Below, in pieces: positions 1 to 64,000 of a stretch of DNA of 64,000 nt (position 1 is the first letter of the stretch; each line of letters begins with the position of its first letter). The notes below the pieces were generated by a model. The model saw only the letters and a list, made by a program, of their open reading frames with translations, searched no databases and was not told the origin of the DNA. Origin of the DNA: Paragemmobacter amnigenus. Lineage in GTDB: Bacteria > Pseudomonadota > Alphaproteobacteria > Rhodobacterales > Rhodobacteraceae. Where the stretch lies: positions 1-64,000 of the forward strand of contig NZ_JAAATX020000010.1 of assembly GCF_009908265.2 (NCBI RefSeq), given 5' to 3'. Position numbers and translations under genes: made by a program.

Positions 1-577
1 GGGCAAAGCGCGCATCGCCGTTCGACGGATCATCCACCCAGGCCACGCCCTGCGACAGAAGCCACCCCCGCAACTCTGCCCGCCCCGCCGCCAGCAGGGG
101 CCGCACGAAGGCCACGCCCCCCACCTCGCGCCGCGCCGCCATCGCGGCCAGCCCGTCCACCCCCGCATCCCGCGCCAGCCGCATCACGAAGGTCTCGGCC
201 ACATCGTCCCGCGTATGGCCCAGCGCCACCGCCGCCAGCCCCCGCCGCCGCGCCCAGTCGGCAAGCACCGCCAGCCGCCCCCGCCGCGCCGCGTCCTGCA
301 AATTCCCCCGCCCGTCCCAGCGCCACGCCAGAACCTCGTGCCGCACGCCCAGCGCCGCACAGGCCGCAGCCACCCCCGCCGCCTCTGCCGCCGCCTCGGG
401 GCGCAACCCGTGATCCACCGTCGCGGCCTCCACCTTGCACCCTGCGCGCAGCGCCAGATGCAACAGCGCGACCGAATCCCCGCCCCCCGACACCGCCAGC
501 CCCAAAGCATCAGGGCCCGAAGGGGCACGCGCCGCCTTCAGGCCCTGACGGAAGATGTCATCCAGATCCCGTGTCAG
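1..577 (-). CDS. tilS: tRNA(Ile)-lysidine synthase, 3'-truncated by window edge
   Basis: TilS converts C34 of tRNA-Ile(CAU) to lysidine using ATP and lysine in the cytoplasm. The minus-strand frame shows the PP-loop AVSGGGDS (about residues 28-35), VDHGLRPEA and the C-terminal WVDDPSN motif next to the window edge, so the C-terminal part is missing here. The start is unresolved: there is no ATG, GTG or TTG at a plausible place between the cpoB stop and the PP-loop. A CTG at 577-575 would overlap the cpoB stop as CTGA, imitating the usual ATGA coupling. Last visible gene of the Tol-Pal operon. Confidence 0.9.
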   Translation of the reverse strand, partial: MTRDLDDIFRQGLKAARAPSGPDALGLAVSGGGDSVALLHLALRAGCKVEAATVDHGLRPEAAAEAAGVAAACAALGVRHEVLAWRWDGRGNLQDAARRGRLAVLADWARRRGLAAVALGHTRDDVAETFVMRLARDAGVDGLAAMAARREVGGVAFVRPLLAAGRAELRGWLLSQGVAWVDDPSNGDARFA

Positions 578-1428
578 GAGCAGCCAAGCCCCTGCATCGC
601 CGCCGCCGCATCGGTGGCCTCCACCGACCCCGGAAAACGCGTTCCCACCTCCTGCAAGGTCACGCAGGCCTCGGGCGTCTGGCCCAGCGCGCCCAGCGAC
701 GTGCCCAGCTTCAGCAGCGCCGCCCCCGCCTTCGGCCCCGACGGCTGGCCGGAAAACGCCTCCAGATAGCTGCGCGCCGCGCCTGCCGTATCGCCCAGTT
801 GCCCCAGCGCCTCGCCGCGCAGGAAATGCGCCTCCTGCGTCAGGGGGCCACCCGCGTAGGATTGGGTAAAGGTCGCAAAGAGGTCTGCAGCGGTGCGAAA
901 GTCACCCTGACCGAGCACCTCCTTGGCCCGGTCAAAGTCCGCCTGCTCGCTCAGCGCCAGTTCCGGCGCATCCGCGCCACCCGCGGCAAGGCCGCCCCCC
1001 GCCGCCGGATCGACCGGCGCGGGATCGACCGGCGCCACCGCGCCGCCCGCCGCCCCGCCGCCCAGCGGCGCGGTATCGCCAAGGGCCGCGATATCGCAGC
1101 CCTCCTCCAGCTCGCACAGCCGGAATTCAAGGTCGCCGATCCGGTTTGTCCCGTCGGCGACCACCTTGTTCAGCTTCAGCTCCACCTCTTCGGTCTTGGC
1201 CGTCAGTCGCGTCAGCGCGGCCTCGATGGCATCCATGCGCTGCAGCGCATCGCCACCTGCCGCCCCCGTCGCCGCCGCACCGGACGAGACGAGTTCAGAC
1301 TTCAGCATGTTGAAGTCAGCCTGCAACTGCCCGATCTCGGCCCGGATGTCGGCCAGCGTCTGCGCGTCCTGCGCAAAGGCCGCGACCGGCAGAAAGGCCG
1401 TCAGCACCAGAAGGCGGAGCATCCGCAT
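574..1428 (-). CDS. cpoB: Tol-Pal system protein CpoB/YbgF
   Basis: Periplasmic protein that coordinates peptidoglycan synthesis with Tol-mediated outer-membrane constriction. It has 284 residues: a signal peptide ending near AFA-QD (residues 17-21), then a heptad-like segment rich in Leu, Asp and Glu (about 20-95) expected to trimerise as a coiled coil. A Gly/Ala/Pro-rich linker follows, then TPR-like repeats from about residue 160 to the end (FDRAKEVLGQGDFRTAADLF, EAHFLRGEALGQLGDTAGAA). It lies 4 nt after pal in the same direction, as is usual. Identification rests on position and domain order. Confidence 0.93.
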   Translation of the reverse strand: MRMLRLLVLTAFLPVAAFAQDAQTLADIRAEIGQLQADFNMLKSELVSSGAAATGAAGGDALQRMDAIEAALTRLTAKTEEVELKLNKVVADGTNRIGDLEFRLCELEEGCDIAALGDTAPLGGGAAGGAVAPVDPAPVDPAAGGGLAAGGADAPELALSEQADFDRAKEVLGQGDFRTAADLFATFTQSYAGGPLTQEAHFLRGEALGQLGDTAGAARSYLEAFSGQPSGPKAGAALLKLGTSLGALGQTPEACVTLQEVGTRFPGSVEATDAAAAMQGLGCS

Positions 1429-1432
1429 CGCC

Positions 1433-1966
1433 TCAGACCCCCGCGCCCATCGACAGCACGGTCACGGCGCGGCGGTTCTTGGCATAGCACGCCTCGTCCG
1501 AGCAGACCTCGATCGGGCGTTCCTTGCCATAGGACACGGTCCGCATCCGGTTCTGCGGCACACCCTGCGAGATCAGGAAGTCCTGCACCGCGCTGGCACG
1601 GCGCGCGCCAAGGGCAAGGTTGTATTCCCGCGTGCCCTGCTCGTCGGCATGGCCTTCGATGATGATGGCATAGGTCGGATTCGCGTTCAGCCACTGCGCC
1701 TGCCCCTGCAGCACCATGCGCGCCTCGGGCGACAGCGTCGACTGGTCCACCGCGAACAGCACGCGATCCCCCACCGCCTGGTTGAAATAGGCGATCGAGG
1801 TCGGGTCGTTCGGGTCACCCAGACCGGTCATCCCGATCCCGCCCGCGCCGAAGCCGCCCGCGCCATCGGCACCACCGGCACCGCCCGCGCCGAAACGGTC
1901 AGGGTTCTTGCAGGCCGCCAGACCGAGGGCGGCAACGATGAGAAGGGCCTTGGGAAGGATCGTCAT
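1433..1966 (-). CDS. pal: Peptidoglycan-associated lipoprotein Pal
   Basis: Outer-membrane lipoprotein that binds peptidoglycan and TolB. The chosen start (1966) gives 177 residues beginning MTILPKALLIVAALGLAAC, a lipoprotein signal with Cys19. The same frame stays open 21 codons further upstream, but those residues precede the lipobox and are unlikely to be translated. A Gly/Ala-rich linker (about 22-50) leads into an OmpA-type domain with IIIEGHADEQGTREYN and the helix LGARRASAVQDFL. It is preceded by an 87-nt gap from tolB that holds a strong hairpin. Confidence 0.95.
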   Translation of the reverse strand: MTILPKALLIVAALGLAACKNPDRFGAGGAGGADGAGGFGAGGIGMTGLGDPNDPTSIAYFNQAVGDRVLFAVDQSTLSPEARMVLQGQAQWLNANPTYAIIIEGHADEQGTREYNLALGARRASAVQDFLISQGVPQNRMRTVSYGKERPIEVCSDEACYAKNRRAVTVLSMGAGV

Positions 1967-2017
1967 GGATTGGGTTCCTTTGGGGTTCTTGGCTCGATTA
2001 ACCACAAGATAGCATCT

Positions 2018-2047
2018 TCGCGCCGCCATGTGAATCCGGCGGCGCGA
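2018..2047. other. Perfect inverted repeat between tolB and pal
   Basis: Arms TCGCGCCGCC and GGCGGCGCGA form a perfect 10-bp stem with a 10-nt loop. On the transcribed minus strand no T-tract follows, so it looks more like an mRNA processing or stability structure, or partial attenuator, between tolB and the more highly needed pal than a full terminator. The function is inferred. Confidence 0.6.
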
Positions 2048-2053
2048 CAGGGT

Positions 2054-3391
2054 TCACGGCAAAAGCGGCGACCACGCGGGGTCCGAGGCCGGCCCGTCCG
2101 TCGGGATCTGCCGCAGGTTCCGCCCCGAGATATCCACGCTGAACAGCGCCGCCTGACCGCCCGCCCCCGCGCTCTCGCGGGTGAACATGATCACGCGCCC
2201 GTTCGGTGCCCAGGTCGGGCCCTCGTCCAGGAAGGACGCGGTCAGAAGCCGCTCCTCGCTGCCATCGGTCCGCATCACGCCGATATGGAACCGCCCCGCA
2301 TTCTGCTTGGTAAAGGCGATGTAATCCCCCTGCGGCGACCAGACCGGCGTACCATAGCGGCCCGGCCCGTTGGAAATCCGCTGCCCCTCGCCACCGCTGG
2401 CGGGCATGACATAGATCTGCTGCGTGCCCGACCGGTCGCTTTCAAAGACGATCTGGCTCCCGTCCGGCGAAAAGCTGGGCGCCGTCTCGATCGAGGGCGA
2501 ATTGGTCAGCTGCCGCACCGACCCGCTCCCGATATCCAGCGCGTAGATATCCGTGTTCCCGCCCCGCTCCAGCGAAAAGACCACCGTCCGCCCGTCCGGC
2601 GCAAAGCGCGGCGAGAAAGTCATGTTGCCCTCCGTCTGCGCCAGCGCCTGCACACCCATCGAATTCAGGTCCATCAGATAGATGCGCGGGAAACCGGATT
2701 CATACCCCGTGAACAGGATCTGGTTGCCCGTGGGCGAAAACCGCGGCGCCAGCACGATGGACGCGCCATCGGTCAGGTAGCTCACATTCGCCCCGTCATA
2801 ATCCATCACGGCCAGCCGCTTCACCCGCTGGTTCTTCGGCCCGCTCTCCGCGACATAGACCACGCGGCTGTCGAAATAGGGGCCTTCCCCCGTGATCCGG
2901 CTATAGACCGCATCCGCCACCTTGTGCGCCATGCGCCGCCACGTCCCGGGCGTGCCCGCGAATTGCAGCCCCTCGCCCATCTGCTGGCCGCTGAACACGT
3001 CGAACAGGCGGAACTTCACCACGATCTGGTCGCCCGACACGCCCACCGCCCCCACGATCAGCGCCTGCGCATTGATCGCCTGCCAGTCGGCAAAGGCCAC
3101 CGGCGCATCGAAATTGGACACGGTCGAGATATGCGCCTCGCGCGGGATCTCGCGGAACAGACCCGTTCCGGCCAGATCGGCCGCCACCACCCGCGTGATA
3201 TTCGCCGCATATTCCCCCGCCGCGCCGTTTTCCGGCACAAAGCCCGGAACGGCAAAGGGCAGCGGCTCGATCACCCCGTCCGTAATGGTGATCCTGAGCG
3301 GCCCCTGCTGGGCTGCCACCGGAGAGACGACCCCCGCCAGCAGCGCAACCGCGATGCCAAGCAGGGCCGATAGGGTTCTGTTCCGCGTCAT
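2054..3391 (-). CDS. tolB: Tol-Pal system beta-propeller protein TolB
   Basis: Periplasmic hub of the Tol-Pal system that contacts Pal and the TolA C-terminus. It has 445 residues: a signal peptide (1-27, ending VAA-QQ), an N-terminal alpha/beta domain to about residue 170, then a six-bladed propeller seen as repeated motifs such as [24 protein letters not shown] and [12 protein letters not shown]. Family length is about 430-450. It lies 108 nt after tolA; the gap shows no obvious terminator, so cotranscription is likely. Confidence 0.97.
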
Positions 3392-3499
3392 TCGGACCTC
3401 ATTCGCCTTGGGTCAACGTTACCAACATGCCGCGAACGGCGCTTGTTTCGGTGACACGAACGCGCGAGCGGCGCGCTTGTGCCCATTCTTTCCCTGCAC

Positions 3500-4687
3500 T
3501 CATCGCATCCGCATCCCGTTCGGGTCGAACACGATCTCGATGTTCTTCCACTGTTCATACTTCTCCGGCGGCAGCGGGAACCCCCGCGCACCGCAGCGGA
3601 TGATCGCGCGCCGCGCCGCCTCGAAGGCCTGCCGCGTCGCCGTATCCGACCCGCCCGCTGACTCGACCAGTTCGATCGACCCCGCATCCGGAATCCCGTC
3701 CTGCCCGACCGAGAAGCCGACCGTCACCGTCGTCCGCAGCGCCTCCATCGACAGCGCGCCCACGTTCCAGCAGGCATTGACCGCCACCCGCAGCGCATCC
3801 TTCTCGCCCGCCGTCATCGGCGGCCCCACCGGCAGCGACGGGTCCGACGCGCCCGTATCCGCCGTTTCTGCCGCAGGCTCCTCCGCAGGGGCCTCCTCGG
3901 CCAGCGCCTCGGCCAGCGCGGCAGCCACCGCATCCTCGGTTGCGGCGTCCTCGACCGGCTGCTCCTCGGGCGTCTCGGCGCTCGTCACCTCTTCCTCGGG
4001 CACCTCCTCGGGCGAGGGCGCCACCGGACGCGACCGCGGCCGCAGGGACGAGGTCATCTCCAGTTGCGGCGCATCCTCCTCGGCCTCGACCGCCTCGGTC
4101 ACGATCTGCGTCGTGGCCTCCTCGGGGGCGGCGGCCTCCTGCTCCTCCTCGACGATGACCGATTCCTCGGTGGGCTGGTCGCTCACCTCCTCGACCACCT
4201 GATCGGCCACCTCGGGCGCATCCACACTTTCCACCGGCGTTGCCGCCACACGTTCCACGGGGCGCGGCTTGGGCTTGGTGTCCGACAGCGGCACGGGGAT
4301 CGGCTGCTCCACATCGGCAATCGGCGCGACCGGATCGGGCGTCTCGATCGGCTGCGGCACCGCCTCCTGCGGCAGATCCTCCGGCAAAGGCTCTTCGGGC
4401 TGCGGCGGGGGTGCCTCCTCGGCGGCGGGAGGCGGTTCCTCCGGCTGCACCGGCTCTGGCGGCGTCACCTCAGGCGCTTGCGGCGCGGGTTCCTCGGGTT
4501 CCGCCACGGGCTCCGCAGGCGCGGGGGCCGACGCCATCATCGCGTCGAACTCCGCGCTCGACATCAGCGACACTTCCGCCACCTCGATCTCGGGCAGCGT
4601 ATCGGCACGGAAAAGCCAATCCCCCAGGACAACCCAGAGGATCACGCCCGCATGCGCGACACCCGAAATGATCTGGCCCTTTTCCAT
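3500..4687 (-). CDS. tolA: Cell-envelope protein TolA with Pro/Glu-rich spacer
   Basis: Inner-membrane protein that links TolQR to TolB/Pal across the periplasm. It has 395 residues. One N-terminal membrane helix (about 6-22) is followed by a long acidic Pro/Glu/Ala region (about 45-290), then a C-terminal TonB-like domain (about 295-395) containing ACWNVGALSMEALRTTV. The spacer is Pro/Glu-rich and probably extended or disordered, unlike the Ala/Lys-rich helix of enteric TolA. Identification rests on position after tolR and on this architecture; the spacer alone would not identify it. Confidence 0.9.
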   Translation of the reverse strand: MEKGQIISGVAHAGVILWVVLGDWLFRADTLPEIEVAEVSLMSSAEFDAMMASAPAPAEPVAEPEEPAPQAPEVTPPEPVQPEEPPPAAEEAPPPQPEEPLPEDLPQEAVPQPIETPDPVAPIADVEQPIPVPLSDTKPKPRPVERVAATPVESVDAPEVADQVVEEVSDQPTEESVIVEEEQEAAAPEEATTQIVTEAVEAEEDAPQLEMTSSLRPRSRPVAPSPEEVPEEEVTSAETPEEQPVEDAATEDAVAAALAEALAEEAPAEEPAAETADTGASDPSLPVGPPMTAGEKDALRVAVNACWNVGALSMEALRTTVTVGFSVGQDGIPDAGSIELVESAGGSDTATRQAFEAARRAIIRCGARGFPLPPEKYEQWKNIEIVFDPNGMRMR

Positions 4688-4701
4688 ACCCCGCCCGGCT
4701 T

Positions 4702-5178
4702 TCAGCCGCCGTTACCGTCAAGCGTCGGCCCGCCCGCATCCGTGACAAGCCCGATATTGTTGAACCCGCCCGCATTCAGCGCGCCCATGACCTCGGCCAC
4801 GCGGGCATAGGGAATGGCCCCGTCCGCCCGCAGGAATATCTTGTCCGACGTCCGCTCCGCCGCGATCGCCGTCAGCCGCGTGATAAGCTCCTCGGGCGCC
4901 GTCTCGGTGTTCTGGATCATCAGTCGCCCGTCGGCGGTCATGGTGATCGCCAGCGGCTCCTCCTGCTCGGACGGCAGCGCATTCGCCGCCGTTTCGGGCA
5001 ATTCGATCGGCACCCCCACGGTCAGCATCGGCGCCGCCACCATGAAGATGATCAGCAGCACCAGCATCACGTCGATGAACGGCGTGACGTTGATATCCGC
5101 CATCGGCGCGCCCCGCCGCCGTCTCCGGCCGCGACGCCCCCCGCCGCCCCCGCCGCCCTTTGCAACCCCCGCACCCAT
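4702..5178 (-). CDS. tolR: Tol-Pal proton-channel subunit TolR
   Basis: ExbD/TolR-family subunit of the proton-driven TolQR motor. It has 158 residues. A Gly/Arg-rich cytoplasmic N-terminus (1-22) precedes INVTPFIDVMLVLLIIFMV, whose membrane-embedded Asp is the conserved proton-pathway residue. The periplasmic domain follows with VPIELPETAA and KIFLRADGAIPYARVAEVM. It is 3 nt after tolQ and 14 nt before tolA. Confidence 0.96.
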   Translation of the reverse strand: MGAGVAKGGGGGGGRRGRRRRRGAPMADINVTPFIDVMLVLLIIFMVAAPMLTVGVPIELPETAANALPSEQEEPLAITMTADGRLMIQNTETAPEELITRLTAIAAERTSDKIFLRADGAIPYARVAEVMGALNAGGFNNIGLVTDAGGPTLDGNGG

Positions 5179-5181
5179 GGC

Positions 5182-5877
5182 TCAGGCGTCCAACTGGCGC
5201 GAAAGGATCGTGGAAAACTCGTCCGCAAAGCTCTCATACCCGTTCAGGATACGCTCGCTGTCACTGTTCAGCTTGTTATACGCCACCACCGCCGGAATCG
5301 CCGCGACAAGACCGATGGCCGTTGCCAGCAGTGCCTCGGCAATCCCCGGCGCCACGACGGCAAGGTTGGTGTTCTGGCTGATGGCGATCTGTTCGAAGCT
5401 GTGCTTGATCCCCCAGACCGTCCCGAACAGACCGATGAAGGGCGCCGTCGAACCGGTCGTGGCAAGGAAGCCCAGCCCCTTGTTCAGCGCCTCGTTCTCG
5501 CGCGCGATGGCCACGTCCATGGCGCGGTCGATGCGCGCCTGCGCCCCCGCGATCAGCTTGCCGTCCTGCCGGTGGCTGCGCCGCCATTCCGTCATGCCCG
5601 CCACGAAGATGCGCTCGCTCGCGCCCTGCGGACTCGGCCCGATCGCCTCGTAAAGCTCGTCCAGCGGCTCGCCCGACCAGAAGGCGCGGTCGAATTCCTC
5701 GGCCTCGGCCCGCGCGCGGCGGAAGGTCAGGATGCGCTGGATGATGATCGACCAAGACCAGAAACTCATCGCCAACAGGGTCAGAAGCACCAGCTTGTTG
5801 GTGAGGGTCGCCTTAAAGAACAAGGCGAGCACAGAGAAATCAATCTCCTGCGCCGCCGCGAGGGTTTCCGTTTCCAT
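5182..5877 (-). CDS. tolQ: Tol-Pal motor subunit TolQ
   Basis: MotA/TolQ/ExbB-family inner-membrane proton-channel protein. It has 231 residues: a first membrane helix at about 19-40 (VLLTLLAMSFWSWSIII), a cytoplasmic loop, and two later helices containing GSTAPFIGLFGTVWGI and AEALLATAIGLVAAIPAV, the family signatures. It is the first of the uninterrupted tolQ-R-A-B-pal-cpoB run. The 184-nt stretch between it and ybgC holds no gene. Confidence 0.97.
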   Translation of the reverse strand: METETLAAAQEIDFSVLALFFKATLTNKLVLLTLLAMSFWSWSIIIQRILTFRRARAEAEEFDRAFWSGEPLDELYEAIGPSPQGASERIFVAGMTEWRRSHRQDGKLIAGAQARIDRAMDVAIARENEALNKGLGFLATTGSTAPFIGLFGTVWGIKHSFEQIAISQNTNLAVVAPGIAEALLATAIGLVAAIPAVVAYNKLNSDSERILNGYESFADEFSTILSRQLDA

Positions 5878-6061
5878 TACGCCTGCTCGTGTTACGGGGC
5901 CGTCCTTGGCGCGGCCCTTTAGCGGTGATTCTATCCGCTTTCAAAGGGGATTGCCAACACATCTGCGCGACGCCCGCGCATTTGGCATCATCCCGCCGCC
6001 GCAGCACGGGCATCCGCCCGTACGCCCCGCCGCGCCTTGACGCCCCGCTCCGGCCCGCCGC

Positions 6062-6457
6062 CTACCCTGCCAGCAGCTTCGCCCGCACCGCCGCAGGCAG
6101 CCGCACCGCGCCCCCCGCATCCGACAGGCAGACCAGCACCACCTTTGCCACGAAAAGCCGCTCCTCCCCCCGCAACACCGCCTGCTCCAGCTCGATCCGC
6201 GCCCCGCCCAACTCCAGCAGCCGTGTCGTCACCACCAGCGCGTCGTCAAAGACCGCAGGCCGCAGATAATCCGCCTCGACCCGCCGCACGGCAAAGACGA
6301 TCCCCACCTCGCGCCTCAGCGCGCCCTGATCCACGCCCAGCGACCGCACCCATTCCGTGCGCCCCCGCTCGATGAATTTCAGGTAATTCGCGTAATAGAC
6401 GATGCCCGCAAGGTCCGTATCCTCGTAATAGACCCTCACCGGAAACGCGTGCGCCAT
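6062..6457 (-). CDS. ybgC: Tol-Pal-associated acyl-CoA thioesterase YbgC
   Basis: Hot-dog fold thioesterase that acts on acyl-CoA/acyl-ACP and is usually the first gene of the tol-pal cluster. The signature YYEDTDLAGIVYYANYLKF near the N-terminus carries the catalytic Asp. I place the start at 6457 (131 residues, MAHAFPVRVYY) because GGAGG lies 7 nt upstream. The ATG at 6460 is also possible, and the frame stays open to 6496. Transcribed towards tolQ. Confidence 0.93.
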   Translation of the reverse strand: MAHAFPVRVYYEDTDLAGIVYYANYLKFIERGRTEWVRSLGVDQGALRREVGIVFAVRRVEADYLRPAVFDDALVVTTRLLELGGARIELEQAVLRGEERLFVAKVVLVCLSDAGGAVRLPAAVRAKLLAG

Positions 6458-6520
6458 CATCCACCCTCCGCCTGCCCCCCACGGCATAGCGGACAATCCC
6501 GCGCGGCAAAAGCACCCCCG

Positions 6521-7366
6521 TCAGGCCGCGCACCCCTGCCGCTCCGCCCCCTCCATCACCGCATCCACCTCGGCCCCCAGCAGCATCACCACCACCGACA
6601 GCCACACCCACAAGAGCAGCGCGACTGGCGCCGCCAGCGCCCCGTAGCTCGCGTCGAAATCAGCCAACGACCCCGCATACCACGCAAACACCAGCGAGGC
6701 CGCCACCCAGCCCAGCGCCGCCAACCCGCTGCCCCAGGTGATCCAGCGCCAGTCCACCCCCCTCCGGCACGGCCCGAACCGGTAAAGCAGCGCCAGCCCC
6801 AGCCCCGTCACCGCCAGCAGCAGCGGCCAGCGCAACAGCCGCACCGCCACCTCGCCCGCCGTGCCCAGCGGGAACAGCGCCAGCACGGCGGGCACCACCG
6901 CCATCACCACCGCCATCACCGCAAACAGCACCACCGCCCCCGCCATCAGCGCCAGCGCGACAAGGTTGCGCTTCACAAAGCTCCGCTCCTCGCCCGTGTC
7001 GAAGACGATGTTCAGCCCCTGCATCACCGCCTTCACCCCGCCATTCGCCCCCCACAGCGCAACCCCCAGCGACAGCACGAAGCCCAGCCCCAACGTGCCC
7101 GCAGGCTGCGCCGCCAGCCCCTCCACCCGCGCTGCCACGATCTCCATCACCGAAGGCGGCACCGCCCCCTCCAGCAGCGCCAACTGCCCGCCGACCTCCG
7201 CCGGATCAAGGATCAGGCCATACAGCGCGACAAAGGCCGTCAGCGCCGGAAACAGCGCCAGAAGCAGGTAGAACCCCACCCCCGCCGCCACCAGCAGCAG
7301 ATTGTCCTCGCTCACAGCATGCCAGACGCGCGCCGCGATCCCGCCGCCGAAGCTCCCGATGCCCAT
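6521..7366 (-). CDS. YihY/virulence factor BrkB family membrane protein
   Basis: Integral inner-membrane protein of the YihY/BrkB (UPF0761) family, once misnamed ribonuclease BN. The start at 7366 (281 residues, MGIGSFGGG) is favoured by GGGAGG 5 nt upstream. The family motif VAAGVGFYLLLALFPALTA appears near residue 25, followed by about five more hydrophobic helices. FDASYGALAAPVALLLWVWL near the C-terminus is also characteristic. The biochemical role of the family is unsettled. It is upstream of, and codirectional with, ybgC. Confidence 0.88.
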   Translation of the reverse strand: MGIGSFGGGIAARVWHAVSEDNLLLVAAGVGFYLLLALFPALTAFVALYGLILDPAEVGGQLALLEGAVPPSVMEIVAARVEGLAAQPAGTLGLGFVLSLGVALWGANGGVKAVMQGLNIVFDTGEERSFVKRNLVALALMAGAVVLFAVMAVVMAVVPAVLALFPLGTAGEVAVRLLRWPLLLAVTGLGLALLYRFGPCRRGVDWRWITWGSGLAALGWVAASLVFAWYAGSLADFDASYGALAAPVALLLWVWLSVVVMLLGAEVDAVMEGAERQGCAA

Positions 7367-7421
7367 TGCCGCCTCCCATGTCCTGCATGGGGGCAACCAC
7401 GGCCTGCCCGCGCCTGTTCCC

Positions 7422-8048
7422 TTACTGCACCGCCGCCATCCGCGCCGCCAGCCGCAGCGCATGGGACGCATCCCGCGCCACGGCGGGCAGCACGGGATCA
7501 TAGGCCGCGCGGATCACCCCCGCGATCTCGGGGCGCAGCATCACCGCCCCCTCCCGCCCCGCAACAAGGGGCGAGGCATCGGTGAAGGCAAGATCGGACC
7601 ACAGCACGATCACCTGCACCGCCTGCAACAGCGCCAGCGTCTCGGCCGGAACCTGCGCCATATGGTCATCCATCCGCACAAAGACAAAGGCCGCGCGGAT
7701 CGCCCCGCCCTCGTCAAAGCGGAAGATGCGGTACTGGTTCGCCCCCGCCGCCGCCAGCCGGTCGCACAGCGGCGCCAGATCGGGGATCAGCCGGTCAAGG
7801 TTCGGCACCTCGGGCAATTCCGCCCAGTCACGGAAGAAAAAGACCATCAGGTTCGCGCCCAGTTCGGGGTCCGTCTCGGCCATCCTGTGACCGGCCAGCG
7901 CGACCACCGCCTCGACCGCGCCCTTCACCACCGGCAGCGTGGCCTCCTCGACGCCAAAGACCACCGGCACGATGGGCCGCCCCCAGCGCGCGCACAGATA
8001 GCTGCCATCGCCCCGCGTGAACAACGCCCGCACCTGATCCGCATCCAT
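7422..8048 (-). CDS. Conserved hypothetical protein
   Basis: A 208-residue soluble protein with no signal peptide or membrane helix. The start MDADQVRALFTRGDG is preceded by GGAGG 7 nt upstream. Visible blocks are YLCARWGRPIVPVVFGV, GANLMVFFFRDWAELPEVP and AFVFVRMDDHMAQVPAETL. The alternation of hydrophobic strands and helices suggests an alpha/beta fold, but I do not recognise the family. It reads towards the YihY gene with a 55-nt gap, so the two may be cotranscribed. Confidence 0.75.
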   Translation of the reverse strand: MDADQVRALFTRGDGSYLCARWGRPIVPVVFGVEEATLPVVKGAVEAVVALAGHRMAETDPELGANLMVFFFRDWAELPEVPNLDRLIPDLAPLCDRLAAAGANQYRIFRFDEGGAIRAAFVFVRMDDHMAQVPAETLALLQAVQVIVLWSDLAFTDASPLVAGREGAVMLRPEIAGVIRAAYDPVLPAVARDASHALRLAARMAAVQ

Positions 8049-8154
8049 CGCCAGCCTCCGCCACCCGACCCTGCCCGCCAGATACACGCAGGCCGCCGCC
8101 CCCTCAACCTTCCGCGCCGCCGCAGGCGCGTCAGGCCGGACAGGACCTTGCATT

Positions 8155-8246
8155 TTCCGTCCGCAAATATCCTGCGGGGGTAGGCCGCGCCCGCGCGGCC
8201 GCAGGGGGCGCAAAGCCCCCTGTCCGCCGTCTGTCAGACGCGCCTC
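8155..8246 (-). repeat. Intergenic hairpin element ending in CCCCCGCAGGATATTTG
   Basis: On the minus strand a hairpin with arms CAGGGGGC/GCCCCCTG (8202-8222) is followed by GGCCGCGC/GCGCGGCC (8183-8200) and then CCCCCGCAGGATATTTG. A second copy of the same plan lies at 59044-59094. Hairpin-plus-CCCCCGGAGTATTT sequences at gene ends are familiar in Rhodobacteraceae genomes and probably act as transcription or mRNA 3' ends. Confidence 0.6.
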
Positions 8247-8269
8247 CGGCAGGTGTACCGCACCTACCG
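8247..8269 (-). repeat. GTAGG-type hairpin containing the stop codon of the 8264-9055 gene
   Basis: Minus-strand arms CGGTAGGTG and CACCTGCCG pair over 9 bp (one G-T pair) around the loop CGGTA. The TAG inside GGTAGGTG is the stop codon of the upstream hypothetical gene. Related hairpins sit at 33589-33616 and 36187-36220. Confidence 0.6.
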
Positions 8270-9055
8270 CCGCGCCATCACCTCGGCCACCGCGGGCGGA
8301 AATCCGGCCGAGGCATCGCCCCAGACCTGCGCCCCCGCGCCCTGCTCCCACAAGGCCACGACCACCCGCCCGTCGCCCGCATGCACCGCCACCGCCGCCG
8401 CCACCGCATCGCACATATGCGGCTGGCAGCCCTGACCGGCCAGCCACTCCCCCTGCCGCTCCAGCGCATTGCCCAGCGCGATGCCCGCCTGCACCCGCGC
8501 CAGCGCCTCGCCCCCCATCAGCGCGGTGAACACCCCCGCCCATTCCGGCGCCGTGACCAGCTCGTACGGGCTCCGCCCGACCCAAGGTTCGACCCCCGCC
8601 TCGGGGCCCAGCCCCGTCGCCTCCATCCCCAGCCGCTGCTCGACGACCCTGCCCTTGCCATCCCAGACAAAGGCGCTGCGCCCCTGTCCGGGCGCGCCGG
8701 GCATCGTGACCGTCACCGTCTCGGCATCCGTCGTGATCTCGTAGGCTTCCGAACAGGTGCCGAAGGTCTCGGTCAGCCGCACCTTGCCGGGTGTCGTGTC
8801 CAGCCATGCGAAAAAGGCCGGACAGCCCGACCCGCCCGTATACTGCCCCACCAGCACCAGATTGCCGACCTTCTCGCCGAAGGCGACCAGCATCATCCCC
8901 TCGATGGGAAAGCTCGTCCCCGCGATCCGCAGCACATGGTCCAGATCGCCCGCCTTCTCGATCACCGCAGGGCCGGAGGGCGTGTCGATCACCTCCTGCG
9001 CCCCAGCCGCCCCCGCTGCGATGAGCACCGCCAGAACCGCCCCGATCCCCCGCAT
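8264..9055 (-). CDS. Secreted conserved hypothetical protein
   Basis: A 263-residue protein with a clear signal peptide (MRGIGAVLAVLIAAGAAGA, cleavage near residue 19), so it is predicted periplasmic. Four cysteines in the mature part (GSGCPAFF, FGTCSEAY, QGCQPHMCDA) could form two disulphides. The middle is beta-rich (RSAFVWDGKGRVVEQRLG). The C-terminal third contains CDAVAAAVAVHAGDGRVVVALWE, a pattern seen in secreted hypothetical proteins of this family of bacteria. It starts 4 nt after ruvB and may be the tail of the ruv operon. No function is claimed. Confidence 0.75.
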   Translation of the reverse strand: MRGIGAVLAVLIAAGAAGAQEVIDTPSGPAVIEKAGDLDHVLRIAGTSFPIEGMMLVAFGEKVGNLVLVGQYTGGSGCPAFFAWLDTTPGKVRLTETFGTCSEAYEITTDAETVTVTMPGAPGQGRSAFVWDGKGRVVEQRLGMEATGLGPEAGVEPWVGRSPYELVTAPEWAGVFTALMGGEALARVQAGIALGNALERQGEWLAGQGCQPHMCDAVAAAVAVHAGDGRVVVALWEQGAGAQVWGDASAGFPPAVAEVMARR

Positions 9056-9059
9056 CGCC

Positions 9060-10088
9060 TCACCCTTCGAACAGATCACCCTGCCCCGGCCCCTTCGGCG
9101 CCTCCAGCCCCAGATGCCGCCACGCCTTCGCGGCCAGCATCCGGCCACGCGGCGTGCGCTGGATCAACCCCTGCTGAAGGAGGTATGGCTCGATCACCTC
9201 CTCGATCGCATCCCGCGCCTCGGACAGGGCCGCCGCGATGGTTTCCACCCCCACCGGCCCGCCGCCGTAATTCTCGGCCAAGAGCGCCAGATACCGCCGG
9301 TCCGCGCCATCCAGCCCCAGATGGTCCACCCCCAGCCGCGTCAGCGCGCTATCCGCGATCTCCTTCGTCAGCCGCCCGTTGCCCTCGACCAGCGCGAAAT
9401 CAACCACGCGGCGCAACAGCCGCCCCGCCACCCGCGGCGTCCCCCGCGCCCGCCGCGCGATCTCCAGCGTTCCCGCAGCCTCGGCCTGCACGCCCAGCAG
9501 CCGCGCACCGCGCCCCACGATCAGGTCAAGCTCGGCCTCGGTATAGAACTGCAACCGCGTCGGAATCCCGAACCGGTCGCGCAGCGGCGTCGTCAACAGA
9601 CCCAGCCGCGTCGTCGCCCCCACCAGCGTGAAAGGCTGCAGATCGATCCGCACCGTCCGCGCCGCCGGCCCCTCGCCGATCACCAGATCCAGCGCGAAAT
9701 CCTCCATCGCCGGATAGAGCACCTCCTCCACCACGGGGGACAGGCGGTGGATCTCGTCGATGAACAGCACATCGCGCGGTTCCAGATTGGTCAGGATCGC
9801 CGCCAGATCGCCGGGTTTGGCCAGCACGGGGCCGGATGTCATCCGGAACCCCACCCCCAATTCCCGCGCCATGATCTGCGCCAGCGTCGTCTTGCCCAAA
9901 CCGGGCGGCCCGTGGAACAGCGTGTGGTCCATCGCCTCGCCCCGCATGCGGGCGCTTTCGATGAAGACGCGCAGGTTCGCCCGCGCCTCGGCCTGCCCCA
10001 CGAATTCCTCCAGCGCCTGCGGACGCAGCGCGCGGTCGGTATCCTCGGCCAGCCGTTCGGGCCGCAGCGTGGGGTCCGGCGTCAGCAT
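9060..10088 (-). CDS. ruvB: Holliday junction branch-migration ATPase RuvB
   Basis: AAA+ hexameric motor that drives branch migration with RuvA. It has 342 residues, typical length. Visible are Walker [12 protein letters not shown], Walker [10 protein letters not shown], the sensor segment [23 protein letters not shown] with the arginine finger, and the C-terminal winged-helix region ending [17 protein letters not shown]. It follows ruvA by 10 nt, giving the order ruvC-ruvA-ruvB. Confidence 0.98.
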
Positions 10089-10098
10089 CCCCCGCCCC

Positions 10099-10779
10099 TC
10101 ACTTCGGCGCCAGCATCTTCAGCGCCGCACGGATCAGCGCCGCCGCATCCGCCTCGGGCATCTCGGCCGACACGCCTGCCACCGCCTGCGCGGCATCCCC
10201 CGCGCCATAGCCAAGGTTTGCCAGCGCCGACAGCGCATCCGCCGCCGCGTTCGCCCGCGCCTGCGCCGCCCCGTCCACTTTCGCCGCCCGCTTCGGCGCC
10301 GCCGCCACCGGTTCGATCACCGCATCGGCGTCATCGGCGACGGCGGAAACCGACAGCCGCCCCCCCATCGCCATCAACCCCGGTGCCTTCGACTTCAACT
10401 CCAATATCACCCGCTGCGCCAGCTTGGGCCCCACGCCGGGGGCCGCCTGCACCGCCCGCGCATCGCCAAGGGAAATCGCCCGCGCCACCCCTTCCGCGCC
10501 CAGCGCGCCAAGGATCGCCATCGACGCCTTCGCCCCCACCCCCTGCACGGTCATCAACAGCTTGTGCCACTCCTTCTCCAGCATGGTCGGAAACCCGAAC
10601 AGCTGCAGCAGATCCTCCCGCACCAGCAGGTCGGTATAAAGGCTCACCGCCTCGCCCACCCCGGGCAGCGCGGCCATCGTCCGCTCGCTCACATGCACGA
10701 CATAGCCCACGCCCCGCACGTCGATCAGCACCTGATCGCCGCCGCGCCAGTCCAGCCGCCCCGAAATCTTGCCGATCAT
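10099..10779 (-). CDS. ruvA: Holliday junction-binding protein RuvA
   Basis: Tetrameric junction-binding partner of RuvB. The start at 10779 ([11 protein letters not shown]) gives 226 residues and a 4-nt ATGA overlap with the ruvC stop, implying translational coupling. Domain order: OB fold with [14 protein letters not shown], tandem helix-hairpin-helix motifs ([34 protein letters not shown]), an Ala-rich linker, and the C-terminal RuvB-contacting domain [13 protein letters not shown]. Confidence 0.97.
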
Positions 10780-11294
10780 CCCGCAGCCCTTCTCAACGCC
10801 GCCTGCAGCCGCCCCGCGCTCTGGCTGTGATGCGCGTGACAGATCGCCACCGCCAGCGCATCCGCCGCATCCGGCCCCGCCACCTTCACCCCCGGCAGAT
10901 GCAGCCTGACCATGTGGTCCACCTGCACCTTGGCGGCATGGCCCACGCCCACCACCGTCTTCTTCACCGCATTGGGCGCATATTCCCCCACCGCCAGCCC
11001 GAACTGCGCGGGAACCAGCAGCGCGATCCCCCGCGCCTGACCCAGCTTCAGCGTCGCCACCGCGTCCTTGTTCACGAACGTATGCTCCACCGCCGCCGTA
11101 TCGGGCTGCCACTGGCGGACCACCTCGGTCAGTTGCGAATGCAGCGACAGCAGGCGCAGCGCCAGATCCCCCTCCTCCTCGCCGGGGGCGGAATGGCAGA
11201 TGCCGTTGGCGACATGGCTCAGCCGCGCCCCGTCGACGTCGATCACCCCCCAACCGAGGTTCCTCAGACCGGGGTCTATCCCGAGAACGCGCAT
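10776..11294 (-). CDS. ruvC: Holliday junction resolvase RuvC
   Basis: Endonuclease that resolves Holliday junctions with RuvAB. It has 172 residues. The RNase H-like acidic residues are visible: Asp7 in [17 protein letters not shown], the Glu in [20 protein letters not shown], and the Asp pair in [16 protein letters not shown]. First gene of ruvCAB; a possible SOS box lies about 50 nt upstream. Confidence 0.97.
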
Positions 11295-11604
11295 CCCTGC
11301 CCCTGCTTCTTGTCGTTGCGGGAAGGATTAGCACGAAACGGGAACATCCGGCAAACGCCATTTCCGCTTGCACCCGTTGTAAAGGATTTGTAATGCAGAC
11401 GCAGAAAGCGACGCAGCGCCCCGCGATTGCGACGCGCACCGCAACTCTCCAGCAAAACAAGGGCCACCCGGCCCCCATTCGTCATGCAGCCATTGCAAGG
11501 GTGCTTTGCAGGCGCAGCGCTGGTTATGCACCTGCAGCACGATTATATGGCTCCTCGAAGCAAGTGATGCTTCCACCATGAGCAGTTTATAAAGGATTAA
11601 CCCC
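11295..11604. other. Divergent ruvC / DUF1127 intergenic region
   Basis: This 310-nt stretch has no gene. It contains seven TGCA tetramers within about 180 nt (11365-11545), far above expectation at this GC content. It also has a short hairpin with arms GAAGCA/TGCTTC at 11557-11573, and AAGGA as the ribosome site for the DUF1127 gene. Promoters of both divergent genes must lie here, but I cannot assign convincing -35/-10 pairs. Confidence 0.5.
11342..11356 (-). promoter_or_regulatory. Candidate LexA/SOS box upstream of ruvC
   Basis: The minus strand reads GTTT-N7-GTTC. The alphaproteobacterial LexA consensus is GTTC-N7-GTTC, so there is one mismatch. It lies 48-62 nt upstream of ruvC, a sensible operator position. 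One mismatch in a short motif can arise by chance. Confidence 0.35.
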
Positions 11605-11808
11605 ATGGCCGCCTATGAAACGACCCGCCCGGCGCCGTTCGGCGCCATTTCGATCTTCCGCGCCGTCCAGTTCGTCTCGAACGCCCAGATCGCCTTCTCG
11701 GCCTGGAACGACGCCCGCGTCACCCGCAAGGCCCTTGCCAAGCTCTCGGATCGCGAGCTTGACGATATCGGCCTGTGCCGCGGTGACATCGAAATGATCG
11801 GCCGCTGA
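11605..11808 (+). CDS. Small DUF1127 (YjiS-like) protein
   Basis: A 67-residue protein with the DUF1127 core near its C-terminus: RKALAKLSDRELDDIGL followed by CRGDIEMI. Members in Rhodobacter and Agrobacterium include small RNA-binding or stress-linked regulators (for example CcaF1 in R. sphaeroides); its own target is unknown. AAGGA lies 8 nt upstream of the ATG. It stands alone between the divergent ruvC promoter region and a terminator, so it is probably monocistronic. Confidence 0.88.
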   Translation: MAAYETTRPAPFGAISIFRAVQFVSNAQIAFSAWNDARVTRKALAKLSDRELDDIGLCRGDIEMIGR

Positions 11809-11833
11809 TCCATCAGCGACCTGACCGGATGCA

Positions 11834-11866
11834 GGGCCGCGCACCGTGGGGGGGCGCGGCCCTTTG
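11834..11866 (+). terminator. Terminator of the DUF1127 gene
   Basis: Perfect 9-bp stem GGGCCGCGC/GCGCGGCCC, an 11-nt loop, then TTTG. It lies 26 nt after the stop codon and before the convergent gene at 11879, which it could also serve. Confidence 0.7.
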
Positions 11867-11878
11867 CATTATCCGGCC

Positions 11879-12232
11879 CTAGTCCAGACTGCGCTGCACC
11901 ACCAGCGTGATCCCCTCCGAAATCAGCCGCGTGACCGGTTCGGACTGCAACAGCTTGGCCTGCACCGCATCGAACCCGCCGCGCGCCGCGATGGTTTCGA
12001 CCCTGTCGTCATAGGCCTTGGCGCCCAGATGGTAATGCAGCGCGCCCTTCAGCCCGAAGCAGAAGCACAGCAGGAAGATGCCGATGCGAAAAACCGGACG
12101 GCGGCGGACGGGCGTGCGCCGATAGAAGGACCGCCCCAGCGTCCCCTCCGCCTCGAAGGCAAGGCCCGAGGCATGGGCCTGCTCGATGCGGCCCACACGG
12201 CGATAAAAGTCGTTCATATTCGGGTCGGACAT
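11879..12232 (-). CDS. Small membrane-anchored hypothetical protein
   Basis: A 117-residue protein. The basic N-terminal half (RRTPVRRRPVF) runs into one membrane helix at about 47-64 (VFRIGIFLLCFCFGLKGA), followed by an extracytoplasmic tail of about 50 residues (RVETIAARGGFDAVQAKLLQ, PVTRLISEGITLVVQRSLD). I know of no function. It reads in the same direction as prmA, with a 131-nt gap that contains an 11-bp imperfect hairpin with loop ATTA near 12329-12354, so it may be separately transcribed. Confidence 0.7.
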   Translation of the reverse strand: MSDPNMNDFYRRVGRIEQAHASGLAFEAEGTLGRSFYRRTPVRRRPVFRIGIFLLCFCFGLKGALHYHLGAKAYDDRVETIAARGGFDAVQAKLLQSEPVTRLISEGITLVVQRSLD

Positions 12233-12363
12233 GGTTCTACCCCGTAGCCTCGACCCCCACCGCCTTCGTTTGTATTAAGCAAACACGGCAGGAATGTGGC
12301 AAACCACCCCTTTCGCCGCTTTTCTGCCGCAAGTTTTAATAAACTTCCGGCCTATTCCGGCCC

Positions 12364-13236
12364 TCAGCCCCGCTTCAGCACCAGCGTGGACCATTCCCCG
12401 ATATCCTCGCGCGCTTCCAGCGCGAATCCCGCCGCCACATAGGCCGCCGTCACCGCCTCGGCCTGCACGACCAGAAGGCCCGACAAGATGCAGAGGCCAC
12501 CCTTGCCCACATGCGCCGCCATGTCGGGGGCCAGTTCGATCAGCGGCCCCTTCAGGATATTGGCAAAGACCAGATCATAGGGTGCCGCCTCCGCCAGCCG
12601 CGCATGCCCGAACCCCGCCGCCTCAAGGCATTCGACCCGCCCCGCCAGCCCGTTGATGGCCGTATTGGCCACCGCCACCTCGACCGCGACCGCGTCGATA
12701 TCCGACGCGATCACCAGCGCCTCGGGCAGCACCGCCGCCGCAGCCATCGCCAGCACAGCCGTGCCGCAGCCGATATCCGCCACCTTGGCAGGCCGGAACC
12801 CGCCCTCATACAGCCGGTCAAAGGCCCGCAGGCAGCCCAGCGTCGTGCCGTGATGCCCCGTGCCGAAGGCCACCGTCGCCTCGATCTGCAACGCCACCCG
12901 CCCCTCTGGCACCTTGTCCGCGTCATGGCTGCCATAGACGAAGAACCGCCCCGCCTCGACCGGGCTCAACTCCCGGCGCACCTTGGCGACCCAGTCGATT
13001 TCCGGCAATTCCGACAGGGCAAAGGGCTTCGCGCCAAAGGCCAGCGCGATCACCTCCAGCATGACCATGTCGGGCTTTTCAAGGAAATAGGCCCCGACCT
13101 CCCACAACCCGCTGTCATCCTCGATCTCGAAGACGCCAACCCCCGTGGGCTCCGGCTCCAGCCGCTCGATGGCATTGGCCAGTGCGACGGCGGCATCCTC
13201 GCCTTCCAGCGTGGTCAGGGCGGAATAGGTGGGCAT
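12364..13236 (-). CDS. prmA: Ribosomal protein L11 methyltransferase PrmA
   Basis: SAM-dependent enzyme that trimethylates ribosomal protein L11. It has 290 residues. The N-terminal substrate-recognition part is followed by the family block FGTGHHGTT (124-132), the SAM motif VADIGCGTAVLAM (about 152-164) and LVFANILKGPLIELAP, the conserved N-I-L region. Family length and motif order match. Confidence 0.94.
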   Translation of the reverse strand: MPTYSALTTLEGEDAAVALANAIERLEPEPTGVGVFEIEDDSGLWEVGAYFLEKPDMVMLEVIALAFGAKPFALSELPEIDWVAKVRRELSPVEAGRFFVYGSHDADKVPEGRVALQIEATVAFGTGHHGTTLGCLRAFDRLYEGGFRPAKVADIGCGTAVLAMAAAAVLPEALVIASDIDAVAVEVAVANTAINGLAGRVECLEAAGFGHARLAEAAPYDLVFANILKGPLIELAPDMAAHVGKGGLCILSGLLVVQAEAVTAAYVAAGFALEAREDIGEWSTLVLKRG

Positions 13237-13270
13237 GGGGCGTCTCCTGTCAGGCTATCCCCCGTAAACC

Positions 13271-14134
13271 CTAAACCGCCGCAGGGCGCAACCGCATCAG
13301 AAGGTAATGGTTGCTCGCGCGGAACGCCTCGGCCGTGCGGTCCGTCGCGGTCAGACGCGCCACCAGCGACGCCCGCCGCCGCTCGCCCATCAACCGCCCG
13401 ACGACACCCACGGCCAGCCCCCGCAGCCAGGGCCGGTGCGCCCGCAGCTCGCGGTCCATCCCCGACAGACCCACGCCCAGCACGTTGAAGAAGGCCTGCT
13501 CCAGATCGATGGACGGCGCGACCTCGTCCGTCACCTCGTCCTCGGCCTCGATCACCAGCCCCTCGGCCTCCACCGCCTTGCGGAAGACCGACAGCACATG
13601 CCCGCCGCCAACCACCCGCTTCGGATTGCCCAGCCACGGCCCGCCATCCCGCCGGAACACATCCCCGATCACGATTGCGCCCCCCGGCGCCAGCAGCGCC
13701 CGCGCCTTGGGCAGGCTGTCGCGCAGCTGGATGTACTGGAAGCTCTCCGAGAACAGGCACAGGTCGAACGGCCCCGTCACCCGCGCCTCCTCGAAGATCG
13801 CCTGATGCACCACCGCCCCCGGCGCATTCTCGCGGCACCGCGACGCGAGGAAGGCCGACGGCACCACGATCTCCACCTGATGCCCCATCGCGATCAGCCG
13901 CTTCGCCGTCTCGCCCGCGCCCCCGCCGATATCCAGAATCCGCAACCGCCCCTCGGGGAACAGCGCAAAGAGCCGTCGGCTATAGGCCTCCTGCGCCGCG
14001 CCCAGATTGGCCGCGACAGGCTCCAGCCCCGCCCACAGCCCGTAATGCATGTGCTCCTTGCCCGTCAGCCAGCGGGCGAGCGCACAGCCCGCCTCCAGCC
14101 CGACGGCGCGCGTATCGATGCGCCCCGACCCCAT
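13271..14134 (-). CDS. Class I SAM-dependent methyltransferase
   Basis: A 287-residue Rossmann-fold methyltransferase. The SAM-binding motif LRILDIGGGAGETAKRL is at about 64-80. FDLCLFSESFQYIQL and GGAIVIGDVFRRDGG correspond to post-motif I/II strands. The N-terminal HMHYGLWAGLEP resembles the region before motif I in lipid and small-molecule methyltransferases. The substrate cannot be told. Codirectional with prmA, 34 nt upstream of it, but not obviously linked in function. Confidence 0.85.
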   Translation of the reverse strand: MGSGRIDTRAVGLEAGCALARWLTGKEHMHYGLWAGLEPVAANLGAAQEAYSRRLFALFPEGRLRILDIGGGAGETAKRLIAMGHQVEIVVPSAFLASRCRENAPGAVVHQAIFEEARVTGPFDLCLFSESFQYIQLRDSLPKARALLAPGGAIVIGDVFRRDGGPWLGNPKRVVGGGHVLSVFRKAVEAEGLVIEAEDEVTDEVAPSIDLEQAFFNVLGVGLSGMDRELRAHRPWLRGLAVGVVGRLMGERRRASLVARLTATDRTAEAFRASNHYLLMRLRPAAV

Positions 14135-14173
14135 GACCCGTGAAAACCCCCACCCTTGAAACGCTGCCGCGTC

Positions 14174-14824
14174 TCAGGCGGTCAGTCCGATGGGGCACGT
14201 TACCCCCGTCCCGCCGACCCCGCAATAACCGTCGGGGTTCTTTGCCAGATACTGCTGATGGTAATCCTCGGCATAGTAAAAGACCGGCGCGGGGATGATC
14301 TCGGTCGTGATCGCCCCGTATCCCGCCGCCGTCAGCCGCGCCTGATAGGCCGCCTTCGTCTCGCGCGCCAGGGCCGCCTGCGCGTCATCATAGAAATAGA
14401 TGCCCGACCGGTAGGTCGACCCGATGTCATTGCCCTGCCGCATCCCCTGCGTCGGATCATGCCCCTCCCAGAACACGCGCAAAAGCCCCGCATAATCGAT
14501 CACCGCCGGGTCGAAGATCACCCGCACCACCTCGTTATGCCCCGTCAGTTGCGTGCAGGTCTCCTTGTAGGTCGGGTTCGGGGTGAACCCGCCCGCATAG
14601 CCGACCATGGTCAGCCACACGCCCTTGGTCTGCCAGAACTTCCGCTCAACGCCCCAGAAACAGCCCATGCCGAACATCGCCTCGGCCATCCCCTCGGGCA
14701 CGGGGGATTTCAGCGGGATACCCGACAGGAAATGCGTCTCGGCCGTCGGCAGCGGCTCCGCCCGTCCGGGCAGCGCCCTGTCCGGCGTGACCATCTCCAT
14801 CTTGCGGCGATCGACGAAAAACAT
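14174..14824 (-). CDS. msrA: Peptide-methionine (S)-S-oxide reductase MsrA
   Basis: Repairs methionine-S-sulfoxide in proteins. The start at 14824 (216 residues, [12 protein letters not shown]) is supported by AGGAGG 8 nt upstream. An ATG at 14845 and a longer frame beyond it lack such a site. The catalytic Cys55 lies in [13 protein letters not shown]. The C-terminal [15 protein letters not shown] carries the resolving cysteines of the E. coli-type enzyme. Also seen: [15 protein letters not shown] and [12 protein letters not shown]. Confidence 0.96.
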
Positions 14825-14898
14825 CTGGCGGCCCTCCTTCGGCATGACGGGAATATAGGAACCCATGGCCCCCGCTTCCACGGCAATTTGCCCGCTAG

Positions 14899-14982
14899 GG
14901 CGCAACGGGTAGTTCCCACCCGTGGCCCAAAGGTCCACAGGACGGTGGCGGCCGCACCGCCCCCACGGGGCGGCCGCCACCG
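14899..14982 (-). repeat. Intergenic double-hairpin element, copy 1
   Basis: On the minus strand a 13-bp perfect stem CGGTGGCGGCCGC/GCGGCCGCCACCG is followed by a second, imperfect hairpin (CCTGTGGACC/GGGCCACGGG) and the tail GGGAACTACCCGTTGCGCC. The layout matches the elements near 16330, 22116 and 43372. It fills the MFS-msrA gap. Confidence 0.75.
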
Positions 14983-15003
14983 TAAGGTTAGGCTCTTGGT
15001 TCC

Positions 15004-16245
15004 CTACTCCGCGGGTGCCCCCCGTGCGCGCCACGACCCGAACACCGTCTCATACCCCGGCTCTGGATGCCGCGGGATCATCAGCGCCAGCGCCAGCGCC
15101 ACCAGCGCCATCCCCGCCCCCAGCAGGAACACCCAGTCCGGGCTTTTCGCCCACATATAGCCCAGCGCCGCAGGCAGAAAGACCGCCGCGATATGGTTGA
15201 TGGTGAAGGCCACCGCCGCCGTGGGCGCGATGTCGGCCGGATCCGCGATCTTCTGGAAATAGGTCTTCAACGCGAAGGACAGCGCAAAGAACATCTGGTC
15301 GCAGATATACAGGGCCCCCGCGATCAAGATCCCCCAGCCGAACCAGTAAAGCCCGCCATAGGCCAGAAAGACCAGCGTCAGCCCCACATATTCAAAGGCC
15401 ATCACGCTCCGCTCGCCATAGCGGCCCAACGCCTTGCCCATCGCGGGGGCGGCGACCATCTGGAGGACATAGTTGACCAGCAGAAGCATGGTCATCTCCG
15501 ACACCTTCATGCCGAAGCGTTCGACCATCATGAACCCCGCAAAGACGACAAAGATCTGCCGCCGCGCGCCCGCCATGAACTGCAACGCATAGAACAGCCA
15601 GTACCGCCGCCGCAGCACCATGCGCTTGTTCTGCGGATGCGGGCTTTCGAATTGCGGATAGGCGAAAAAGCAGAACACCGCGATCGCCGCCGTGATGCCC
15701 CCCGACACCAGATAGACCATGTTATAGGTCAGCCCCAGCGCATCCCAGAACAGGACGATCGCCCCATAGGCCAGCAGCGACGCCCCTGACCCTACCGCCA
15801 CGATCCGCCCCAGAACCTCGGGCGCGCGCTTCTTGTCGATCCATTGCAGTTGCAGCGACTGGTTGACCGTCTCGAAATAGTGGAACCCGATGGACGACAG
15901 CAGCGTCACAAGCAGCATCCCGCCAAAGGACGGAAACCACGCCGTCACCGCCGTCGACACCCCCAGCAGGAACAACGCGCCCAGCCCCAGCACCTGCTCG
16001 CGCAGGACCATGATCAGCAGGATCACCCCGATCGCCAGAAAGCCCGGGATCTCGCGCACCGTATGCAGCCAGCCGATCTCCACCCCGCTGAACCCCGCCG
16101 CCTCGATGACGAAGTTGTTCAGCAGCGCCGACCATGTGGCAAAGGCGATGGGCATGGCAAAGGCCATGATGAACAGCAGGCTTTCCGGCCGCCGCCACAG
16201 GGGCAGCGACTGGGCCTCGTCAAGGGTCATGGTCCGAAGTTGCAT
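15004..16245 (-). CDS. MFS transporter
   Basis: Major facilitator superfamily permease, 413 residues from the start at 16245 ([12 protein letters not shown]). About 12 hydrophobic segments are visible, beginning near residue 22 ([20 protein letters not shown]). A central cytoplasmic loop contains [14 protein letters not shown]. The last segments include [14 protein letters not shown] and [18 protein letters not shown]. Substrate unknown. The frame is open far upstream into a hairpin-rich spacer, so the longer version is rejected. Confidence 0.87.
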
Positions 16246-16642
16246 GGCTCCGCCATACGCCTGCCGGACGGGGCGGGATAGGGTAAACTTGTGACGGTGA
16301 CATTGTGGGGGGCTCGCCTCCCCGACCTTGGCGCAACGCTCAGGTCCGGACCGTGGCCCAAAGCCACGGTCCGCGCACGACCCGCCCCACCGGGTCGTGC
16401 GCCACGGGCGCCCGCCCCGGCGTGTCGCGCGCGGCCCTACCGGCGGCGATGCGAAACGCCCCACTGGGGCCTTTCGCACCGCCTTTCGCCACTTGGCGGA
16501 AACCAGACCCAGCGCCATCCAAGTAGGCGGGGTTCCCCCGGCCAACCCGCCCCCCCGCCCCTTACCCAAACCCTACCGCACCGCCCCCTGCGTGCTGACA
16601 GTTTGCGGTACCGTTTCCGGCACGGATCCCGGACACCGGAAA
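16246..16642. other. Hairpin-rich spacer between priA and the MFS gene
   Basis: No gene in 397 nt. Besides the double-hairpin element at 16330-16402 it holds a 13-nt-arm stem with one mismatch (TGCGAAACGCCCC with GGGGCCTTTCGCA, 16450-16478). A GTAGGCGGGGTT repeat lies near 16523. It carries the 3' end of priA and the 5' region of the MFS gene. Confidence 0.6.
16330..16402 (-). repeat. Intergenic double-hairpin element, copy 2
   Basis: Read on the minus strand: a perfect 12-bp stem GCGCACGACCCG/CGGGTCGTGCGC, then a perfect 10-bp stem GGACCGTGGC/GCCACGGTCC with loop TTTGG, then the tail GGACCTGAGCGTTGCGCC. Same plan and tail as the other three copies. Confidence 0.75.
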
Positions 16643-18835
16643 TCACAGAAAACTCTGCGGATCGATATCCACCGCCAGCCGCAGATTGGCGGGCGGCTTC
16701 ACCTGCCCCACCCATTCCGCCAGCGCCGCCTGCAAGGGCACGCCCTTCTCGGCCTTGACCAGCAACCGCACCCGATGCCGCCCCCTGACCCGCGCAATCG
16801 GCGCAGGCGCAGGCCCGAACACGACCGCCCCCACCTTCCGCAACGGCCCATCCCGCCGCGCAAGTTCGCCCGCAAAATCAAACACCTGCGCGACATCGGG
16901 CGACGACAGGATCACCCCCGCCATCCGCCCGTAAGGCGGCACCCCCGCCGCCCGCCGCTCGGCCGCCTCGGCCCGCCAGAACGCCTCCTCGTCGCCCCCC
17001 AGAATGGCGCGGATCACCGGATGCTCCGGCTGGTGCGTCTGCAACAGGGCCACCCCCTTGCGCCCCTCCACCCGCCCCGCGCGCCCCGCGACCTGCCGCA
17101 TCAGCTGGAACGTCCGCTCCGCCGCCCGCAGGTCCGACCCCTGCAATCCAAGGTCCGCGTCGATCACTCCCACCAGCGTAAGCAGCGGAAAATTATGGCC
17201 TTTCGCCACGATCTGCGTGCCGATGACGATATCCGCCCCGCCCGCCGCAATCGCCTCGATCTGCGCCTTCAAGGCCCGTGCCGACCCGAACAGGTCCGAC
17301 GACAGCACCGCCACGCGGGCCTCGGGAAACCGCGCCGCCACCTCTTCGGCCAACCGCTCCACCCCTGGCCCGACCGCCGCCATCCGCCCCTCCACCCCGC
17401 AGGCCGGACAGGCCACGGGAACCGGCTTCGTCGCCCCGCATTGATGACAGACCAACCGCTTCTGGAACCGATGCTCCACCATCCGCGCGTCGCAATGATC
17501 GCAGCCCACCTGATGCCCGCAGGCCCGGCACAGCGTCACCGGCGCATAGCCGCGCCGGTTCAGGAACAGCATCGCCTGCTCGCCCTTCGCCACCCGCGCC
17601 GCCACCTCCGCCGCCAGCTTCGCGCTGATCCAGCGGTCGGCGGGCAGCTTCTCGGCCCGCATGTCGATGGCCCGCACATCCGGCATCTCCGCCGCGCCAT
17701 AGCGGGCCGACAGGTCCAGCCGGGAATACTTCCCCGCCTCCACATTCGCCCATGTCTCCAGCGACGGCGTGGCAGAGGCCAGCACCACAGGGCACCCCAC
17801 AATGGACGCCCGCAGCACCGCCATGTCGCGGGCGTTGTACAGAACCCCCTCCTCCTGCTTGTAAGAGGTGTCGTGTTCCTCATCCACCACGACCAGCCCA
17901 AGCCGTTGATAATGCAGGAACAAGGCCGACCGCGCCCCCACCACCACCGACGCGCCCCCCGTGGCGACCATCTTCCAGACCCGCCGCCGCTCCGTCTGCG
18001 TGACACCCGAATGCCACTCTGCCGGGCGCGCCCCGAAGCGCGCCTCGACCCGCGTCAGGAACTCCGCCGTCAGCGCGATCTCGGGCAGCAAAACCAAAGC
18101 CTGCCGCCCCGCCCGCAGACATTCCGCCACCGCCTCCAGATAGACCTCGGTCTTCCCCGACCCTGTCACGCCCTTCAGCAGCGTGGTCGAATACTCCCCC
18201 GCTGCCACCGCCGCGACCAAGGCATCCGCCGCCGCGACCTGATCCCCCTGCAACTCCGGCCCGCCCTTGGGGTCCAGCACCGGAAACGGCAGATCGCGCG
18301 GCGCCTCCTCCTCGACCACCACGCCCAGCTTCACCAGCCCCTTCACCACCGACGTCCCGCAGCCCGCCTCCTCGGCCAGCTCGCCCAGCGTCATCGGCGC
18401 CCCGCCATAGGCGCGCAGCGCCTCCACCACCCTGTGCCGCGCATCGGTCAACTGGTTCGGCACCGCGCCGCCCAGCCGGTACACCCGCCGCAGCGCCGCC
18501 CCCTCCATCAACCCCGGCGCGCGGGTGGCCAGCCGCAGCATCTGCGGCAAGGGAGTCAACGTATAATCCGCAGCCTTTGTCAGGAACGCCCGCAATTCCG
18601 CCCGCATCGGCGGCGCGTCCAGCACCCGCCCCACGGGCCGGACCTTGGCGATGTCCCAATCGCCGCGCCCCCGCCCCCAGACCACCCCCAGAACGCGGCG
18701 CGGCCCCAAGGGCACCTCGACGAAATCCCCGTCCCCGCAGCCCCCTTCCGGCGCGCGGTAATCCAGCACGCGCCCCAAGGGCTCGGTCGTCAGGACGCCG
18801 ACAAGTTCTCCCGCCTGATAGGTCCGGTCATACAC
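16643..18835 (-). CDS. priA: Primosomal protein N' (replication-restart helicase PriA)
   Basis: Superfamily 2 DNA helicase that reloads the replisome at stalled forks. It has 730 residues from a GTG start; an in-frame TAA two codons upstream blocks any longer form. Motifs: Walker A GVTGSGKTEVY, DEEH box VVVDEEHDTSYKQEEG, NRRGYAP, the zinc cysteines CRACGHQVGCDHC, CHQCG and CPAC, and the helicase VI region QVAGRAGR. The N-terminal 3'-OH-binding domain is intact. Transcribed alone, divergent from the aldolase gene. Confidence 0.95.
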   Translation of the reverse strand: MYDRTYQAGELVGVLTTEPLGRVLDYRAPEGGCGDGDFVEVPLGPRRVLGVVWGRGRGDWDIAKVRPVGRVLDAPPMRAELRAFLTKAADYTLTPLPQMLRLATRAPGLMEGAALRRVYRLGGAVPNQLTDARHRVVEALRAYGGAPMTLGELAEEAGCGTSVVKGLVKLGVVVEEEAPRDLPFPVLDPKGGPELQGDQVAAADALVAAVAAGEYSTTLLKGVTGSGKTEVYLEAVAECLRAGRQALVLLPEIALTAEFLTRVEARFGARPAEWHSGVTQTERRRVWKMVATGGASVVVGARSALFLHYQRLGLVVVDEEHDTSYKQEEGVLYNARDMAVLRASIVGCPVVLASATPSLETWANVEAGKYSRLDLSARYGAAEMPDVRAIDMRAEKLPADRWISAKLAAEVAARVAKGEQAMLFLNRRGYAPVTLCRACGHQVGCDHCDARMVEHRFQKRLVCHQCGATKPVPVACPACGVEGRMAAVGPGVERLAEEVAARFPEARVAVLSSDLFGSARALKAQIEAIAAGGADIVIGTQIVAKGHNFPLLTLVGVIDADLGLQGSDLRAAERTFQLMRQVAGRAGRVEGRKGVALLQTHQPEHPVIRAILGGDEEAFWRAEAAERRAAGVPPYGRMAGVILSSPDVAQVFDFAGELARRDGPLRKVGAVVFGPAPAPIARVRGRHRVRLLVKAEKGVPLQAALAEWVGQVKPPANLRLAVDIDPQSFL

Positions 18836-18935
18836 CTGTTAGCGCTCACATACATTTTCGCCGGACCACTTCCGCCCAGCCCCCACTTGGGGTAAACCCG
18901 CCCCCGAACCCCCGCAACCCATAAGGACCGCGCCG

Positions 18936-19589
18936 ATGAAATTCTTTGTGGATACCGCCGATGTCGAAGCCATCGCCGAACTCAACGATCTGGGCATGGT
19001 CGATGGCGTCACCACCAACCCCTCGCTGATCCTGAAATCCGGCCGCGACATCATCGAAGTGACGAAGGAAATCTGCTCCATCGTCTCGGGCCCCGTTTCC
19101 GCCGAAGTCGTCGCGCTCAAGGCCGAGGACATGATCGCCGAAGGCCGCAAACTGGCCGAGATCGCGCCGAACATCGCGGTCAAGGTGCCGCTGACCTGGG
19201 ACGGGCTCAAGACCTGCAAGGTGCTGTCCTCCGAAGGCAAGATGGTGAACGTCACCCTCTGCTTCTCGGCCAATCAGGCGCTTCTCGCCGCCAAGGCGGG
19301 CGCCACCTTCATCTCGCCCTTCATCGGTCGGCTGGACGACATCAACCTCGACGGTCTGGAACTGATCTCCGACATCCGCGAGATCTATGACAATTACGGC
19401 TTCGACACCCAGATCCTCGCCGCCTCCATCCGCACCGCAAACCACGTCACCCAATGCGCCCTGATCGGCGCCGACGTGATGACCGCGCCGCCCGCCGTGA
19501 TCAAGGCAATGGCCTCGCATGTCCTCACCGACAAGGGGCTGGACCAGTTCATGAAGGACTGGGCAAAAACGGGGCAGAAAATCATCTGA
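18936..19589 (+). CDS. Transaldolase-like fructose-6-phosphate aldolase
   Basis: Class I aldolase of the small transaldolase/FSA subfamily. It has 217 residues, matching FSA-type enzymes rather than the 310+ residue TalB. Features: [20 protein letters not shown], the GVTTNPSLI signature, and Schiff-base Lys83 in NIAVKVPLT. It could act as transaldolase in the pentose phosphate pathway or as fructose-6-phosphate aldolase; sequence alone does not decide. TAAGGA precedes the ATG. Divergent from priA (100 nt between starts). Confidence 0.9.
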
Positions 19590-19643
19590 CCATCTGCTAT
19601 CCTGTCGCGCAAATCACCAAGAACGACACGGGCAGTAACCTGA

Positions 19644-20339
19644 ATGATCGAACCTGATTTGCGCGACCGGCTTCTCGCCGAACCCGAACTCCTGCTAGAG
19701 GATCGGGACGTGATGAACGCCCTGATCGCCGCCAACGAACGCACGATGGGCAACAACATCGTCGATCTGCGCGGCATCGCGATGGAACGGCTCGAGGCGC
19801 GGCTTGACCGGCTGGAGGATACCCACCGCTCGGTCATCGCCGCCGCCTACGAAAACCTTGCCGGCACCAATCAGGTCCACCGCGCCATCCTCCAGATGCT
19901 CGACCCGCTCAGCTTCGAGGATTTCCTCAAGACGCTGAACACCGAAGTCGCGGCCACCCTGCGCGTCGACTGCATCCGTCTGGTGCTGGAAAGCGTCCAG
20001 CCCGAGGACAGCCCCGCCCTGCTGCGGAAACTTGGCGATGTGCTCTACGTGGCCGAACCGGGATTCGTGGCGGACTATCTGGCAGGCGGGCGCAACGTGC
20101 CGATGCGCCCCGTCGTGCTGCGTCAGGTCGCGCCCGACAATGACAGCCTCTACGGCGACCGCTCCGGCTGGATCCGGTCCGAGGCGCTGATGCGGCTCGA
20201 CTTCGGCAAGGGCCGCCTGCCGGGAATGCTCGTGCTGGGGGCCGAGGACCCCCACCAGTTCAAGCCGACGCATGGCACCGACCTTCTGGCCTTCTTCGCG
20301 GGCGTCTTCGAACGCACGATGCGCCGCTGGCTGTCATGA
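19644..20339 (+). CDS. DUF484 family protein
   Basis: A 231-residue GAF-like cytosolic protein of the DUF484 family, characteristically next to xerC. Visible: the N-terminal leader LLAEPELLLEDRDVMNAL, a central coiled-coil (LEARLDRLEDTHRSVIAAAY), then an alpha/beta GAF-like part ending DPHQFKPTHGTDLLAFFAGV. It shares a 4-nt ATGA overlap with xerC, so the two are translationally coupled. The biochemical role is unknown. Confidence 0.9.
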   Translation: MIEPDLRDRLLAEPELLLEDRDVMNALIAANERTMGNNIVDLRGIAMERLEARLDRLEDTHRSVIAAAYENLAGTNQVHRAILQMLDPLSFEDFLKTLNTEVAATLRVDCIRLVLESVQPEDSPALLRKLGDVLYVAEPGFVADYLAGGRNVPMRPVVLRQVAPDNDSLYGDRSGWIRSEALMRLDFGKGRLPGMLVLGAEDPHQFKPTHGTDLLAFFAGVFERTMRRWLS

Positions 20340-21289
20340 CCGATCCGCGGGCAGCGTCCCACGCGCTCCCCCTGTCGCCGCAGGCGCGCGACGCGCTGTC
20401 CACTTGGCTGCGCCACCTGCGCGCGCTGGACGGCGCGGCGGAAAAGACCGTTTCGGCCTATGGCCGCGACGTGACCGGATACCTCGCCTTCCTTGCCCTG
20501 CACCGCGGCGGGACCGAAGGCACCGCCGCGCTGACCACGCTGCCTGCGACCGACCTGCGCGCCTGGATGGCACAGGAACGCGCGCGCGGCGTCTCGGCCC
20601 GCTCGCTCGCCCGCGCGCTTTCGGCGGTCAAGAACTTCACCCGCTGGCTGGCCGACCGCGACGGGCAGGACGCCACCACCATCCTCTCGGCGCGCGGCCC
20701 GAAATACCGCCGAAAACTCCCCCGCCCCCTGACCGAGGACGGAGCCCGCGCCATGCTCGACAGCGTGGGCGACACCGCGCGCGAGGACTGGATCGCCGCC
20801 CGCGACACTGCGGTCGTCACCCTCCTCTACGGCTGCGGCCTGCGGATCTCCGAGGCGCTGGGTCTGACCGCCGCCGCCCATCCCCTGCCGGATGTTCTGC
20901 GCATCACCGGCAAGGGCGGCAAGACCCGCCTTGTCCCCGTCCTGCCCGCGGCGCGGGACGCCGTGGCGCATTACGCGCGGCTCTGCCCCTTTACCCTGCC
21001 CCCCGACGGCCCCCTCTTCCGCGGGGCGCGGGGCGGCCCGTTGAACCCCCGCCTCATCGCGCTGGCGATGGAGCGCACGCGGATGCAGCTCGGCCTGCCC
21101 GCCACCGCCACGCCCCACGCGCTCCGCCACAGCTTCGCCACGCACCTCTTGTCGGCGGGCGGCGACCTGCGCGCGATACAGGAACTTCTCGGTCACGCCT
21201 CGCTTTCCACGACACAAGCCTATACAGCGGTCGACGCCGCGCGGCTGATGGATGTCTATGAAAAGGCCCACCCGCGCGCCCGAGCGTGA
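20336..21289 (+). CDS. xerC: Tyrosine recombinase XerC
   Basis: Site-specific recombinase that resolves chromosome dimers at dif together with XerD. It has 317 residues. An N-terminal SAM-like DNA-binding domain spans about 15-110. The catalytic residues are all visible: Arg170 (GCGLRISEAL), Lys193 (TGKGGKTR), His261 and Arg264 (HALRHSFATH), His287 (LLGHASL) and Tyr296 (TTQAYTAVD). Absence of att-like repeats or phage genes nearby argues for chromosomal XerC rather than an integrase. Confidence 0.93.
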   Translation: MTDPRAASHALPLSPQARDALSTWLRHLRALDGAAEKTVSAYGRDVTGYLAFLALHRGGTEGTAALTTLPATDLRAWMAQERARGVSARSLARALSAVKNFTRWLADRDGQDATTILSARGPKYRRKLPRPLTEDGARAMLDSVGDTAREDWIAARDTAVVTLLYGCGLRISEALGLTAAAHPLPDVLRITGKGGKTRLVPVLPAARDAVAHYARLCPFTLPPDGPLFRGARGGPLNPRLIALAMERTRMQLGLPATATPHALRHSFATHLLSAGGDLRAIQELLGHASLSTTQAYTAVDAARLMDVYEKAHPRARA

Positions 21290-21309
21290 TTGCCTAAAGG
21301 GGGTTTTCG

Positions 21310-22032
21310 GTGCAAACCAGCGGTATGGATATGCGTTTCAAAGCCCTCGGCGTCCACCTTCTCACCGCGACCGGCGCGGTGCTGTCGATGTTCGCCATGC
21401 TCGCCGCCGTCGAGGAAAAGTGGAGCCTGATGTTCCTCTGGCTCGTCGTGGCGCTCTTCGTGGACGGGATCGACGGACCCTTGGCGCGCCGCTACGACGT
21501 GACGAAGAACTGGCCCACCTATGACGGCGTCCTGATGGACCTGATCGTCGACTACCTGACCTATGTCTTCATCCCCGCCTACGCGCTGTTCAAATCCGGC
21601 CTTCTGCCGGGATGGACGGGCTGGCTTGCCATCATCGCCATCGTCTATGGGTCGGTCGTCTATTTCGCCGACACGCGGATGAAGACAAAGGACAAATCCT
21701 TCGCGGGCTTCCCGGGTTGCTGGAACATGGTCGTGCTCGTCCTCTTCGCCATCCATCCGGCGTGGTGGATCAGCCTGCTCGTGGTCGTGGCCCTGACGGT
21801 GGGGATGTTCACCAACCTGAAATTCGTCCACCCCGTCCGCACCAAGCGCTGGCGCAACATCACGCTGCCCATGGCTCTGGGCTGGTGCTTCTTCGCGGGC
21901 TGGGCGGCATGGGTCGACTTCTACCCGCAGAGCTGGGCGCTCTGGGGGCTGGTGATCACCTCGCTCTACCTGACCTTCGCGGGCATCGCGCAGCAGATCA
22001 TCCCCGACCGTACGGTCGCGCGGGTGGAGTGA
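21310..22032 (+). CDS. pcs: Phosphatidylcholine synthase
   Basis: Inner-membrane CDP-alcohol phosphatidyltransferase that condenses choline with CDP-diacylglycerol. It has 240 residues and about eight membrane segments. The motif reads DG-x2-AR-x12-G-x3-D-x3-D (Asp55 to Asp81). The 12-residue spacer is diagnostic of Pcs, where other family members have about 8. The GTG start at 21310 is preferred because AAAGGGGG lies 6 nt upstream; the ATG at 21325 has no such site. It follows xerC by 20 nt. Confidence 0.93.
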   Translation: MQTSGMDMRFKALGVHLLTATGAVLSMFAMLAAVEEKWSLMFLWLVVALFVDGIDGPLARRYDVTKNWPTYDGVLMDLIVDYLTYVFIPAYALFKSGLLPGWTGWLAIIAIVYGSVVYFADTRMKTKDKSFAGFPGCWNMVVLVLFAIHPAWWISLLVVVALTVGMFTNLKFVHPVRTKRWRNITLPMALGWCFFAGWAAWVDFYPQSWALWGLVITSLYLTFAGIAQQIIPDRTVARVE

Positions 22033-22262
22033 TTACGGAAATTACGTAAACTTTGCATCAAAGGTGCAAGGTCCTGTGAAAGGCTCCGGTGGAGCCTTGA
22101 GCAGGGCCGCCGGTAGGGCCGCGCGCGTCCCGCCGGGGAGTGCGCAGAATGCGCGCGCCCCGGGGGGGGCGGGGCGCGCGCGGCCCGTGCTTTGGGCACG
22201 GGCCGGAACCAACCGTCACGCCCGACGCCATGTAGGGCGGGGTTCACCCCGCCACCGCCCCG
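22033..22262. other. Hairpin-rich spacer between pcs and the EamA gene
   Basis: A 230-nt convergent gap. It contains an 8-bp perfect hairpin AAGGCTCC/GGAGCCTT (22080-22098), a possible end of pcs transcription. It also holds the double-hairpin element copy 3, and a GTAGGGCGGGG/CCCCGCC repeat at about 22231-22252 close to the end of the convergent EamA gene. Confidence 0.6.
22116..22222 (+). repeat. Intergenic double-hairpin element, copy 3
   Basis: A 19-bp stem (arms 22116-22134 and 22168-22186, one G-T pair) encloses an inner hairpin. A second perfect 9-bp stem GGCCCGTGC/GCACGGGCC with loop TTTGG (22182-22204) shares 5 nt with the first stem, so the two exclude each other in part. The tail reads GGAACCAACCGTCACGCC. 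Confidence 0.78.
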
Positions 22263-23099
22263 CTAAAGCCGCGTCAGCACCACCCCCGCCACGATCACCA
22301 CCGCCGCCACGGCCTTGTCCACGCCCATCTTCTCGCCAAAGGCCAGCCAGCCGATCAGCACGGCGAACAGGATCGACGTCTCGCGCAGCGCCGCCACCAC
22401 CGCCAGCGGCGCCACCGTCATCGCCCAGACCGACACCGCATAGGCCCCATAGGACGCAGCCGACGCGAAAGAGGCCACCGCCCATGCCTTGCCCTGCCGC
22501 GGCACGATGCCAAACCCCTTCCACAGCAGGATCCCCGTGGTGAAGATCAGCCCGTCCACCACGAACACCCACGCGACATAGGCCACCGCATCGCCCGACA
22601 CCCGCGCGCCCAGCCCGTCGATCATCGTATAGGTCGCCGTCGCACAGGCCGAACCCAGCGCAAAGGGCAGAAGCTTGCGGTCCTCGCCCCGCGTGAATAC
22701 CCCCCGCGCCATCAGCAGGATGCCAAAGCCCAGCACCGCCACGCCCAGATATTCATGCAGCGTGATCGCATCGGCCAATGCAAAGGCCCCGACCAGCGCC
22801 ACCACCATCGGCGCCGCCCCCCGCGCGATGGGATAGACGCGCGACAGATCGCCCCGCTCATAGGCAAAGACCAGAAAGGATTTATAGCAGAAATGCGTGC
22901 ATCCCGACGCGATCAGCCACCACCACACATGCGCGTCCGGAAAGGGCCGGAACAGCGCCACCGACAGGCCGATGGGGATCTCGGCTATGGACAGGACCAG
23001 CATCCCCCCCGCCTTCGAAGTGCCCAGCTTGATCAGCGCATTCCACAGCGCATGCAGGAAGGCGGCGGCCAGCACCGCCAGAAAGACGCCAAGGCTCAC
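22263..23099 (-). CDS. EamA/DMT family transporter
   Basis: A 278-residue membrane protein with about ten hydrophobic helices in two EamA repeats. It begins LGVFLAVLAAAFLHALWNAL and has ISFNK-like features such as SGCTHFCYKSFLVFAYERGD and IARGAAPMVVAL. The second repeat contains ALRETSILFAVLIGWLAFGE, a typical EamA segment. It may export a metabolite; substrate unknown. Divergent from rpsA. Confidence 0.88.
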   Translation of the reverse strand: MSLGVFLAVLAAAFLHALWNALIKLGTSKAGGMLVLSIAEIPIGLSVALFRPFPDAHVWWWLIASGCTHFCYKSFLVFAYERGDLSRVYPIARGAAPMVVALVGAFALADAITLHEYLGVAVLGFGILLMARGVFTRGEDRKLLPFALGSACATATYTMIDGLGARVSGDAVAYVAWVFVVDGLIFTTGILLWKGFGIVPRQGKAWAVASFASAASYGAYAVSVWAMTVAPLAVVAALRETSILFAVLIGWLAFGEKMGVDKAVAAVVIVAGVVLTRL

Positions 23100-23409
23100 G
23101 TTGCACCCGTCATCGGACCGACCCGCACAGGGCTAGGCGCTGCGCCCGCCTGCCGCAAGCGGTAAAGCCACCGGCACGGTCACTGGCACGACAGCCAGCA
23201 GCATCTGGCCTGATCCCGCCCGCAGGCAGCGGCCCCCCCGTTCAGGCTTGTTTTCCTTGGCCCAAGCGACTATAGGCCCCCCATCCCGACGGCAGAGTCG
23301 CCCCGCCTCCGGTTTTCCGGCACGCAGGCGGCTTTTTCCCGAAGGACCAGCCAAAGACCGGCGGAGCCAACCGCTTGGCCCGAAAACCATGACAAAGGAC
23401 AAACTGCAC
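23100..23409. other. Intergenic region upstream of rpsA
   Basis: No gene in 310 nt. It contains the rpsA promoter (23248-23276) and a roughly 125-nt GC-rich leader. The promoter of the divergent EamA gene must also lie here but is not evident. The cmk gene that commonly precedes rpsA in related bacteria is absent. Confidence 0.6.
23248..23276 (+). promoter_or_regulatory. Promoter of rpsA
   Basis: -35 TTGTTT and -10 TATAGG with an ideal 17-nt spacer, followed by the GC-rich discriminator CCCCCCATCC. A GC discriminator at a ribosomal-protein promoter fits stringent control by ppGpp; this is inferred. Confidence 0.65.
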
Positions 23410-25089
23410 ATGTGCGCCAAGAACGCTATGGAAGAATTTGAAGCCCTCCTGAAAGAGAGCTTCGAGATCGACACGCCCGAAGAGGGCACGGTCGTCAAAG
23501 GCAAGGTCATCGCCATCGAGGCGGGCCAGGCCATCGTCGATGTCGGCTACAAGATGGAAGGCCGTATCGACCTGAAGGAATTCGCGAATCCCGGCGAAGC
23601 GCCGTCGATCGAGGTCGGCGACGAGGTCGAGGTCTATCTTGACCGCGTCGAGAATGCCCGCGGCGAAGCCGTGATCAGCCGCGAGAAGGCCCGCCGCGAA
23701 GAGGCATGGGACCGTCTCGAAAAGGCCTACGCCTCCGAAACCCGCGTCGAAGGCGCGATCTTCGGCCGCGTCAAGGGTGGCTTCACCGTCGATCTGGGCG
23801 GTGCCGTGGCCTTCCTGCCCGGTTCGCAGGTCGACGTCCGCCCCGTGCGCGATGCAGGCCCGCTCATGGGCATGAAGCAGCCCTTCCAGATCCTCAAGAT
23901 GGACCGTCGCCGCGGCAATATCGTCGTGTCGCGCCGCGCCATCCTGGAAGAATCGCGCGCCGAACAGCGCGCCGAAGTCATCGGCAACCTGACCGAAGGC
24001 CAGACCATCGACGGCGTCGTGAAGAACATCACCGAATACGGTGCCTTCGTCGACCTCGGCGGCGTTGACGGCCTGCTGCACGTCACCGACATGGCATGGC
24101 GCCGCGTCAACCACCCGTCCGAGATCCTCGCCATCGGCGAGACGATCAAGGTGCAGGTCATCAAGATCAACAAGGAAACCCACCGCATCAGCCTCGGCAT
24201 GAAGCAGCTGCAGGCCGATCCGTGGGATGCCGTGGAACGCGCCTATCCGCTGGGTTCGGTCCACAAGGGCCGCGTGACCAACATCACCGATTACGGCGCC
24301 TTCGTGGAGCTGGAAGCCGGCGTCGAAGGTCTGGTCCACGTCTCGGAAATGAGCTGGACCAAAAAGAACGTGCACCCCGGCAAGATCGTCTCCACCTCGC
24401 AGGAAGTGGACGTCATGGTGCTGGAAATCGACAGCGCCAAGCGCCGCGTGTCGCTGGGTCTCAAGCAGACCATGCGTAACCCGTGGGAAGTCTTTGCCGA
24501 AACCCACCCCGTGGGGTCGACCATCGAAGGCGAAGTCAAGAACATCACCGAATTCGGTCTGTTCGTCGGCCTCGACAACGACATCGACGGCATGGTCCAC
24601 CTGTCCGACCTGTCGTGGGACCAGCGTGGCGAAGACGCGATCCAGAACTACCGCAAGGGCGACGTGGTCAAGGCCGCCGTCACCGAAGTCGACGTCGAGA
24701 AAGAGCGTATCTCGCTCTCGATCAAGGCTCTGGGCGACGACAGCTTCACCGATGCCGTTGACGGCGTGAAGCGTGGCTCGGTCATCACCGTGACCGTCAC
24801 CGCCATCGAAGAAGGCGGGGTCGAGGTGGAATACAACGGCGCCAAGTCGTTCATCCGCCGTTCGGACCTGTCGCGCGACCGCGCCGACCAGCGCCCCGAG
24901 CGTTTCTCGGTGGGCGACCACGTCGACGTCCGCGTCACCAACATCGACCCCAAGACCCGCCGTCTGGGCCTGTCGATCAAGGCGCGCGAGATCGCGGAAG
25001 AGAAAGAGGCCGTGGAACAGTACGGTTCGTCCGATTCGGGCGCGTCGCTGGGCGACATCCTCGGCGCGGCGCTCAAGGGCGGCAACTAA
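23410..25089 (+). CDS. rpsA: 30S ribosomal protein S1
   Basis: Ribosomal protein that binds mRNA ahead of the ribosome site. The start at 23410 (559 residues, [18 protein letters not shown]) has AAGGA upstream and matches family N-termini. ATGs at 23389 and 23428 are alternatives. Six S1/OB repeats can be traced by repeated blocks such as [37 protein letters not shown] and [19 protein letters not shown]. The codon choice is noticeably biased, as in highly expressed genes. Followed by a strong terminator and then ihfB. Confidence 0.97.
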
Positions 25090-25116
25090 GCCGATCCCGC
25101 ACTGCGATGACAGACG

Positions 25117-25150
25117 GAAAGGCCCCGCCATGGCGGGGCCTTTCTGCTTT
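25117..25150 (+). terminator. Terminator of rpsA
   Basis: 13-bp perfect stem GAAAGGCCCCGCC/GGCGGGGCCTTTC followed by TGCTTTT, 28 nt after the rpsA stop. Strong intrinsic terminator. Confidence 0.9.
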
Positions 25151-25237
25151 TCGCTGCATCCGGCCCGTGCCACCTGCCCGCAGGGTTGCGCCCGTGCCGC
25201 AGGAGGGACGGCATCGTCAATCCGCTTGTCGTTTTCG

Positions 25238-25265
25238 TTGTGCGGTTGGTTTTTTTGCCTATAGT
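25238..25265 (+). promoter_or_regulatory. Promoter of ihfB
   Basis: -35 TTGTGC and -10 TATAGT with a 16-nt spacer containing a run of seven T. It lies 55 nt upstream of the ATG and after the rpsA terminator, so ihfB has its own promoter. Confidence 0.6.
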
Positions 25266-25319
25266 CCAATCCAAACAACATCGTGGCATCCGGCCAACGG
25301 GGCCACAGGGGGGACATGG

Positions 25320-25604
25320 ATGATCCGTTCGGAACTGATCCAGAAGATCGCGGACGAGAACCCGCATCTCACGCAGCGGCATGTAGAGCGGATCGTGAAC
25401 ACGGTCTTCGAGGAAATCATCGAGGCGCTCGCCAAGGGTGACCGCGTCGAGTTGCGCGGTTTCGGGGCCTTCTCGGTCAAGTCCCGCGATGCCCGCGTCG
25501 GCCGCAACCCCCGCACCGGCGAGGCGGTCAAGGTCGACGACAAGAAGGTGCCCTTCTTCAAGACCGGCAAACTCCTGCGCGACCGCCTGAACGGCAAGGG
25601 CTGA
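25320..25604 (+). CDS. ihfB: Integration host factor subunit beta
   Basis: DNA-bending HU/IHF-family protein that forms a heterodimer with IhfA. It has 94 residues from the ATG at 25320 ([19 protein letters not shown]). The frame stays open upstream but that part covers the terminator and promoter. The signature is [20 protein letters not shown] with the intercalating Pro in the beta-arm. Typical neighbour of rpsA. Confidence 0.95.
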
Positions 25605-25679
25605 CCGCCCCCGCCGCATCCGGCTTGCACCTTGCGCGACGCGGCGCGATAGTCGGGCAGACCCCGGCAGGAGTGCCCG

Positions 25680-26042
25680 ATGCTGCGCTATATCCGCTAT
25701 GTCCTGATCGCCGTCCTGATGGTGCTCCTGCTCACCGTGGCGCTGGCAAACCGCGCGGTCGTGCCCGTCCGCCTCCTGCCCGAGGATGTGGGGGCGCTCT
25801 TCGGCGTGACATGGCAGATGGAGATGCCGCTCTTCCTCGTGCTTTTCGGCGGGGTCGTGGCGGGGGTGGTGATCGGCTTCACATGGGAATGGCTGCGCGA
25901 ACACAAGCACCGCAAGACGGCGAGCGAGAAGAAGCGCGAGGTCGCGCGTCTGGAACGCGAACTGGCCGTGATGCGCGATTCCACCACCGTTCCGGGTGAC
26001 GACGTGCTCGCCCTGATCGAAAAGCCGCGCAAGGCTGGCTGA
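25680..26042 (+). CDS. LapA family membrane protein
   Basis: A 120-residue protein with two membrane helices (about 5-24 and 48-68) and a C-terminal basic/acidic coiled-coil ([20 protein letters not shown]). The layout matches the lipopolysaccharide-assembly protein A (LapA/YciS) domain. In enterics LapA helps tether regulators of lipopolysaccharide synthesis; here the role is inferred. It lies 4 nt before trpF and was probably cotranscribed with it. Confidence 0.82.
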
Positions 26043-26046
26043 TCCG

Positions 26047-26688
26047 ATGACCGACATCCGCGTCAAGATCTGCGGTCTGCGGACCGAAGCCGATGTTGCC
26101 GCCGTCGCGGCGGCGGGCGCGGCCTATGCGGGCTTCGTCTTCTTCGCCAAATCCCCCCGCAACCTGACCATCGCACAGGCCGCCACGCTGGCCCTTGCTG
26201 CCCCGCCCGGTCTGGCCAAGGTCGCGCTGGTGGTCGATGCCGATGACGACACGCTGGACGCCATCGTGGGTGGCGTCCCTCTGGACATGCTGCAACTTCA
26301 CGGCCACGAATCCCCCGACCGCGTGGCCGAAATCCGCGCCCGCTACGGCCTGCCGGTGATGAAGGCGGTAGGTGTGGCCGACGAAGGCGACCTTGCCGCG
26401 CTTTTCGACTATTCCACCGTGGCGGACCAGATCCTGATCGACGCCAAACCGCCCAAGGGCGCGGCGCTGCCGGGTGGCAACGGGCTGTCCTTCGACTGGC
26501 GTCTGGTGGCGCAACGCCGCTGGCTGCGCCCGTGGATGCTGGCCGGCGGCCTGACGCCGGACAACGTGGCCGAGGCCATCCGCCTGACCAATGCCCGTCA
26601 GGTCGACGTCTCCTCGGGCGTCGAAAGCGCGCCGGGGGTCAAGGACGCCGCGCGGATCACAGCCTTCGTGAAGGCCGCACAGGCCTAG
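26047..26688 (+). CDS. trpF: Phosphoribosylanthranilate isomerase
   Basis: TIM-barrel isomerase of tryptophan synthesis that converts N-(5-phosphoribosyl)anthranilate to CdRP. It has 213 residues. Motifs: [12 protein letters not shown] with the catalytic Cys, [15 protein letters not shown], the phosphate-binding [14 protein letters not shown] and [15 protein letters not shown]. Its TAG stop is the first position of a palindrome array that separates it from trpB. Confidence 0.96.
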
Positions 26689-26796
26689 CGATTTCCGACG
26701 CAGAAATCGCGCCGGAATTTGACGCAAATTCCGCGCCCCCCTGCCGGAACCCGAAATCTGCGCCAGATTTCGGGGCGGAGTTTGCGTCAAACTCCG
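26688..26796. repeat. Palindrome array A between trpF and trpB
   Basis: Four short hairpins in a row. First, GCGATTTC/GAAATCGC (26688-26710, loop CGACGCA). Second, CGGAATTTG/CAAATTCCG (26713-26733, loop ACG). After a 16-nt spacer, CCCGAAATCTG/CAGATTTCGGG (26750-26774, loop CGC). Fourth, CGGAGTTTG/CAAACTCCG (26776-26796, loop CGT). It begins within the trpF stop codon. Arrays B (62716), C (62907) and D (56306) share the arm types. Confidence 0.85.
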
Positions 26797-26856
26797 TCTT
26801 TCCCACGGCGGACAACGGCGCTACATCGGGACAGCAAGACAAGGGGAGTGGCGGAC

Positions 26857-28089
<1,233 letters not shown>

Positions 28090-28414
28090 GCCGCGGCTCT
28101 AAACCTTCGGCGCATGAAGGCCCCCCTGTGCAGCTGCAGGGGGGCCTTTTCCTTTGGTTCATGCCCGCCCGCCGCCCGCCCTACGCCTTGGGGTTGTCGC
28201 CACAACCCGCCATACCACTGGCCATAATCCGTAAACTTCCGTTTAGCCGCGCATCCCGCCGGAAAATCGCGCCGACTAAACCGCGGTTCGATTTCCCCCG
28301 CCATCGAAGCGGTCCAGAACACAACCGTCGCCGACGACTCACGGCAGGCAATCTTGAGAGCATGTGGACGGGGGGAGACGTCCACGATCCGAAAAAGAAA
28401 AAGGGAATGGCATC
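28090..28414. other. Intergenic region between trpB and the first secreted acidic protein
   Basis: No gene in 325 nt. It contains the trpB terminator, then about 200 nt with no convincing promoter motif. A 7-bp hairpin GTGGACG/CGTCCAC (28364-28385) lies just upstream of the ribosome site AAAGGGA of the next gene, a possible translational control structure. Confidence 0.5.
28117..28155 (+). terminator. Terminator of trpB
   Basis: 12-bp perfect stem AAGGCCCCCCTG/CAGGGGGGCCTT with loop TGCAGCTG, followed by TTCCTTT, 27 nt after the stop. Confidence 0.9.
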
Positions 28415-28864
28415 ATGCTGACCAAATCGAAACTCCTGATGATCACCGCTGCCACGTTCATCACGGGCTCCGCCGTCTTCGCGCAAACCGAAGCGCCCGT
28501 CGAAGATACGCCCGTCGATATCATCGCCGCGCTGACGGAATTCTTCGCAACCCCGCAGGATGACGCCGCAATCGCGGCAAAGCTGGGGGAACTGGGGCTC
28601 AAGAACATCTCGCTGCGTTCCGAAGATGATGGCGAAGTCCGCATCTCCGCCCTGAACGCGAATGGCGAGCGTGTGCGCGTCCGTCTGGACGACGACGGCG
28701 AACTGCGTATCCGCATCGGCGACGACAACCCGGGCAGCTCCAGCGACGCCAATGGCGACGACAGCTCCGACACGTCGGACTCGAACGGCGATGACAGCGG
28801 CAGCTCGTCCGACAGCAACGGTGGCGACTCGGGCGGCAGCTCGGGCAACAGCTCGGATGACTGA
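28415..28864 (+). CDS. Secreted acidic hypothetical protein with Ser/Asp/Gly-rich tail
   Basis: A 149-residue protein. The signal peptide ends near residue 23 (AVFA-QTEAP). A folded part follows (about 35-105) with helices VDIIAALTEFFAT and AAIAAKLGELGLKN, then the strand pair DGEVRISALNANGERVRVRL and DDDGELRIRIG, reminiscent of half a PepSY domain. The last 45 residues are almost only Ser, Asp, Gly and Asn, likely disordered and able to bind cations. The start at 28415 follows AAAGGGA. No known function; upstream of a similar gene and a membrane regulator. Confidence 0.75.
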   Translation: MLTKSKLLMITAATFITGSAVFAQTEAPVEDTPVDIIAALTEFFATPQDDAAIAAKLGELGLKNISLRSEDDGEVRISALNANGERVRVRLDDDGELRIRIGDDNPGSSSDANGDDSSDTSDSNGDDSGSSSDSNGGDSGGSSGNSSDD

Positions 28865-28870
28865 GACCGG

Positions 28871-28886
28871 CATTCGTTAACGAATG
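28871..28886. promoter_or_regulatory. Perfect 16-nt palindrome, candidate operator
   Basis: CATTCGTTAACGAATG, just after the stop of the first secreted-protein gene and 25 nt upstream of the -35 of the next promoter. Its centre lies about 67 nt before the expected transcription start, a position suited to an activator dimer. Binding by the LuxR-type protein encoded downstream is a guess. Confidence 0.5.
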
Positions 28887-28910
28887 TCACGAAATTGACG
28901 CGTCCCGGCC

Positions 28911-28939
28911 TTGTCGGGGCGCGCTTGCTGTAAGATAAT
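28911..28939 (+). promoter_or_regulatory. Promoter of the second secreted-protein/LuxR genes
   Basis: -35 TTGTCG and -10 GATAAT (5 of 6 to consensus) with an exact 17-nt spacer, 45 nt upstream of the ATG at 28984. Confidence 0.65.
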
Positions 28940-28983
28940 TCGGGTATCGCAACAGGCGGTGCCTGCCCTTGAAGGGGGTCGCT

Positions 28984-29403
28984 ATGATGACACGGAAAGT
29001 CATGGGTGCTCTGGTTGCCGGTCTCCTCGGCAGCGCGCCCGCATTTGCGGACACTATCGCCGATACGATCGTGAACGAACTGAAGTCGCAGGGCTTCGAC
29101 GCGGTCTCGACGGAACGCACATGGCTTGGCCGAACACGCATCGTCGCCTCCGGCTCGGCGGGCGAGCGCGAGATCATCGTCAACCCGAACACGGGCGAGA
29201 TCCTGCGCGATCTTTGGCTTGTTAAGAACGAAGACAGATCCGGGGGCTTGCTTGGCGACGGAACGCGCAGCAGGCTTGGATCCGACGATGACAGTGATGA
29301 CGACAACGGCGGCAGGTCCGGCGGGGATGACAATGGCGGCAACAGCGGCGGCGGCAGATCGGGTGACGGCGGCGGCGATGACAACGGCGGCGACTCCGAC
29401 TGA
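28984..29403 (+). CDS. Secreted PepSY-like protein with Asp/Gly-rich tail
   Basis: A 139-residue protein. The signal peptide ends near residue 22 (PAFA-DTIAD). A single PepSY-like unit follows: helix DTIVNELKSQGFDAVSTE, strands RTRIVASGSAGEREIIVNP and NTGEILRDLW. The last 55 residues are a Gly/Asp/Asn/Ser-rich tail (SDDDSDDDNGGRSGGDDNGG). AAGGGGG supports the start at 28984; the ATG at 28987 is also possible. It precedes the membrane LuxR-type gene by 33 nt. Confidence 0.78.
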   Translation: MMTRKVMGALVAGLLGSAPAFADTIADTIVNELKSQGFDAVSTERTWLGRTRIVASGSAGEREIIVNPNTGEILRDLWLVKNEDRSGGLLGDGTRSRLGSDDDSDDDNGGRSGGDDNGGNSGGGRSGDGGGDDNGGDSD

Positions 29404-29436
29404 TGCCTGCGGCCCCTGCAGGAAGCGGGGCCTGTT

Positions 29437-29952
29437 GTGACCGGTAGGTGGGTGATCGCGGCGGTCCTCGTCGTTCAGGCGCTTTGTGCGGTCTTTTTCG
29501 TAAGCGACATCCTCTCCTCGCTTCTCGGGATCTATACCCGCCCCCTCGCATGGGAAATCCGCGAGCTTCTGGAAATCCTCGCCGCGACCGGTCTCATCCT
29601 CGGGCTGCTGCTTGGCGCGGTGATGTTCCAGCGCATCATGCGCGAACGCAACGTCGCGCAGGAACGCCTGCGCCGCGCCTCGGGCGCCTTCATGGACCTG
29701 CTCGAGGAACGCTTTACCGAATGGGCCCTGACCCCCGCCGAACGCGACGTGGCGCTTTTTGCGATCAAGGGTCTGTCCACCTCGGAAATCGCCACCCTGC
29801 GGGCCACGTCCGAAGGCACGGTCAAGGCGCAGACCAACGCCATCTACCGCAAGGCCGGCGTCAGTGGTCGCCCGCAGCTGCTGTCGCTCTTCATCGACGA
29901 CCTGATGCGCGACGACGTGACCGACCAGATCCGCCCCAAATCTGCGGCCTGA
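29437..29952 (+). CDS. Membrane-anchored LuxR-type HTH transcriptional regulator
   Basis: A 171-residue protein from a GTG start. Two N-terminal membrane helices (about 5-23 and 45-64) leave a short periplasmic loop of some 20 residues. A cytoplasmic coiled-coil (RERNVAQERLRRASGAFMDL) follows, then a LuxR/GerE helix-turn-helix at about 98-158 (LTPAERDVALFAIKGLSTSE, with SEGTVKAQTNAIYRKAGV). It has no receiver or autoinducer-binding domain, so any signal must come through the membrane part. It is next to the two secreted acidic proteins. Confidence 0.83.
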   Translation: MTGRWVIAAVLVVQALCAVFFVSDILSSLLGIYTRPLAWEIRELLEILAATGLILGLLLGAVMFQRIMRERNVAQERLRRASGAFMDLLEERFTEWALTPAERDVALFAIKGLSTSEIATLRATSEGTVKAQTNAIYRKAGVSGRPQLLSLFIDDLMRDDVTDQIRPKSAA

Positions 29953-29955
29953 GCC

Positions 29956-30336
29956 TCAGCCCTCGGGCAGATCCACCGCATATTGCTTCAGGATCGACAG
30001 CGGCACGATGTCCAGCGTCCGGATATGCGTCGCGGCAAGCCGCACCTGCGGGGCCGCGCCCTCCTCATGCGCCTGATAGAACCGCGCCGCGCACAGGCAC
30101 CAGCGGTCCCCCGCCTTCAGCCCCGCGAAACCGTATTCCGGCCGCGGCGTCGACAGGTCGTTGCCCAGATATTTCGACAGCGCCAGAAACTCCTCCGTCA
30201 TCAGCGCGCAGACCGTATGCACCCCGCTGTCCATCGGCCCCGTATCGCAGCAGCCGTTGCGGAAGAACCCCGTCACCGGCGCGGTCGAACAGGTCTCCAG
30301 CGGCTGGCCCAGCACATTGACCGACGGCTCCTTCAT
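29956..30336 (-). CDS. DUF2237 family protein
   Basis: A 126-residue soluble protein of the DUF2237 family. Visible blocks: VNVLGQPLETCS, GFFRNGCCDTG, GVHTVCALMTEEFL, GNDLSTPRPEYGFAGLKAGD, RWCLCAARF and the terminal VPLSILKQYAV. The conserved cysteines suggest metal or redox chemistry, but the function is unknown. AAGGAGGT lies 5 nt upstream of the start. Convergent with the LuxR-type gene, 3 nt apart. Confidence 0.9.
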   Translation of the reverse strand: MKEPSVNVLGQPLETCSTAPVTGFFRNGCCDTGPMDSGVHTVCALMTEEFLALSKYLGNDLSTPRPEYGFAGLKAGDRWCLCAARFYQAHEEGAAPQVRLAATHIRTLDIVPLSILKQYAVDLPEG

Positions 30337-30667
30337 CGCAGACCTCCTTCGCGCCCTGTCGCATGGCAAGCTATGCCGTCGCGCGGCCCTGTCCAGCCCC
30401 CTGCCATCCGGTCACGCCCGGGATCGCCGATGCGGCACCATTCCCGCCGACAAAGGGGGATCGGGGTCCAAAAACCGCAGCCTCTCAGGCTGGACCACGG
30501 CAAGCGGGCCGACTATAACCCCCGCCATGAGATACCCCTACGCGACAGTCACCCGAATTACCGGCCCGGCGCGCTGATCCAGCCGCCGGGACTGCCTGTC
30601 TTCGCCTGCGCCGCCGCCCCCGTGCCGCCGCAGCCCCCCCGCCGCTTGCCCCATAGGACCGCCGCCC
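30337..30667. other. Intergenic region upstream of ileS
   Basis: No gene in 331 nt. It holds the ileS promoter at 30491-30519 and a leader of about 140 nt that is rich in C and G. I find no T-box or other recognisable riboswitch. Confidence 0.55.
30491..30519 (+). promoter_or_regulatory. Promoter of ileS
   Basis: -35 TGGACC and -10 TATAAC (5 of 6) separated by exactly 17 nt. Expected start near 30526, leaving a leader of about 140 nt. Confidence 0.55.
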
Positions 30668-33592
30668 ATGTGCGCCGACACGACCGCCACGCCCGACTAC
30701 CGCCCGACCGTCTTCCTGCCCGAAACCGAATTCCCCATGCGCGCGGGCCTTCCCCAGCGCGAGCCGGACTGGCTGGCCCGCTGGGAACGCATCGGCATCT
30801 ACGACCGCCTGCGCGAGAAAGGCCGCGTCGAAGGCCGCACCCCCTTCGTCCTGCATGACGGCCCGCCCTATGCCAACGGCCACCTGCACATCGGCCACGC
30901 GCTGAACAAGGTGCTCAAGGACTTCATCGTCCGCTCGCAGCAGATGCTGGGCAAGGACGCCCGCTACGTCCCCGGCTGGGACTGCCACGGCCTGCCCATC
31001 GAATGGAAGATCGAAGAGCAGTACCGCGCCAAGGGCCTGAACAAGGACGACGTCGATGTCGTGGCCTTCCGTCAGGAATGCCGCAAATTCGCCGAAGGCT
31101 GGATCGACATCCAGCGCGAAGAGTTCAAGCGTCTGGGCGTCACCGGCAACTGGGCCGACCCCTACCTGACCATGGACTACCACGCCGAGGCGGTCATCGC
31201 CGACGAATTCATGACCTTCCTCATGAACGGCTCGCTCTATCAGGGCTCCAAGCCCGTCATGTGGTCCCCCGTCGAAAAGACCGCCCTGGCCGAGGCCGAG
31301 GTGGAATACCACGACCACACCAGCCATCAGGTCTGGGTGAAATTCCGCATCCACACCGCCGCCGACGCGACCTTCACCCGCACGCCGACCGATGTGGTGA
31401 TCTGGACCACCACCCCCTGGACCATCCCGCAGAACCGCGCCATCTGCTTCGGCCCCGACATCTCCTACGGCCTGTACGAAATCATCGGCCGCCCCGAGGA
31501 CAGCCCCGCCACCATCGGCCACCGCGTCATCCTCGCCGACAAGCTGGCCGAGGCCGCCTTCACACAGGCCAAACTCGCAGGCCCCGATTTCACCCGCCGC
31601 CTCTGCGACGTCTCCGCCGCCGATCTGGCCGCGCTCGTCTGCGCCCACCCCTTCCGCGCCATCGAGGGCGGGAATGGCGAATGGGACTATGACGTCCCCC
31701 TCCTGCCGGGCGACCATGTGACCGACGATGCGGGCACGGGTTTTGTCCACACCGCGCCCAGCCACGGCGACGACGACTACCAGATCGGGCTGAAATTCGG
31801 CCTGCCCATGACGTACAATGTCGAACCGGATGGGTCCTACCGGACCAATCTTCCGCTCTTCGGCGGCCAGCACATCATCCTGCCCGACGGCAAGGAAGGC
31901 CCCGCCAACGTCTCGGTCATCAAGGCGCTCGCCGGCACCGCCACGCTTTTCGCCAAGGCCAAGCTGCGGCACTCCTACCCGCACTCGTGGCGCTCCAAGG
32001 CGCCGGTGATCTACCGCAACACGCCGCAATGGTTCGTCTCGATCGACCGCACGCTCGACGACGGCAAGGGCCAGTATGGCGACACGATCCGCGCCCGCGC
32101 CCTGACCTCCATCGACAAGCTGGTGGACTGGACCCCGCAGACCGGCCGCAACCGCCTGTTTTCCATGATCGAGGCGCGCCCCGACTGGGTGCTCTCGCGC
32201 CAGCGCGCATGGGGCGTGCCCCTCACCTGCTTCGTGAAAAAGGGCGCACAGCCCACCGATCCCGACTTCCTGCTGAAGAACGCCGAGGTGAACGCCCGCA
32301 TCAAGGCCGCCTTCGAAGCCGACGGCGCCGATGTCTGGTATGTCGCGGGCTTCAAGGAAAAGGTGCTGGCGGGCATCGTCGATCCCGCCGCCTATGAACA
32401 GGTCTTCGACGTGCTGGACGTCTGGTTCGATTCCGGCTCCACCCATGCCTTCGTCCTGCGCGACCGCGCCGACGGCACGGAAGACGGCATCGCGGACCTC
32501 TACCTCGAAGGTACCGACCAGCATCGCGGCTGGTTCCACTCCTCCATGCTTCAGGCCTGCGGCACCAAGGGCCGCGCGCCCTATCGCGGCGTGCTGACCC
32601 ACGGCTTCACGCTGGACGAAAAGGGCATGAAGATGTCCAAGTCGCTGGGCAATACCGTCGCCCCCGAACAGGTCATCGGGGAATACGGTGCCGACATCCT
32701 GCGCCTCTGGGTGGCACAGTCCGACTATACGATCGACCTGCGCATCGGGAAGGAAATCCTGAAAGGCGTGGCCGACAGCTACCGCCGCCTGCGCAACACC
32801 ATGCGCTTCATGCTGGGCAACCTTGCCGGCTTCACCGATGCCGAACGGGTCGACCCGAAGGACATGCCCGAACTGGAACGCTGGGTGCTGCACCGCCTCG
32901 CCGAACTGGATGCCGAGGTGCGGTCGGGCTATGCCGCCTACGACTTCCAGAACCTGTTTCAAAAGCTCTTCGCCTTCTGCACCACGGACCTGTCGGCCAT
33001 CTATTTCGACATCCGCAAGGACGCGTTCTACTGCGACGCGCCCTCGTCGCTGCGCCGCCGTTCGGCGCGCACGGTGCTCGACCTCATCTTCCACCGCCTG
33101 ACGACATGGCTCGCCCCCATCCTCGTTTTCACGGCCGAGGATGTCTGGCTCTCGCGCTTCGGGGACGAGGGCGAAAGCGTCCACCTGCAAGACATGCCCG
33201 AAACGCCCGCCGCATGGCTGAACTATGCGCTGGCCGTGAAATGGGACCGCATCCGCGCCGTCCGCCGCGTCGTGACCGGCGCGCTCGAGGTGCAGCGCAC
33301 CGCCAAGGTGATCGGCGCCTCGCTCGAGGCGGCCCCCGTGGTGCATGTCGATGCCGACACCGCCGCGATGCTGTCGGACACCGATTTCGCGGAACTCTGC
33401 ATCACCTCGGGCATCACCGTGACGACCGACGCCGCGCCCGCCGACGCCTTCACCCTGCCCGAAGTGGCAGGTGTGGCGGTGGTCTTCCGCGCCGCCGAAG
33501 GGGCCAAGTGCGAACGCTGCTGGCAGATCCTGCCCGATGTCGGCACCCACGCCCACCCCGCCACCTGCGCCCGCTGCGACGCCGCCCTGTAG
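30668..33592 (+). CDS. ileS: Isoleucyl-tRNA synthetase
   Basis: Class I aminoacyl-tRNA synthetase that charges tRNA-Ile. It has 974 residues. The HIGH motif is HLHIGH (72-77) after PPYANG, and KMSKS is at 655-659 (KGMKMSKSLGNT). The C-terminal zinc site CERCWQ with CARC is intact. The editing domain is recognisable between, with TTPWTIPQNRA. Its TAG stop lies within a GTAGG-type hairpin that also holds the start of the next gene. Confidence 0.98.
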   Translation: MCADTTATPDYRPTVFLPETEFPMRAGLPQREPDWLARWERIGIYDRLREKGRVEGRTPFVLHDGPPYANGHLHIGHALNKVLKDFIVRSQQMLGKDARYVPGWDCHGLPIEWKIEEQYRAKGLNKDDVDVVAFRQECRKFAEGWIDIQREEFKRLGVTGNWADPYLTMDYHAEAVIADEFMTFLMNGSLYQGSKPVMWSPVEKTALAEAEVEYHDHTSHQVWVKFRIHTAADATFTRTPTDVVIWTTTPWTIPQNRAICFGPDISYGLYEIIGRPEDSPATIGHRVILADKLAEAAFTQAKLAGPDFTRRLCDVSAADLAALVCAHPFRAIEGGNGEWDYDVPLLPGDHVTDDAGTGFVHTAPSHGDDDYQIGLKFGLPMTYNVEPDGSYRTNLPLFGGQHIILPDGKEGPANVSVIKALAGTATLFAKAKLRHSYPHSWRSKAPVIYRNTPQWFVSIDRTLDDGKGQYGDTIRARALTSIDKLVDWTPQTGRNRLFSMIEARPDWVLSRQRAWGVPLTCFVKKGAQPTDPDFLLKNAEVNARIKAAFEADGADVWYVAGFKEKVLAGIVDPAAYEQVFDVLDVWFDSGSTHAFVLRDRADGTEDGIADLYLEGTDQHRGWFHSSMLQACGTKGRAPYRGVLTHGFTLDEKGMKMSKSLGNTVAPEQVIGEYGADILRLWVAQSDYTIDLRIGKEILKGVADSYRRLRNTMRFMLGNLAGFTDAERVDPKDMPELERWVLHRLAELDAEVRSGYAAYDFQNLFQKLFAFCTTDLSAIYFDIRKDAFYCDAPSSLRRRSARTVLDLIFHRLTTWLAPILVFTAEDVWLSRFGDEGESVHLQDMPETPAAWLNYALAVKWDRIRAVRRVVTGALEVQRTAKVIGASLEAAPVVHVDADTAAMLSDTDFAELCITSGITVTTDAAPADAFTLPEVAGVAVVFRAAEGAKCERCWQILPDVGTHAHPATCARCDAAL

Positions 33593-33616
33593 GATGGGCA
33601 ATCCTGCCCATCCCAC
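33589..33616 (+). repeat. GTAGG-type hairpin spanning the ileS stop and the DUF3253 start
   Basis: Arms GGATGGGCA/TGCCCATCC form a perfect 9-bp stem with loop ATCC. The TAG in GTAGG ends ileS and the ATG in GGATGGG begins the DUF3253 gene. Related copies are at 8247-8269 and 36187-36220. Confidence 0.7.
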
Positions 33617-33848
33617 GGATGCGGCCATCGCCAACGCACTTCTCGACCTCGCCCTGCGGCGGGGTCGGGACAAGACCTTCTGCCCGTCCGAGGCCGCCCG
33701 CACCCTGTCACCCGACTGGCGCCCCCTGATGCCCCGCATCCGCGCGGTGGCCGCCACCCATCCCGATCTTCAGGCCGTCCAGAAAGGCCACCCCGTCGAC
33801 CCCGCCACAACCCGCGGCCCCATCCGCCTGCGGCTGCGGCAGTCCTGA
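33594..33848 (+). CDS. DUF3253 domain protein with repeat-derived N-terminus
   Basis: A small basic protein of 84 residues. The DUF3253 core starts at about residue 8: TDAAIANALLDLALRRG, then FCPSEAARTLSPDWRPLMPR, then VQKGHPVDPATTRGPIRLRL. It is predicted to form a winged-helix-like fold. The first seven residues (MGNPAHP) are encoded entirely by the hairpin repeat overlapping the ileS stop, and no other in-frame start is available. Cotranscribed with ileS. Confidence 0.85.
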   Translation: MGNPAHPTDAAIANALLDLALRRGRDKTFCPSEAARTLSPDWRPLMPRIRAVAATHPDLQAVQKGHPVDPATTRGPIRLRLRQS

Positions 33849-33988
33849 TCCTGCGCGCAGGCGCACCCTTAACCACGTTTTCGCGTAAATCGTGCGCCAA
33901 TCGTGTATGTACAGCTGTCTGCACAACTGTCTGCACAGCCAGCGGTACAACTCCGTTCCGGCAAATCCAGCCGGATCAACGGCTTGGC
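33849..33988. other. Convergent gap between DUF3253 and fnrL
   Basis: 140 nt without a gene. It carries a 12-nt tandem direct repeat, GCTGTCTGCACA then ACTGTCTGCACA, near 33911-33934. No clear terminator hairpin is seen for either gene. Confidence 0.4.
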
Positions 33989-34735
33989 TCAGACGAGGAA
34001 ACCACCATCGCTGTCATCGCCCGTCTCCTCGACCAGCCGGTCGAAATTCGGCACGATGATGTGGCGCTTGCCCTCCAGTTCGATCACCCCGTCGCGCTTC
34101 AGCGCGCTCACCTGACGGCTGACCGTCTCCAGCGTCAGGCCCAGATAATCCGCCATCTCCTCGCGCGTCAGCGGCAGGTCGAACACGATCGACCCCTTGG
34201 CCGATTTCAGCTTCAGATGGGCATCCCGCCGCGCGATGATCGCCAGCAGCGACGCGATCTTCTCGCGCGCCGTCTTGCGCCCCAGAAGCAGCATCCACTC
34301 GCGCGCGGCGTCCAGTTCGTCCAGCGTCATCTCCAGCAACCGCTGCGCGATATGCGGGGTGGACTGCATCAGTTCTTCAAAAGGTTTCTTTCGGAAACAA
34401 CACATTACAAGATCGGTGGTCGCCGTCACGTCATAGGCCGCCGTCGCCCGTCCGGGCCGCCCGACGAAATCCGACGGCAGCAAAAGCCCCACCATCTGCC
34501 GCCGCCCGTCCTCCATCGTCTGGGTCAACGTGGCGATCCCCGTGACGACGGACGCCACGAAATCCATCCGGTCCCCCGACCAGATGACCGTCTGCCCCGC
34601 CTGATAGCTGCGGTAGTATTTGATCTGCTCCAACCGCTGCAACTCGTCAGACTCGCAACGGGCGCAGACGGCACGGTGCCGGATCGGGCAATCTCCACAC
34701 TCGTGAGACACGGTCTGCAGGTCATGATGTGCCAT
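33989..34735 (-). CDS. fnrL: FNR-type oxygen-sensing transcriptional regulator
   Basis: Crp/Fnr-family regulator of anaerobic gene expression. It has 248 residues. The N-terminal cysteines Cys13, Cys16, Cys24 and Cys27 (CGDCPIRHRAVCARC) fit a [4Fe-4S] ligand set. The cyclic-nucleotide-like beta-roll follows, with VIWSGDRMDFVASVVTGIA. The C-terminal helix-turn-helix TREEMADYLGLTLETVSRQV has the E-SR recognition residues for TTGAT half-sites. It is divergent from hemN with a perfect FNR box between, as near fnrL in Rhodobacter. Confidence 0.94.
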   Translation of the reverse strand: MAHHDLQTVSHECGDCPIRHRAVCARCESDELQRLEQIKYYRSYQAGQTVIWSGDRMDFVASVVTGIATLTQTMEDGRRQMVGLLLPSDFVGRPGRATAAYDVTATTDLVMCCFRKKPFEELMQSTPHIAQRLLEMTLDELDAAREWMLLLGRKTAREKIASLLAIIARRDAHLKLKSAKGSIVFDLPLTREEMADYLGLTLETVSRQVSALKRDGVIELEGKRHIIVPNFDRLVEETGDDSDGGFLV

Positions 34736-34773
34736 GGCCGGCCTTTCGTCTCTGGCCCTGATCCCGAAAAGGT

Positions 34774-34787
34774 TTGATCTGCATCAA
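34774..34787. promoter_or_regulatory. FNR box between fnrL and hemN
   Basis: TTGATCTGCATCAA matches the consensus TTGAT-N4-ATCAA exactly. The centre is about 41 nt from the hemN ATG and 46 nt from the fnrL ATG. It probably activates hemN at low oxygen and may autoregulate fnrL. Confidence 0.9.
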
Positions 34788-34821
34788 GGCTTAAATCCAT
34801 TGGTCCAATAAACCTATTCGA

Positions 34822-36177
34822 ATGACCCATGAATCGCAACTCATGCGCCTCGGTCTTTTTGACGCGCGGGTGCCCCGATATACCAGCTATCCCACCGCAC
34901 CCCACTTTGCCGGTGGCGTGGGTCCGCAACAGTTTTCCGAATGGATTCAGTCGGTTCAACCCGGCTCGGCCATCTCGCTCTACCTGCATGTCCCCTTCTG
35001 CCGAAGGCTGTGCTGGTTTTGCGCCTGCCGCACGCAGGGCACCTCCTCGGACGAACCCGTCCGCGCCTATGCCGCCACGCTCAAGGCCGAAATCGCGCTG
35101 CTGAAACGCCATCTGGCGCCGGGCGTGACGCTCTCGCGGCTGCACTGGGGCGGCGGCACGCCGACGCTCCTGCCGCCCGACATGATGCGCGCGCTGGCCG
35201 ATTCGATCTTTGACGTCGTCCCCTTGGGCAAAGGCGCCGAATTCTCGGTCGAGATCGACCCGAACGAGGTGGACGAAGACCGCCTCGACGCGCTGGCCGC
35301 CGCGGGCATGAACCGCGCCTCGATCGGGGTGCAGGATTTCGACCCCGAGATCCAGAAAACCATAGGCCGCGAACAGGGTTACGAGCTGACCAAGCGCGTC
35401 GCCGACATGATCCGCGACCGCGGCGTGGCCAGCCTGAATGCCGATATCCTCTATGGCCTGCCGCACCAGACCCGCGCACGGATCGCGGATTCGGTCCAGA
35501 AACTCCTGACCCTCTCGCCCGACCGCGTGGCGCTTTACGGCTATGCCCATGTCCCGTGGATGAGCCGCCGCCAGCAGATGATCCCCTCGGACGCCATGCC
35601 CACGCCGGAAGAGCGCCTGCGCCTTTTCGAAACCGCGCGGCAGCTTTTCACATGGGACGGCTATCAGGAAATCGGCATCGACCATTTCGCCCGCCCCGAG
35701 GACGGCATGGCCATCGCCGCCCGCAACGGCACGCTGCACCGCAATTTCCAAGGCTATACCGACGACACCGCCCCTGTCCTGATCGGGCTTGGCGCCTCGT
35801 CCATCAGCCGCTTCCCGCAGGGCTATGCACAGAATGCCGCAGGCACCTCGGACCACACCAAGGCCATCCGCGACGGCCATTTCTCCACCCATCGCGGCCA
35901 TGTCTTTGCGAACGAGGACCTTTTGCGCGCCCGCATCATCGAGGCGCTGATGTGCGACTTCCGCGTCAACAGGGCCGAGCTCCTGCGCGACCACGCCGTC
36001 AGTCCCGAGCGGCTGGACGAGCTGTTCCGCAACGCGGCCTCGGCCTTTGACGGCTGGGTGCAGATCGACGCCGAGGGGTTCTCGATCCCCGTCAAGGCGC
36101 GCCCGCTGACCCGCATGATCGCCCGCGCCTTCGACGCCTATGACCAGTCCAAGGCGCAGCATTCCGCCGCGATCTGA
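34822..36177 (+). CDS. hemN: Oxygen-independent coproporphyrinogen III oxidase
   Basis: Radical-SAM enzyme that converts coproporphyrinogen III to protoporphyrinogen IX without oxygen in haem synthesis. It has 451 residues. The cluster motif is C-x3-C-x2-C at Cys60, Cys64 and Cys67 (FCRRLCWFC), after PRYTSYPTAPHF. Also seen: LHWGGGTPTLL, NRASIGVQDFDPEIQKTIGR and GLGASSISRFPQGYAQN. The 451-residue length and the 'PRYTSYPTAPHF' start mark a true HemN rather than HemW. No ribosome site precedes the ATG. Confidence 0.94.
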   Translation: MTHESQLMRLGLFDARVPRYTSYPTAPHFAGGVGPQQFSEWIQSVQPGSAISLYLHVPFCRRLCWFCACRTQGTSSDEPVRAYAATLKAEIALLKRHLAPGVTLSRLHWGGGTPTLLPPDMMRALADSIFDVVPLGKGAEFSVEIDPNEVDEDRLDALAAAGMNRASIGVQDFDPEIQKTIGREQGYELTKRVADMIRDRGVASLNADILYGLPHQTRARIADSVQKLLTLSPDRVALYGYAHVPWMSRRQQMIPSDAMPTPEERLRLFETARQLFTWDGYQEIGIDHFARPEDGMAIAARNGTLHRNFQGYTDDTAPVLIGLGASSISRFPQGYAQNAAGTSDHTKAIRDGHFSTHRGHVFANEDLLRARIIEALMCDFRVNRAELLRDHAVSPERLDELFRNAASAFDGWVQIDAEGFSIPVKARPLTRMIARAFDAYDQSKAQHSAAI

Positions 36178-36186
36178 CCGCCTCCT

Positions 36187-36220
36187 CCCGTAGGATGGGC
36201 CATATTGCCCATCTTACGGG
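36187..36220. repeat. GTAGG-type hairpin between hemN and the glycosyltransferase gene
   Basis: A 14-bp stem (arms 36187-36200 and 36207-36220, one G-T pair) with loop CATATT. It probably ends transcription of both convergent genes. The minus-strand TAA inside it is the glycosyltransferase stop codon. Same family as 33589-33616. Confidence 0.75.
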
Positions 36221-37437
36221 GCGAAGCTTTCCACGAACTCCACCATCCGCGGCAGGCAGACCGATTTCAGGTCATAGCGCTCCAGCACCGTCTGCCGCGC
36301 CGCCGCGCGCAGGGGCATGAACCGCTCCGGCTCTGCCAGCGCTTCGATGATCGTCTTGGACCATGCCGGAATGTCGAAGAAATCCACCAAGAGCCCGTTA
36401 TCGCCATGCCGGATGACCTCGCGCACCGGCGCGGTGTCGGACCCGATGACCAGCGCACCCGCCGACATCGCCTCGACCATCGACCAGCTCAGAACGAAGG
36501 GATAGGTCAGATAGGCATGGGCGCGGCTGACCTGCATCAGCTTCGTAAAGACCGGATAGGGCACCCGCCCGGGGAAATGCACGCGGCTCAGGTCAAGCCG
36601 GTCCTTCACCTCGTCCAGATAGATGTCCTTCCACTTGCGCCCGTCCTTGGGCGCGGGGCCATAGCTGACCTCGTCCCCGCCCACCAGCACGACCTGCGCC
36701 TTTGGCCGCGCGGCCATGATCGCGGGCAGCGCGCGGATGAAGCTGTGATAGCCGCGATAGGGTTCCAGATTGCGGTTCACGAAGGTCAGAACCTCGTCCC
36801 CCGCGCGCAGCAGGGGGCCGCCGGGAAGCTGCACTTCGGCCGCTGGGTCGGGAGCCATGGCGGCGGTATCCACCCCGTCGAAGATCACCCGCAGCATCTG
36901 GCGCAGCGCGGGCGGATAGGTGCTGGCCTGCCACTCGGTGGGCGACACGCCCGCATCGGCATGCAGCAGCGACTGGCCAAGATGGGTCGTGCGGCCCTGC
37001 GCGATCACGATCTGGTCAAAGCCCGCCTCGCCCGCCTCTGGGTCGAAACCCACATCGGCACCGCGCCCACGATAGTAGAATTCGGCATAGACGATCAACT
37101 TCGCCTCGGGCCAGACCTCCTTCAGGAAAAGCGTCTCGCCCCAGCCGGAATGGCCGAAGATCACGTCGGGCACATAGCCCGTCTCGCGCCGCAACCGCAG
37201 ACAGGCCCGCGCCACGGTGACGCCTCGGTCGCTCTGCTGGGTGTAGTTGCGGCCCAGACGGCAGGCATTGGGATCGACGGGTGGCGCCTCGTGGCGATAG
37301 CGCAGCGTCTCGACCGGCGAGGTCCGCTTGTTGACAAGATCGGTCAGCGCGCGCACCTCGTGCCCGCGCCGCATCAACTCGGGCGCAAGGTGCAGGAACT
37401 GGCCGGGGAAGTTCTGGTGGACAAGAAGGATCTTCAC
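36214..37437 (-). CDS. Family 4-type glycosyltransferase coupled to the yej operon
   Basis: GT-B fold glycosyltransferase, 407 residues. The N-terminus [21 protein letters not shown] and GYVPDVIFGHSGWGETLFLK, then the donor-binding C-half with FVNRNLEPYRGYHSFIRALP and VLSWSMVEAMSAGALVIGSD, resemble GT4-type enzymes. Acceptor unknown. It overlaps the yejF stop by 4 nt (ATGA), so it is translated with the transporter genes. Its stop codon is donated by a hairpin repeat. Confidence 0.88.
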   Translation of the reverse strand: MKILLVHQNFPGQFLHLAPELMRRGHEVRALTDLVNKRTSPVETLRYRHEAPPVDPNACRLGRNYTQQSDRGVTVARACLRLRRETGYVPDVIFGHSGWGETLFLKEVWPEAKLIVYAEFYYRGRGADVGFDPEAGEAGFDQIVIAQGRTTHLGQSLLHADAGVSPTEWQASTYPPALRQMLRVIFDGVDTAAMAPDPAAEVQLPGGPLLRAGDEVLTFVNRNLEPYRGYHSFIRALPAIMAARPKAQVVLVGGDEVSYGPAPKDGRKWKDIYLDEVKDRLDLSRVHFPGRVPYPVFTKLMQVSRAHAYLTYPFVLSWSMVEAMSAGALVIGSDTAPVREVIRHGDNGLLVDFFDIPAWSKTIIEALAEPERFMPLRAAARQTVLERYDLKSVCLPRMVEFVESFAP

Positions 37438-39029
37438 CCTTCGACCCCCGCAAAGGCCGCCGCCATCAGCGACTTTGTATAGTCGCTCTGCGGGGCTCCG
37501 AAGACCGCCGCGCTGTCACCGCTTTCCACCACATCACCCGATTTCATCACCATTACCCTGTGCGACAACGCCTTCACCACGCGCAGGTCGTGGCTGATGA
37601 AAATGTAGGCCAGCCCCCACTTCCTTTGCAACGACCGCAGCAATTCGACGATCTGCACCTGCACCGTCATGTCCAGTGCGCTGGTGGGTTCGTCCAGCAC
37701 CACCAGCTTGGGCCGCAGGATCATCGCCCGCGCAATCGCGATGCGTTGCCGCTGCCCGCCCGAGAATTCGTGCGGATAGCGGCCCATCCAGTCCGGGTCC
37801 AACCCCACCTCGGCCATGATGTCGGCCACCATGGCGCGGCGGTCGCGCCCCGGCTCCACCCCGTGCACGCCCAACCCTTCGGCAATCACCTGCTCGGCCG
37901 TCATGCGCGGCGACAGGCTGCCATAGGGATCCTGGAACACGACCTGCATGTCCCGCCGCAACGCGCGCAACCCGCCGCCCTGCACGCCCTTCAGGTCGCG
38001 CCCCATGAACACCACGGGCCCCTCGGACGGGATCAGCCGCAGGATGGCCAGCGCCAGCGTCGTCTTGCCCGACCCGCTTTCGCCCACGATCCCCAGCGTC
38101 TCGCCCGCGCGCACGGACAGGGTGGCGTCGTTGACCGCCTTCACATGGCCCACGGTCCGGCGCAGCAGCCCGCGCTGGATCGGAAACCACACGCGCAGGT
38201 TTTCCGTCCGCACCACCTCGGGCGCGTCCGCCGCCACCGGTTCGGGCATCCCCTTCGGCTCTGCCGCCAGCAGCTTCTGCGTATAGGGATGCTTCGGCGC
38301 GGCGAAGATGTCGGCCGCCCTGCCCTGCTCCACGATCTCGCCGCCCTGCATGACGCAGACGCGGTCCGCGATGCGCCGCACGATGCCAAGGTCATGCGTG
38401 ATGAACAGAAGGCTCAGCCCCTCGCGCTCTTTCAACTCGGCCAGCAGGTCAAGGATCTGCGCCTGTATCGTCACGTCCAGCGCCGTCGTCGGTTCATCCG
38501 CGATCAGCAGCTCCGGCCCGTTGGCCAGCGCCATCGCGATCATCACCCGCTGCCGCTGCCCGCCGGACAACTGGTGCGGATAGGCGCCCAGACGGCTTTC
38601 CGCATCCGCGATCCCGACCTTGCCCAGCAGTTCCACGATCCGCGCCCGTGCCGCATCCCCCGACAGCCCCTGATGCAGCGCGAGGCTCTCGCCCAACTGC
38701 CGTTCGATCGTGTGCAGGGGGTTCAGACTCGTCATCGGTTCCTGAAAGATGAAGCTGATGTCATTGCCGCGCACCCGCCGCAACTCGGCCTCTGCCGCCC
38801 CCACCATCTCGCGTCCCAGATAGCGGATCGACCCGCCCACCTCGGCCGCGTCGGGCAGCAGCGACACGGTGGACAGCGCCGTGACGGACTTCCCCGACCC
38901 GCTCTCGCCCACCAGCGCGACCGTCTCGCCCTTGCCGACTGTGAAACTGACGCCACGCACGGCCTCGATCACCCGCCCGTCCTGACGGAACCGCACCGAC
39001 AGACCCTGAACCTCCAGCACCGTGTTCAT
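37434..39029 (-). CDS. yejF: Peptide ABC transporter dual ATP-binding protein YejF
   Basis: Tandem ATPase of the YejABEF oligopeptide importer. It has 531 residues from the ATG at 39029, which overlaps the yejE stop by 4 nt. Two ABC cassettes are present: Walker [13 protein letters not shown] and [12 protein letters not shown]; signatures [15 protein letters not shown] and [15 protein letters not shown]; Walker [15 protein letters not shown] and [14 protein letters not shown]. Both look competent. Confidence 0.95.
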
Positions 39030-40141
39030 CGGAACGTCTTTCTGGGATCGAAGGCATCCCGCACGCCCTCGAACACGAAGACCAGCAGCGACAGCATGAT
39101 GGCAAAGGTGAAAAACGCGGTGAAGCCCAGCCACGGCGCCTGCAGGTTCTGCTTGGCCTGCTGCGTCAATTCACCCAGCGAAGGCGCCGAAGACGGTAGG
39201 CCGAAGCCAAGGAAATCCAGCGTCGCAAGGCTGCCGATGGTGCCCGTGATGATGAACGGCAGCATGGTAAGCGTCGCCACCATCGCATTGGGCAGCACAT
39301 GGCGGAACATGATCACCGCATCCGAAACGCCCAGCGCCTTCGCCGCGCGCACATATTCGAAATTCCGCGCCCGCAGGAATTCCGCCCGCACCACCCCCAC
39401 CAGCGCCGTCCAGCCGAACAGCACCATCAACCCGACCAGCAGCCAGAAATCCATGGTGAAGATCGCCGCCACGATGATGATGACGTAAAGGCTGGGCGTT
39501 GAACCCCACAGCTCGATCACCCGCTGGAAGATCAGGTCCGTAAGCCCGCCGAAATACCCCTGCACCGCCCCCGCCGCGATGCCCACGACCGACGTGATCA
39601 CCGTCACGATCAGCGCGAAACTCACCGACAGCCGGAAGCCATAGATCACCCGCGCCAGCACATCCCGCGCCGTGTCATCCGTGCCCAGCCAGTGCTTTCC
39701 GTCCGGTGCCGACGGCGCCGGTCCCGCCAGATCGTTGATCGTGTTGTAGCTATAGGGGATGGGCGGCCAGACGATCCAGCCCTCCACGAACTCCGGATCG
39801 GCGACGGCGCGGCTGCCCTCCTCGACCTGCGCGATCACCCCTTCGGGATCGTCCCAGCAATCAAGGCTGCCGCCCGACCGGATCAGGCATTTCACCTCGA
39901 TATCGGTATATTTCGCCTCGGTCCGGAAATCCCCGCCAAAGGTCGTCTCGGGATAGAACTTCAGAAAGGGCGTATGCCACTCGCCACGGTAACTCACCAA
40001 CAACGGCCGGTCATTCGCGATCACCTCGGCAAAGAGCGAGATGCCGTAAAGAATCGCAAACAGCCACAGCGCCCAATAGGCCCGCCGGTTGGCCTTGAAA
40101 TTGCGCCAGCGGCGCTGGTTCAGGGGCGACAGCGCCATCAC
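39026..40141 (-). CDS. yejE: Peptide ABC transporter permease YejE
   Basis: Inner-membrane permease of the YejABEF system. It has 371 residues from the GTG at 40141; the ATG three nt further in is equally plausible. The family marker [19 protein letters not shown] is at the N-terminus. A long periplasmic insertion comes next, then the core helices and the EAA-like loop [20 protein letters not shown]. It overlaps yejB by 4 nt (GTGA). Yej systems import peptides including microcin C in enterics. Confidence 0.95.
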
Positions 40142-41283
40142 GTCCGCCTCGTGCCGAAGTCGATGCGCGGGTCGATCCAGACATACATCAGGTCCGAAAT
40201 GATCCCCATCACCAGCCCGATCAGGCCAAAGAAGAACAGCGTCCCGAAGATCACCGGATAATCCCGCTCAACCGCCGCGCGGAACCCCAACTGCCCCAAC
40301 CCGTCCAGCGAGAAGATCGTCTCGATGATCAGGCTGCCGCCGAAGAAGACCGACACGAAGAGCGCCGGAAAGCCCGCGATCACGATCAGCATCGCATTGC
40401 GGAACACATGTCCATAGAGCACCCGCCCCTCGCTCAACCCCTTGGCGCGCGCGGTCATCACGTATTGCTTCTTGATCTCGTCCAGAAAGCTGTTCTTGGT
40501 CAGCAGGGTAAGCGTGGCAAAGCTGGAAATCGTGCTCGCCACGACCGGCAGCGTGATGTGCCACAGGTAATCCACCGCCTTGCCCCACCACGACAACTGC
40601 TCCCACCCGTCGCTGGTCAGGCCCCGCAGCGGAAACAGCTTCCAATAGGACCCGCCCGCGAACAGCACCAGCAGCAGGATCGCGAACAGGAAACCGGGGA
40701 TCGCATAGCCCACGATGATCGCCCCGCTCGTCCATGTGTCAAAGGGCGTGCCGTCCCGAACCGCTTTGCGGATGCCCAGCGGGATCGAGATCAGATAGGC
40801 GATCAGCGTGGACCACAGACCCAGCGTGATGGACACCGGCATCTTCTCCAGCACCAGATCGACCACGTCGATGGACCGGAAATAGCTCTGCCCGAAGTCA
40901 AAGCGCAGATAGTTGCCCATCATGATCAGGAACCGCTCCGTCGCGGGGATCAGCTCCTTCTGGCATTCCGGCGCCGTCACCGACGGCTCGCCCGTGAACC
41001 CCTCGTCACAGACGATGCGGGCGAATCCGAACTGCACCTCGAGTGCCGCCAGAAACTCCGGCGGCAAACCCCGCGCACCGATATAGCCGTCATCCTGCTG
41101 CTCGGCCCCCGCATCCCCGCCACCCGACACCGCCTCGAGCGAGTCGCCCTCGCCCTCCAGCCGCGCGGCGACCTGTTCGATGGGACCACCCGGAACCATC
41201 TGGGTCAACGAAAAATTGATCAGCATGATCCCGAACAGGGTCGGGATGATCAGCAAGAGCCGCCGCAGGATATAGGCGCCCAT
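40138..41283 (-). CDS. yejB: Peptide ABC transporter permease YejB
   Basis: Second permease of YejABEF, 381 residues. It begins [20 protein letters not shown], typical of DppB/OppB-type permeases, and carries a family insertion of about 60 residues after the first helix. The EAA loop is [20 protein letters not shown]. The C-terminus ends [14 protein letters not shown]. It starts 15 nt after yejA. Confidence 0.95.
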
Positions 41284-41298
41284 CCGCGCGTACCGCCT

Positions 41299-43215
41299 TT
41301 ACTTCAGCGCGCCGGAAGCTTTGAGCGCCTCGGCCTTTTCGGCGTTCATCCACCAGAAATCAAGCTCGCCCAGCGCATAGGGCGGCAGGTTCTCGGGATG
41401 CTCGTACATGTCGTAATAGGCGATGGTGTGGGTGGACTTGTACCACTGCGGCACCCAGAACCGCTCCGCCCGCAACGCACGATCCAGCGCCTTGGTCGCG
41501 ACCCGCAGCTTGTCGTTGGAATCGGCCGCCATCACCACATCGATCAGCCGGTCAACCGCAGACGATTTCAGCCCCATCAGGTTGAAAGCCGACACATCCG
41601 CCGTCTCGGACCCGTAATACTGCTTCAACTCCGACCCCGAGATGTAATCCGACCGCGCATTGCCGGTGATGATGTCGAAATCATACTGCGGCGGGCGCGT
41701 CCGCGCCTCCATCTGCGCGTCGTCGACGGATGTCATCTTGGCATCCACCCCGATCGCCTTCAGGTTCTCGATGAACGGGTTGAAGACGCGGTCGAAGGTG
41801 GGGCTGTCGTTCAGGAATTCGACCACCAGCACCTCGCCCGCGGCATTCCGGCGGATGCCGTCATCGCCCACGGCCCAGCCCGCCTCGTCCAGCAGGGCGG
41901 ATGCCTTCCGCACATTGCCGCGGTCCAGCTGCCGCTCGCCCGATGTCGGCGCCATCACCGCCTCATCCGTCAGGATTGTGGCGGGCAGCAGCCCCTCGTC
42001 GACCAGCGGCTGCAGGATCGCCACCTCTTCCGGCGTGGGCGCGCCCGTCGCGGCCAGTTCGGTGTTTTCCCAGACCGAATGGATGCGGTCGTAAAGCCCG
42101 TAGAACAGCGTGGCATTCGACCATTCGAAGTTGAACATCAACCCGATCGCCTCGCGCACCTTGGGGTCCTGGAACTTTTCCCGCCGCAGGTTGAACAGGA
42201 AGGCCTGCCCCGATGCCTTGGCCCCCGAGGGAAGCTCCACCTTCTGCACGCTGCCATCCGCCACGGCGGGGAAGTCATACCCCGTCGCCCATGTGATCGA
42301 CGACGCCTCGTTGCGGAACGTGTAGTTGCCCGCCTTGAACCCTTCGAAGGCGGCCTGATAGTCGCCGTAATATTCCACGCGGATACTGTCGAAATTGCCC
42401 CGCCCGCGGTTGATGGGCAGGTCATTGCCCCAGTAATCGGGGTTGCGCTTCCAGACGATGTTCTTACCCGTATCCATCCGGTCCAGCACATACTGCCCCG
42501 ACCCGAGGAAGGGCGTCAGGCTGCTTTCCTCCAGATCCAGCTTGTTCGCCTCGTAATGCGCCTTGGACAGGATCGGCAGGCCGCCCACCGATGCGGGCAG
42601 GTCGCGCTTGGGCACGTCGGGCTTGAAGGTGAACTTGACCTTGTGGGGGTCCAGCACCTCCACCCCTTCGACCTGCTGGCCGAAGACGGTGCGGAAATCG
42701 GTCAGCCCCTTGGTCAGGAACAGGTTGAAGGAAAAGGCCACATCTTCCGCCGTCAGCGGCGTGCCGTCGGCGAAGGTCACCTCGGGCCGCAGGTTGAAGA
42801 TCACCCATGACCGGTCGGCGGGATATTCCATCGTGGTGCAGAGCAGGCAGTAACTCGTGCCGATCTCGTCCGACGTGCTTGTCAGGATGGATTCATAAGG
42901 GGCCGAGGACAGCGCCGCCGCCCGCCCCTTGACCGAATAGGGGTTGAGCGAATCGAACCCGCCCGAAGCCCAGATCGAAATCTCGCCGCCCTTGGGCGCG
43001 TCGGGGTTCACGTAATCCAGATGCGGGAAGTCGGCAGGATATTTCGGCGCGTCGCCAAAGGTGGTGATGGCATGGGACACGATCACGTCCTGCGCCTGCG
43101 CCGCCACGGCCCATCCCGCCAGCGCCAGCACGGCAAAGCCCGCGCCCAGCCAGCGCAGCGCCTGCCCGTCCCGCTTCACCGCAACTTCGGCCCGCGCGCC
43201 CTTCCGTCCCGCCAT
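41299..43215 (-). CDS. yejA: Peptide ABC transporter substrate-binding protein YejA
   Basis: Periplasmic family 5 solute-binding protein, 638 residues from the ATG at 43215, which follows GGGGAG; a TTG 15 nt upstream is less likely. The signal peptide runs to about residue 40 (GWAVAAQA-QD). Family blocks: SHAITTFGDAPKYPADFPHL, YESILTSTSDEIGTSY, AEDVAFSFNLFLTKG and VPQWYKSTHTIAYYD. First gene of yejA-B-E-F-glycosyltransferase. Confidence 0.94.
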   Translation of the reverse strand: MAGRKGARAEVAVKRDGQALRWLGAGFAVLALAGWAVAAQAQDVIVSHAITTFGDAPKYPADFPHLDYVNPDAPKGGEISIWASGGFDSLNPYSVKGRAAALSSAPYESILTSTSDEIGTSYCLLCTTMEYPADRSWVIFNLRPEVTFADGTPLTAEDVAFSFNLFLTKGLTDFRTVFGQQVEGVEVLDPHKVKFTFKPDVPKRDLPASVGGLPILSKAHYEANKLDLEESSLTPFLGSGQYVLDRMDTGKNIVWKRNPDYWGNDLPINRGRGNFDSIRVEYYGDYQAAFEGFKAGNYTFRNEASSITWATGYDFPAVADGSVQKVELPSGAKASGQAFLFNLRREKFQDPKVREAIGLMFNFEWSNATLFYGLYDRIHSVWENTELAATGAPTPEEVAILQPLVDEGLLPATILTDEAVMAPTSGERQLDRGNVRKASALLDEAGWAVGDDGIRRNAAGEVLVVEFLNDSPTFDRVFNPFIENLKAIGVDAKMTSVDDAQMEARTRPPQYDFDIITGNARSDYISGSELKQYYGSETADVSAFNLMGLKSSAVDRLIDVVMAADSNDKLRVATKALDRALRAERFWVPQWYKSTHTIAYYDMYEHPENLPPYALGELDFWWMNAEKAEALKASGALK

Positions 43216-43371
43216 ACCGCCACTCCCCAAACTACCGAGGCTTCATCGCCCCTTCTTTCCAGCAAGCTAGAACGCCCCCCCGCCCCCCACAAGTTGCGTT
43301 TGCGTGAAAGTGGCGCGATGGGGACGAAACTGCGGTTTGGGCACCACCTGTGCAACACAGGTGCAACGCGA

Positions 43372-43483
43372 GGGTGGCGGCCGCACCGCGGGGTGGCTGC
43401 ACGTATACGTGCGGCCGCCCCGAGGGGGCGGTGCGGCCGCCACCCGGGCCTTGTGGGCCCGGGTGAGGACCAACCGTTGCGCG
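43372..43483 (+). repeat. Intergenic double-hairpin element, copy 4
   Basis: An 18-bp perfect stem (arms 43372-43389 and 43428-43445) encloses GCACGTATACGTGC. A second perfect 10-bp stem CACCCGGGCC/GGCCCGGGTG (43441-43465, loop TTGTG) shares 5 nt with the first. The tail is GGACCAACCGTTGCGCG. Confidence 0.8.
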
Positions 43484-43495
43484 AAGCCTGCAACG

Positions 43496-43524
43496 AAAAA
43501 GGCCGCCCCCTTGCGGAAGCGGCC
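43496..43524 (-). terminator. Terminator of the cytochrome c gene
   Basis: Minus-strand stem GGCCGC/GCGGCC with a small inner hairpin, followed by TTTTT, 24 nt after the stop codon. Confidence 0.7.
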
Positions 43525-43547
43525 CCCGATCCGTGATCCGGCAGGAT

Positions 43548-44078
43548 TTACTGCACGGTCGCCAGATAGGCGATCAGGTTTGCACGGTCCTCGACCTTGG
43601 GCAGGCCCGCGAAGGACATCTTGGTCCCGGGCATGTAACCCTTGGGGTTTTCAAGGAAGCCGTTTAGGTTCTCGGGCGACCACACATCCGCCGTCAGCGC
43701 GGCCAGCGCCTCGGAATAGGCATAACCGGCCGAAGTGCCCTTGTTCTTGTTCACTATGCCGTTCAGGTGCGGACCGGTGGCGTCCGAACCGTCCAGCTTG
43801 TGGCAGGACTTGCACTTGGCAAAGACCTTCTCGCCCGCGGCCGCATCGGCGGCGGCAAAGACGGTGGCAAAGTCGGGGCCGGCCTCGGCGGTTTCGCCCG
43901 CGGCTTCCTCGGCGCCGGTGTCGATCGAATAGGCCTGCGCGATCTCTTCGCCCTCGCCATGGCCGGCGTCATGGCCGACGTGATAAAGCGATTCCGCACC
44001 CCATGCGGCAAACAGATAGACCAGCAGCGACCCGCAAACCGCACCCGTCACCTTGGTCATCGTCATCGTGTCGAACAT
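43548..44078 (-). CDS. Membrane-anchored cytochrome c (CycM/c552-like)
   Basis: Class I c-type cytochrome tethered by an uncleaved N-terminal helix (about 8-28). It has 176 residues from the start at 44078. An acidic Ala/Glu linker (40-70) carries the haem domain out from the membrane. Haem motif CKSCH at 89-93; GPHLNGIV and the axial Met154 in PGTKMSF follow. The layout matches cytochromes that shuttle electrons from bc1 to terminal oxidases in Rhodobacter and Paracoccus. It is divergent from pheA. Confidence 0.9.
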
Positions 44079-44111
44079 GTCGCGCCTTCCCTTGGCCGTC
44101 GTTTGGCGCGC

Positions 44112-44141
44112 TATGTATCCGCTTCCCCCACCCTCTTTCAA
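44112..44141 (-). promoter_or_regulatory. Promoter of the cytochrome c gene
   Basis: Minus strand -35 TTGAAA (5 of 6) and -10 TACATA with an 18-nt spacer, about 34 nt upstream of the ATG. Confidence 0.55.
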
Positions 44142-44201
44142 GGTGTACTAGCGCGACCAATCGCCCCTCTCACGGGGTTTTCCGCACGGAGCCAGCCCGA
44201 A

Positions 44202-45035
44202 ATGACCGGCCGCATCGCTTTCCAGGGGGAACCCGGGGCCTATTCGCATCAGGCCTGCGCCCAGGCGCGCCCCGATATGGAGGTCGTCCCCTGCCAGACC
44301 TTCGAGGATGTGGTGGAGCTCACCCGCTCGGGTCAGGTCGATCTGGGGATGCTCGCGGTCGAGAATTCCACCTATGGCCGCGTGGCCGATGTCCACAGCC
44401 TGCTGCCCAAGGCCGGCCTGCACATCGTGGACGAAGCCTTCGTCCGCGTTCACGTCAACCTCCTCGGCGTCAGGGGCGCGCGTCTCGACCAGATCACCGA
44501 GGCGCATGGCCATGTGGTGATCCTGCCCCAATGCGCGGGCTTCCTGAAACAGCACGGCATCAAGGGCCGCGTCAGTTCTGACAATGCCCGCGCCGCGCGC
44601 GAGGTTGCGGAACTGGGCGACCCCACCCGCGCGGCACTGGCCAGCGAACTGGCGGCCGAGATCTACGGTCTGGACGTCGTCGCCCGCCATATCGAGGATC
44701 ACGCCAACAACACCACCCGCTTTCTGGTGATGTCGCGCGAGGGTGACCATTCCCGGCGTGGCGCGGGCAAGATGATGACCACCTTCACCTTCCGCGTCCG
44801 CAACATCCCCGCCGCGCTCTACAAGGCGCTGGGGGGCTTTGCCACCAACGGCGTGAACATGACGAAGCTGGAAAGCTATATGGTCGGCGGCAGCTTCACC
44901 GCCACCGAATTCTATGCCGATATCGAGGGCCACCCCGAAGACCCCAACGTCAAGCTCGCGCTCGAGGAACTGGGCTACTTCACCTCGTCCTTCACGCTGC
45001 TGGGCGTCTATCCCGCCGCACGCGAACGCGGCTGA
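44202..45035 (+). CDS. pheA: Prephenate dehydratase
   Basis: Converts prephenate to phenylpyruvate in phenylalanine synthesis. It has 277 residues from the ATG at 44202, with no chorismate mutase domain. The catalytic domain has IAFQGEPGAYSHQACA, GMLAVENSTYGRVAD and the TRF motif in NNTTRFLVM. The C-terminal ACT domain has GALxxxL-like AALYKALGGFATNGVNMTKL, then ESY rather than enteric ESRP, which is usual in alphaproteobacteria. The stop abuts that of the convergent SRPBCC gene within TGATCA. Confidence 0.95.
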   Translation: MTGRIAFQGEPGAYSHQACAQARPDMEVVPCQTFEDVVELTRSGQVDLGMLAVENSTYGRVADVHSLLPKAGLHIVDEAFVRVHVNLLGVRGARLDQITEAHGHVVILPQCAGFLKQHGIKGRVSSDNARAAREVAELGDPTRAALASELAAEIYGLDVVARHIEDHANNTTRFLVMSREGDHSRRGAGKMMTTFTFRVRNIPAALYKALGGFATNGVNMTKLESYMVGGSFTATEFYADIEGHPEDPNVKLALEELGYFTSSFTLLGVYPAARERG

Positions 45036-45509
45036 TCACAGCTTCGGCTGGCCTGCAAGGCGCAGCTCGATATCGCGCGCGATGGCGTCCAGCCGCGCGT
45101 CGAACCGCTTTTGCACCCGCCCCTTCGCCAGCTTCATCGACTGGACGAACAGACGCGCGGCCAGCGTGCGCGGCTTCATTTCCACCTGCATGATCAGCCT
45201 CGTGCGCCGCGCGGCCAGTTCCACCAATTCGACAGCCATCCAGCCCTCGACCGAGGGCGCGTCGAATTCCAGCGCCATGCGCCGTGCGGGTTCCAGCGTC
45301 GTCAGCCGCACGCGCAACTGCCGCTCCTTGCCACGCCAGGCAAAGCGGGCCTGCCATGTCATCCCCGGTGCGGGCTGGCGCAGCTTGTCGGTCCGGTGCA
45401 CATCCGCACCCCGCCGCATGGCCGAACGCTCCCAATCCTCGAAATCGGTGATCGAGGCGAAGACATGCGCGATGGGCGCTGCGATATCCGTCCGACCACT
45501 CAGTTTCAT
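45036..45509 (-). CDS. SRPBCC family protein
   Basis: A 157-residue START-like helix-grip protein. It begins MKLSGRTDIAAPIAHVFASI and has DFEDWERSAMRRG, the typical opening of polyketide-cyclase/SRPBCC proteins that bind hydrophobic ligands. Charged C-terminal helix RVQKRFDARLDAIARDIELR. The ligand is unknown. Codirectional with nudC, 71 nt downstream of it. Confidence 0.83.
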   Translation of the reverse strand: MKLSGRTDIAAPIAHVFASITDFEDWERSAMRRGADVHRTDKLRQPAPGMTWQARFAWRGKERQLRVRLTTLEPARRMALEFDAPSVEGWMAVELVELAARRTRLIMQVEMKPRTLAARLFVQSMKLAKGRVQKRFDARLDAIARDIELRLAGQPKL

Positions 45510-45580
45510 GCGTTACGACCTGCCTCTGCCACCACTCAACCGCCTGCCGGACTGTCCCGTCCGCTTCAGGCACACTCGGC

Positions 45581-46534
45581 CTAATCAAGCCTGTCGGCAA
45601 GCCAGTTCGCAATCAGGAAATGCGCGATCGCCCCTTTCCGCGCGGGCCTGATGCGCGGATGCCGCCCTGCCATCACCGACACCATCTCTTCCCGCGTGAC
45701 CCAGCAGGCATCCTCCAGCTCCTCGGGATCCAGCCGGATCTCCTCGTCCAGCGCCTCGCCCGCGCAGCCGAACATCAGGCTGGCCGGAAAGGGCCAGGGC
45801 TGGCTGGACAGATAGCGCACCGCCCCTACGCGGACGCCCGCCTCCTCGAACACCTCGCGCCGCACGGCGGCCTCCAGCGTCTCGCCGGGTTCGACAAAGC
45901 CTGCAAGAAGGGAATACATCCCCTCGGGCCATGACGCGTTCCGCCCGACCAGCACCTTGTTCCCCCGCGTCACCAGCATGATGACCACCGGATCGGTGCG
46001 CGGGAAATGCTGCGCTCCGCAGGCCGGACAGGCGCGCTGCCAGCCGCCCGCCTCCATCACCGAAGCCGCCCCGCAGGCCGCGCAGAAGCCATGGCTCCGG
46101 TGCCAGTGCAGGACCGCCTTGGCCGTCGCCGCCAGTTCCGCCTCCCGCGCAGACAGCACCGTCATCACGCCCCGCAATTCCTGAAAGGCCAGACGCGGGT
46201 CCAGCGCGGGATGCCGCTGCTCGGACGTGTCGAAGAACCCCGCCTCCACCCCTGCCGCCCCCGCCTCGGGCGACCAGTCCGAAATATCGGCGGCAAAGCG
46301 CGCCACACCGTCATCCAGTCCCAGAAACACCGCAGGCCCCGCCCCCGACAGAACCGGACTGTCCGGCCGGACCCAGCCCAGCGCCGCGCCCGCATCGACC
46401 AGCGGCTTGCCCCGCCAGACCGGCAGCACCTGCCCGCCCGCCAGCAAACGGTCCAGCGCCGCGCCATCCTTGCGAAGCCCCGCCCCGCGGTCCAGCCCCG
46501 ACCCGCCAAAGGTCACCGTTTCCGCCATCCGCAT
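45581..46534 (-). CDS. nudC: NAD(+) diphosphatase NudC
   Basis: Nudix hydrolase that splits NADH/NAD and can remove NAD caps from RNA. I place the start at 46534 (317 residues, MRMAETVTFGGSGLDR), the usual N-terminus. ATGs up to 46600 are in frame. The zinc ribbon is CAACGAASVME with ACPACG. The Nudix box is GFVEPGETLEAAVRREVFEE, followed by SQPWPFPASLM, the NADH-specific motif. All catalytic residues are present. Confidence 0.94.
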   Translation of the reverse strand: MRMAETVTFGGSGLDRGAGLRKDGAALDRLLAGGQVLPVWRGKPLVDAGAALGWVRPDSPVLSGAGPAVFLGLDDGVARFAADISDWSPEAGAAGVEAGFFDTSEQRHPALDPRLAFQELRGVMTVLSAREAELAATAKAVLHWHRSHGFCAACGAASVMEAGGWQRACPACGAQHFPRTDPVVIMLVTRGNKVLVGRNASWPEGMYSLLAGFVEPGETLEAAVRREVFEEAGVRVGAVRYLSSQPWPFPASLMFGCAGEALDEEIRLDPEELEDACWVTREEMVSVMAGRHPRIRPARKGAIAHFLIANWLADRLD

Positions 46535-46677
46535 CGCCGCATCCACCCCTGCCGCCCCTCGCGCCGGCACCGTCATGCCACGCGCCCCGCGCGGGCGCAA
46601 ATGCCGCCCTGCGGGGTTTGCTTGCGCCGCCTCATCTTATGGTTGTAAGAACGGATGTCGCATAGGCGGCCTGCGTC

Positions 46678-48519
46678 ATGACTGACCGGAGTGTAACGGT
46701 GCCGACCGTCCAAGCCACGTTGCGCCTTCTCGCCACCACCGACCTTCACGCCCATATCTGCGGCTGGGATTACCACAATGACCAGCCGCGCCACGAAACA
46801 GGTCTTTCCGCCCTTGCCACGCTGATCGCCGATGCGCGGGCCGACTGTCCCGATACGCTGCTGCTGGACAATGGCGACTTCCTTCAGGGCAGCCCGCTGG
46901 GCGATTGGGCCGCAGGTCCGGGGCTGGCCCATCCCCACCCCGTCATCGCCGCGATGAACGCGCTGGGCTATGATGCCGCCACGCTTGGCAATCACGAATT
47001 CGGTCACGGCCTGCCCTTTCTGGAACGCGCCCTGTCACAGGCCGCCTTTCCCGTCGTCTCGGCCAATCTGCGCCCCACGGGCGACAGCCCCGTCATTCCC
47101 CGCGGCGTGCTTCTGACCCGCACCGTCACCGGCAGCGACGGCAAGGGTCACAGCCTGCGGATCGGCATCACCGGCATCGCCCCGCCCCAGACCGCGATCT
47201 GGGAAGGCCGCCGCATCGCGGGACGGATCGAATGCCTCGACCCTCTGCGCGCCGCGACCGAAGCCGTGGCCGCCCTGCGCCGCGACGGGGCGGATGTGGT
47301 GGTCCTGCTCGCCCATTCCGGTGCCGGAGCCGAGTCGGATGGCGAAGGCGCGGAAAACCCCGGACATGCGCTCGCCCGACATGCGGGGGCGGATGCGATG
47401 TTTCTCGGCCATACCCATGCGCCCTTCCCGCCCGCCCCTGACCAGCCCGCCCTGCTCCACGGCATCCCCGCCGTGGGCGCAGGGGCCTTCGGGTCGCATC
47501 TGGCCTGCATCGACCTCGACCTGTCCCGCAAGGATCAGGGCTGGCGCATCGCCGCGCACCGTGCCCGCCTGCTGCCGGCCAAGCCCACGCCCGCCCCCCA
47601 TCCCGCCCCCCATCCCACCCTTGCCGCCGCCTGCGGCCCCGCGCATCGGGCAGCGCGGGCATGGCTCGATGCGCCCGTGGGAACGACGGCGGTTCCGCTC
47701 CGGTCGCATTTCGCCCTTCTCGCCCCCTGCGATATCCTGCGCCTTGTCGCCGCTGCACAGGCCACCCATGCCCGCAGCCTGCTGCCGGACGACATGCTGG
47801 ACGGGCGGCCCGTCCTGTCGGCCGCCGCGCCCTTCCGCGCCGTGCCGCAACGCGCCGCCGATGGCCCGACCAACATCGACCCCGGCCCCTTGCGCCTGCG
47901 CCATGCCGCCGATCTCTATCCCCATCCCAATACCCTGACCGCACTGGCTACGACGGGGGCCGAACTGGCCTGCTGGCTGGAACGCGCCGTCATCCTGTTC
48001 AACCGCCTTGCCCCCGACCGGCCCGACATGCCCCTGCTGCGCGACGATGTCCCGGGCTTCGACTTCGACCTGATCGACGGGCTGTCCTTCGCCATCGACC
48101 TTTCCGCCGCGCCGCGCTTCGACACACGCGGCCGCCTTGCCGACCCCGCCGCACGGCGCATCACGGACCTGCGCCACAAGGGTCGCCCCGTGGTGCCGAC
48201 CGACCGCTTCGTCCTTGTCACCAACAGCTACCGCGCCGCAGGCAGCGGCGGCTTTCCCGCCTGCCGCCCCGACCGCATCCTCGCCGAAAGCGCGACGCCC
48301 ACCCGCCAGATCCTGATCGACCATATCGCGGCAGGCGGGGCCGCTGCCCCGCTGACCGGCTTCGACTGGTGCTTCCTGCCGCCCTCGGGCCCGCCGCGCA
48401 GTGCCACCGTGACCCTTGCCGCCTCGGCCCTTCCGCATCTGGCCGACATCGCGCATCTGCACCCCGAACCGCTCGGCCCCCGCGACCCCGACGGCCAGCG
48501 CTTCCGTCTGCGCCTCTGA
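46678..48519 (+). CDS. 2',3'-cyclic-nucleotide phosphodiesterase / 5'-nucleotidase-like protein
   Basis: Metallophosphoesterase of the 5'-nucleotidase/CpdB family, 613 residues. The dimetal motif is LLATTDLHAHICGWDYHND, then LLLDNGDFLQGSP, AATLGNHEFGHGLPFLE and VLLAHSGAGAES. The nucleotide-binding domain appears later with VLVTNSYRAAGSGGFPA. Family members are usually exported, but no signal peptide is visible (MTDRSVTVPTVQATLRLL). Divergent from nudC. Confidence 0.88.
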   Translation: MTDRSVTVPTVQATLRLLATTDLHAHICGWDYHNDQPRHETGLSALATLIADARADCPDTLLLDNGDFLQGSPLGDWAAGPGLAHPHPVIAAMNALGYDAATLGNHEFGHGLPFLERALSQAAFPVVSANLRPTGDSPVIPRGVLLTRTVTGSDGKGHSLRIGITGIAPPQTAIWEGRRIAGRIECLDPLRAATEAVAALRRDGADVVVLLAHSGAGAESDGEGAENPGHALARHAGADAMFLGHTHAPFPPAPDQPALLHGIPAVGAGAFGSHLACIDLDLSRKDQGWRIAAHRARLLPAKPTPAPHPAPHPTLAAACGPAHRAARAWLDAPVGTTAVPLRSHFALLAPCDILRLVAAAQATHARSLLPDDMLDGRPVLSAAAPFRAVPQRAADGPTNIDPGPLRLRHAADLYPHPNTLTALATTGAELACWLERAVILFNRLAPDRPDMPLLRDDVPGFDFDLIDGLSFAIDLSAAPRFDTRGRLADPAARRITDLRHKGRPVVPTDRFVLVTNSYRAAGSGGFPACRPDRILAESATPTRQILIDHIAAGGAAAPLTGFDWCFLPPSGPPRSATVTLAASALPHLADIAHLHPEPLGPRDPDGQRFRLRL

Positions 48520-48557
48520 TCGGCTAAGGCGCAGGGGCAGCAGTTCCGGGGGCGGCC

Positions 48558-49187
48558 ATGTTCGACGCGATCTTCTTCGACCTCGACGGCACCTTGATCG
48601 ACACCGAAAGCATCGCCCTCGTCACCGGCCTGCGCGCCTTTGCCGAAGTCGGGCATCCGGTGGACGAGGCGTTCATGCATTCCCTCGTCGGCAAGGCCGA
48701 ACCGCAGGCCGCCAGCCTGATCCGCGCGGCCCTTCCGGCACTGGACCTCGTGGCGTTCCACGCCGTCTGGCGGCGCGAATTCGACGGGATGATGCTGTCC
48801 GACGGCCTGCCGCTGAAACCCGGCGCGGCGGAACTGCTCTCGCGACTCGACCATCCGCTCGCGCTCGTTACCTCGACGGGGCGGGCAGGCGCGCATCACA
48901 AGCTGGGCCTTGCGGGGATCGCCCACCACTTTCCCACGGTCGTCACCTTCGACGATGTGACCGCCCCGAAACCCGCGCCCGAACCCTATCTTCTGGCCGC
49001 GCGCAAACTGGGCGTCGATCCCGCCCGCTGTCTGGTGTTCGAGGACAGCGACATCGGCGCCGAGGCCGGCCACCGCGCCGGATGCACCGTGGTGCAGGTG
49101 CCCGACGTCGCGCCCACCGAGGGGCGCTTCGCCCGCCACCTTGCCGCCGACCTCATGACCGGCGCGCGTCTGGCGGGGCTGATCTGA
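48558..49187 (+). CDS. HAD-superfamily phosphatase
   Basis: HAD subfamily IA hydrolase, 209 residues. Motif I IFFDLDGTLIDTES, motif II LALVTSTGR, motif III Lys in VTAPKPAPEPYL and motif IV LVFEDSDIGAEAG are all present. The helical cap spans about 20-85. It resembles phosphoglycolate phosphatase and beta-phosphoglucomutase-like enzymes; the substrate is unknown. It follows the phosphodiesterase gene by 38 nt. Confidence 0.9.
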   Translation: MFDAIFFDLDGTLIDTESIALVTGLRAFAEVGHPVDEAFMHSLVGKAEPQAASLIRAALPALDLVAFHAVWRREFDGMMLSDGLPLKPGAAELLSRLDHPLALVTSTGRAGAHHKLGLAGIAHHFPTVVTFDDVTAPKPAPEPYLLAARKLGVDPARCLVFEDSDIGAEAGHRAGCTVVQVPDVAPTEGRFARHLAADLMTGARLAGLI

Positions 49188-49191
49188 CCGA

Positions 49192-49932
49192 TCAGCCCTT
49201 CGGACGGGCGACGAACCCCGCCTCGGCCATCAACCGGTCCGAGGCGGACTCGACCACCCGCTCCAGCTCGGCCATGAAATCGCCCACGGCGCGGCCCGGC
49301 GCGATTTCGGGCAGGAATTCCACCACCGCCAGCCCGGGCTTGCGATAGATGCCGTGGCGCGGCCAGAACACGCCCACATTCGTCGCCGCGGGAATGCAGG
49401 GCTTGCCCATCTGCTGGTACAGCAGCCCCGTCCCCACCTTGTAGGGCATGTCCGCCCCGGGCGCGACACGCGTGCCCTGCGGATAGATGATCAGCTGCCC
49501 CGGAACCTTGGCCCCTTCGGCCACCGCCCGCTTCATTTCCGCGATGGCGCGGCCCTTCTTGCCGCGATCGACCGGAATGCAGCCGATCCGCCACGCATAG
49601 AACCCCAGAAGCGGGGCCCATTTCAGCTCTTTCTTCATGATGAACTTCGGGCGCGGCACGACCGAAACGATCAGGATGATGTCGAAGAAACTCTGGTGCT
49701 TCGACGCGATCAGAACCTCGTCCTGCGGAACCTCGCCGCGCACCTCGGACCGCAGCCCCACCATCACCGCCGCCGTCCGGCGCACCCAGCGGCAATAGGC
49801 ATGCACCGCCGCCCAGGCCCAATTCCGGCTGAACAGCGCCGGAATCGCATAGACCAGCGCAAAGACGACCATCGCCAGATACATCTGCACGATGAATAGC
49901 AGCGACAGGATCCAGCGCAGCGGGTTCTTCAT
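49192..49932 (-). CDS. 1-acyl-sn-glycerol-3-phosphate acyltransferase-like protein
   Basis: PlsC-family acyltransferase, 246 residues from the ATG at 49932. One N-terminal membrane helix (about 8-32). The catalytic H-x4-D motif is His79-Asp84 (KHQSFFD), with downstream RIGCIPVDRG and IIYPQGTR. It overlaps the ftsX stop by 4 nt (ATGA), so it is coupled to ftsEX. It may make phosphatidic acid, or be a paralogue acting on another lysophospholipid. Confidence 0.88.
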   Translation of the reverse strand: MKNPLRWILSLLFIVQMYLAMVVFALVYAIPALFSRNWAWAAVHAYCRWVRRTAAVMVGLRSEVRGEVPQDEVLIASKHQSFFDIILIVSVVPRPKFIMKKELKWAPLLGFYAWRIGCIPVDRGKKGRAIAEMKRAVAEGAKVPGQLIIYPQGTRVAPGADMPYKVGTGLLYQQMGKPCIPAATNVGVFWPRHGIYRKPGLAVVEFLPEIAPGRAVGDFMAELERVVESASDRLMAEAGFVARPKG

Positions 49933-50825
49933 GGCAATTCCCTCAAGGTGCGGAACGCGGCGGCGCGCGTGGCGATCAACGCCACCCCCGCCGCGACGGG
50001 CGGTAGCAGAAGCGGCAGCAGCCATCCAGCCCCCTGGAACCCCAACCCCGTCAGGAACCCGCCCGCCTCGTCGACCGAAGGTAGCAGCGCCACCCCGACC
50101 AGACCCAGCACCGCCCCCGCCGCCGACCCCGCCAGCGTCCGCAGCGTGAAACGCCGCACGAAGGCCGCGGCAATGTAATCGTCCCGCGCCCCCACGACCC
50201 GCAGCACGCGGATCACCTGCGCATTGGCCGCCAGCGCCGCATTGGCGGCCAGCGTGATCATCGCCGCCATCGCCGCCCCGATCAGCACGATCGCCAGCCC
50301 CCCCAGCAGGTTCAGCCGCGACGCCGCCACAGCCAGCGGACGCCGCCAGCGCGTGTGGTCATCCAGCACCGCCCCCGGTGCCTCGGCCGCCAGCCTCTGG
50401 CGCAGCCCCTCGCCGTCATAGCCGTCGGGGCCCTCCACCACCTCGACCAGCCGCGGCAGGGGCAGCGCCTCGACCGGCAGGTCCGGCCCGAACCACGGCG
50501 CCAGCAGCGCCTTCTGCTCGTCATCGGTCAGCGCGCGGGCCGAGGCTATGCCCGGCGTCGTCTCCAGCACCCGCAGCACGGCAGCCGTCTGCAACTCCAT
50601 CTGGTCCGGCGGGGCCGAGATCCGCACCGTGGCCGTATTGGCCAGCGCGCCGCCCCACCGTTCCGCCAGCCGCCCCGAGGCCAGCGACAGCGCGAGTGCA
50701 AAGACCGCAAGGAAGGTCATCGCCGCCGCGGTAAAGACGGTCAGCCACGCGGTATGCCCGCTGGGCGGCACCACGCGGTCGGCCTGCCTGTCGGGGCGGA
50801 GCGAGGCGATCACCGACGCGATCAC
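49929..50825 (-). CDS. ftsX: Cell-division protein FtsX
   Basis: Membrane partner of FtsE that controls septal peptidoglycan hydrolases. It has 298 residues from a GTG start overlapping the ftsE stop as GTGA. Four membrane helices are visible (about 25-48, 180-205, 225-250 and 265-290). A periplasmic domain lies between the first two and contains DEQKALLAPWFGPDLPVEAL. Order ftsE-ftsX-acyltransferase. Confidence 0.92.
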   Translation of the reverse strand: MIASVIASLRPDRQADRVVPPSGHTAWLTVFTAAAMTFLAVFALALSLASGRLAERWGGALANTATVRISAPPDQMELQTAAVLRVLETTPGIASARALTDDEQKALLAPWFGPDLPVEALPLPRLVEVVEGPDGYDGEGLRQRLAAEAPGAVLDDHTRWRRPLAVAASRLNLLGGLAIVLIGAAMAAMITLAANAALAANAQVIRVLRVVGARDDYIAAAFVRRFTLRTLAGSAAGAVLGLVGVALLPSVDEAGGFLTGLGFQGAGWLLPLLLPPVAAGVALIATRAAAFRTLRELP

Positions 50826-51493
50826 AGGTCCGCCCCCGCAAGCTGGATCCTCCGGTTGCGGATCCGCAGCACGCGCGCCGCGACCTGGTTCTTGGCGGTG
50901 CGGATCAGGTTCAGGTCATGCGTCGCCACAAGGATCGTCTTTCCCATCTTGTTCAGCTCGACCAGCAGCGTCAGCAGCCGCAGCGACATCTCCCAGTCAA
51001 GGTTCCCCGTCGGCTCGTCCGCCAGAATGACGTCCGGCCCCATGATCACCGCCCGCGCCAGCGCCGCCCGCTGCCGCTCGCCCCCCGACAGTTGCGGCGG
51101 CAGCGCATCGGCAAGCTGGCCCAGCCCGACCCATTGCAGAAGGTCCGTCATGTCCCGCGGATCACCCGCCTTGCCCGACACCATCAGCGGCAGCGACACA
51201 TTCGCCGCCAGCGGCAGGTGGTCAAGGAACTGCACATCCTGATGCACCACCCCGATCCGCCGCCGCACCAGCGCCACGTCATCCCGCGTCAGGCCCCGGA
51301 CATCGCGGTCGAAGATCGTCACCCGTCCCGCCGTAGGCAGCAATTCGGCATAGGCCAGTTTCAGGAAGGTGGATTTCCCCGCCCCCGACGGCCCCGTCAG
51401 GAAATGGAACGACCCCGGCGCCAGCCGCAGGCTGATATCCGACAGCAACTCGCCCCCGCCGTAATTATACGCAACATTGTCGAAGGCGATCAC
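50822..51493 (-). CDS. ftsE: Cell-division ATP-binding protein FtsE
   Basis: ABC ATPase of FtsEX. The GTG start at 51493 (223 residues, MIAFDNVAYNYGGGE) follows GAGGGACAA; the frame stays open far upstream but without family sequence. Walker A GPSGAGKSTF (34-43), Q-loop VVHQDVQFLD, signature LSGGERQRAALARAV, Walker B VILADEPTGNLDWEMS and the H-loop ATHD are present. Confidence 0.95.
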   Translation of the reverse strand: MIAFDNVAYNYGGGELLSDISLRLAPGSFHFLTGPSGAGKSTFLKLAYAELLPTAGRVTIFDRDVRGLTRDDVALVRRRIGVVHQDVQFLDHLPLAANVSLPLMVSGKAGDPRDMTDLLQWVGLGQLADALPPQLSGGERQRAALARAVIMGPDVILADEPTGNLDWEMSLRLLTLLVELNKMGKTILVATHDLNLIRTAKNQVAARVLRIRNRRIQLAGADL

Positions 51494-51659
51494 TTGTCCC
51501 TCACGCTTCCCCTTGCCTGCGGGCGCAGCATTGCCCAAGGTGACTGCGGTTGCAATGCGGGGTGGGTCCGGTTGTGGACCGCACAGGATGATGCCATCCT
51601 GAGATGAACGTGCCGGTCGGGGAAACCGGCACCGCTGCGGGAAGTGGGGAAGTTTACGA

Positions 51660-52457
51660 ATGCGGCTGATCTGTCCGAACTGCGACGCCGAATACGAGGT
51701 GGATGACGCAGCGATTCCGGATACAGGCAGGGATGTGCAATGCTCCAGTTGCGGGCACGCCTGGTTCCAGCTTCCGCCCGAGATCGAACTCGCCCTCGAA
51801 CAGGAGGACGAACTTTTCGGCCGTCCCGAAAGCGCAGATCCCCTGCCCGATCTGGATGATGACCCCGCACCGCCCTCGCCCCCGCTGGACGAGGCGCCGC
51901 GCCGCAGCGTGGACGAAAGCCTCCTTGCCATCCTGCGCGAAGAGGCAGAGCGCGAGGCCGCCGCCCGCCGTGCCGAAGGTGCGCCGATCGAAACGCAACC
52001 CGACCTTGGCCTCGCCCCGCCGCCGCCCGCGGCACAGGGGGCCGCCGCCCGCCGCATCGCGGAACTGCGAAACGAACCGGTCGAACCGCCCGCCCCGCAG
52101 GCCGGACGCGCCGCATCGCGCCGCGACCTTCTTCCCGATATCGAAGAGATCAATTCCTCGCTCAAGGGTGGCGCGTCCAGACCCGCCGACCTTGGCGATA
52201 CCGACAGTGACACGCCCGAGGATACGGGCAGTTTCCGGCGCGGCTTCACGCTCTCGCTCACGCTCGCCGTTCTGGCAGCGGCAGTCTATGTCTCGGCCCC
52301 GCGCATCACCGCCTATCTCCCCGCGACCGAAGGCGCGATGACGGCCTATGTGCAGACGGTGGATTCGGCGCGCCTCTGGCTGGATGGCGCCATGCGCGCC
52401 GCGACCAAGGCCGTGCGCGACCTTGCCCAGCAGGGCGGCGCGCCCTCGGGCGGCTGA
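51660..52457 (+). CDS. Zinc-ribbon membrane protein
   Basis: A 265-residue protein. The N-terminal MJ0042-type zinc ribbon has Cys5, Cys8, Cys28 and Cys31 (ICPNCDAEYEVDD and VQCSSCGHAWF). A long Pro/Ala/Glu-rich disordered stretch follows (about 45-195), then one membrane helix at about 198-216 (FTLSLTLAVLAAAVYVSA) and a short outer tail. Common in alphaproteobacteria and of unknown function. It is divergent from ftsE (166 nt), with no clear promoter seen. Confidence 0.85.
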   Translation: MRLICPNCDAEYEVDDAAIPDTGRDVQCSSCGHAWFQLPPEIELALEQEDELFGRPESADPLPDLDDDPAPPSPPLDEAPRRSVDESLLAILREEAEREAAARRAEGAPIETQPDLGLAPPPPAAQGAAARRIAELRNEPVEPPAPQAGRAASRRDLLPDIEEINSSLKGGASRPADLGDTDSDTPEDTGSFRRGFTLSLTLAVLAAAVYVSAPRITAYLPATEGAMTAYVQTVDSARLWLDGAMRAATKAVRDLAQQGGAPSGG

Positions 52458-52461
52458 TCGG

Positions 52462-54924
52462 TCAGAACATGTCCAGCAGACGGCGCAGATAGTCCCGCTC
52501 GACCTGCGGGCGCTCCTGCTCGCCCGACCGGCGGCGGATCTCGTCCAGCAGGTCCTGCGCGCGGCGATAGACGTCCTCGCCCTGCAACATGTTGCGGTCC
52601 GACCCGATGCGCGCCGAATTGCCCGGCTCGCGTCCCAGCGGGTCGCGCTGGCCGTTGGGATCGGCCTGACCGAACTCCTGCCCGCGCTCGGCATCGCCCT
52701 GCTGCTGCTCCTCGGCCATCGCCTCGCCGAATTGCTGCATACCGTCGCGCAGGGCTTCCATCGCCTCGGCCTGACGGTCCAGCGCGCCGGACAGATCGCC
52801 CTCGCGCAGCGCCTCCTCCGCCTCGTCCATCGCGCGTCCGGCGCGGTCCAGCTGGCGCCGCCCCTCCTCACCGTTCTCGGACCCGTCACCGGGCAGCGGC
52901 CCGTTCTGCAACCGGCCCAGCCGGTCCCGCAATTCCTGCTGCCGCTCGGCCAGTGACCGGCCCTCGCCCTCGCCTTCGCCCTGCCCTTCGTTGCCTTCCT
53001 GCCCGTCCTGCAGGTCGCGGAACGCCTCGTCCGACAGGCCCTGCTGGCCGCGCAGCGTATCCTGCAACTCGCGCATGGCCTGCTGGCCGGGGCCGCCCTG
53101 CCCCTGTCCCTGCCCCTGTCCCTGCGTGACGCGCATGTTCTCCATCAGCTGGCGCAACATCTCCATGAGCTGCTGCGCCTCGGCGGTCTTGCCTTCCTCC
53201 ATCAGCCGCTGCAACTCGTCCAGCATCTGCTGCAACTGGTCGCCCGACATCTGCATGCCTTCCATATTCTCGGAAAGCTGGCTGTCGGGGTTGCGCTCGG
53301 CCTCTTCGGCCAGTTCCTGCATGTAATCGGCCAGCGCCTGCCGCATCTCCTGCATCAGCTGCTCGATCTCGGCCGGATCGGCCCCGTTGCGGATCGCCTC
53401 GTCCAGCCGGTCCTGCGCGCGCTGCAACCGCTCCATCGCGCTTTGCAGATCGCCCTCCTCGACCAGCAGCGCCAGATCCCACAGCTCCTTGGCGAACCCG
53501 TCGCGCGCCTCGGGCGACAGGCTGGCCTTCTGCGCCTCCAACCCCTGTGTCAGTGCGCGCAGGCGCTTTTGCGCCTCGGCATTGCGGATGAACCCCTCGG
53601 GCCGGTGCGCCACCGCCTTCAGAACCTGCACCGCCCGCGCCGAATTGGCGCGGTTCCACAGAAGATCGCGCCGCATCTCGATCAGGGCCGCCGCCAGCGG
53701 ATCGAAGAACCGCTTGCCCGGCAGCACCAGCGCCACAGGCTCCGCCTGCCCTTCTTGCGCCGCTGCATCGGCGACGGAAAAACTCATCTTCACCGGCAGA
53801 TTGGCAAAGGGATGCTCCGACAGGTCATCTACCAGCAGCTCCGAGAAATCCGCGCGGTTGCCCTTCATCGGCATCGGCAGGTCCAGAACCACCGCCTCGC
53901 GCGGCTCGGGTTCGACAGTCAGCCCGTAGGTCCGCTCCACCGCCGCAAGGTCCAGCGCGATGGACACCTGCCCCGACGCGACCCCGTAATCGTCCTTGGC
54001 CGCAAAGCCCATGACGAATTCGCCATCCCCCTTGCGCTCGGCCACCGTCTCGGGCGTCACCTCGGGCGCGGCATCGGGCACCACCACGATGCGCCATGTC
54101 CGCCCGCCCGGCCCCGCCACCGCCACCTCGCCATTCAGCGCCACGGTGAAATCATGCACCGGCTCGGACGCCGCCGGCACCTCGGTCCGGCCCGACACCG
54201 TCTCGGACAGGGTCAGCTCGCCCACCTCGCCATAAAGCCGGAACTGCATGCGGGTGCCGATCGGCACATCGATCCGTTCCGCCGCGATGTCGTTCAGGTA
54301 AAGCGTCGGCTTGCCGGTATAGGCCGGAGGCTGCGCCCAGCCTTCCCATGTCGGCCCCGCCGCGATGTTCACCCCCGCCCCCGGGGCCAGCGCCTCGACC
54401 GACGCCACGCGCCAGATCGACCCGAACATCAGCGCCATCACAAAGGCCGTCAGCGCCACATAGCGCAGCGCAAAGGGATCGCGCCGCGCCAGCCGCAGGT
54501 CGGGTTCCACCGCCCGCGCCCCCGCCGCCCGCGCCGCCATCCGCGCCCGGTGCGCCTGCCACACGGCCAGCGAGGCGGGGTCATCCGTCCCGATCACCTG
54601 CACATCGCCCAGCGCCGCGATGGGCTGCCCCGGCAGCCGCGAATCAAGCCGGACCAGCGCCTCGGCCCGCGTGGGCCGCCGGAAGGCCCGAAGGCCCCGC
54701 CCCAGCGTCCAGACCAGCCCCAGCCCCGCCAGAACGACCGAACCCCACAGCACCTCCAGCGGCAGATGGTCCTGCAGTCCGAAGGCCAGCGCCGACACGA
54801 CAGCCAGAAGGATCGTCCAGACCGGCCAGTACGCCCGCACCAAACGCTCGGCCCACAGCCCCAGCAGCGTCAGCCGCAGGGGGCGGGCAATGACCGAAAG
54901 CGCGTTGTCGGGGTCCTGTCGCAT
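52462..54924 (-). CDS. DUF4175 (TIGR02302) family large membrane protein
   Basis: An 820-residue protein of the DUF4175/TIGR02302 family. Two or three N-terminal membrane helices (about 28-75 and 160-180), then a beta-rich periplasmic portion (VNIAAGPTWEGWAQPPAYTG, DDYGVASGQVSIALDL). The long C-terminal half is helical, rich in Gln, Glu and Met (ELQRLMEEGKTAEAQQLMEM), with a Gln/Gly stretch GQGQGQGQGGPGQQ. Start chosen at 54924 (MRQDPDNALSV); GTG at 54960 is possible. The role is unknown. Confidence 0.87.
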   Translation of the reverse strand: MRQDPDNALSVIARPLRLTLLGLWAERLVRAYWPVWTILLAVVSALAFGLQDHLPLEVLWGSVVLAGLGLVWTLGRGLRAFRRPTRAEALVRLDSRLPGQPIAALGDVQVIGTDDPASLAVWQAHRARMAARAAGARAVEPDLRLARRDPFALRYVALTAFVMALMFGSIWRVASVEALAPGAGVNIAAGPTWEGWAQPPAYTGKPTLYLNDIAAERIDVPIGTRMQFRLYGEVGELTLSETVSGRTEVPAASEPVHDFTVALNGEVAVAGPGGRTWRIVVVPDAAPEVTPETVAERKGDGEFVMGFAAKDDYGVASGQVSIALDLAAVERTYGLTVEPEPREAVVLDLPMPMKGNRADFSELLVDDLSEHPFANLPVKMSFSVADAAAQEGQAEPVALVLPGKRFFDPLAAALIEMRRDLLWNRANSARAVQVLKAVAHRPEGFIRNAEAQKRLRALTQGLEAQKASLSPEARDGFAKELWDLALLVEEGDLQSAMERLQRAQDRLDEAIRNGADPAEIEQLMQEMRQALADYMQELAEEAERNPDSQLSENMEGMQMSGDQLQQMLDELQRLMEEGKTAEAQQLMEMLRQLMENMRVTQGQGQGQGQGGPGQQAMRELQDTLRGQQGLSDEAFRDLQDGQEGNEGQGEGEGEGRSLAERQQELRDRLGRLQNGPLPGDGSENGEEGRRQLDRAGRAMDEAEEALREGDLSGALDRQAEAMEALRDGMQQFGEAMAEEQQQGDAERGQEFGQADPNGQRDPLGREPGNSARIGSDRNMLQGEDVYRRAQDLLDEIRRRSGEQERPQVERDYLRRLLDMF

Positions 54925-54966
54925 CGGTGGAAAGGGGCCTTTACCGCAAATCGCGGCCACGCCGCC

Positions 54967-56232
54967 TTACAACCATGCAGGGATGGTATCGCGGTTCAGG
55001 ATTTCGTCAAAGCTCGGTCTTTCCCGAATGACGGCGAAGTGATCCCCCTTCACCAGAACCTCGGGCACCAGCGGGCGGGTGTTGTACTCCGACGCCATCA
55101 CCGCGCCATAGGCCCCCGCCGACCGGAAGGCCACCAGATCGCCCTCGGCCACCAGCGGCATCTCGCGCGCCTTGGCGAAAGTGTCCCCCGTCTCGCAGAC
55201 CGGACCGACCACGTCATAGGCATGGGTCGGGCTGGCGGCGGGCGCCTCGACCACCGGCACGATGTCATGATGCGCGCCATACATGGACGGGCGCACAAGA
55301 TCGTTCATCGCGGCGTCAAGGATCAGGAAATCCCGCCCCTCGCCGTTCTTCACATAGATCACGCCCGCAACCAGCAGCCCCGCATTGCCGGAAATCAGCC
55401 GCCCGGGTTCAATCTCCACCTCGCAGCCAAGATCGCCCACCGTCCGCTTGATCAGCGCGCCGTAATCCGTGGGCAAAGGCGGCGCCTCGTTCGACCGCGT
55501 ATAGGGAATGCCAAGCCCGCCGCCCAGATCCAGCCGCCGGATGTCATGCCCCTCGCTCCGCAGCCGCCGCGTCAGGTCTGCGACCTTGAGATAGGCCTGC
55601 TCGAACGGCTCCAGCTCGGTCAGCTGGCTGCCGATATGCACGTCGATCCCGATCACCTCGATCCCCGGCAGGCGGGCGGCTTCGGCATAGACCTCGGACG
55701 CCCGCGCGATGGGGATGCCGAACTTGTTTTCCTTCTTGCCCGTCGCGATCTTCTCATGCGTGCGGGCATCGACATCCGGGTTCACCCGCACCGTGATCGG
55801 CGCGACAACCCCCAGCGACACCGCCACCTCGGACAGCGCGCGCATCTCCGGCTCGCTCTCCACATTGAACTGCCGGATGCCGCCCGTCAGCGCCAGCCGC
55901 ATCTCCTCGCGCGTCTTGCCGACGCCGGAAAAGACGATCCGCTCGCCGGGCACGCCTGCCGCCCGCGCACGGCGATACTCGCCGCCCGAGACGACGTCCA
56001 TCCCCGCGCCCAGATCACCCAGCAGCTTCAGCACCGCCACGTTGGACAGCGACTTGATGGCGAAACAGACCATATGCGGCAGGGGCGACAGCGCCTCGGT
56101 GAACAGGTGGTAATGGCGGGTCAGCGTGGCCGCGGAATAGGCGTAGAAGGGCGTTCCCACCGCGGCGGCGATGTCGGGGATCGCCACATCCTCGGCATGC
56201 AGCACGCCGTTCCGATACAGAAAATGGTCCAT
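54967..56232 (-). CDS. lysA: Diaminopimelate decarboxylase
   Basis: PLP enzyme that makes lysine from meso-diaminopimelate. It has 421 residues from the ATG at 56232. The PLP Lys60 is in MVCFAIKSLSNVAVL. Other motifs: IDVHIGSQLTELEPFEQAYL, LDLGGGLGIPY, the EPGR loop, and GPVCETGDTFAKAREM with the active-site Cys. The 160-nt gap upstream holds palindrome pair D. Confidence 0.97.
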   Translation of the reverse strand: MDHFLYRNGVLHAEDVAIPDIAAAVGTPFYAYSAATLTRHYHLFTEALSPLPHMVCFAIKSLSNVAVLKLLGDLGAGMDVVSGGEYRRARAAGVPGERIVFSGVGKTREEMRLALTGGIRQFNVESEPEMRALSEVAVSLGVVAPITVRVNPDVDARTHEKIATGKKENKFGIPIARASEVYAEAARLPGIEVIGIDVHIGSQLTELEPFEQAYLKVADLTRRLRSEGHDIRRLDLGGGLGIPYTRSNEAPPLPTDYGALIKRTVGDLGCEVEIEPGRLISGNAGLLVAGVIYVKNGEGRDFLILDAAMNDLVRPSMYGAHHDIVPVVEAPAASPTHAYDVVGPVCETGDTFAKAREMPLVAEGDLVAFRSAGAYGAVMASEYNTRPLVPEVLVKGDHFAVIRERPSFDEILNRDTIPAWL

Positions 56233-56305
56233 GCCCGCACCCGCTGCCCGCACCCTGTCGCGGGCTGCTATAGCAGACGCCCCCCGCCACGCAATTCGGA
56301 GCCAC

Positions 56306-56392
56306 GATTTTTCTGCGAAAAATCCCGCCCCGCCCCACCGTCCCACCAGACCCCGCCCGAAACGGAGCGCCCGATTTTTCGCAGAAAAATCG
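56306..56392. repeat. Palindrome pair D between DUF2834 and lysA
   Basis: GATTTTTC/GAAAAATC with loop TGC (56306-56324) and CGATTTTTC/GAAAAATCG with loop GCA (56372-56392). The second is the reverse complement of the first, so they face each other across a 47-nt spacer. The second abuts the DUF2834 stop codon. Confidence 0.75.
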
Positions 56393-56707
56393 TCACCCCC
56401 GCCGCGACCGCAGGAACAGATAGAGCGGCAGCCCGCAACTCACCCCGATGCAGAAGGTCGCCGGAACCGCAACCAGCGCCCACCAGTCCCGCCGCTGCAC
56501 GCTTTCCGCCACCACCCAGACCGTCAGCGTAACGGCGGCAATCGTAAGATCCCATGTCAGCCCCGTGGTGGATGCATTGACATACCAGGCATCGATCAGC
56601 CCCGACAGCCCCGTTCCCGTCTCGGCCATATGGGTCACGAACCAGTACATCGGATGGATCGCCCCCCACACCGCCAGCACGAGGAACACCCACCGCAACC
56701 GCTCCAT
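56393..56707 (-). CDS. DUF2834 membrane protein
   Basis: A 104-residue protein with three membrane helices: LRWVFLVLAVWGAIHPMYWF, DLTIAAVTLTVWVVAESV and DWWALVAVPATFCIGVSCGL. The helix pattern and the loop LSGLIDAWYVNASTTGLTWD match DUF2834. It may form part of a small membrane complex; no function is known. Its ATG shares one base with the stop of the lipoprotein gene upstream (TGATG). Confidence 0.85.
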   Translation of the reverse strand: MERLRWVFLVLAVWGAIHPMYWFVTHMAETGTGLSGLIDAWYVNASTTGLTWDLTIAAVTLTVWVVAESVQRRDWWALVAVPATFCIGVSCGLPLYLFLRSRRG

Positions 56708-56853
56708 CACAGCGACCCCACCACGCCGACCCGCGCCTGACCGCTGATCTGCACCCCGCTCTGCACATCGGCTTTGGTCGGCGGCACGGGCGGGCCATCG
56801 GCCCCGCAGGCAGCCAGCAGCGCCACGACCAGCAACGGAAGAAAGGGTCTCAT
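56707..56853 (-). CDS. Small lipoprotein
   Basis: A 48-residue lipoprotein: signal MRPFLPLLVVALLAAC with Cys16, then GADGPPVPPTKADVQSGVQI. It belongs to the cluster argH, lipoprotein, lipoprotein, DUF2834, lysA that recurs in this family. The longer frame to 57081 covers the second lipoprotein gene and is not expected to be translated. Function unknown. Confidence 0.8.
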   Translation of the reverse strand: MRPFLPLLVVALLAACGADGPPVPPTKADVQSGVQISGQARVGVVGSL

Positions 56854-56861
56854 CTTGCACC

Positions 56862-57014
56862 TCACGGGGAATAGGAAATCCGGCCCCCGCCCAGCCCCGC
56901 CGAAACCGACGGGCGCACGGTCAGACCATCCGCGCCAAGGCTCAGACCCGCATTCAGGCGCGGACCGGAACAGGCGGAAAGACACAGCGACAGGGCCAGC
57001 AGAACGACACGCAT
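56862..57014 (-). CDS. Very small lipoprotein
   Basis: A 50-residue lipoprotein with signal MRVVLLALSLCLSAC (lipobox Cys15), then SGPRLNAGLSLGADGLTVRP and SVSAGLGGGRISYSP. The mature part is Gly/Ser-rich and beta-like. It lies 8 nt before the next lipoprotein gene, and both follow argH. Too short for most gene finders, but the lipobox and conserved position support it. Confidence 0.7.
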   Translation of the reverse strand: MRVVLLALSLCLSACSGPRLNAGLSLGADGLTVRPSVSAGLGGGRISYSP

Positions 57015-57059
57015 GGAAACGGGCCTCCTCTGGCAGGAAACCTAGCGCGCGCGCGGCCC

Positions 57060-58463
57060 TCAGGCCAGACGTTCCTTCCATGCCGCGATCTGCGCGCGCA
57101 CGTTGTCCGGCGCCGTCCCGCCATAGGACCGGCGCGAGCGCACCGAATTCTCCACCCCCAGCACGTCAAAGACATCCGCGCGGATGCCCGCATGCACCCC
57201 CTGCATCTCGGCCAGGGTCAGGTCGGGCAGGTCACAGCCCTTCCTCTCGGCCAGCGCGACCAGCGTGCCGGTCACATGATGCGCCTCGCGGAAGGGCAGA
57301 CCCAATTCCCGCACCAGCCAGTCAGCAAGGTCCGTCGCCGTGGAAAAGCCCGACGCCGCCGCCGCCGCCAGAACCTCGCGGTTGGCGGTCATGTCGCCCA
57401 CCATCCCCGTCATCGCGGCCAGCGCCAGCATCAGCGTATCGGCGGCGTCAAAGACCTGTTCCTTGTCCTCCTGCATGTCCTTGGAATAGGTCAGCGCCAG
57501 CCCCTTCATCACGGTGAACAGCGCCACCGTCGCCCCGAGGATGCGCCCCAGCTTCGCTCGCAGCAATTCCGCCGCATCGGGGTTCTTCTTCTGCGGCATG
57601 ATGCTGCTGCCGGTCGTCCACCGGTCCGACAGCCGCACGAAGCGGAACTGCGCGCTGGACCAGATCACCAGCTCCTCCGCAAAGCGCGACAGATGCATCG
57701 CGCAGATCGACGACGCCGCAAGGAACTCCAGCGCGAAATCCCGGTCGCTCACCGAATCCAGCGAATTCGCCGTCGGCCGGTCGAAGCCCAGCGCCTTTGC
57801 CGTCATGTGACGGTCGATGGGAAAGGACGTCCCCGCCAGCGCCGCCGCGCCCAAGGGGCATTCGTTCATCCTTGCCCGCGCATCCATGAACCGCCCGCGA
57901 TCCCGCGCCAGCATTTCCACATAGGCCATCATGTGATGCCCCCATGTCACCGGCTGCGCCGTCTGCAGATGCGTGAACCCCGGCATCACCCAATCCGCCC
58001 CCGCCTCGGCCTGCGCGACGAAGGCGCGCATCAGCGCCTCCAGCCCCGCAATCGCCGCATCGCACTGGTCGCGCACCCACAGCCGGAAATCCACCGCCAC
58101 CTGATCGTTGCGCGACCGCGCCGTATGCAGCCGCCCCGCCGGTTCCCCGATGATCTCCTTCAGCCGCGCCTCCACATTCATGTGGATATCCTCCAGCGCG
58201 ACCGAGAACGGAAAATTCCCCCCCTCGATCTCTGACAAGACCGTGAGAAGCCCTTCCCCGATCGCCTCCGCGTCTTTATTCGTCAGGATGCCTGTCGCGG
58301 CGAGCATCGCCGCATGGGCGCGCGACCCCGCGATGTCTTGCGCGTAAAGCCGTTTGTCGAACCCGATCGAGGCATTGATCGCCGTCATGATCGCGTCCGG
58401 CCCTTCGGCAAAGCGCCCGCCCCACATCTGGTTGGCGGTCTTGGACGTCTGGGACTGTGACAT
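57060..58463 (-). CDS. argH: Argininosuccinate lyase
   Basis: Final enzyme of arginine synthesis, releasing fumarate from argininosuccinate. It has 467 residues. It belongs to the aspartase/fumarase superfamily, with the signature [20 protein letters not shown] including the catalytic Ser. Also present: [19 protein letters not shown] and [17 protein letters not shown]. It is divergent from the TlpA-like gene with only 28 nt between start codons. Confidence 0.97.
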
Positions 58464-58491
58464 GGCGGCGGCCTTCGGAAGGGGATGAGGG

Positions 58492-59043
58492 ATGCGGAAA
58501 TTTCTGGCCGTGCTTTATACGGCCTTGGCACTCGGTGCAAATCCCGCCCTCTCGGGCGATCTTGCGGCAATCGAGGCGCTGCGCGACGGCGACATGAAAA
58601 AGCTTGCCCTGCATGCCGAACCCGCCACCGTGCCCGAGGCCATCTTCCTCGACGCGGCGGATGCCGAGGTGCCTTTGGCCAACTGGCGCGGCAAATGGGT
58701 CGTGCTGAACTTCTGGGCCACATGGTGCGCGCCCTGCCGGAAAGAGATGCCCTCGCTCCTGCGGCTGCAACAGGCCATGCCCGACATCGCCGTCCTGCCC
58801 ATAGCCACGGGCCGCAACGCAGTCGAAGGGATCGAACGCTTCTATGAAGAGGCGGGGGTGCAGGCGCTCCCCGTCCTGCGCGACCCGCGCAGCGACTTCG
58901 CCCGCCCCATGGCCGTGATGGGCCTGCCCGTCACCGTGATCCTGAACCCCGAAGGACAGGAAGTCGCCCGCCTGATCGGCGATGCCGAATGGGACAGCGA
59001 CAGCGCCAAGGCCGTGATGGCCGCGCTGATGGCAGGCGGCTGA
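58492..59043 (+). CDS. TlpA-like thioredoxin-fold protein
   Basis: A 183-residue exported thiol-disulphide protein with an N-terminal signal peptide (about 1-21, NPALS-GDL). The thioredoxin fold has the active site WCAPC (Cys79, Cys82) in [17 protein letters not shown] and the cis-Pro loop [15 protein letters not shown]. TlpA and CcmG-like proteins reduce cytochrome c or oxidase copper-site cysteines; which applies here cannot be told. The start follows GGAAGGGGATGAGG. Confidence 0.87.
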
Positions 59044-59094
59044 GGCGGGGGGCCAGCCCCCCGCACCCCCCGGAGTATTTGTGCCGAGATGAAG
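59044..59094 (+). repeat. Intergenic hairpin plus CCCCCCGGAGTATTT element
   Basis: GCGGGGGGC/GCCCCCCGC stem (59045-59064) then CCCCCCGGAGTATTTGTGCC. It fills the space between the tlpA-like and tag stop codons. Same family as 8155-8246; it probably ends transcription of both convergent genes. Confidence 0.65.
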
Positions 59095-59095
59095 A

Positions 59096-59671
59096 TCAGC
59101 CCGAGGAAAGGGCTGCGACCCTCTCGCGCGCCGGACACCCGACCAGATGGTCATTGACCAGCCCCGCCGCCTGCATGAAGGCATAAACCGTCGTCGGCCC
59201 GCAAAAGGCGAACCCGTCCTTCCGCAACTGCCGCGACAGGGCGCGCGAGATATCCGTTTCCGCAGGCACATCCGCCATCGACCGCGGCGCGTTCTGCACG
59301 GGCCGCCCGTCCACATGGCGCCACACATAGGCCGCGAACCCCTCGCGCGCCTCCACCTCCAGAAAAGCCCGCGCCGACCGGATCGCCCCCTCGATCTTGC
59401 CGCGATGCCGCACGATGCCCGCATCTGCCATCAGCCGCGCCACCTGATCCTCGCCCCAGCCCGCGACCACCGCCGGATCGAATCCCGCAAAGGCCGCGCG
59501 GAAGCCCTCGCGCTTTCTCAGTATGGTGATCCACGACAGCCCAGCCTGGAACCCCTCCAGCACCAGCGCCTCCCACAGCGCGCGCCCGTCCCGCAGCGGC
59601 ACGCCCCATTCCCCGTCGTGATAGGCCACATAAAGCGGGTCCGTCCCGCACCAAGGGCAGCGTTCCCCCAT
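59096..59671 (-). CDS. tag: DNA-3-methyladenine glycosylase I
   Basis: Base-excision repair enzyme that removes 3-methyladenine. It has 191 residues from the ATG at 59671 (MGERCPWCGTDPLYVAYHDG). The N-terminal Cys and YHDGEWG, plus the C-terminal LVGCPAR, supply the zinc-snap ligands of Tag. Catalytic region QAGLSWITILRKREGFRAAF. The frame is open upstream but lacks family sequence. Confidence 0.94.
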   Translation of the reverse strand: MGERCPWCGTDPLYVAYHDGEWGVPLRDGRALWEALVLEGFQAGLSWITILRKREGFRAAFAGFDPAVVAGWGEDQVARLMADAGIVRHRGKIEGAIRSARAFLEVEAREGFAAYVWRHVDGRPVQNAPRSMADVPAETDISRALSRQLRKDGFAFCGPTTVYAFMQAAGLVNDHLVGCPARERVAALSSG

Positions 59672-59768
59672 CCCGTCCCCCTTCGCCTTTACCCCGTCTT
59701 TACGCCCGCAGGCGCATGCTTGTCGACGGGACGGCCATCCGCCGCCGGTCCATGCGGGGGTTTTCCAG

Positions 59769-60590
59769 ATGCACCAGCCCAAGGGGGATTTCGCCGAAAC
59801 GTCCAGCCCTCTCTCGGTCGCCGTGGCCGAGGACAGCGCCCGCGTCGTCGACCGCGTGGCCGAGGCGTTGCGCGCCCGCCGCCTGCGCCTTGCCTACCAG
59901 CCAGTGGTCCTGTCTGCCCGTCCCGACCGGATCGGCTTTCACGAAGGTCTGATCCGCATCCTCGATCCAGGCGGCCGCACCATCCCCGCCCGCGAATTCA
60001 TGCAGGCCATCGAAGGCCGCGATCTGGGGCGCGAGGTGGATTGCGCCGCCCTTGCCATGGGTCTCGACGCGCTGCGCCGCCATCCCGCGCTGCGGCTGTC
60101 GGTCAACATGTCGGCCCGCTCTATCGGCTGGCCGCGCTGGATGCGGATCCTGCGCCGCTCGCTCGACCGCGACCCCGCCCTCGGCGAACGCCTGATCCTC
60201 GAAATCAGCGAGGCCAGCGCGATGACCGTTCCCGAACTCCTCGCCGGTTTCATGGCCGAACTGCGCCCGCGCCGCATCTCCTTTGCGCTGGACGGCTTCG
60301 GCGCGGGGCCGGTCACGCTGCACCATTTCCGCGAACTGGCCTTTGACGTCATGAAGATCGACGCAGGCTTCACCCGCAACGTCCATGCCACCGCCGACAG
60401 CCAGGTGATGATGTCCGTCTTCCTTGCCATCGCGCGGCAGCTCGACATGCTCACCGTGGCACAGGGGGTAGAGGCGGCCGCCGACTCCGCATGGATCACC
60501 GCGCTCGGCATCGATTGCCAGCAGGGCTTTTTCCACGGCGCGCCCAAACTCTTCCCCGACGGCATCGCGCCCGACCCTGCGTCAATCTGA
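59769..60590 (+). CDS. Degenerate EAL-domain protein
   Basis: A 273-residue stand-alone EAL fold. Retained: Gln44 (YQPVV), Glu59 (HEGLIR, EGL in place of EAL), Asn113 (SVNMSA), Glu145 (ILEISE), Asp175 and Lys196 (MKID). Lost: the second Asp of the DDFG motif is Gly176 (ALDGFGAG), and the catalytic Glu of EGVE is Gln232 (AQGVE). These are key catalytic residues, so it probably no longer hydrolyses cyclic-di-GMP and may act as a binding or regulatory protein. No sensor domain is fused. Confidence 0.83.
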
Positions 60591-60691
60591 TCGCGCAAGA
60601 TTGTTGCTTTTGTTCCCCCCGCCGTCTAGGCCATGCTGCAAGGCGGCGAGGTCGCGCTGACCCGCCCGCGCTGGGAGAGAGAGGATCAGCC

Positions 60692-61864
60692 ATGACCAAC
60701 GTCGTCATCGTTTCTGCGGCCCGTACCGCCGTGGGCAGTTTCAACGGTTCCTTCGCCAACACGCCCGCCCATGATCTGGGCGCCGCCGTGATCGAGGCCG
60801 TCATCGCCCGCGCCGGCATCGACAAGGCCGAGGTCGAAGAGACGATCCTCGGTCAGGTGCTGACCGCCGGTCAGGGCCAGAACCCCGCCCGTCAGGCCCA
60901 TATCAAGGCCGGTCTCGCGAAAGAGGCCAGCGCATGGTCGCTCAATCAGGTCTGCGGCTCGGGCCTGCGCGCCGTGGCGCTGGGCGCGCAGCACGTGCAA
61001 CTGGGCGATGCCAAGATCATCGTCGCGGGCGGTCAGGAAAACATGTCCCTCTCGCCGCACGTCGCGCATCTGCGCGCGGGGCAGAAGATGGGCGACATGA
61101 AGTTCATCGACTCCATGATCAAGGACGGCCTCTGGGATGCCTTCAACGGCTATCACATGGGCCAGACGGCCGAGAACGTCGCCAGCCAGTGGCAGATTTC
61201 CCGCGACATGCAGGACGAATTCGCCCTCGCCTCGCAGAACAAGGCCGAAGCCGCCCAGAAGGCCGGCAAGTTCAAGGACGAGATCGTTCCCTTCACCATC
61301 TCGACCCGCAAGGGCGACATCGTGGTGGATGCCGATGAATACATCCGCCACGGCGCGACGCTGGAATCGATGCAGAAGCTCAAGCCCGCCTTCACCAAGG
61401 AAGGCTCCGTCACCGCAGGCAACGCGTCCGGCATCAATGACGGCGCGGCGGCGGTCCTGCTAATGTCGGCAGAAGAGGCCGAAAAGCGCGGCCTCAAGAT
61501 CCTCGCCCGCATCGCCTCCTATGCCACCGCCGGTCTCGACCCGTCGATCATGGGCGTGGGCCCGATCCATGCCAGCCGCAAAGCGCTGGACAAGGCGGGC
61601 TGGAAGGTCGGCGACCTCGACCTCGTCGAGGCGAACGAAGCCTTCGCCGCGCAGGCCTGCGCCGTGAACAAGGACATGGGCTGGGATCCGTCCATCGTGA
61701 ACGTGAACGGCGGCGCCATCGCCATCGGCCACCCGATCGGCGCCTCGGGTTGCCGCATCCTGAACACGCTGTTGCACGAAATGGCCCGCCGCGACGCCAA
61801 GCGCGGCCTTGCCACGCTCTGCATCGGGGGCGGCATGGGCGTCGCCATGTGCCTCGAACGCTGA
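60692..61864 (+). CDS. phaA: Acetyl-CoA acetyltransferase (beta-ketothiolase)
   Basis: Condenses two acetyl-CoA to acetoacetyl-CoA for polyhydroxybutyrate. It has 390 residues from the ATG at 60692. Catalytic Cys88 ([11 protein letters not shown]), a His in [11 protein letters not shown] and a second Cys in [11 protein letters not shown] are present. PhaB follows after 114 nt, marking the polyhydroxybutyrate pathway rather than only ketone-body degradation. Confidence 0.96.
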
Positions 61865-61898
61865 TCTTTCTGCGGCCACATTGCCGCAGGTGCAAAAT

Positions 61899-61923
61899 GG
61901 ACGCGCAATAATGTTGCGCGTCC
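61899..61923 (+). terminator. Hairpin between phaA and phaB
   Basis: 10-bp perfect stem GGACGCGCAA/TTGCGCGTCC with loop TAATG, followed by TTGTTC. It may be a partial terminator or attenuator that sets the phaA:phaB ratio. Confidence 0.5.
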
Positions 61924-61978
61924 TTGTTCATTTCGGTAACACCATTTCAAAGACGTCTGGATTCATGGAGGAATGACG

Positions 61979-62704
61979 ATGGCACGAGTGGCTTTGGTGA
62001 CGGGTGGGTCGCGCGGGATCGGTGCCGCGATTTCGGTGGCGCTCAAGGCGGCAGGCTACAAGGTCGCCGCCAACTACGCCGGCAATGACGAGGCGGCCGC
62101 CGCCTTCACCAAGGAAACCGGCATCCCGACCTTCAAATGGTCCGTCGCCGATTACGACGCCTGCGTCGCGGGCATCGCACGGGTCGAGGCAGAGGTCGGC
62201 CCCGTCGACGTGCTGGTCAACAACGCGGGCATCACCCGCGACGCCATGTTCCACAAGATGACCCCCCAGCAGTGGAAGGAAGTCATCGACACCAACCTGA
62301 CGGGCCTGTTCAACATGACCCACCCGCTGTGGTCGGGCATGCGCGACCGCAAGTTCGGCCGCGTCATCAACATCTCGTCCATCAACGGGCAGAAGGGTCA
62401 GGCGGGGCAGGCCAACTATTCCGCGGCCAAGTCCGGCGATCTGGGCTTCACCAAGGCTCTGGCACAGGAAGGCGCGCGCGCCGGCATCACCGTCAACGCC
62501 ATCTGCCCGGGCTACATCGCGACCGAGATGGTCAAGGCCATCGACGAAAAGGTGCTGAACGAACGCATCATCCCGCAGATCCCGGTGGGCCGTTTGGGCG
62601 AGCCGGAAGAGATCGCGCGCACCGTGGTCTTCCTCGCCTCGGACGATGCGGGGTTCATCACCGGCTCCACCATCTCGGCCAATGGCGGGCAGTTCTTCGT
62701 CTGA
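61979..62704 (+). CDS. phaB: Acetoacetyl-CoA reductase
   Basis: NADPH-dependent short-chain dehydrogenase that reduces acetoacetyl-CoA to (R)-3-hydroxybutyryl-CoA. The start at 61979 (241 residues, MARVALVTGGSRGIG) has GGAGG 7 nt upstream; the ATG at 61973 sits directly on that site. TGGSRGIG cofactor motif, NNAGITRD, the catalytic Ser-Tyr-x3-Lys (NISSING, YSAAKSG) and ICPGYIATEMV are typical. Confidence 0.96.
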   Translation: MARVALVTGGSRGIGAAISVALKAAGYKVAANYAGNDEAAAAFTKETGIPTFKWSVADYDACVAGIARVEAEVGPVDVLVNNAGITRDAMFHKMTPQQWKEVIDTNLTGLFNMTHPLWSGMRDRKFGRVINISSINGQKGQAGQANYSAAKSGDLGFTKALAQEGARAGITVNAICPGYIATEMVKAIDEKVLNERIIPQIPVGRLGEPEEIARTVVFLASDDAGFITGSTISANGGQFFV

Positions 62705-62715
62705 CAGCCGGGGCT

Positions 62716-62828
62716 GCGGAATTAGACGCAAATTTCGCGCCGATTTCTGACGCAGAAATCGGACAGCCCTCCACGGGAGCCGCGGAATTTGCGTCAAATT
62801 CCGCCGCGATTTCTGCGTCAGAAATCGC
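62716..62828. repeat. Palindrome array B downstream of phaB
   Basis: Four hairpins. GCGGAATTAG/CAAATTTCGC (62716-62738, loop ACG, one mismatch). CCGATTTCTG/CAGAAATCGG (62740-62762, loop ACG). A 19-nt spacer. GCGGAATTTG/CAAATTCCGC (62782-62804, loop CGT). GCGATTTCTG/CAGAAATCGC (62806-62828, loop CGT). It begins 12 nt after the phaB stop and is followed by the phaB terminator. Confidence 0.88.
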
Positions 62829-62847
62829 TTTCTCCGACCGATCGAAC

Positions 62848-62877
62848 GGCCCGCGTCAAGCGCGGGCCTTTTGCTTT
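62848..62877 (+). terminator. Terminator of phaB
   Basis: 8-bp stem GGCCCGCG/CGCGGGCC with loop TCAAG, followed by TTTTGCTTT. Confidence 0.88.
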
Positions 62878-62906
62878 GCGAAGTGAACCGCTACAACCTG
62901 CGAAAC

Positions 62907-62952
62907 GCAAAAATCTTCGAAGATTTTTGCAAATTCCTTCGAAGGAATTTGC
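62907..62952. repeat. Palindrome pair C upstream of the DMT gene
   Basis: Two perfect 24-nt palindromes overlapping by 2 nt: half-sites GCAAAAATCTTC (62907-62918 and its complement to 62930) and GCAAATTCCTTC (62929-62940 and its complement to 62952). Both are centred on TTCGAA. They end 8 nt before the ATG. Confidence 0.88.
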
Positions 62953-62960
62953 GGGGAACC

Positions 62961-63818
62961 ATGACGACGACACGCGCCACCGCCATCGGCTTCACCGCCG
63001 TCCTCATGTGGTCCCTCCTCGCGCTCTTCACCATCGGCTCCGCCCCCGTCCCCCCGTTCCTGCTGAACGCGCTGACCTTCGGCATCGGCGGCACGCTGGG
63101 CCTGATCTGGACGCTCCGGAACGGGATGGACCGCCTGCGCGGCATCCCGTGGCGCGTCTATGCCTTCGGCATCATCGGCCTCTTCGGCTATCACGCGCTC
63201 TACTTCACCGCCTTCCGCGTGGCGCCTTCGGCCGAAACCGGCCTCATGGCCTATCTCTGGCCGCTGTTCATCGTACTTTTCGCAAGCCTCCTGCCGGGCG
63301 AGCGCCTGCGCCCCATGGTCCTCATCGGCGCCCTCCTCGCCTTCGCGGGCGCGGCGATCATCGTCTTGGGCCGCGATGCGGGGGGCAGTGCCACACCGCT
63401 GGGCCTTGCCCTGGGCTTTCTCTGCGCGATCACATGGGCGGGCTATTCCACACTGTCCCGCCGCCTTGGCGACATCCCCACCGAAAGCGTCACGATCTAC
63501 TGCCTTGGCACCGCGATCCTGTCCGCCTTCGTCCACCCACTGGTCGAAGAAACCGTCTGGCCCGCCACCACGACGGGTTGGCTGTCCATCGCCGCCCTCG
63601 GCATCGGCCCCGTCGGCGCGGCCTTCTTCACATGGGACATCGGCATGAAAAAAGGCGACATCCAGCTTCTGGGCGTCGCCTCCTATGCGGCACCGCTCCT
63701 GTCCACCCTCGCATTGGTCCTTGCAGGCATATCGCCTGCATCATGGACCATCCTCGCGGCGGCCATCCTCATCACGGCGGGTGCGGCGCTGGCGGCCCGC
63801 GCCAGCGCCAAGGGATAA
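62961..63818 (+). CDS. DMT family transporter (YddG-like)
   Basis: Inner-membrane exporter of the drug/metabolite superfamily, 285 residues from the ATG at 62961; the longer frame covers the palindromes. Ten hydrophobic helices in two EamA-like repeats, with RATAIGFTAVLMWSLLALFT, ETGLMAYLWPLFIVLFASLL and LGIGPVGAAFFTWDIGMKKG. The last resembles the aromatic amino-acid exporter YddG. Substrate unproven. Confidence 0.87.
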   Translation: MTTTRATAIGFTAVLMWSLLALFTIGSAPVPPFLLNALTFGIGGTLGLIWTLRNGMDRLRGIPWRVYAFGIIGLFGYHALYFTAFRVAPSAETGLMAYLWPLFIVLFASLLPGERLRPMVLIGALLAFAGAAIIVLGRDAGGSATPLGLALGFLCAITWAGYSTLSRRLGDIPTESVTIYCLGTAILSAFVHPLVEETVWPATTTGWLSIAALGIGPVGAAFFTWDIGMKKGDIQLLGVASYAAPLLSTLALVLAGISPASWTILAAAILITAGAALAARASAKG

Positions 63819-63823
63819 TCCCC

Positions 63824-63991
63824 TTACGCCTGCTGCAGGCGCGTCATTTCCTCTTTCAATTTCAGTTTCTGCTTCTTCAGCTCGGCGATCCGCAGGGCAT
63901 CCGCGCCGGGGCTGCGCTGTTCCCGCTCGACCATGTCAGAGAGGTTCTCATGCTTGCGGCGCAGTTCCTGCAGATGCGAAGCAATGGTCAT
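63824..63991 (-). CDS. Small DUF465 (YdcH-like) protein
   Basis: A 55-residue all-helical protein: MTIASHLQELRRKHENLSDM, then a Lys-rich helix ELKKQKLKLKEEMTRL. This is the DUF465/YdcH pattern of short coiled-coil proteins of unknown function. GGACGG precedes the ATG weakly. It is convergent with the DMT gene (5 nt gap) and lies at the window edge. Confidence 0.85.
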   Translation of the reverse strand: MTIASHLQELRRKHENLSDMVEREQRSPGADALRIAELKKQKLKLKEEMTRLQQA

Positions 63992-64000
63992 AGCCGTCCT

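Follow-up and report, generated by a model that had tools for sequence, protein, structure and literature searches.

A four-hairpin repeat at stop codons in Paragemmobacter and other Rhodobacteraceae

The palindromes between trpF and the gene in the trpB position of Paragemmobacter amnigenus (26688–26797 of the window, the whole 64,000-nt stretch analyzed here) form one copy of a repeated element of about 110 nt, which consists of four hairpins in the order H1, H2, spacer, H3, H4 and is generally positioned at stop codons. The reading that we favor, at roughly even probability, is that the element is a bidirectional module of mRNA 3′-end hairpins. Its stop-codon position, strand symmetry, bias toward convergent genes and maintained hairpins all argue for an RNA function at the ends of transcripts read from either side, and suggest that the repeat marks or protects mRNA ends on either side. 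The array, its flanking genes and a second full copy in the window are as follows:

26047–26688, + strand, trpF, PRA isomerase (Pfam), upstream of the array
26688–26710, hairpin H1, arm type GATTTC/GAAATC, loop ACG, one C·A mismatch
26713–26733, hairpin H2, arms GGAATTTG/CAAATTCC, loop ACG
26734–26749, spacer of 16 nt between H2 and H3
26750–26774, hairpin H3, arms CGAAATCTG/CAGATTTCG, loop CGC
26776–26796, hairpin H4, arms GGAGTTTG/CAAACTCC, loop CGT, followed by TCTTTCCC
26857–28089, + strand, gene in the trpB position, PALP family (Pfam), ATG 60 nt past H4
62716–62828, unstranded, second full four-hairpin copy, 11 nt past the stop codon of a short-chain dehydrogenase gene

The four hairpins, two arm types, paired loops (ACG and ACG, then CGC and CGT) and 16-nt spacer that an earlier note on this DNA had described are borne out at 26688–26796, and the array does begin inside the trpF stop codon, as that note had stated: the first G of H1 is the last base of the TAG, an overlap of one base. 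The stop-codon position proved to hold generally and is no local accident. The element has AT-rich stem cores in a window of 67% GC, and its spacer has the commonest length (20 of 98 elements). Both window copies fold with z-scores of −7.1 to −9.8 on the two strands. In their predicted minimum-energy fold, one local hairpin is accompanied by a long H2:H4 (or H1:H3) duplex that encloses the intervening hairpin; four separate hairpins are thus not the lowest-energy RNA form in this model, which corrects the four-hairpin picture.

Across the 4.14-Mb genome, the GGARTTTG-type arm pattern occurs at 31 places and the GATTTC type at 24, and reversed control patterns at none, so the array is more than chance. 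The 30 pattern loci inspected contain one composite element (H1 H2 spacer H3 H4) rather than two separate repeats, with hairpins of about 23 nt that have a GC foot and an AT-rich middle. A covariance model was built from 18 arrays, each selected by one exact arm pattern. It gave 91 both-strand matches at E up to 1 in this genome, read as about 45 places, and matched the element in all 19 genomes of the genus, with 2 to 110 both-strand matches each; these copy numbers are lower bounds, as the best 26 to 150 candidates were scored per genome. Chance or local drift, which the earlier note had kept in view, is ruled out by the genome-wide copies, the absence of reversed controls and the paired stem changes described below. 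A known RNA family is likewise ruled out by the absence of Rfam matches at gathering score: the window had no family match, and five further loci gave four matches with E up to 0.5, far below gathering scores.

Loops were compared over 120 binned places (possible double counts) drawn from 233 rows (the 150 best of 174 and another 83), and stems in the 98 of these elements that have four recognisable hairpins, some sites being present from several species. The loops of H1 and H2 read mostly ACG, GCG or ACA and those of H3 and H4 mostly CGT, CGC or TGT, with four-base versions in some; when the 12 commonest loops of each hairpin are considered, a single one is of the opposite type (TGT in H2). 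With NCG loops in H1 and H2 and CGN loops in H3 and H4, the element reads alike on both strands. The two-type alternation seen at trpF–trpB also holds, along with the loop order: neighboring stems differ, with H1 equal to H2 in 1 of the 98 elements (8.5 expected) and H3 equal to H4 in none (11.2). Equality is also rare for H2–H3 (5, 16.5 expected) and H1–H4 (4, 14.9), and reaches 22 for H1–H3 (12.8 expected) and 9 for H2–H4 (7.7). The mean identities of H1–H3 and H2–H4, 5.16 and 5.11 of 7 positions, compare with 4.53 and 4.36 from the four avoidances alone. This genome by itself (37 elements) goes in the same direction, with 0, 0, 2 and 1 equal neighboring and outer pairs versus 2.4, 2.9, 5.9 and 3.5 expected, each pair being marginal (p 0.03–0.10). 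Stems thus tend to follow a direct order, A B / A B, and the loops run as an inverted repeat, a combination that simple duplication or inversion of one half cannot give. The direct order also permits the H2–H4 or H1–H3 pairing of the lowest-energy fold. The simplest reason for avoiding A B / B A is that the element would then be a single inverted repeat, nearly 50 bp long, with the spacer at its center. Unlike neighboring stems would keep the halves from joining into one long, perfect palindrome that repair nucleases or RNase III could attack. PMC3733652 finds no obvious explanation for the preference for heterodimers among REPs and suggests protection from degradation for such unlike units.

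Gene context was analyzed with gene ends from a codon-usage gene caller, not from annotation, for 42 elements of this genome (four weak matches, L226–L229, included and the place C6:83727 left out). Of these, 18 lie between convergent, 21 between tandem and 3 between divergent genes, and the 116 spacers of at least 50 nt without an element comprise 14 convergent, 65 tandem and 37 divergent ones, an enrichment for convergent pairs (18/42 vs 14/116, p = 7e-5). Gene 3′ ends fall between −12 and +15 nt of the element edge in 45 of 56 cases, counting those within 600 nt (one 3′ end 718 nt off was left out), and starts come that close in 2 of 27. The gap is −1 to +5 nt for 24 of the 56 ends; in 11 of the genes the stop codon is a TGA lying in the tip of H1 or H4, and in 6 it is a TAG whose G belongs to the element as well. 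The same placement was found in named genomes, with 63 of 79 gene ends and 2 of 35 starts at the edge (62 elements from 174 both-strand matches, weaker or truncated ones left out; 5 of the 62 have no called gene on one side), and in six other genera, with 39 of 54 ends and 0 of 24 starts, one start overlapping by 14 nt. At several convergent pairs the element fills the gap between the two stop codons (gaps 0/−1, 1/4 and −11/−11), and tandem copies hug the upstream stop codon rather than the middle of the spacer. The suggestion that the array lies inside a likely operon is doubtful, as 19 of the 21 tandem copies in this genome leave at least 46 nt to the next start codon. At one site shared by several loci, L124 has a TAA belonging to the gene itself just ahead of the element, and in L194 and L145 the TGA at the tip of H1 closes the reading frame; the element is a spare stop codon there.

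If the element is a bidirectional 3′-end module, transcription from either side would place stable hairpins directly behind a stop codon. In the RNA, these hairpins would block 3′-to-5′ exonucleases that trim back from Rho-dependent ends, and the element may in addition be a terminator with little or no U-tract. Acting as an exonuclease block or terminator, one element would serve two converging genes. Exonuclease protection after Rho-dependent termination fits the absence of a U-tract outside the genus, and weak termination would fit the short pyrimidine and T tract within it. Past H4 in the gene sense, 38 tandem rows from this and related species have T fractions of 0.29, 0.50 and 0.45 at positions 1–3 and no A, compared with 0.18 for T and 0.17 for A in the control; this T enrichment is absent in genomes G052, G082 and G009. 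The fixed loop letters suggest, from sequence, that a loop-reading protein may take part. Counted against the 3′-end module are this absence, the 3 divergent copies among 42 and the long H2:H4 or H1:H3 duplex at equilibrium.

Upstream of trpB, five of 19 genomes carry the element. In the same region, 9 of the 14 congeners without the element, and none of the five with it, have a GC-rich hairpin (6 bp or more) with TTTCCCC after it, a contrast that further weakens the operon-internal reading. Only this site suggests a replacement: the element as a general substitute for terminators is unsupported by the tandem-spacer counts, in which other terminator-like hairpins occur in 4 of 45 spacers with the element and 33 of 177 without (p = 0.18, not significant). 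In the trpB upstream regions L165, L167, L168 and L169, a different large inverted repeat (GAGGATATTT ... AAATATCCTC) lies beside the GC-rich hairpin and looks like another repeat family of these genomes.

Stem pairing is kept while the letters change, which the earlier note had proposed as a check, both among arrays and at shared sites. Standard pairs fill 97.9% of the pair cells of the 18 arrays, and 27 of 40 pairs show two-sided change; two-sided-change cells number 134, where shuffles give 43.6 and slid controls no more than 45. The pairing in this set flatters one hairpin per array because the arrays were chosen by one exactly matching arm, and one of five pair measures, further pair types, shows no excess (35 vs 34.2 in shuffles). 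Within the 98 elements, 3747 of 3918 non-gap pair cells are Watson–Crick (95.6%), 75 are G·T or A·C and 96 other. The strongest test that structure outlasts letters is the comparison of 20 sites common to at least two species, a sample that leans toward shared elements because the named loci were retrieved by the element pattern. Its 45 comparisons, which are not independent, contain 145 paired two-sided changes, 101 one-sided changes and 14 two-sided changes without both versions paired, at a median spacer identity of 57% versus 48% for unrelated spacers. A preference for G·T in RNA sense was looked for among the element stems and gave no signal: G·T is not favored over A·C in the gene sense (19 vs 13, p = 0.38), and on the arbitrary + strand the counts are 26 and 49. 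The gene-sense balance counts against an RNA-only role in tandem copies, which would predict a G·T preference.

The main alternative, clearly less probable than the 3′-end module, is a selfish or formerly mobile palindromic repeat without host function, spread by an enzyme that prefers gene ends, its pairing kept not by selection but by DNA arm-copying, that is, template switching or gene conversion between copies. It would account for the G·T balance and for site turnover: when 18 elements of genomes G100 and G103 were compared with the 42 of this genome, 8 shared both flanks (5 of 10 for G100, 3 of 8 for G103), one shared one flank and 9 shared none, in a comparison that is less biased but drawn from best-scoring loci. 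Whole-stem swaps and the L205 element, which by eye reads as inverted relative to L136 at a shared site, look like conversion, and two hairpins (L122, L152, L080) or one (L150) occupy sites where a relative has four. Against this reading stand the 95.6% Watson–Crick stems beside spacers that at shared sites are not far above the unrelated level, and a loop orientation that is rarely if ever flipped. Moreover, stop-codon placement across genera requires an insertion preference, and no enzyme was found for it: RAYT (Y1 transposase, PF01797) is above the Pfam cut-off in none of the 19 genus genomes, with one weak sub-threshold match in G105, and the PF01797 control was detected in 5 of 14 named genomes. 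A RAYT-driven REPIN is accordingly unsupported for the genus. Among the compared loci, no clean pair of filled and empty sites was found in which a target-site duplication, as expected of a MITE, would be visible. Some element sites are old, with flanks 71–94% identical between the pairs that have the element in common. At L076 3415–4114 (Gemmobacter straminiformis), an element is followed by five tandem units with a 110-nt period, some of them degenerate.

A site that acts at the DNA level, by cruciform extrusion or by binding a nucleoid protein or topoisomerase between converging genes, is unlikely. Escherichia coli BIMEs bind gyrase and IHF. The convergent enrichment, the strand-symmetric anatomy, the few G·T pairs and the loop and tip letters, which are conserved within the genus, are all consistent with such a site, but a protein that binds double strands needs no arm pairing, nothing at the DNA level clearly explains why elements should lie only a few bases from stop codons, and tandem copies would have no cause to keep to the upstream stop codon instead of the spacer middle. 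Least probable of the explanations weighed is a translation-level element, in which ribosomes that terminate at the stop codon would be held up by a hairpin beginning there, with less protein made; it could be combined with the 3′-end module and draws on the 24 of 56 short gaps and on a precedent in E. coli, where, according to PMC12306157, many REPs lie close behind stop codons and those within 15 nt are reported to stall ribosomes, but it leaves the four hairpins, the far half and the convergent bias unexplained, and 11 of 56 genes end inside H1 or H4.

Outside this genome, the exact arm pattern was found in 87 stretches of named genomes, and the 80 listed are Rhodobacterales records apart from one, a Lachnospiraceae MAG whose match looks like chance. 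These records include Tabrizicola as well as Gemmobacter straminiformis, Rhodobacter kunshanensis and Rhodobacter ruber, three names that are now placed under Paragemmobacter. A model R1 matched 11 of 99 other sampled genomes of the family, at loci that carry two or four hairpins with other loops. A second model, R2, built from 11 such loci of five other genera and two loci of this genome, matches 18 of 118 genomes of other family genera, 5 of these 18 being sources of its training loci, and none of 141 further genomes of the class, which belong almost entirely to other families. Among 40 loci of six other genera, G052 and G009 typically have NCG NCG CGN CGN loops, a pattern less evident in G018, G002 and G050; neighboring stems differ, and loop–loop covariation, judged by eye, is not strict. 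The genera have in common the overall plan, AT-rich cores in the stems and a position at stop codons, and the tip letters are specific to each genus. A broader form of the 3′-end reading, which we put forward tentatively and hold slightly less probable than the selfish repeat, is that these are family-wide two-way gene-end modules of Rhodobacteraceae. A protein specific to each genus would read their loops and set the mRNA ends of either strand, and selection against one long palindrome would maintain their stem alternation. The elements listed for G100 are all on contig C1, one of four, and may be confined to the main chromosome. A plasmid-borne repeat was also considered, and the copy at 62.7 kb had no match in 72,556 plasmid records.

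The element works like REP/BIME sequences in being made of short palindromes in many copies, with alternating orientation and near stop codons, but differs from them in its four hairpins, conserved loops, variable stems and lack of a RAYT above cut-off in the 19 genomes. In addition, no constant GTAG-type tetranucleotide precedes the first hairpin (56 flanks, by eye). CGTC-tagged REPs are mostly alphaproteobacterial, have no dedicated transposase known and form mainly head-to-head dimers, often of two different units (PMC3733652), all of which recalls the present element. They carry an unpaired CGTC at one end of an 8–9 bp stem and a CCA-like tail (PMC3733652, section 6), whereas here CGTC overlaps the H3/H4 loop, stems are modelled as 10 bp and no constant tail is seen by eye. 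Judged by the features tested, the element is outside both the RAYT/GTAG and the CGTC REP families. A distant kinship with the latter is possible, since CGTC families are reported in all alphaproteobacterial orders (PMC3733652); the main text of that paper mentions none of the seven Rhodobacterales names that were looked for.

Two further systems resemble the element in part. PMC8269248 describes stem-loops without a U-tract that end transcripts in a GC-rich genome; these U-lacking (I-shaped) terminators, or stem-loop-protected 3′ ends, are alike in having a transcript-end stem-loop without a clear U-tract, the transcript role being a proposal here, but are a class of 3′ ends with GC stem-loops, in contrast to the AT-rich stem cores, conserved loops and multi-copy array of the element. 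The AT-rich stem-loops of low-GC Firmicutes, as presented in PMC1590033, are also near stop codons and are possible bidirectional terminators near convergent genes, but are bordered by A and T runs and lack the two-plus-two hairpins with inverted loops. No description of the repeat was found in the literature searched, mostly open papers and in part only sections of them (among them PMC3733652, section 6, PMC1590033, PMC12306157, PMC8632094, PMC8269248 and PMC2817692).

If the element is a 3′-end module, then in high-GC Alphaproteobacteria a single repeat family would shape dozens of transcript ends in each genome. The stem and loop variants that occur naturally at shared sites could be used to test which properties a bacterial 3′ hairpin has to retain, and the repeat gives measured support for the avoidance of equal neighboring stems. 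Two further hairpin pairs lie in the window:

56306–56392, unstranded, hairpins that share a stem core and have inverted loops (TGC and GCA), 47 nt apart, the second adjoining the stop codon of a minus-strand DUF2834 gene
62907–62952, unstranded, adjacent perfect hairpins whose AT-rich stems differ and whose loops are of TTCG type, close to the second full copy and just ahead of an EamA transporter gene

The former is possibly a related form or a member of another subfamily, and the latter possibly a two-hairpin relative with other loops that follows the same plan of two different stems.
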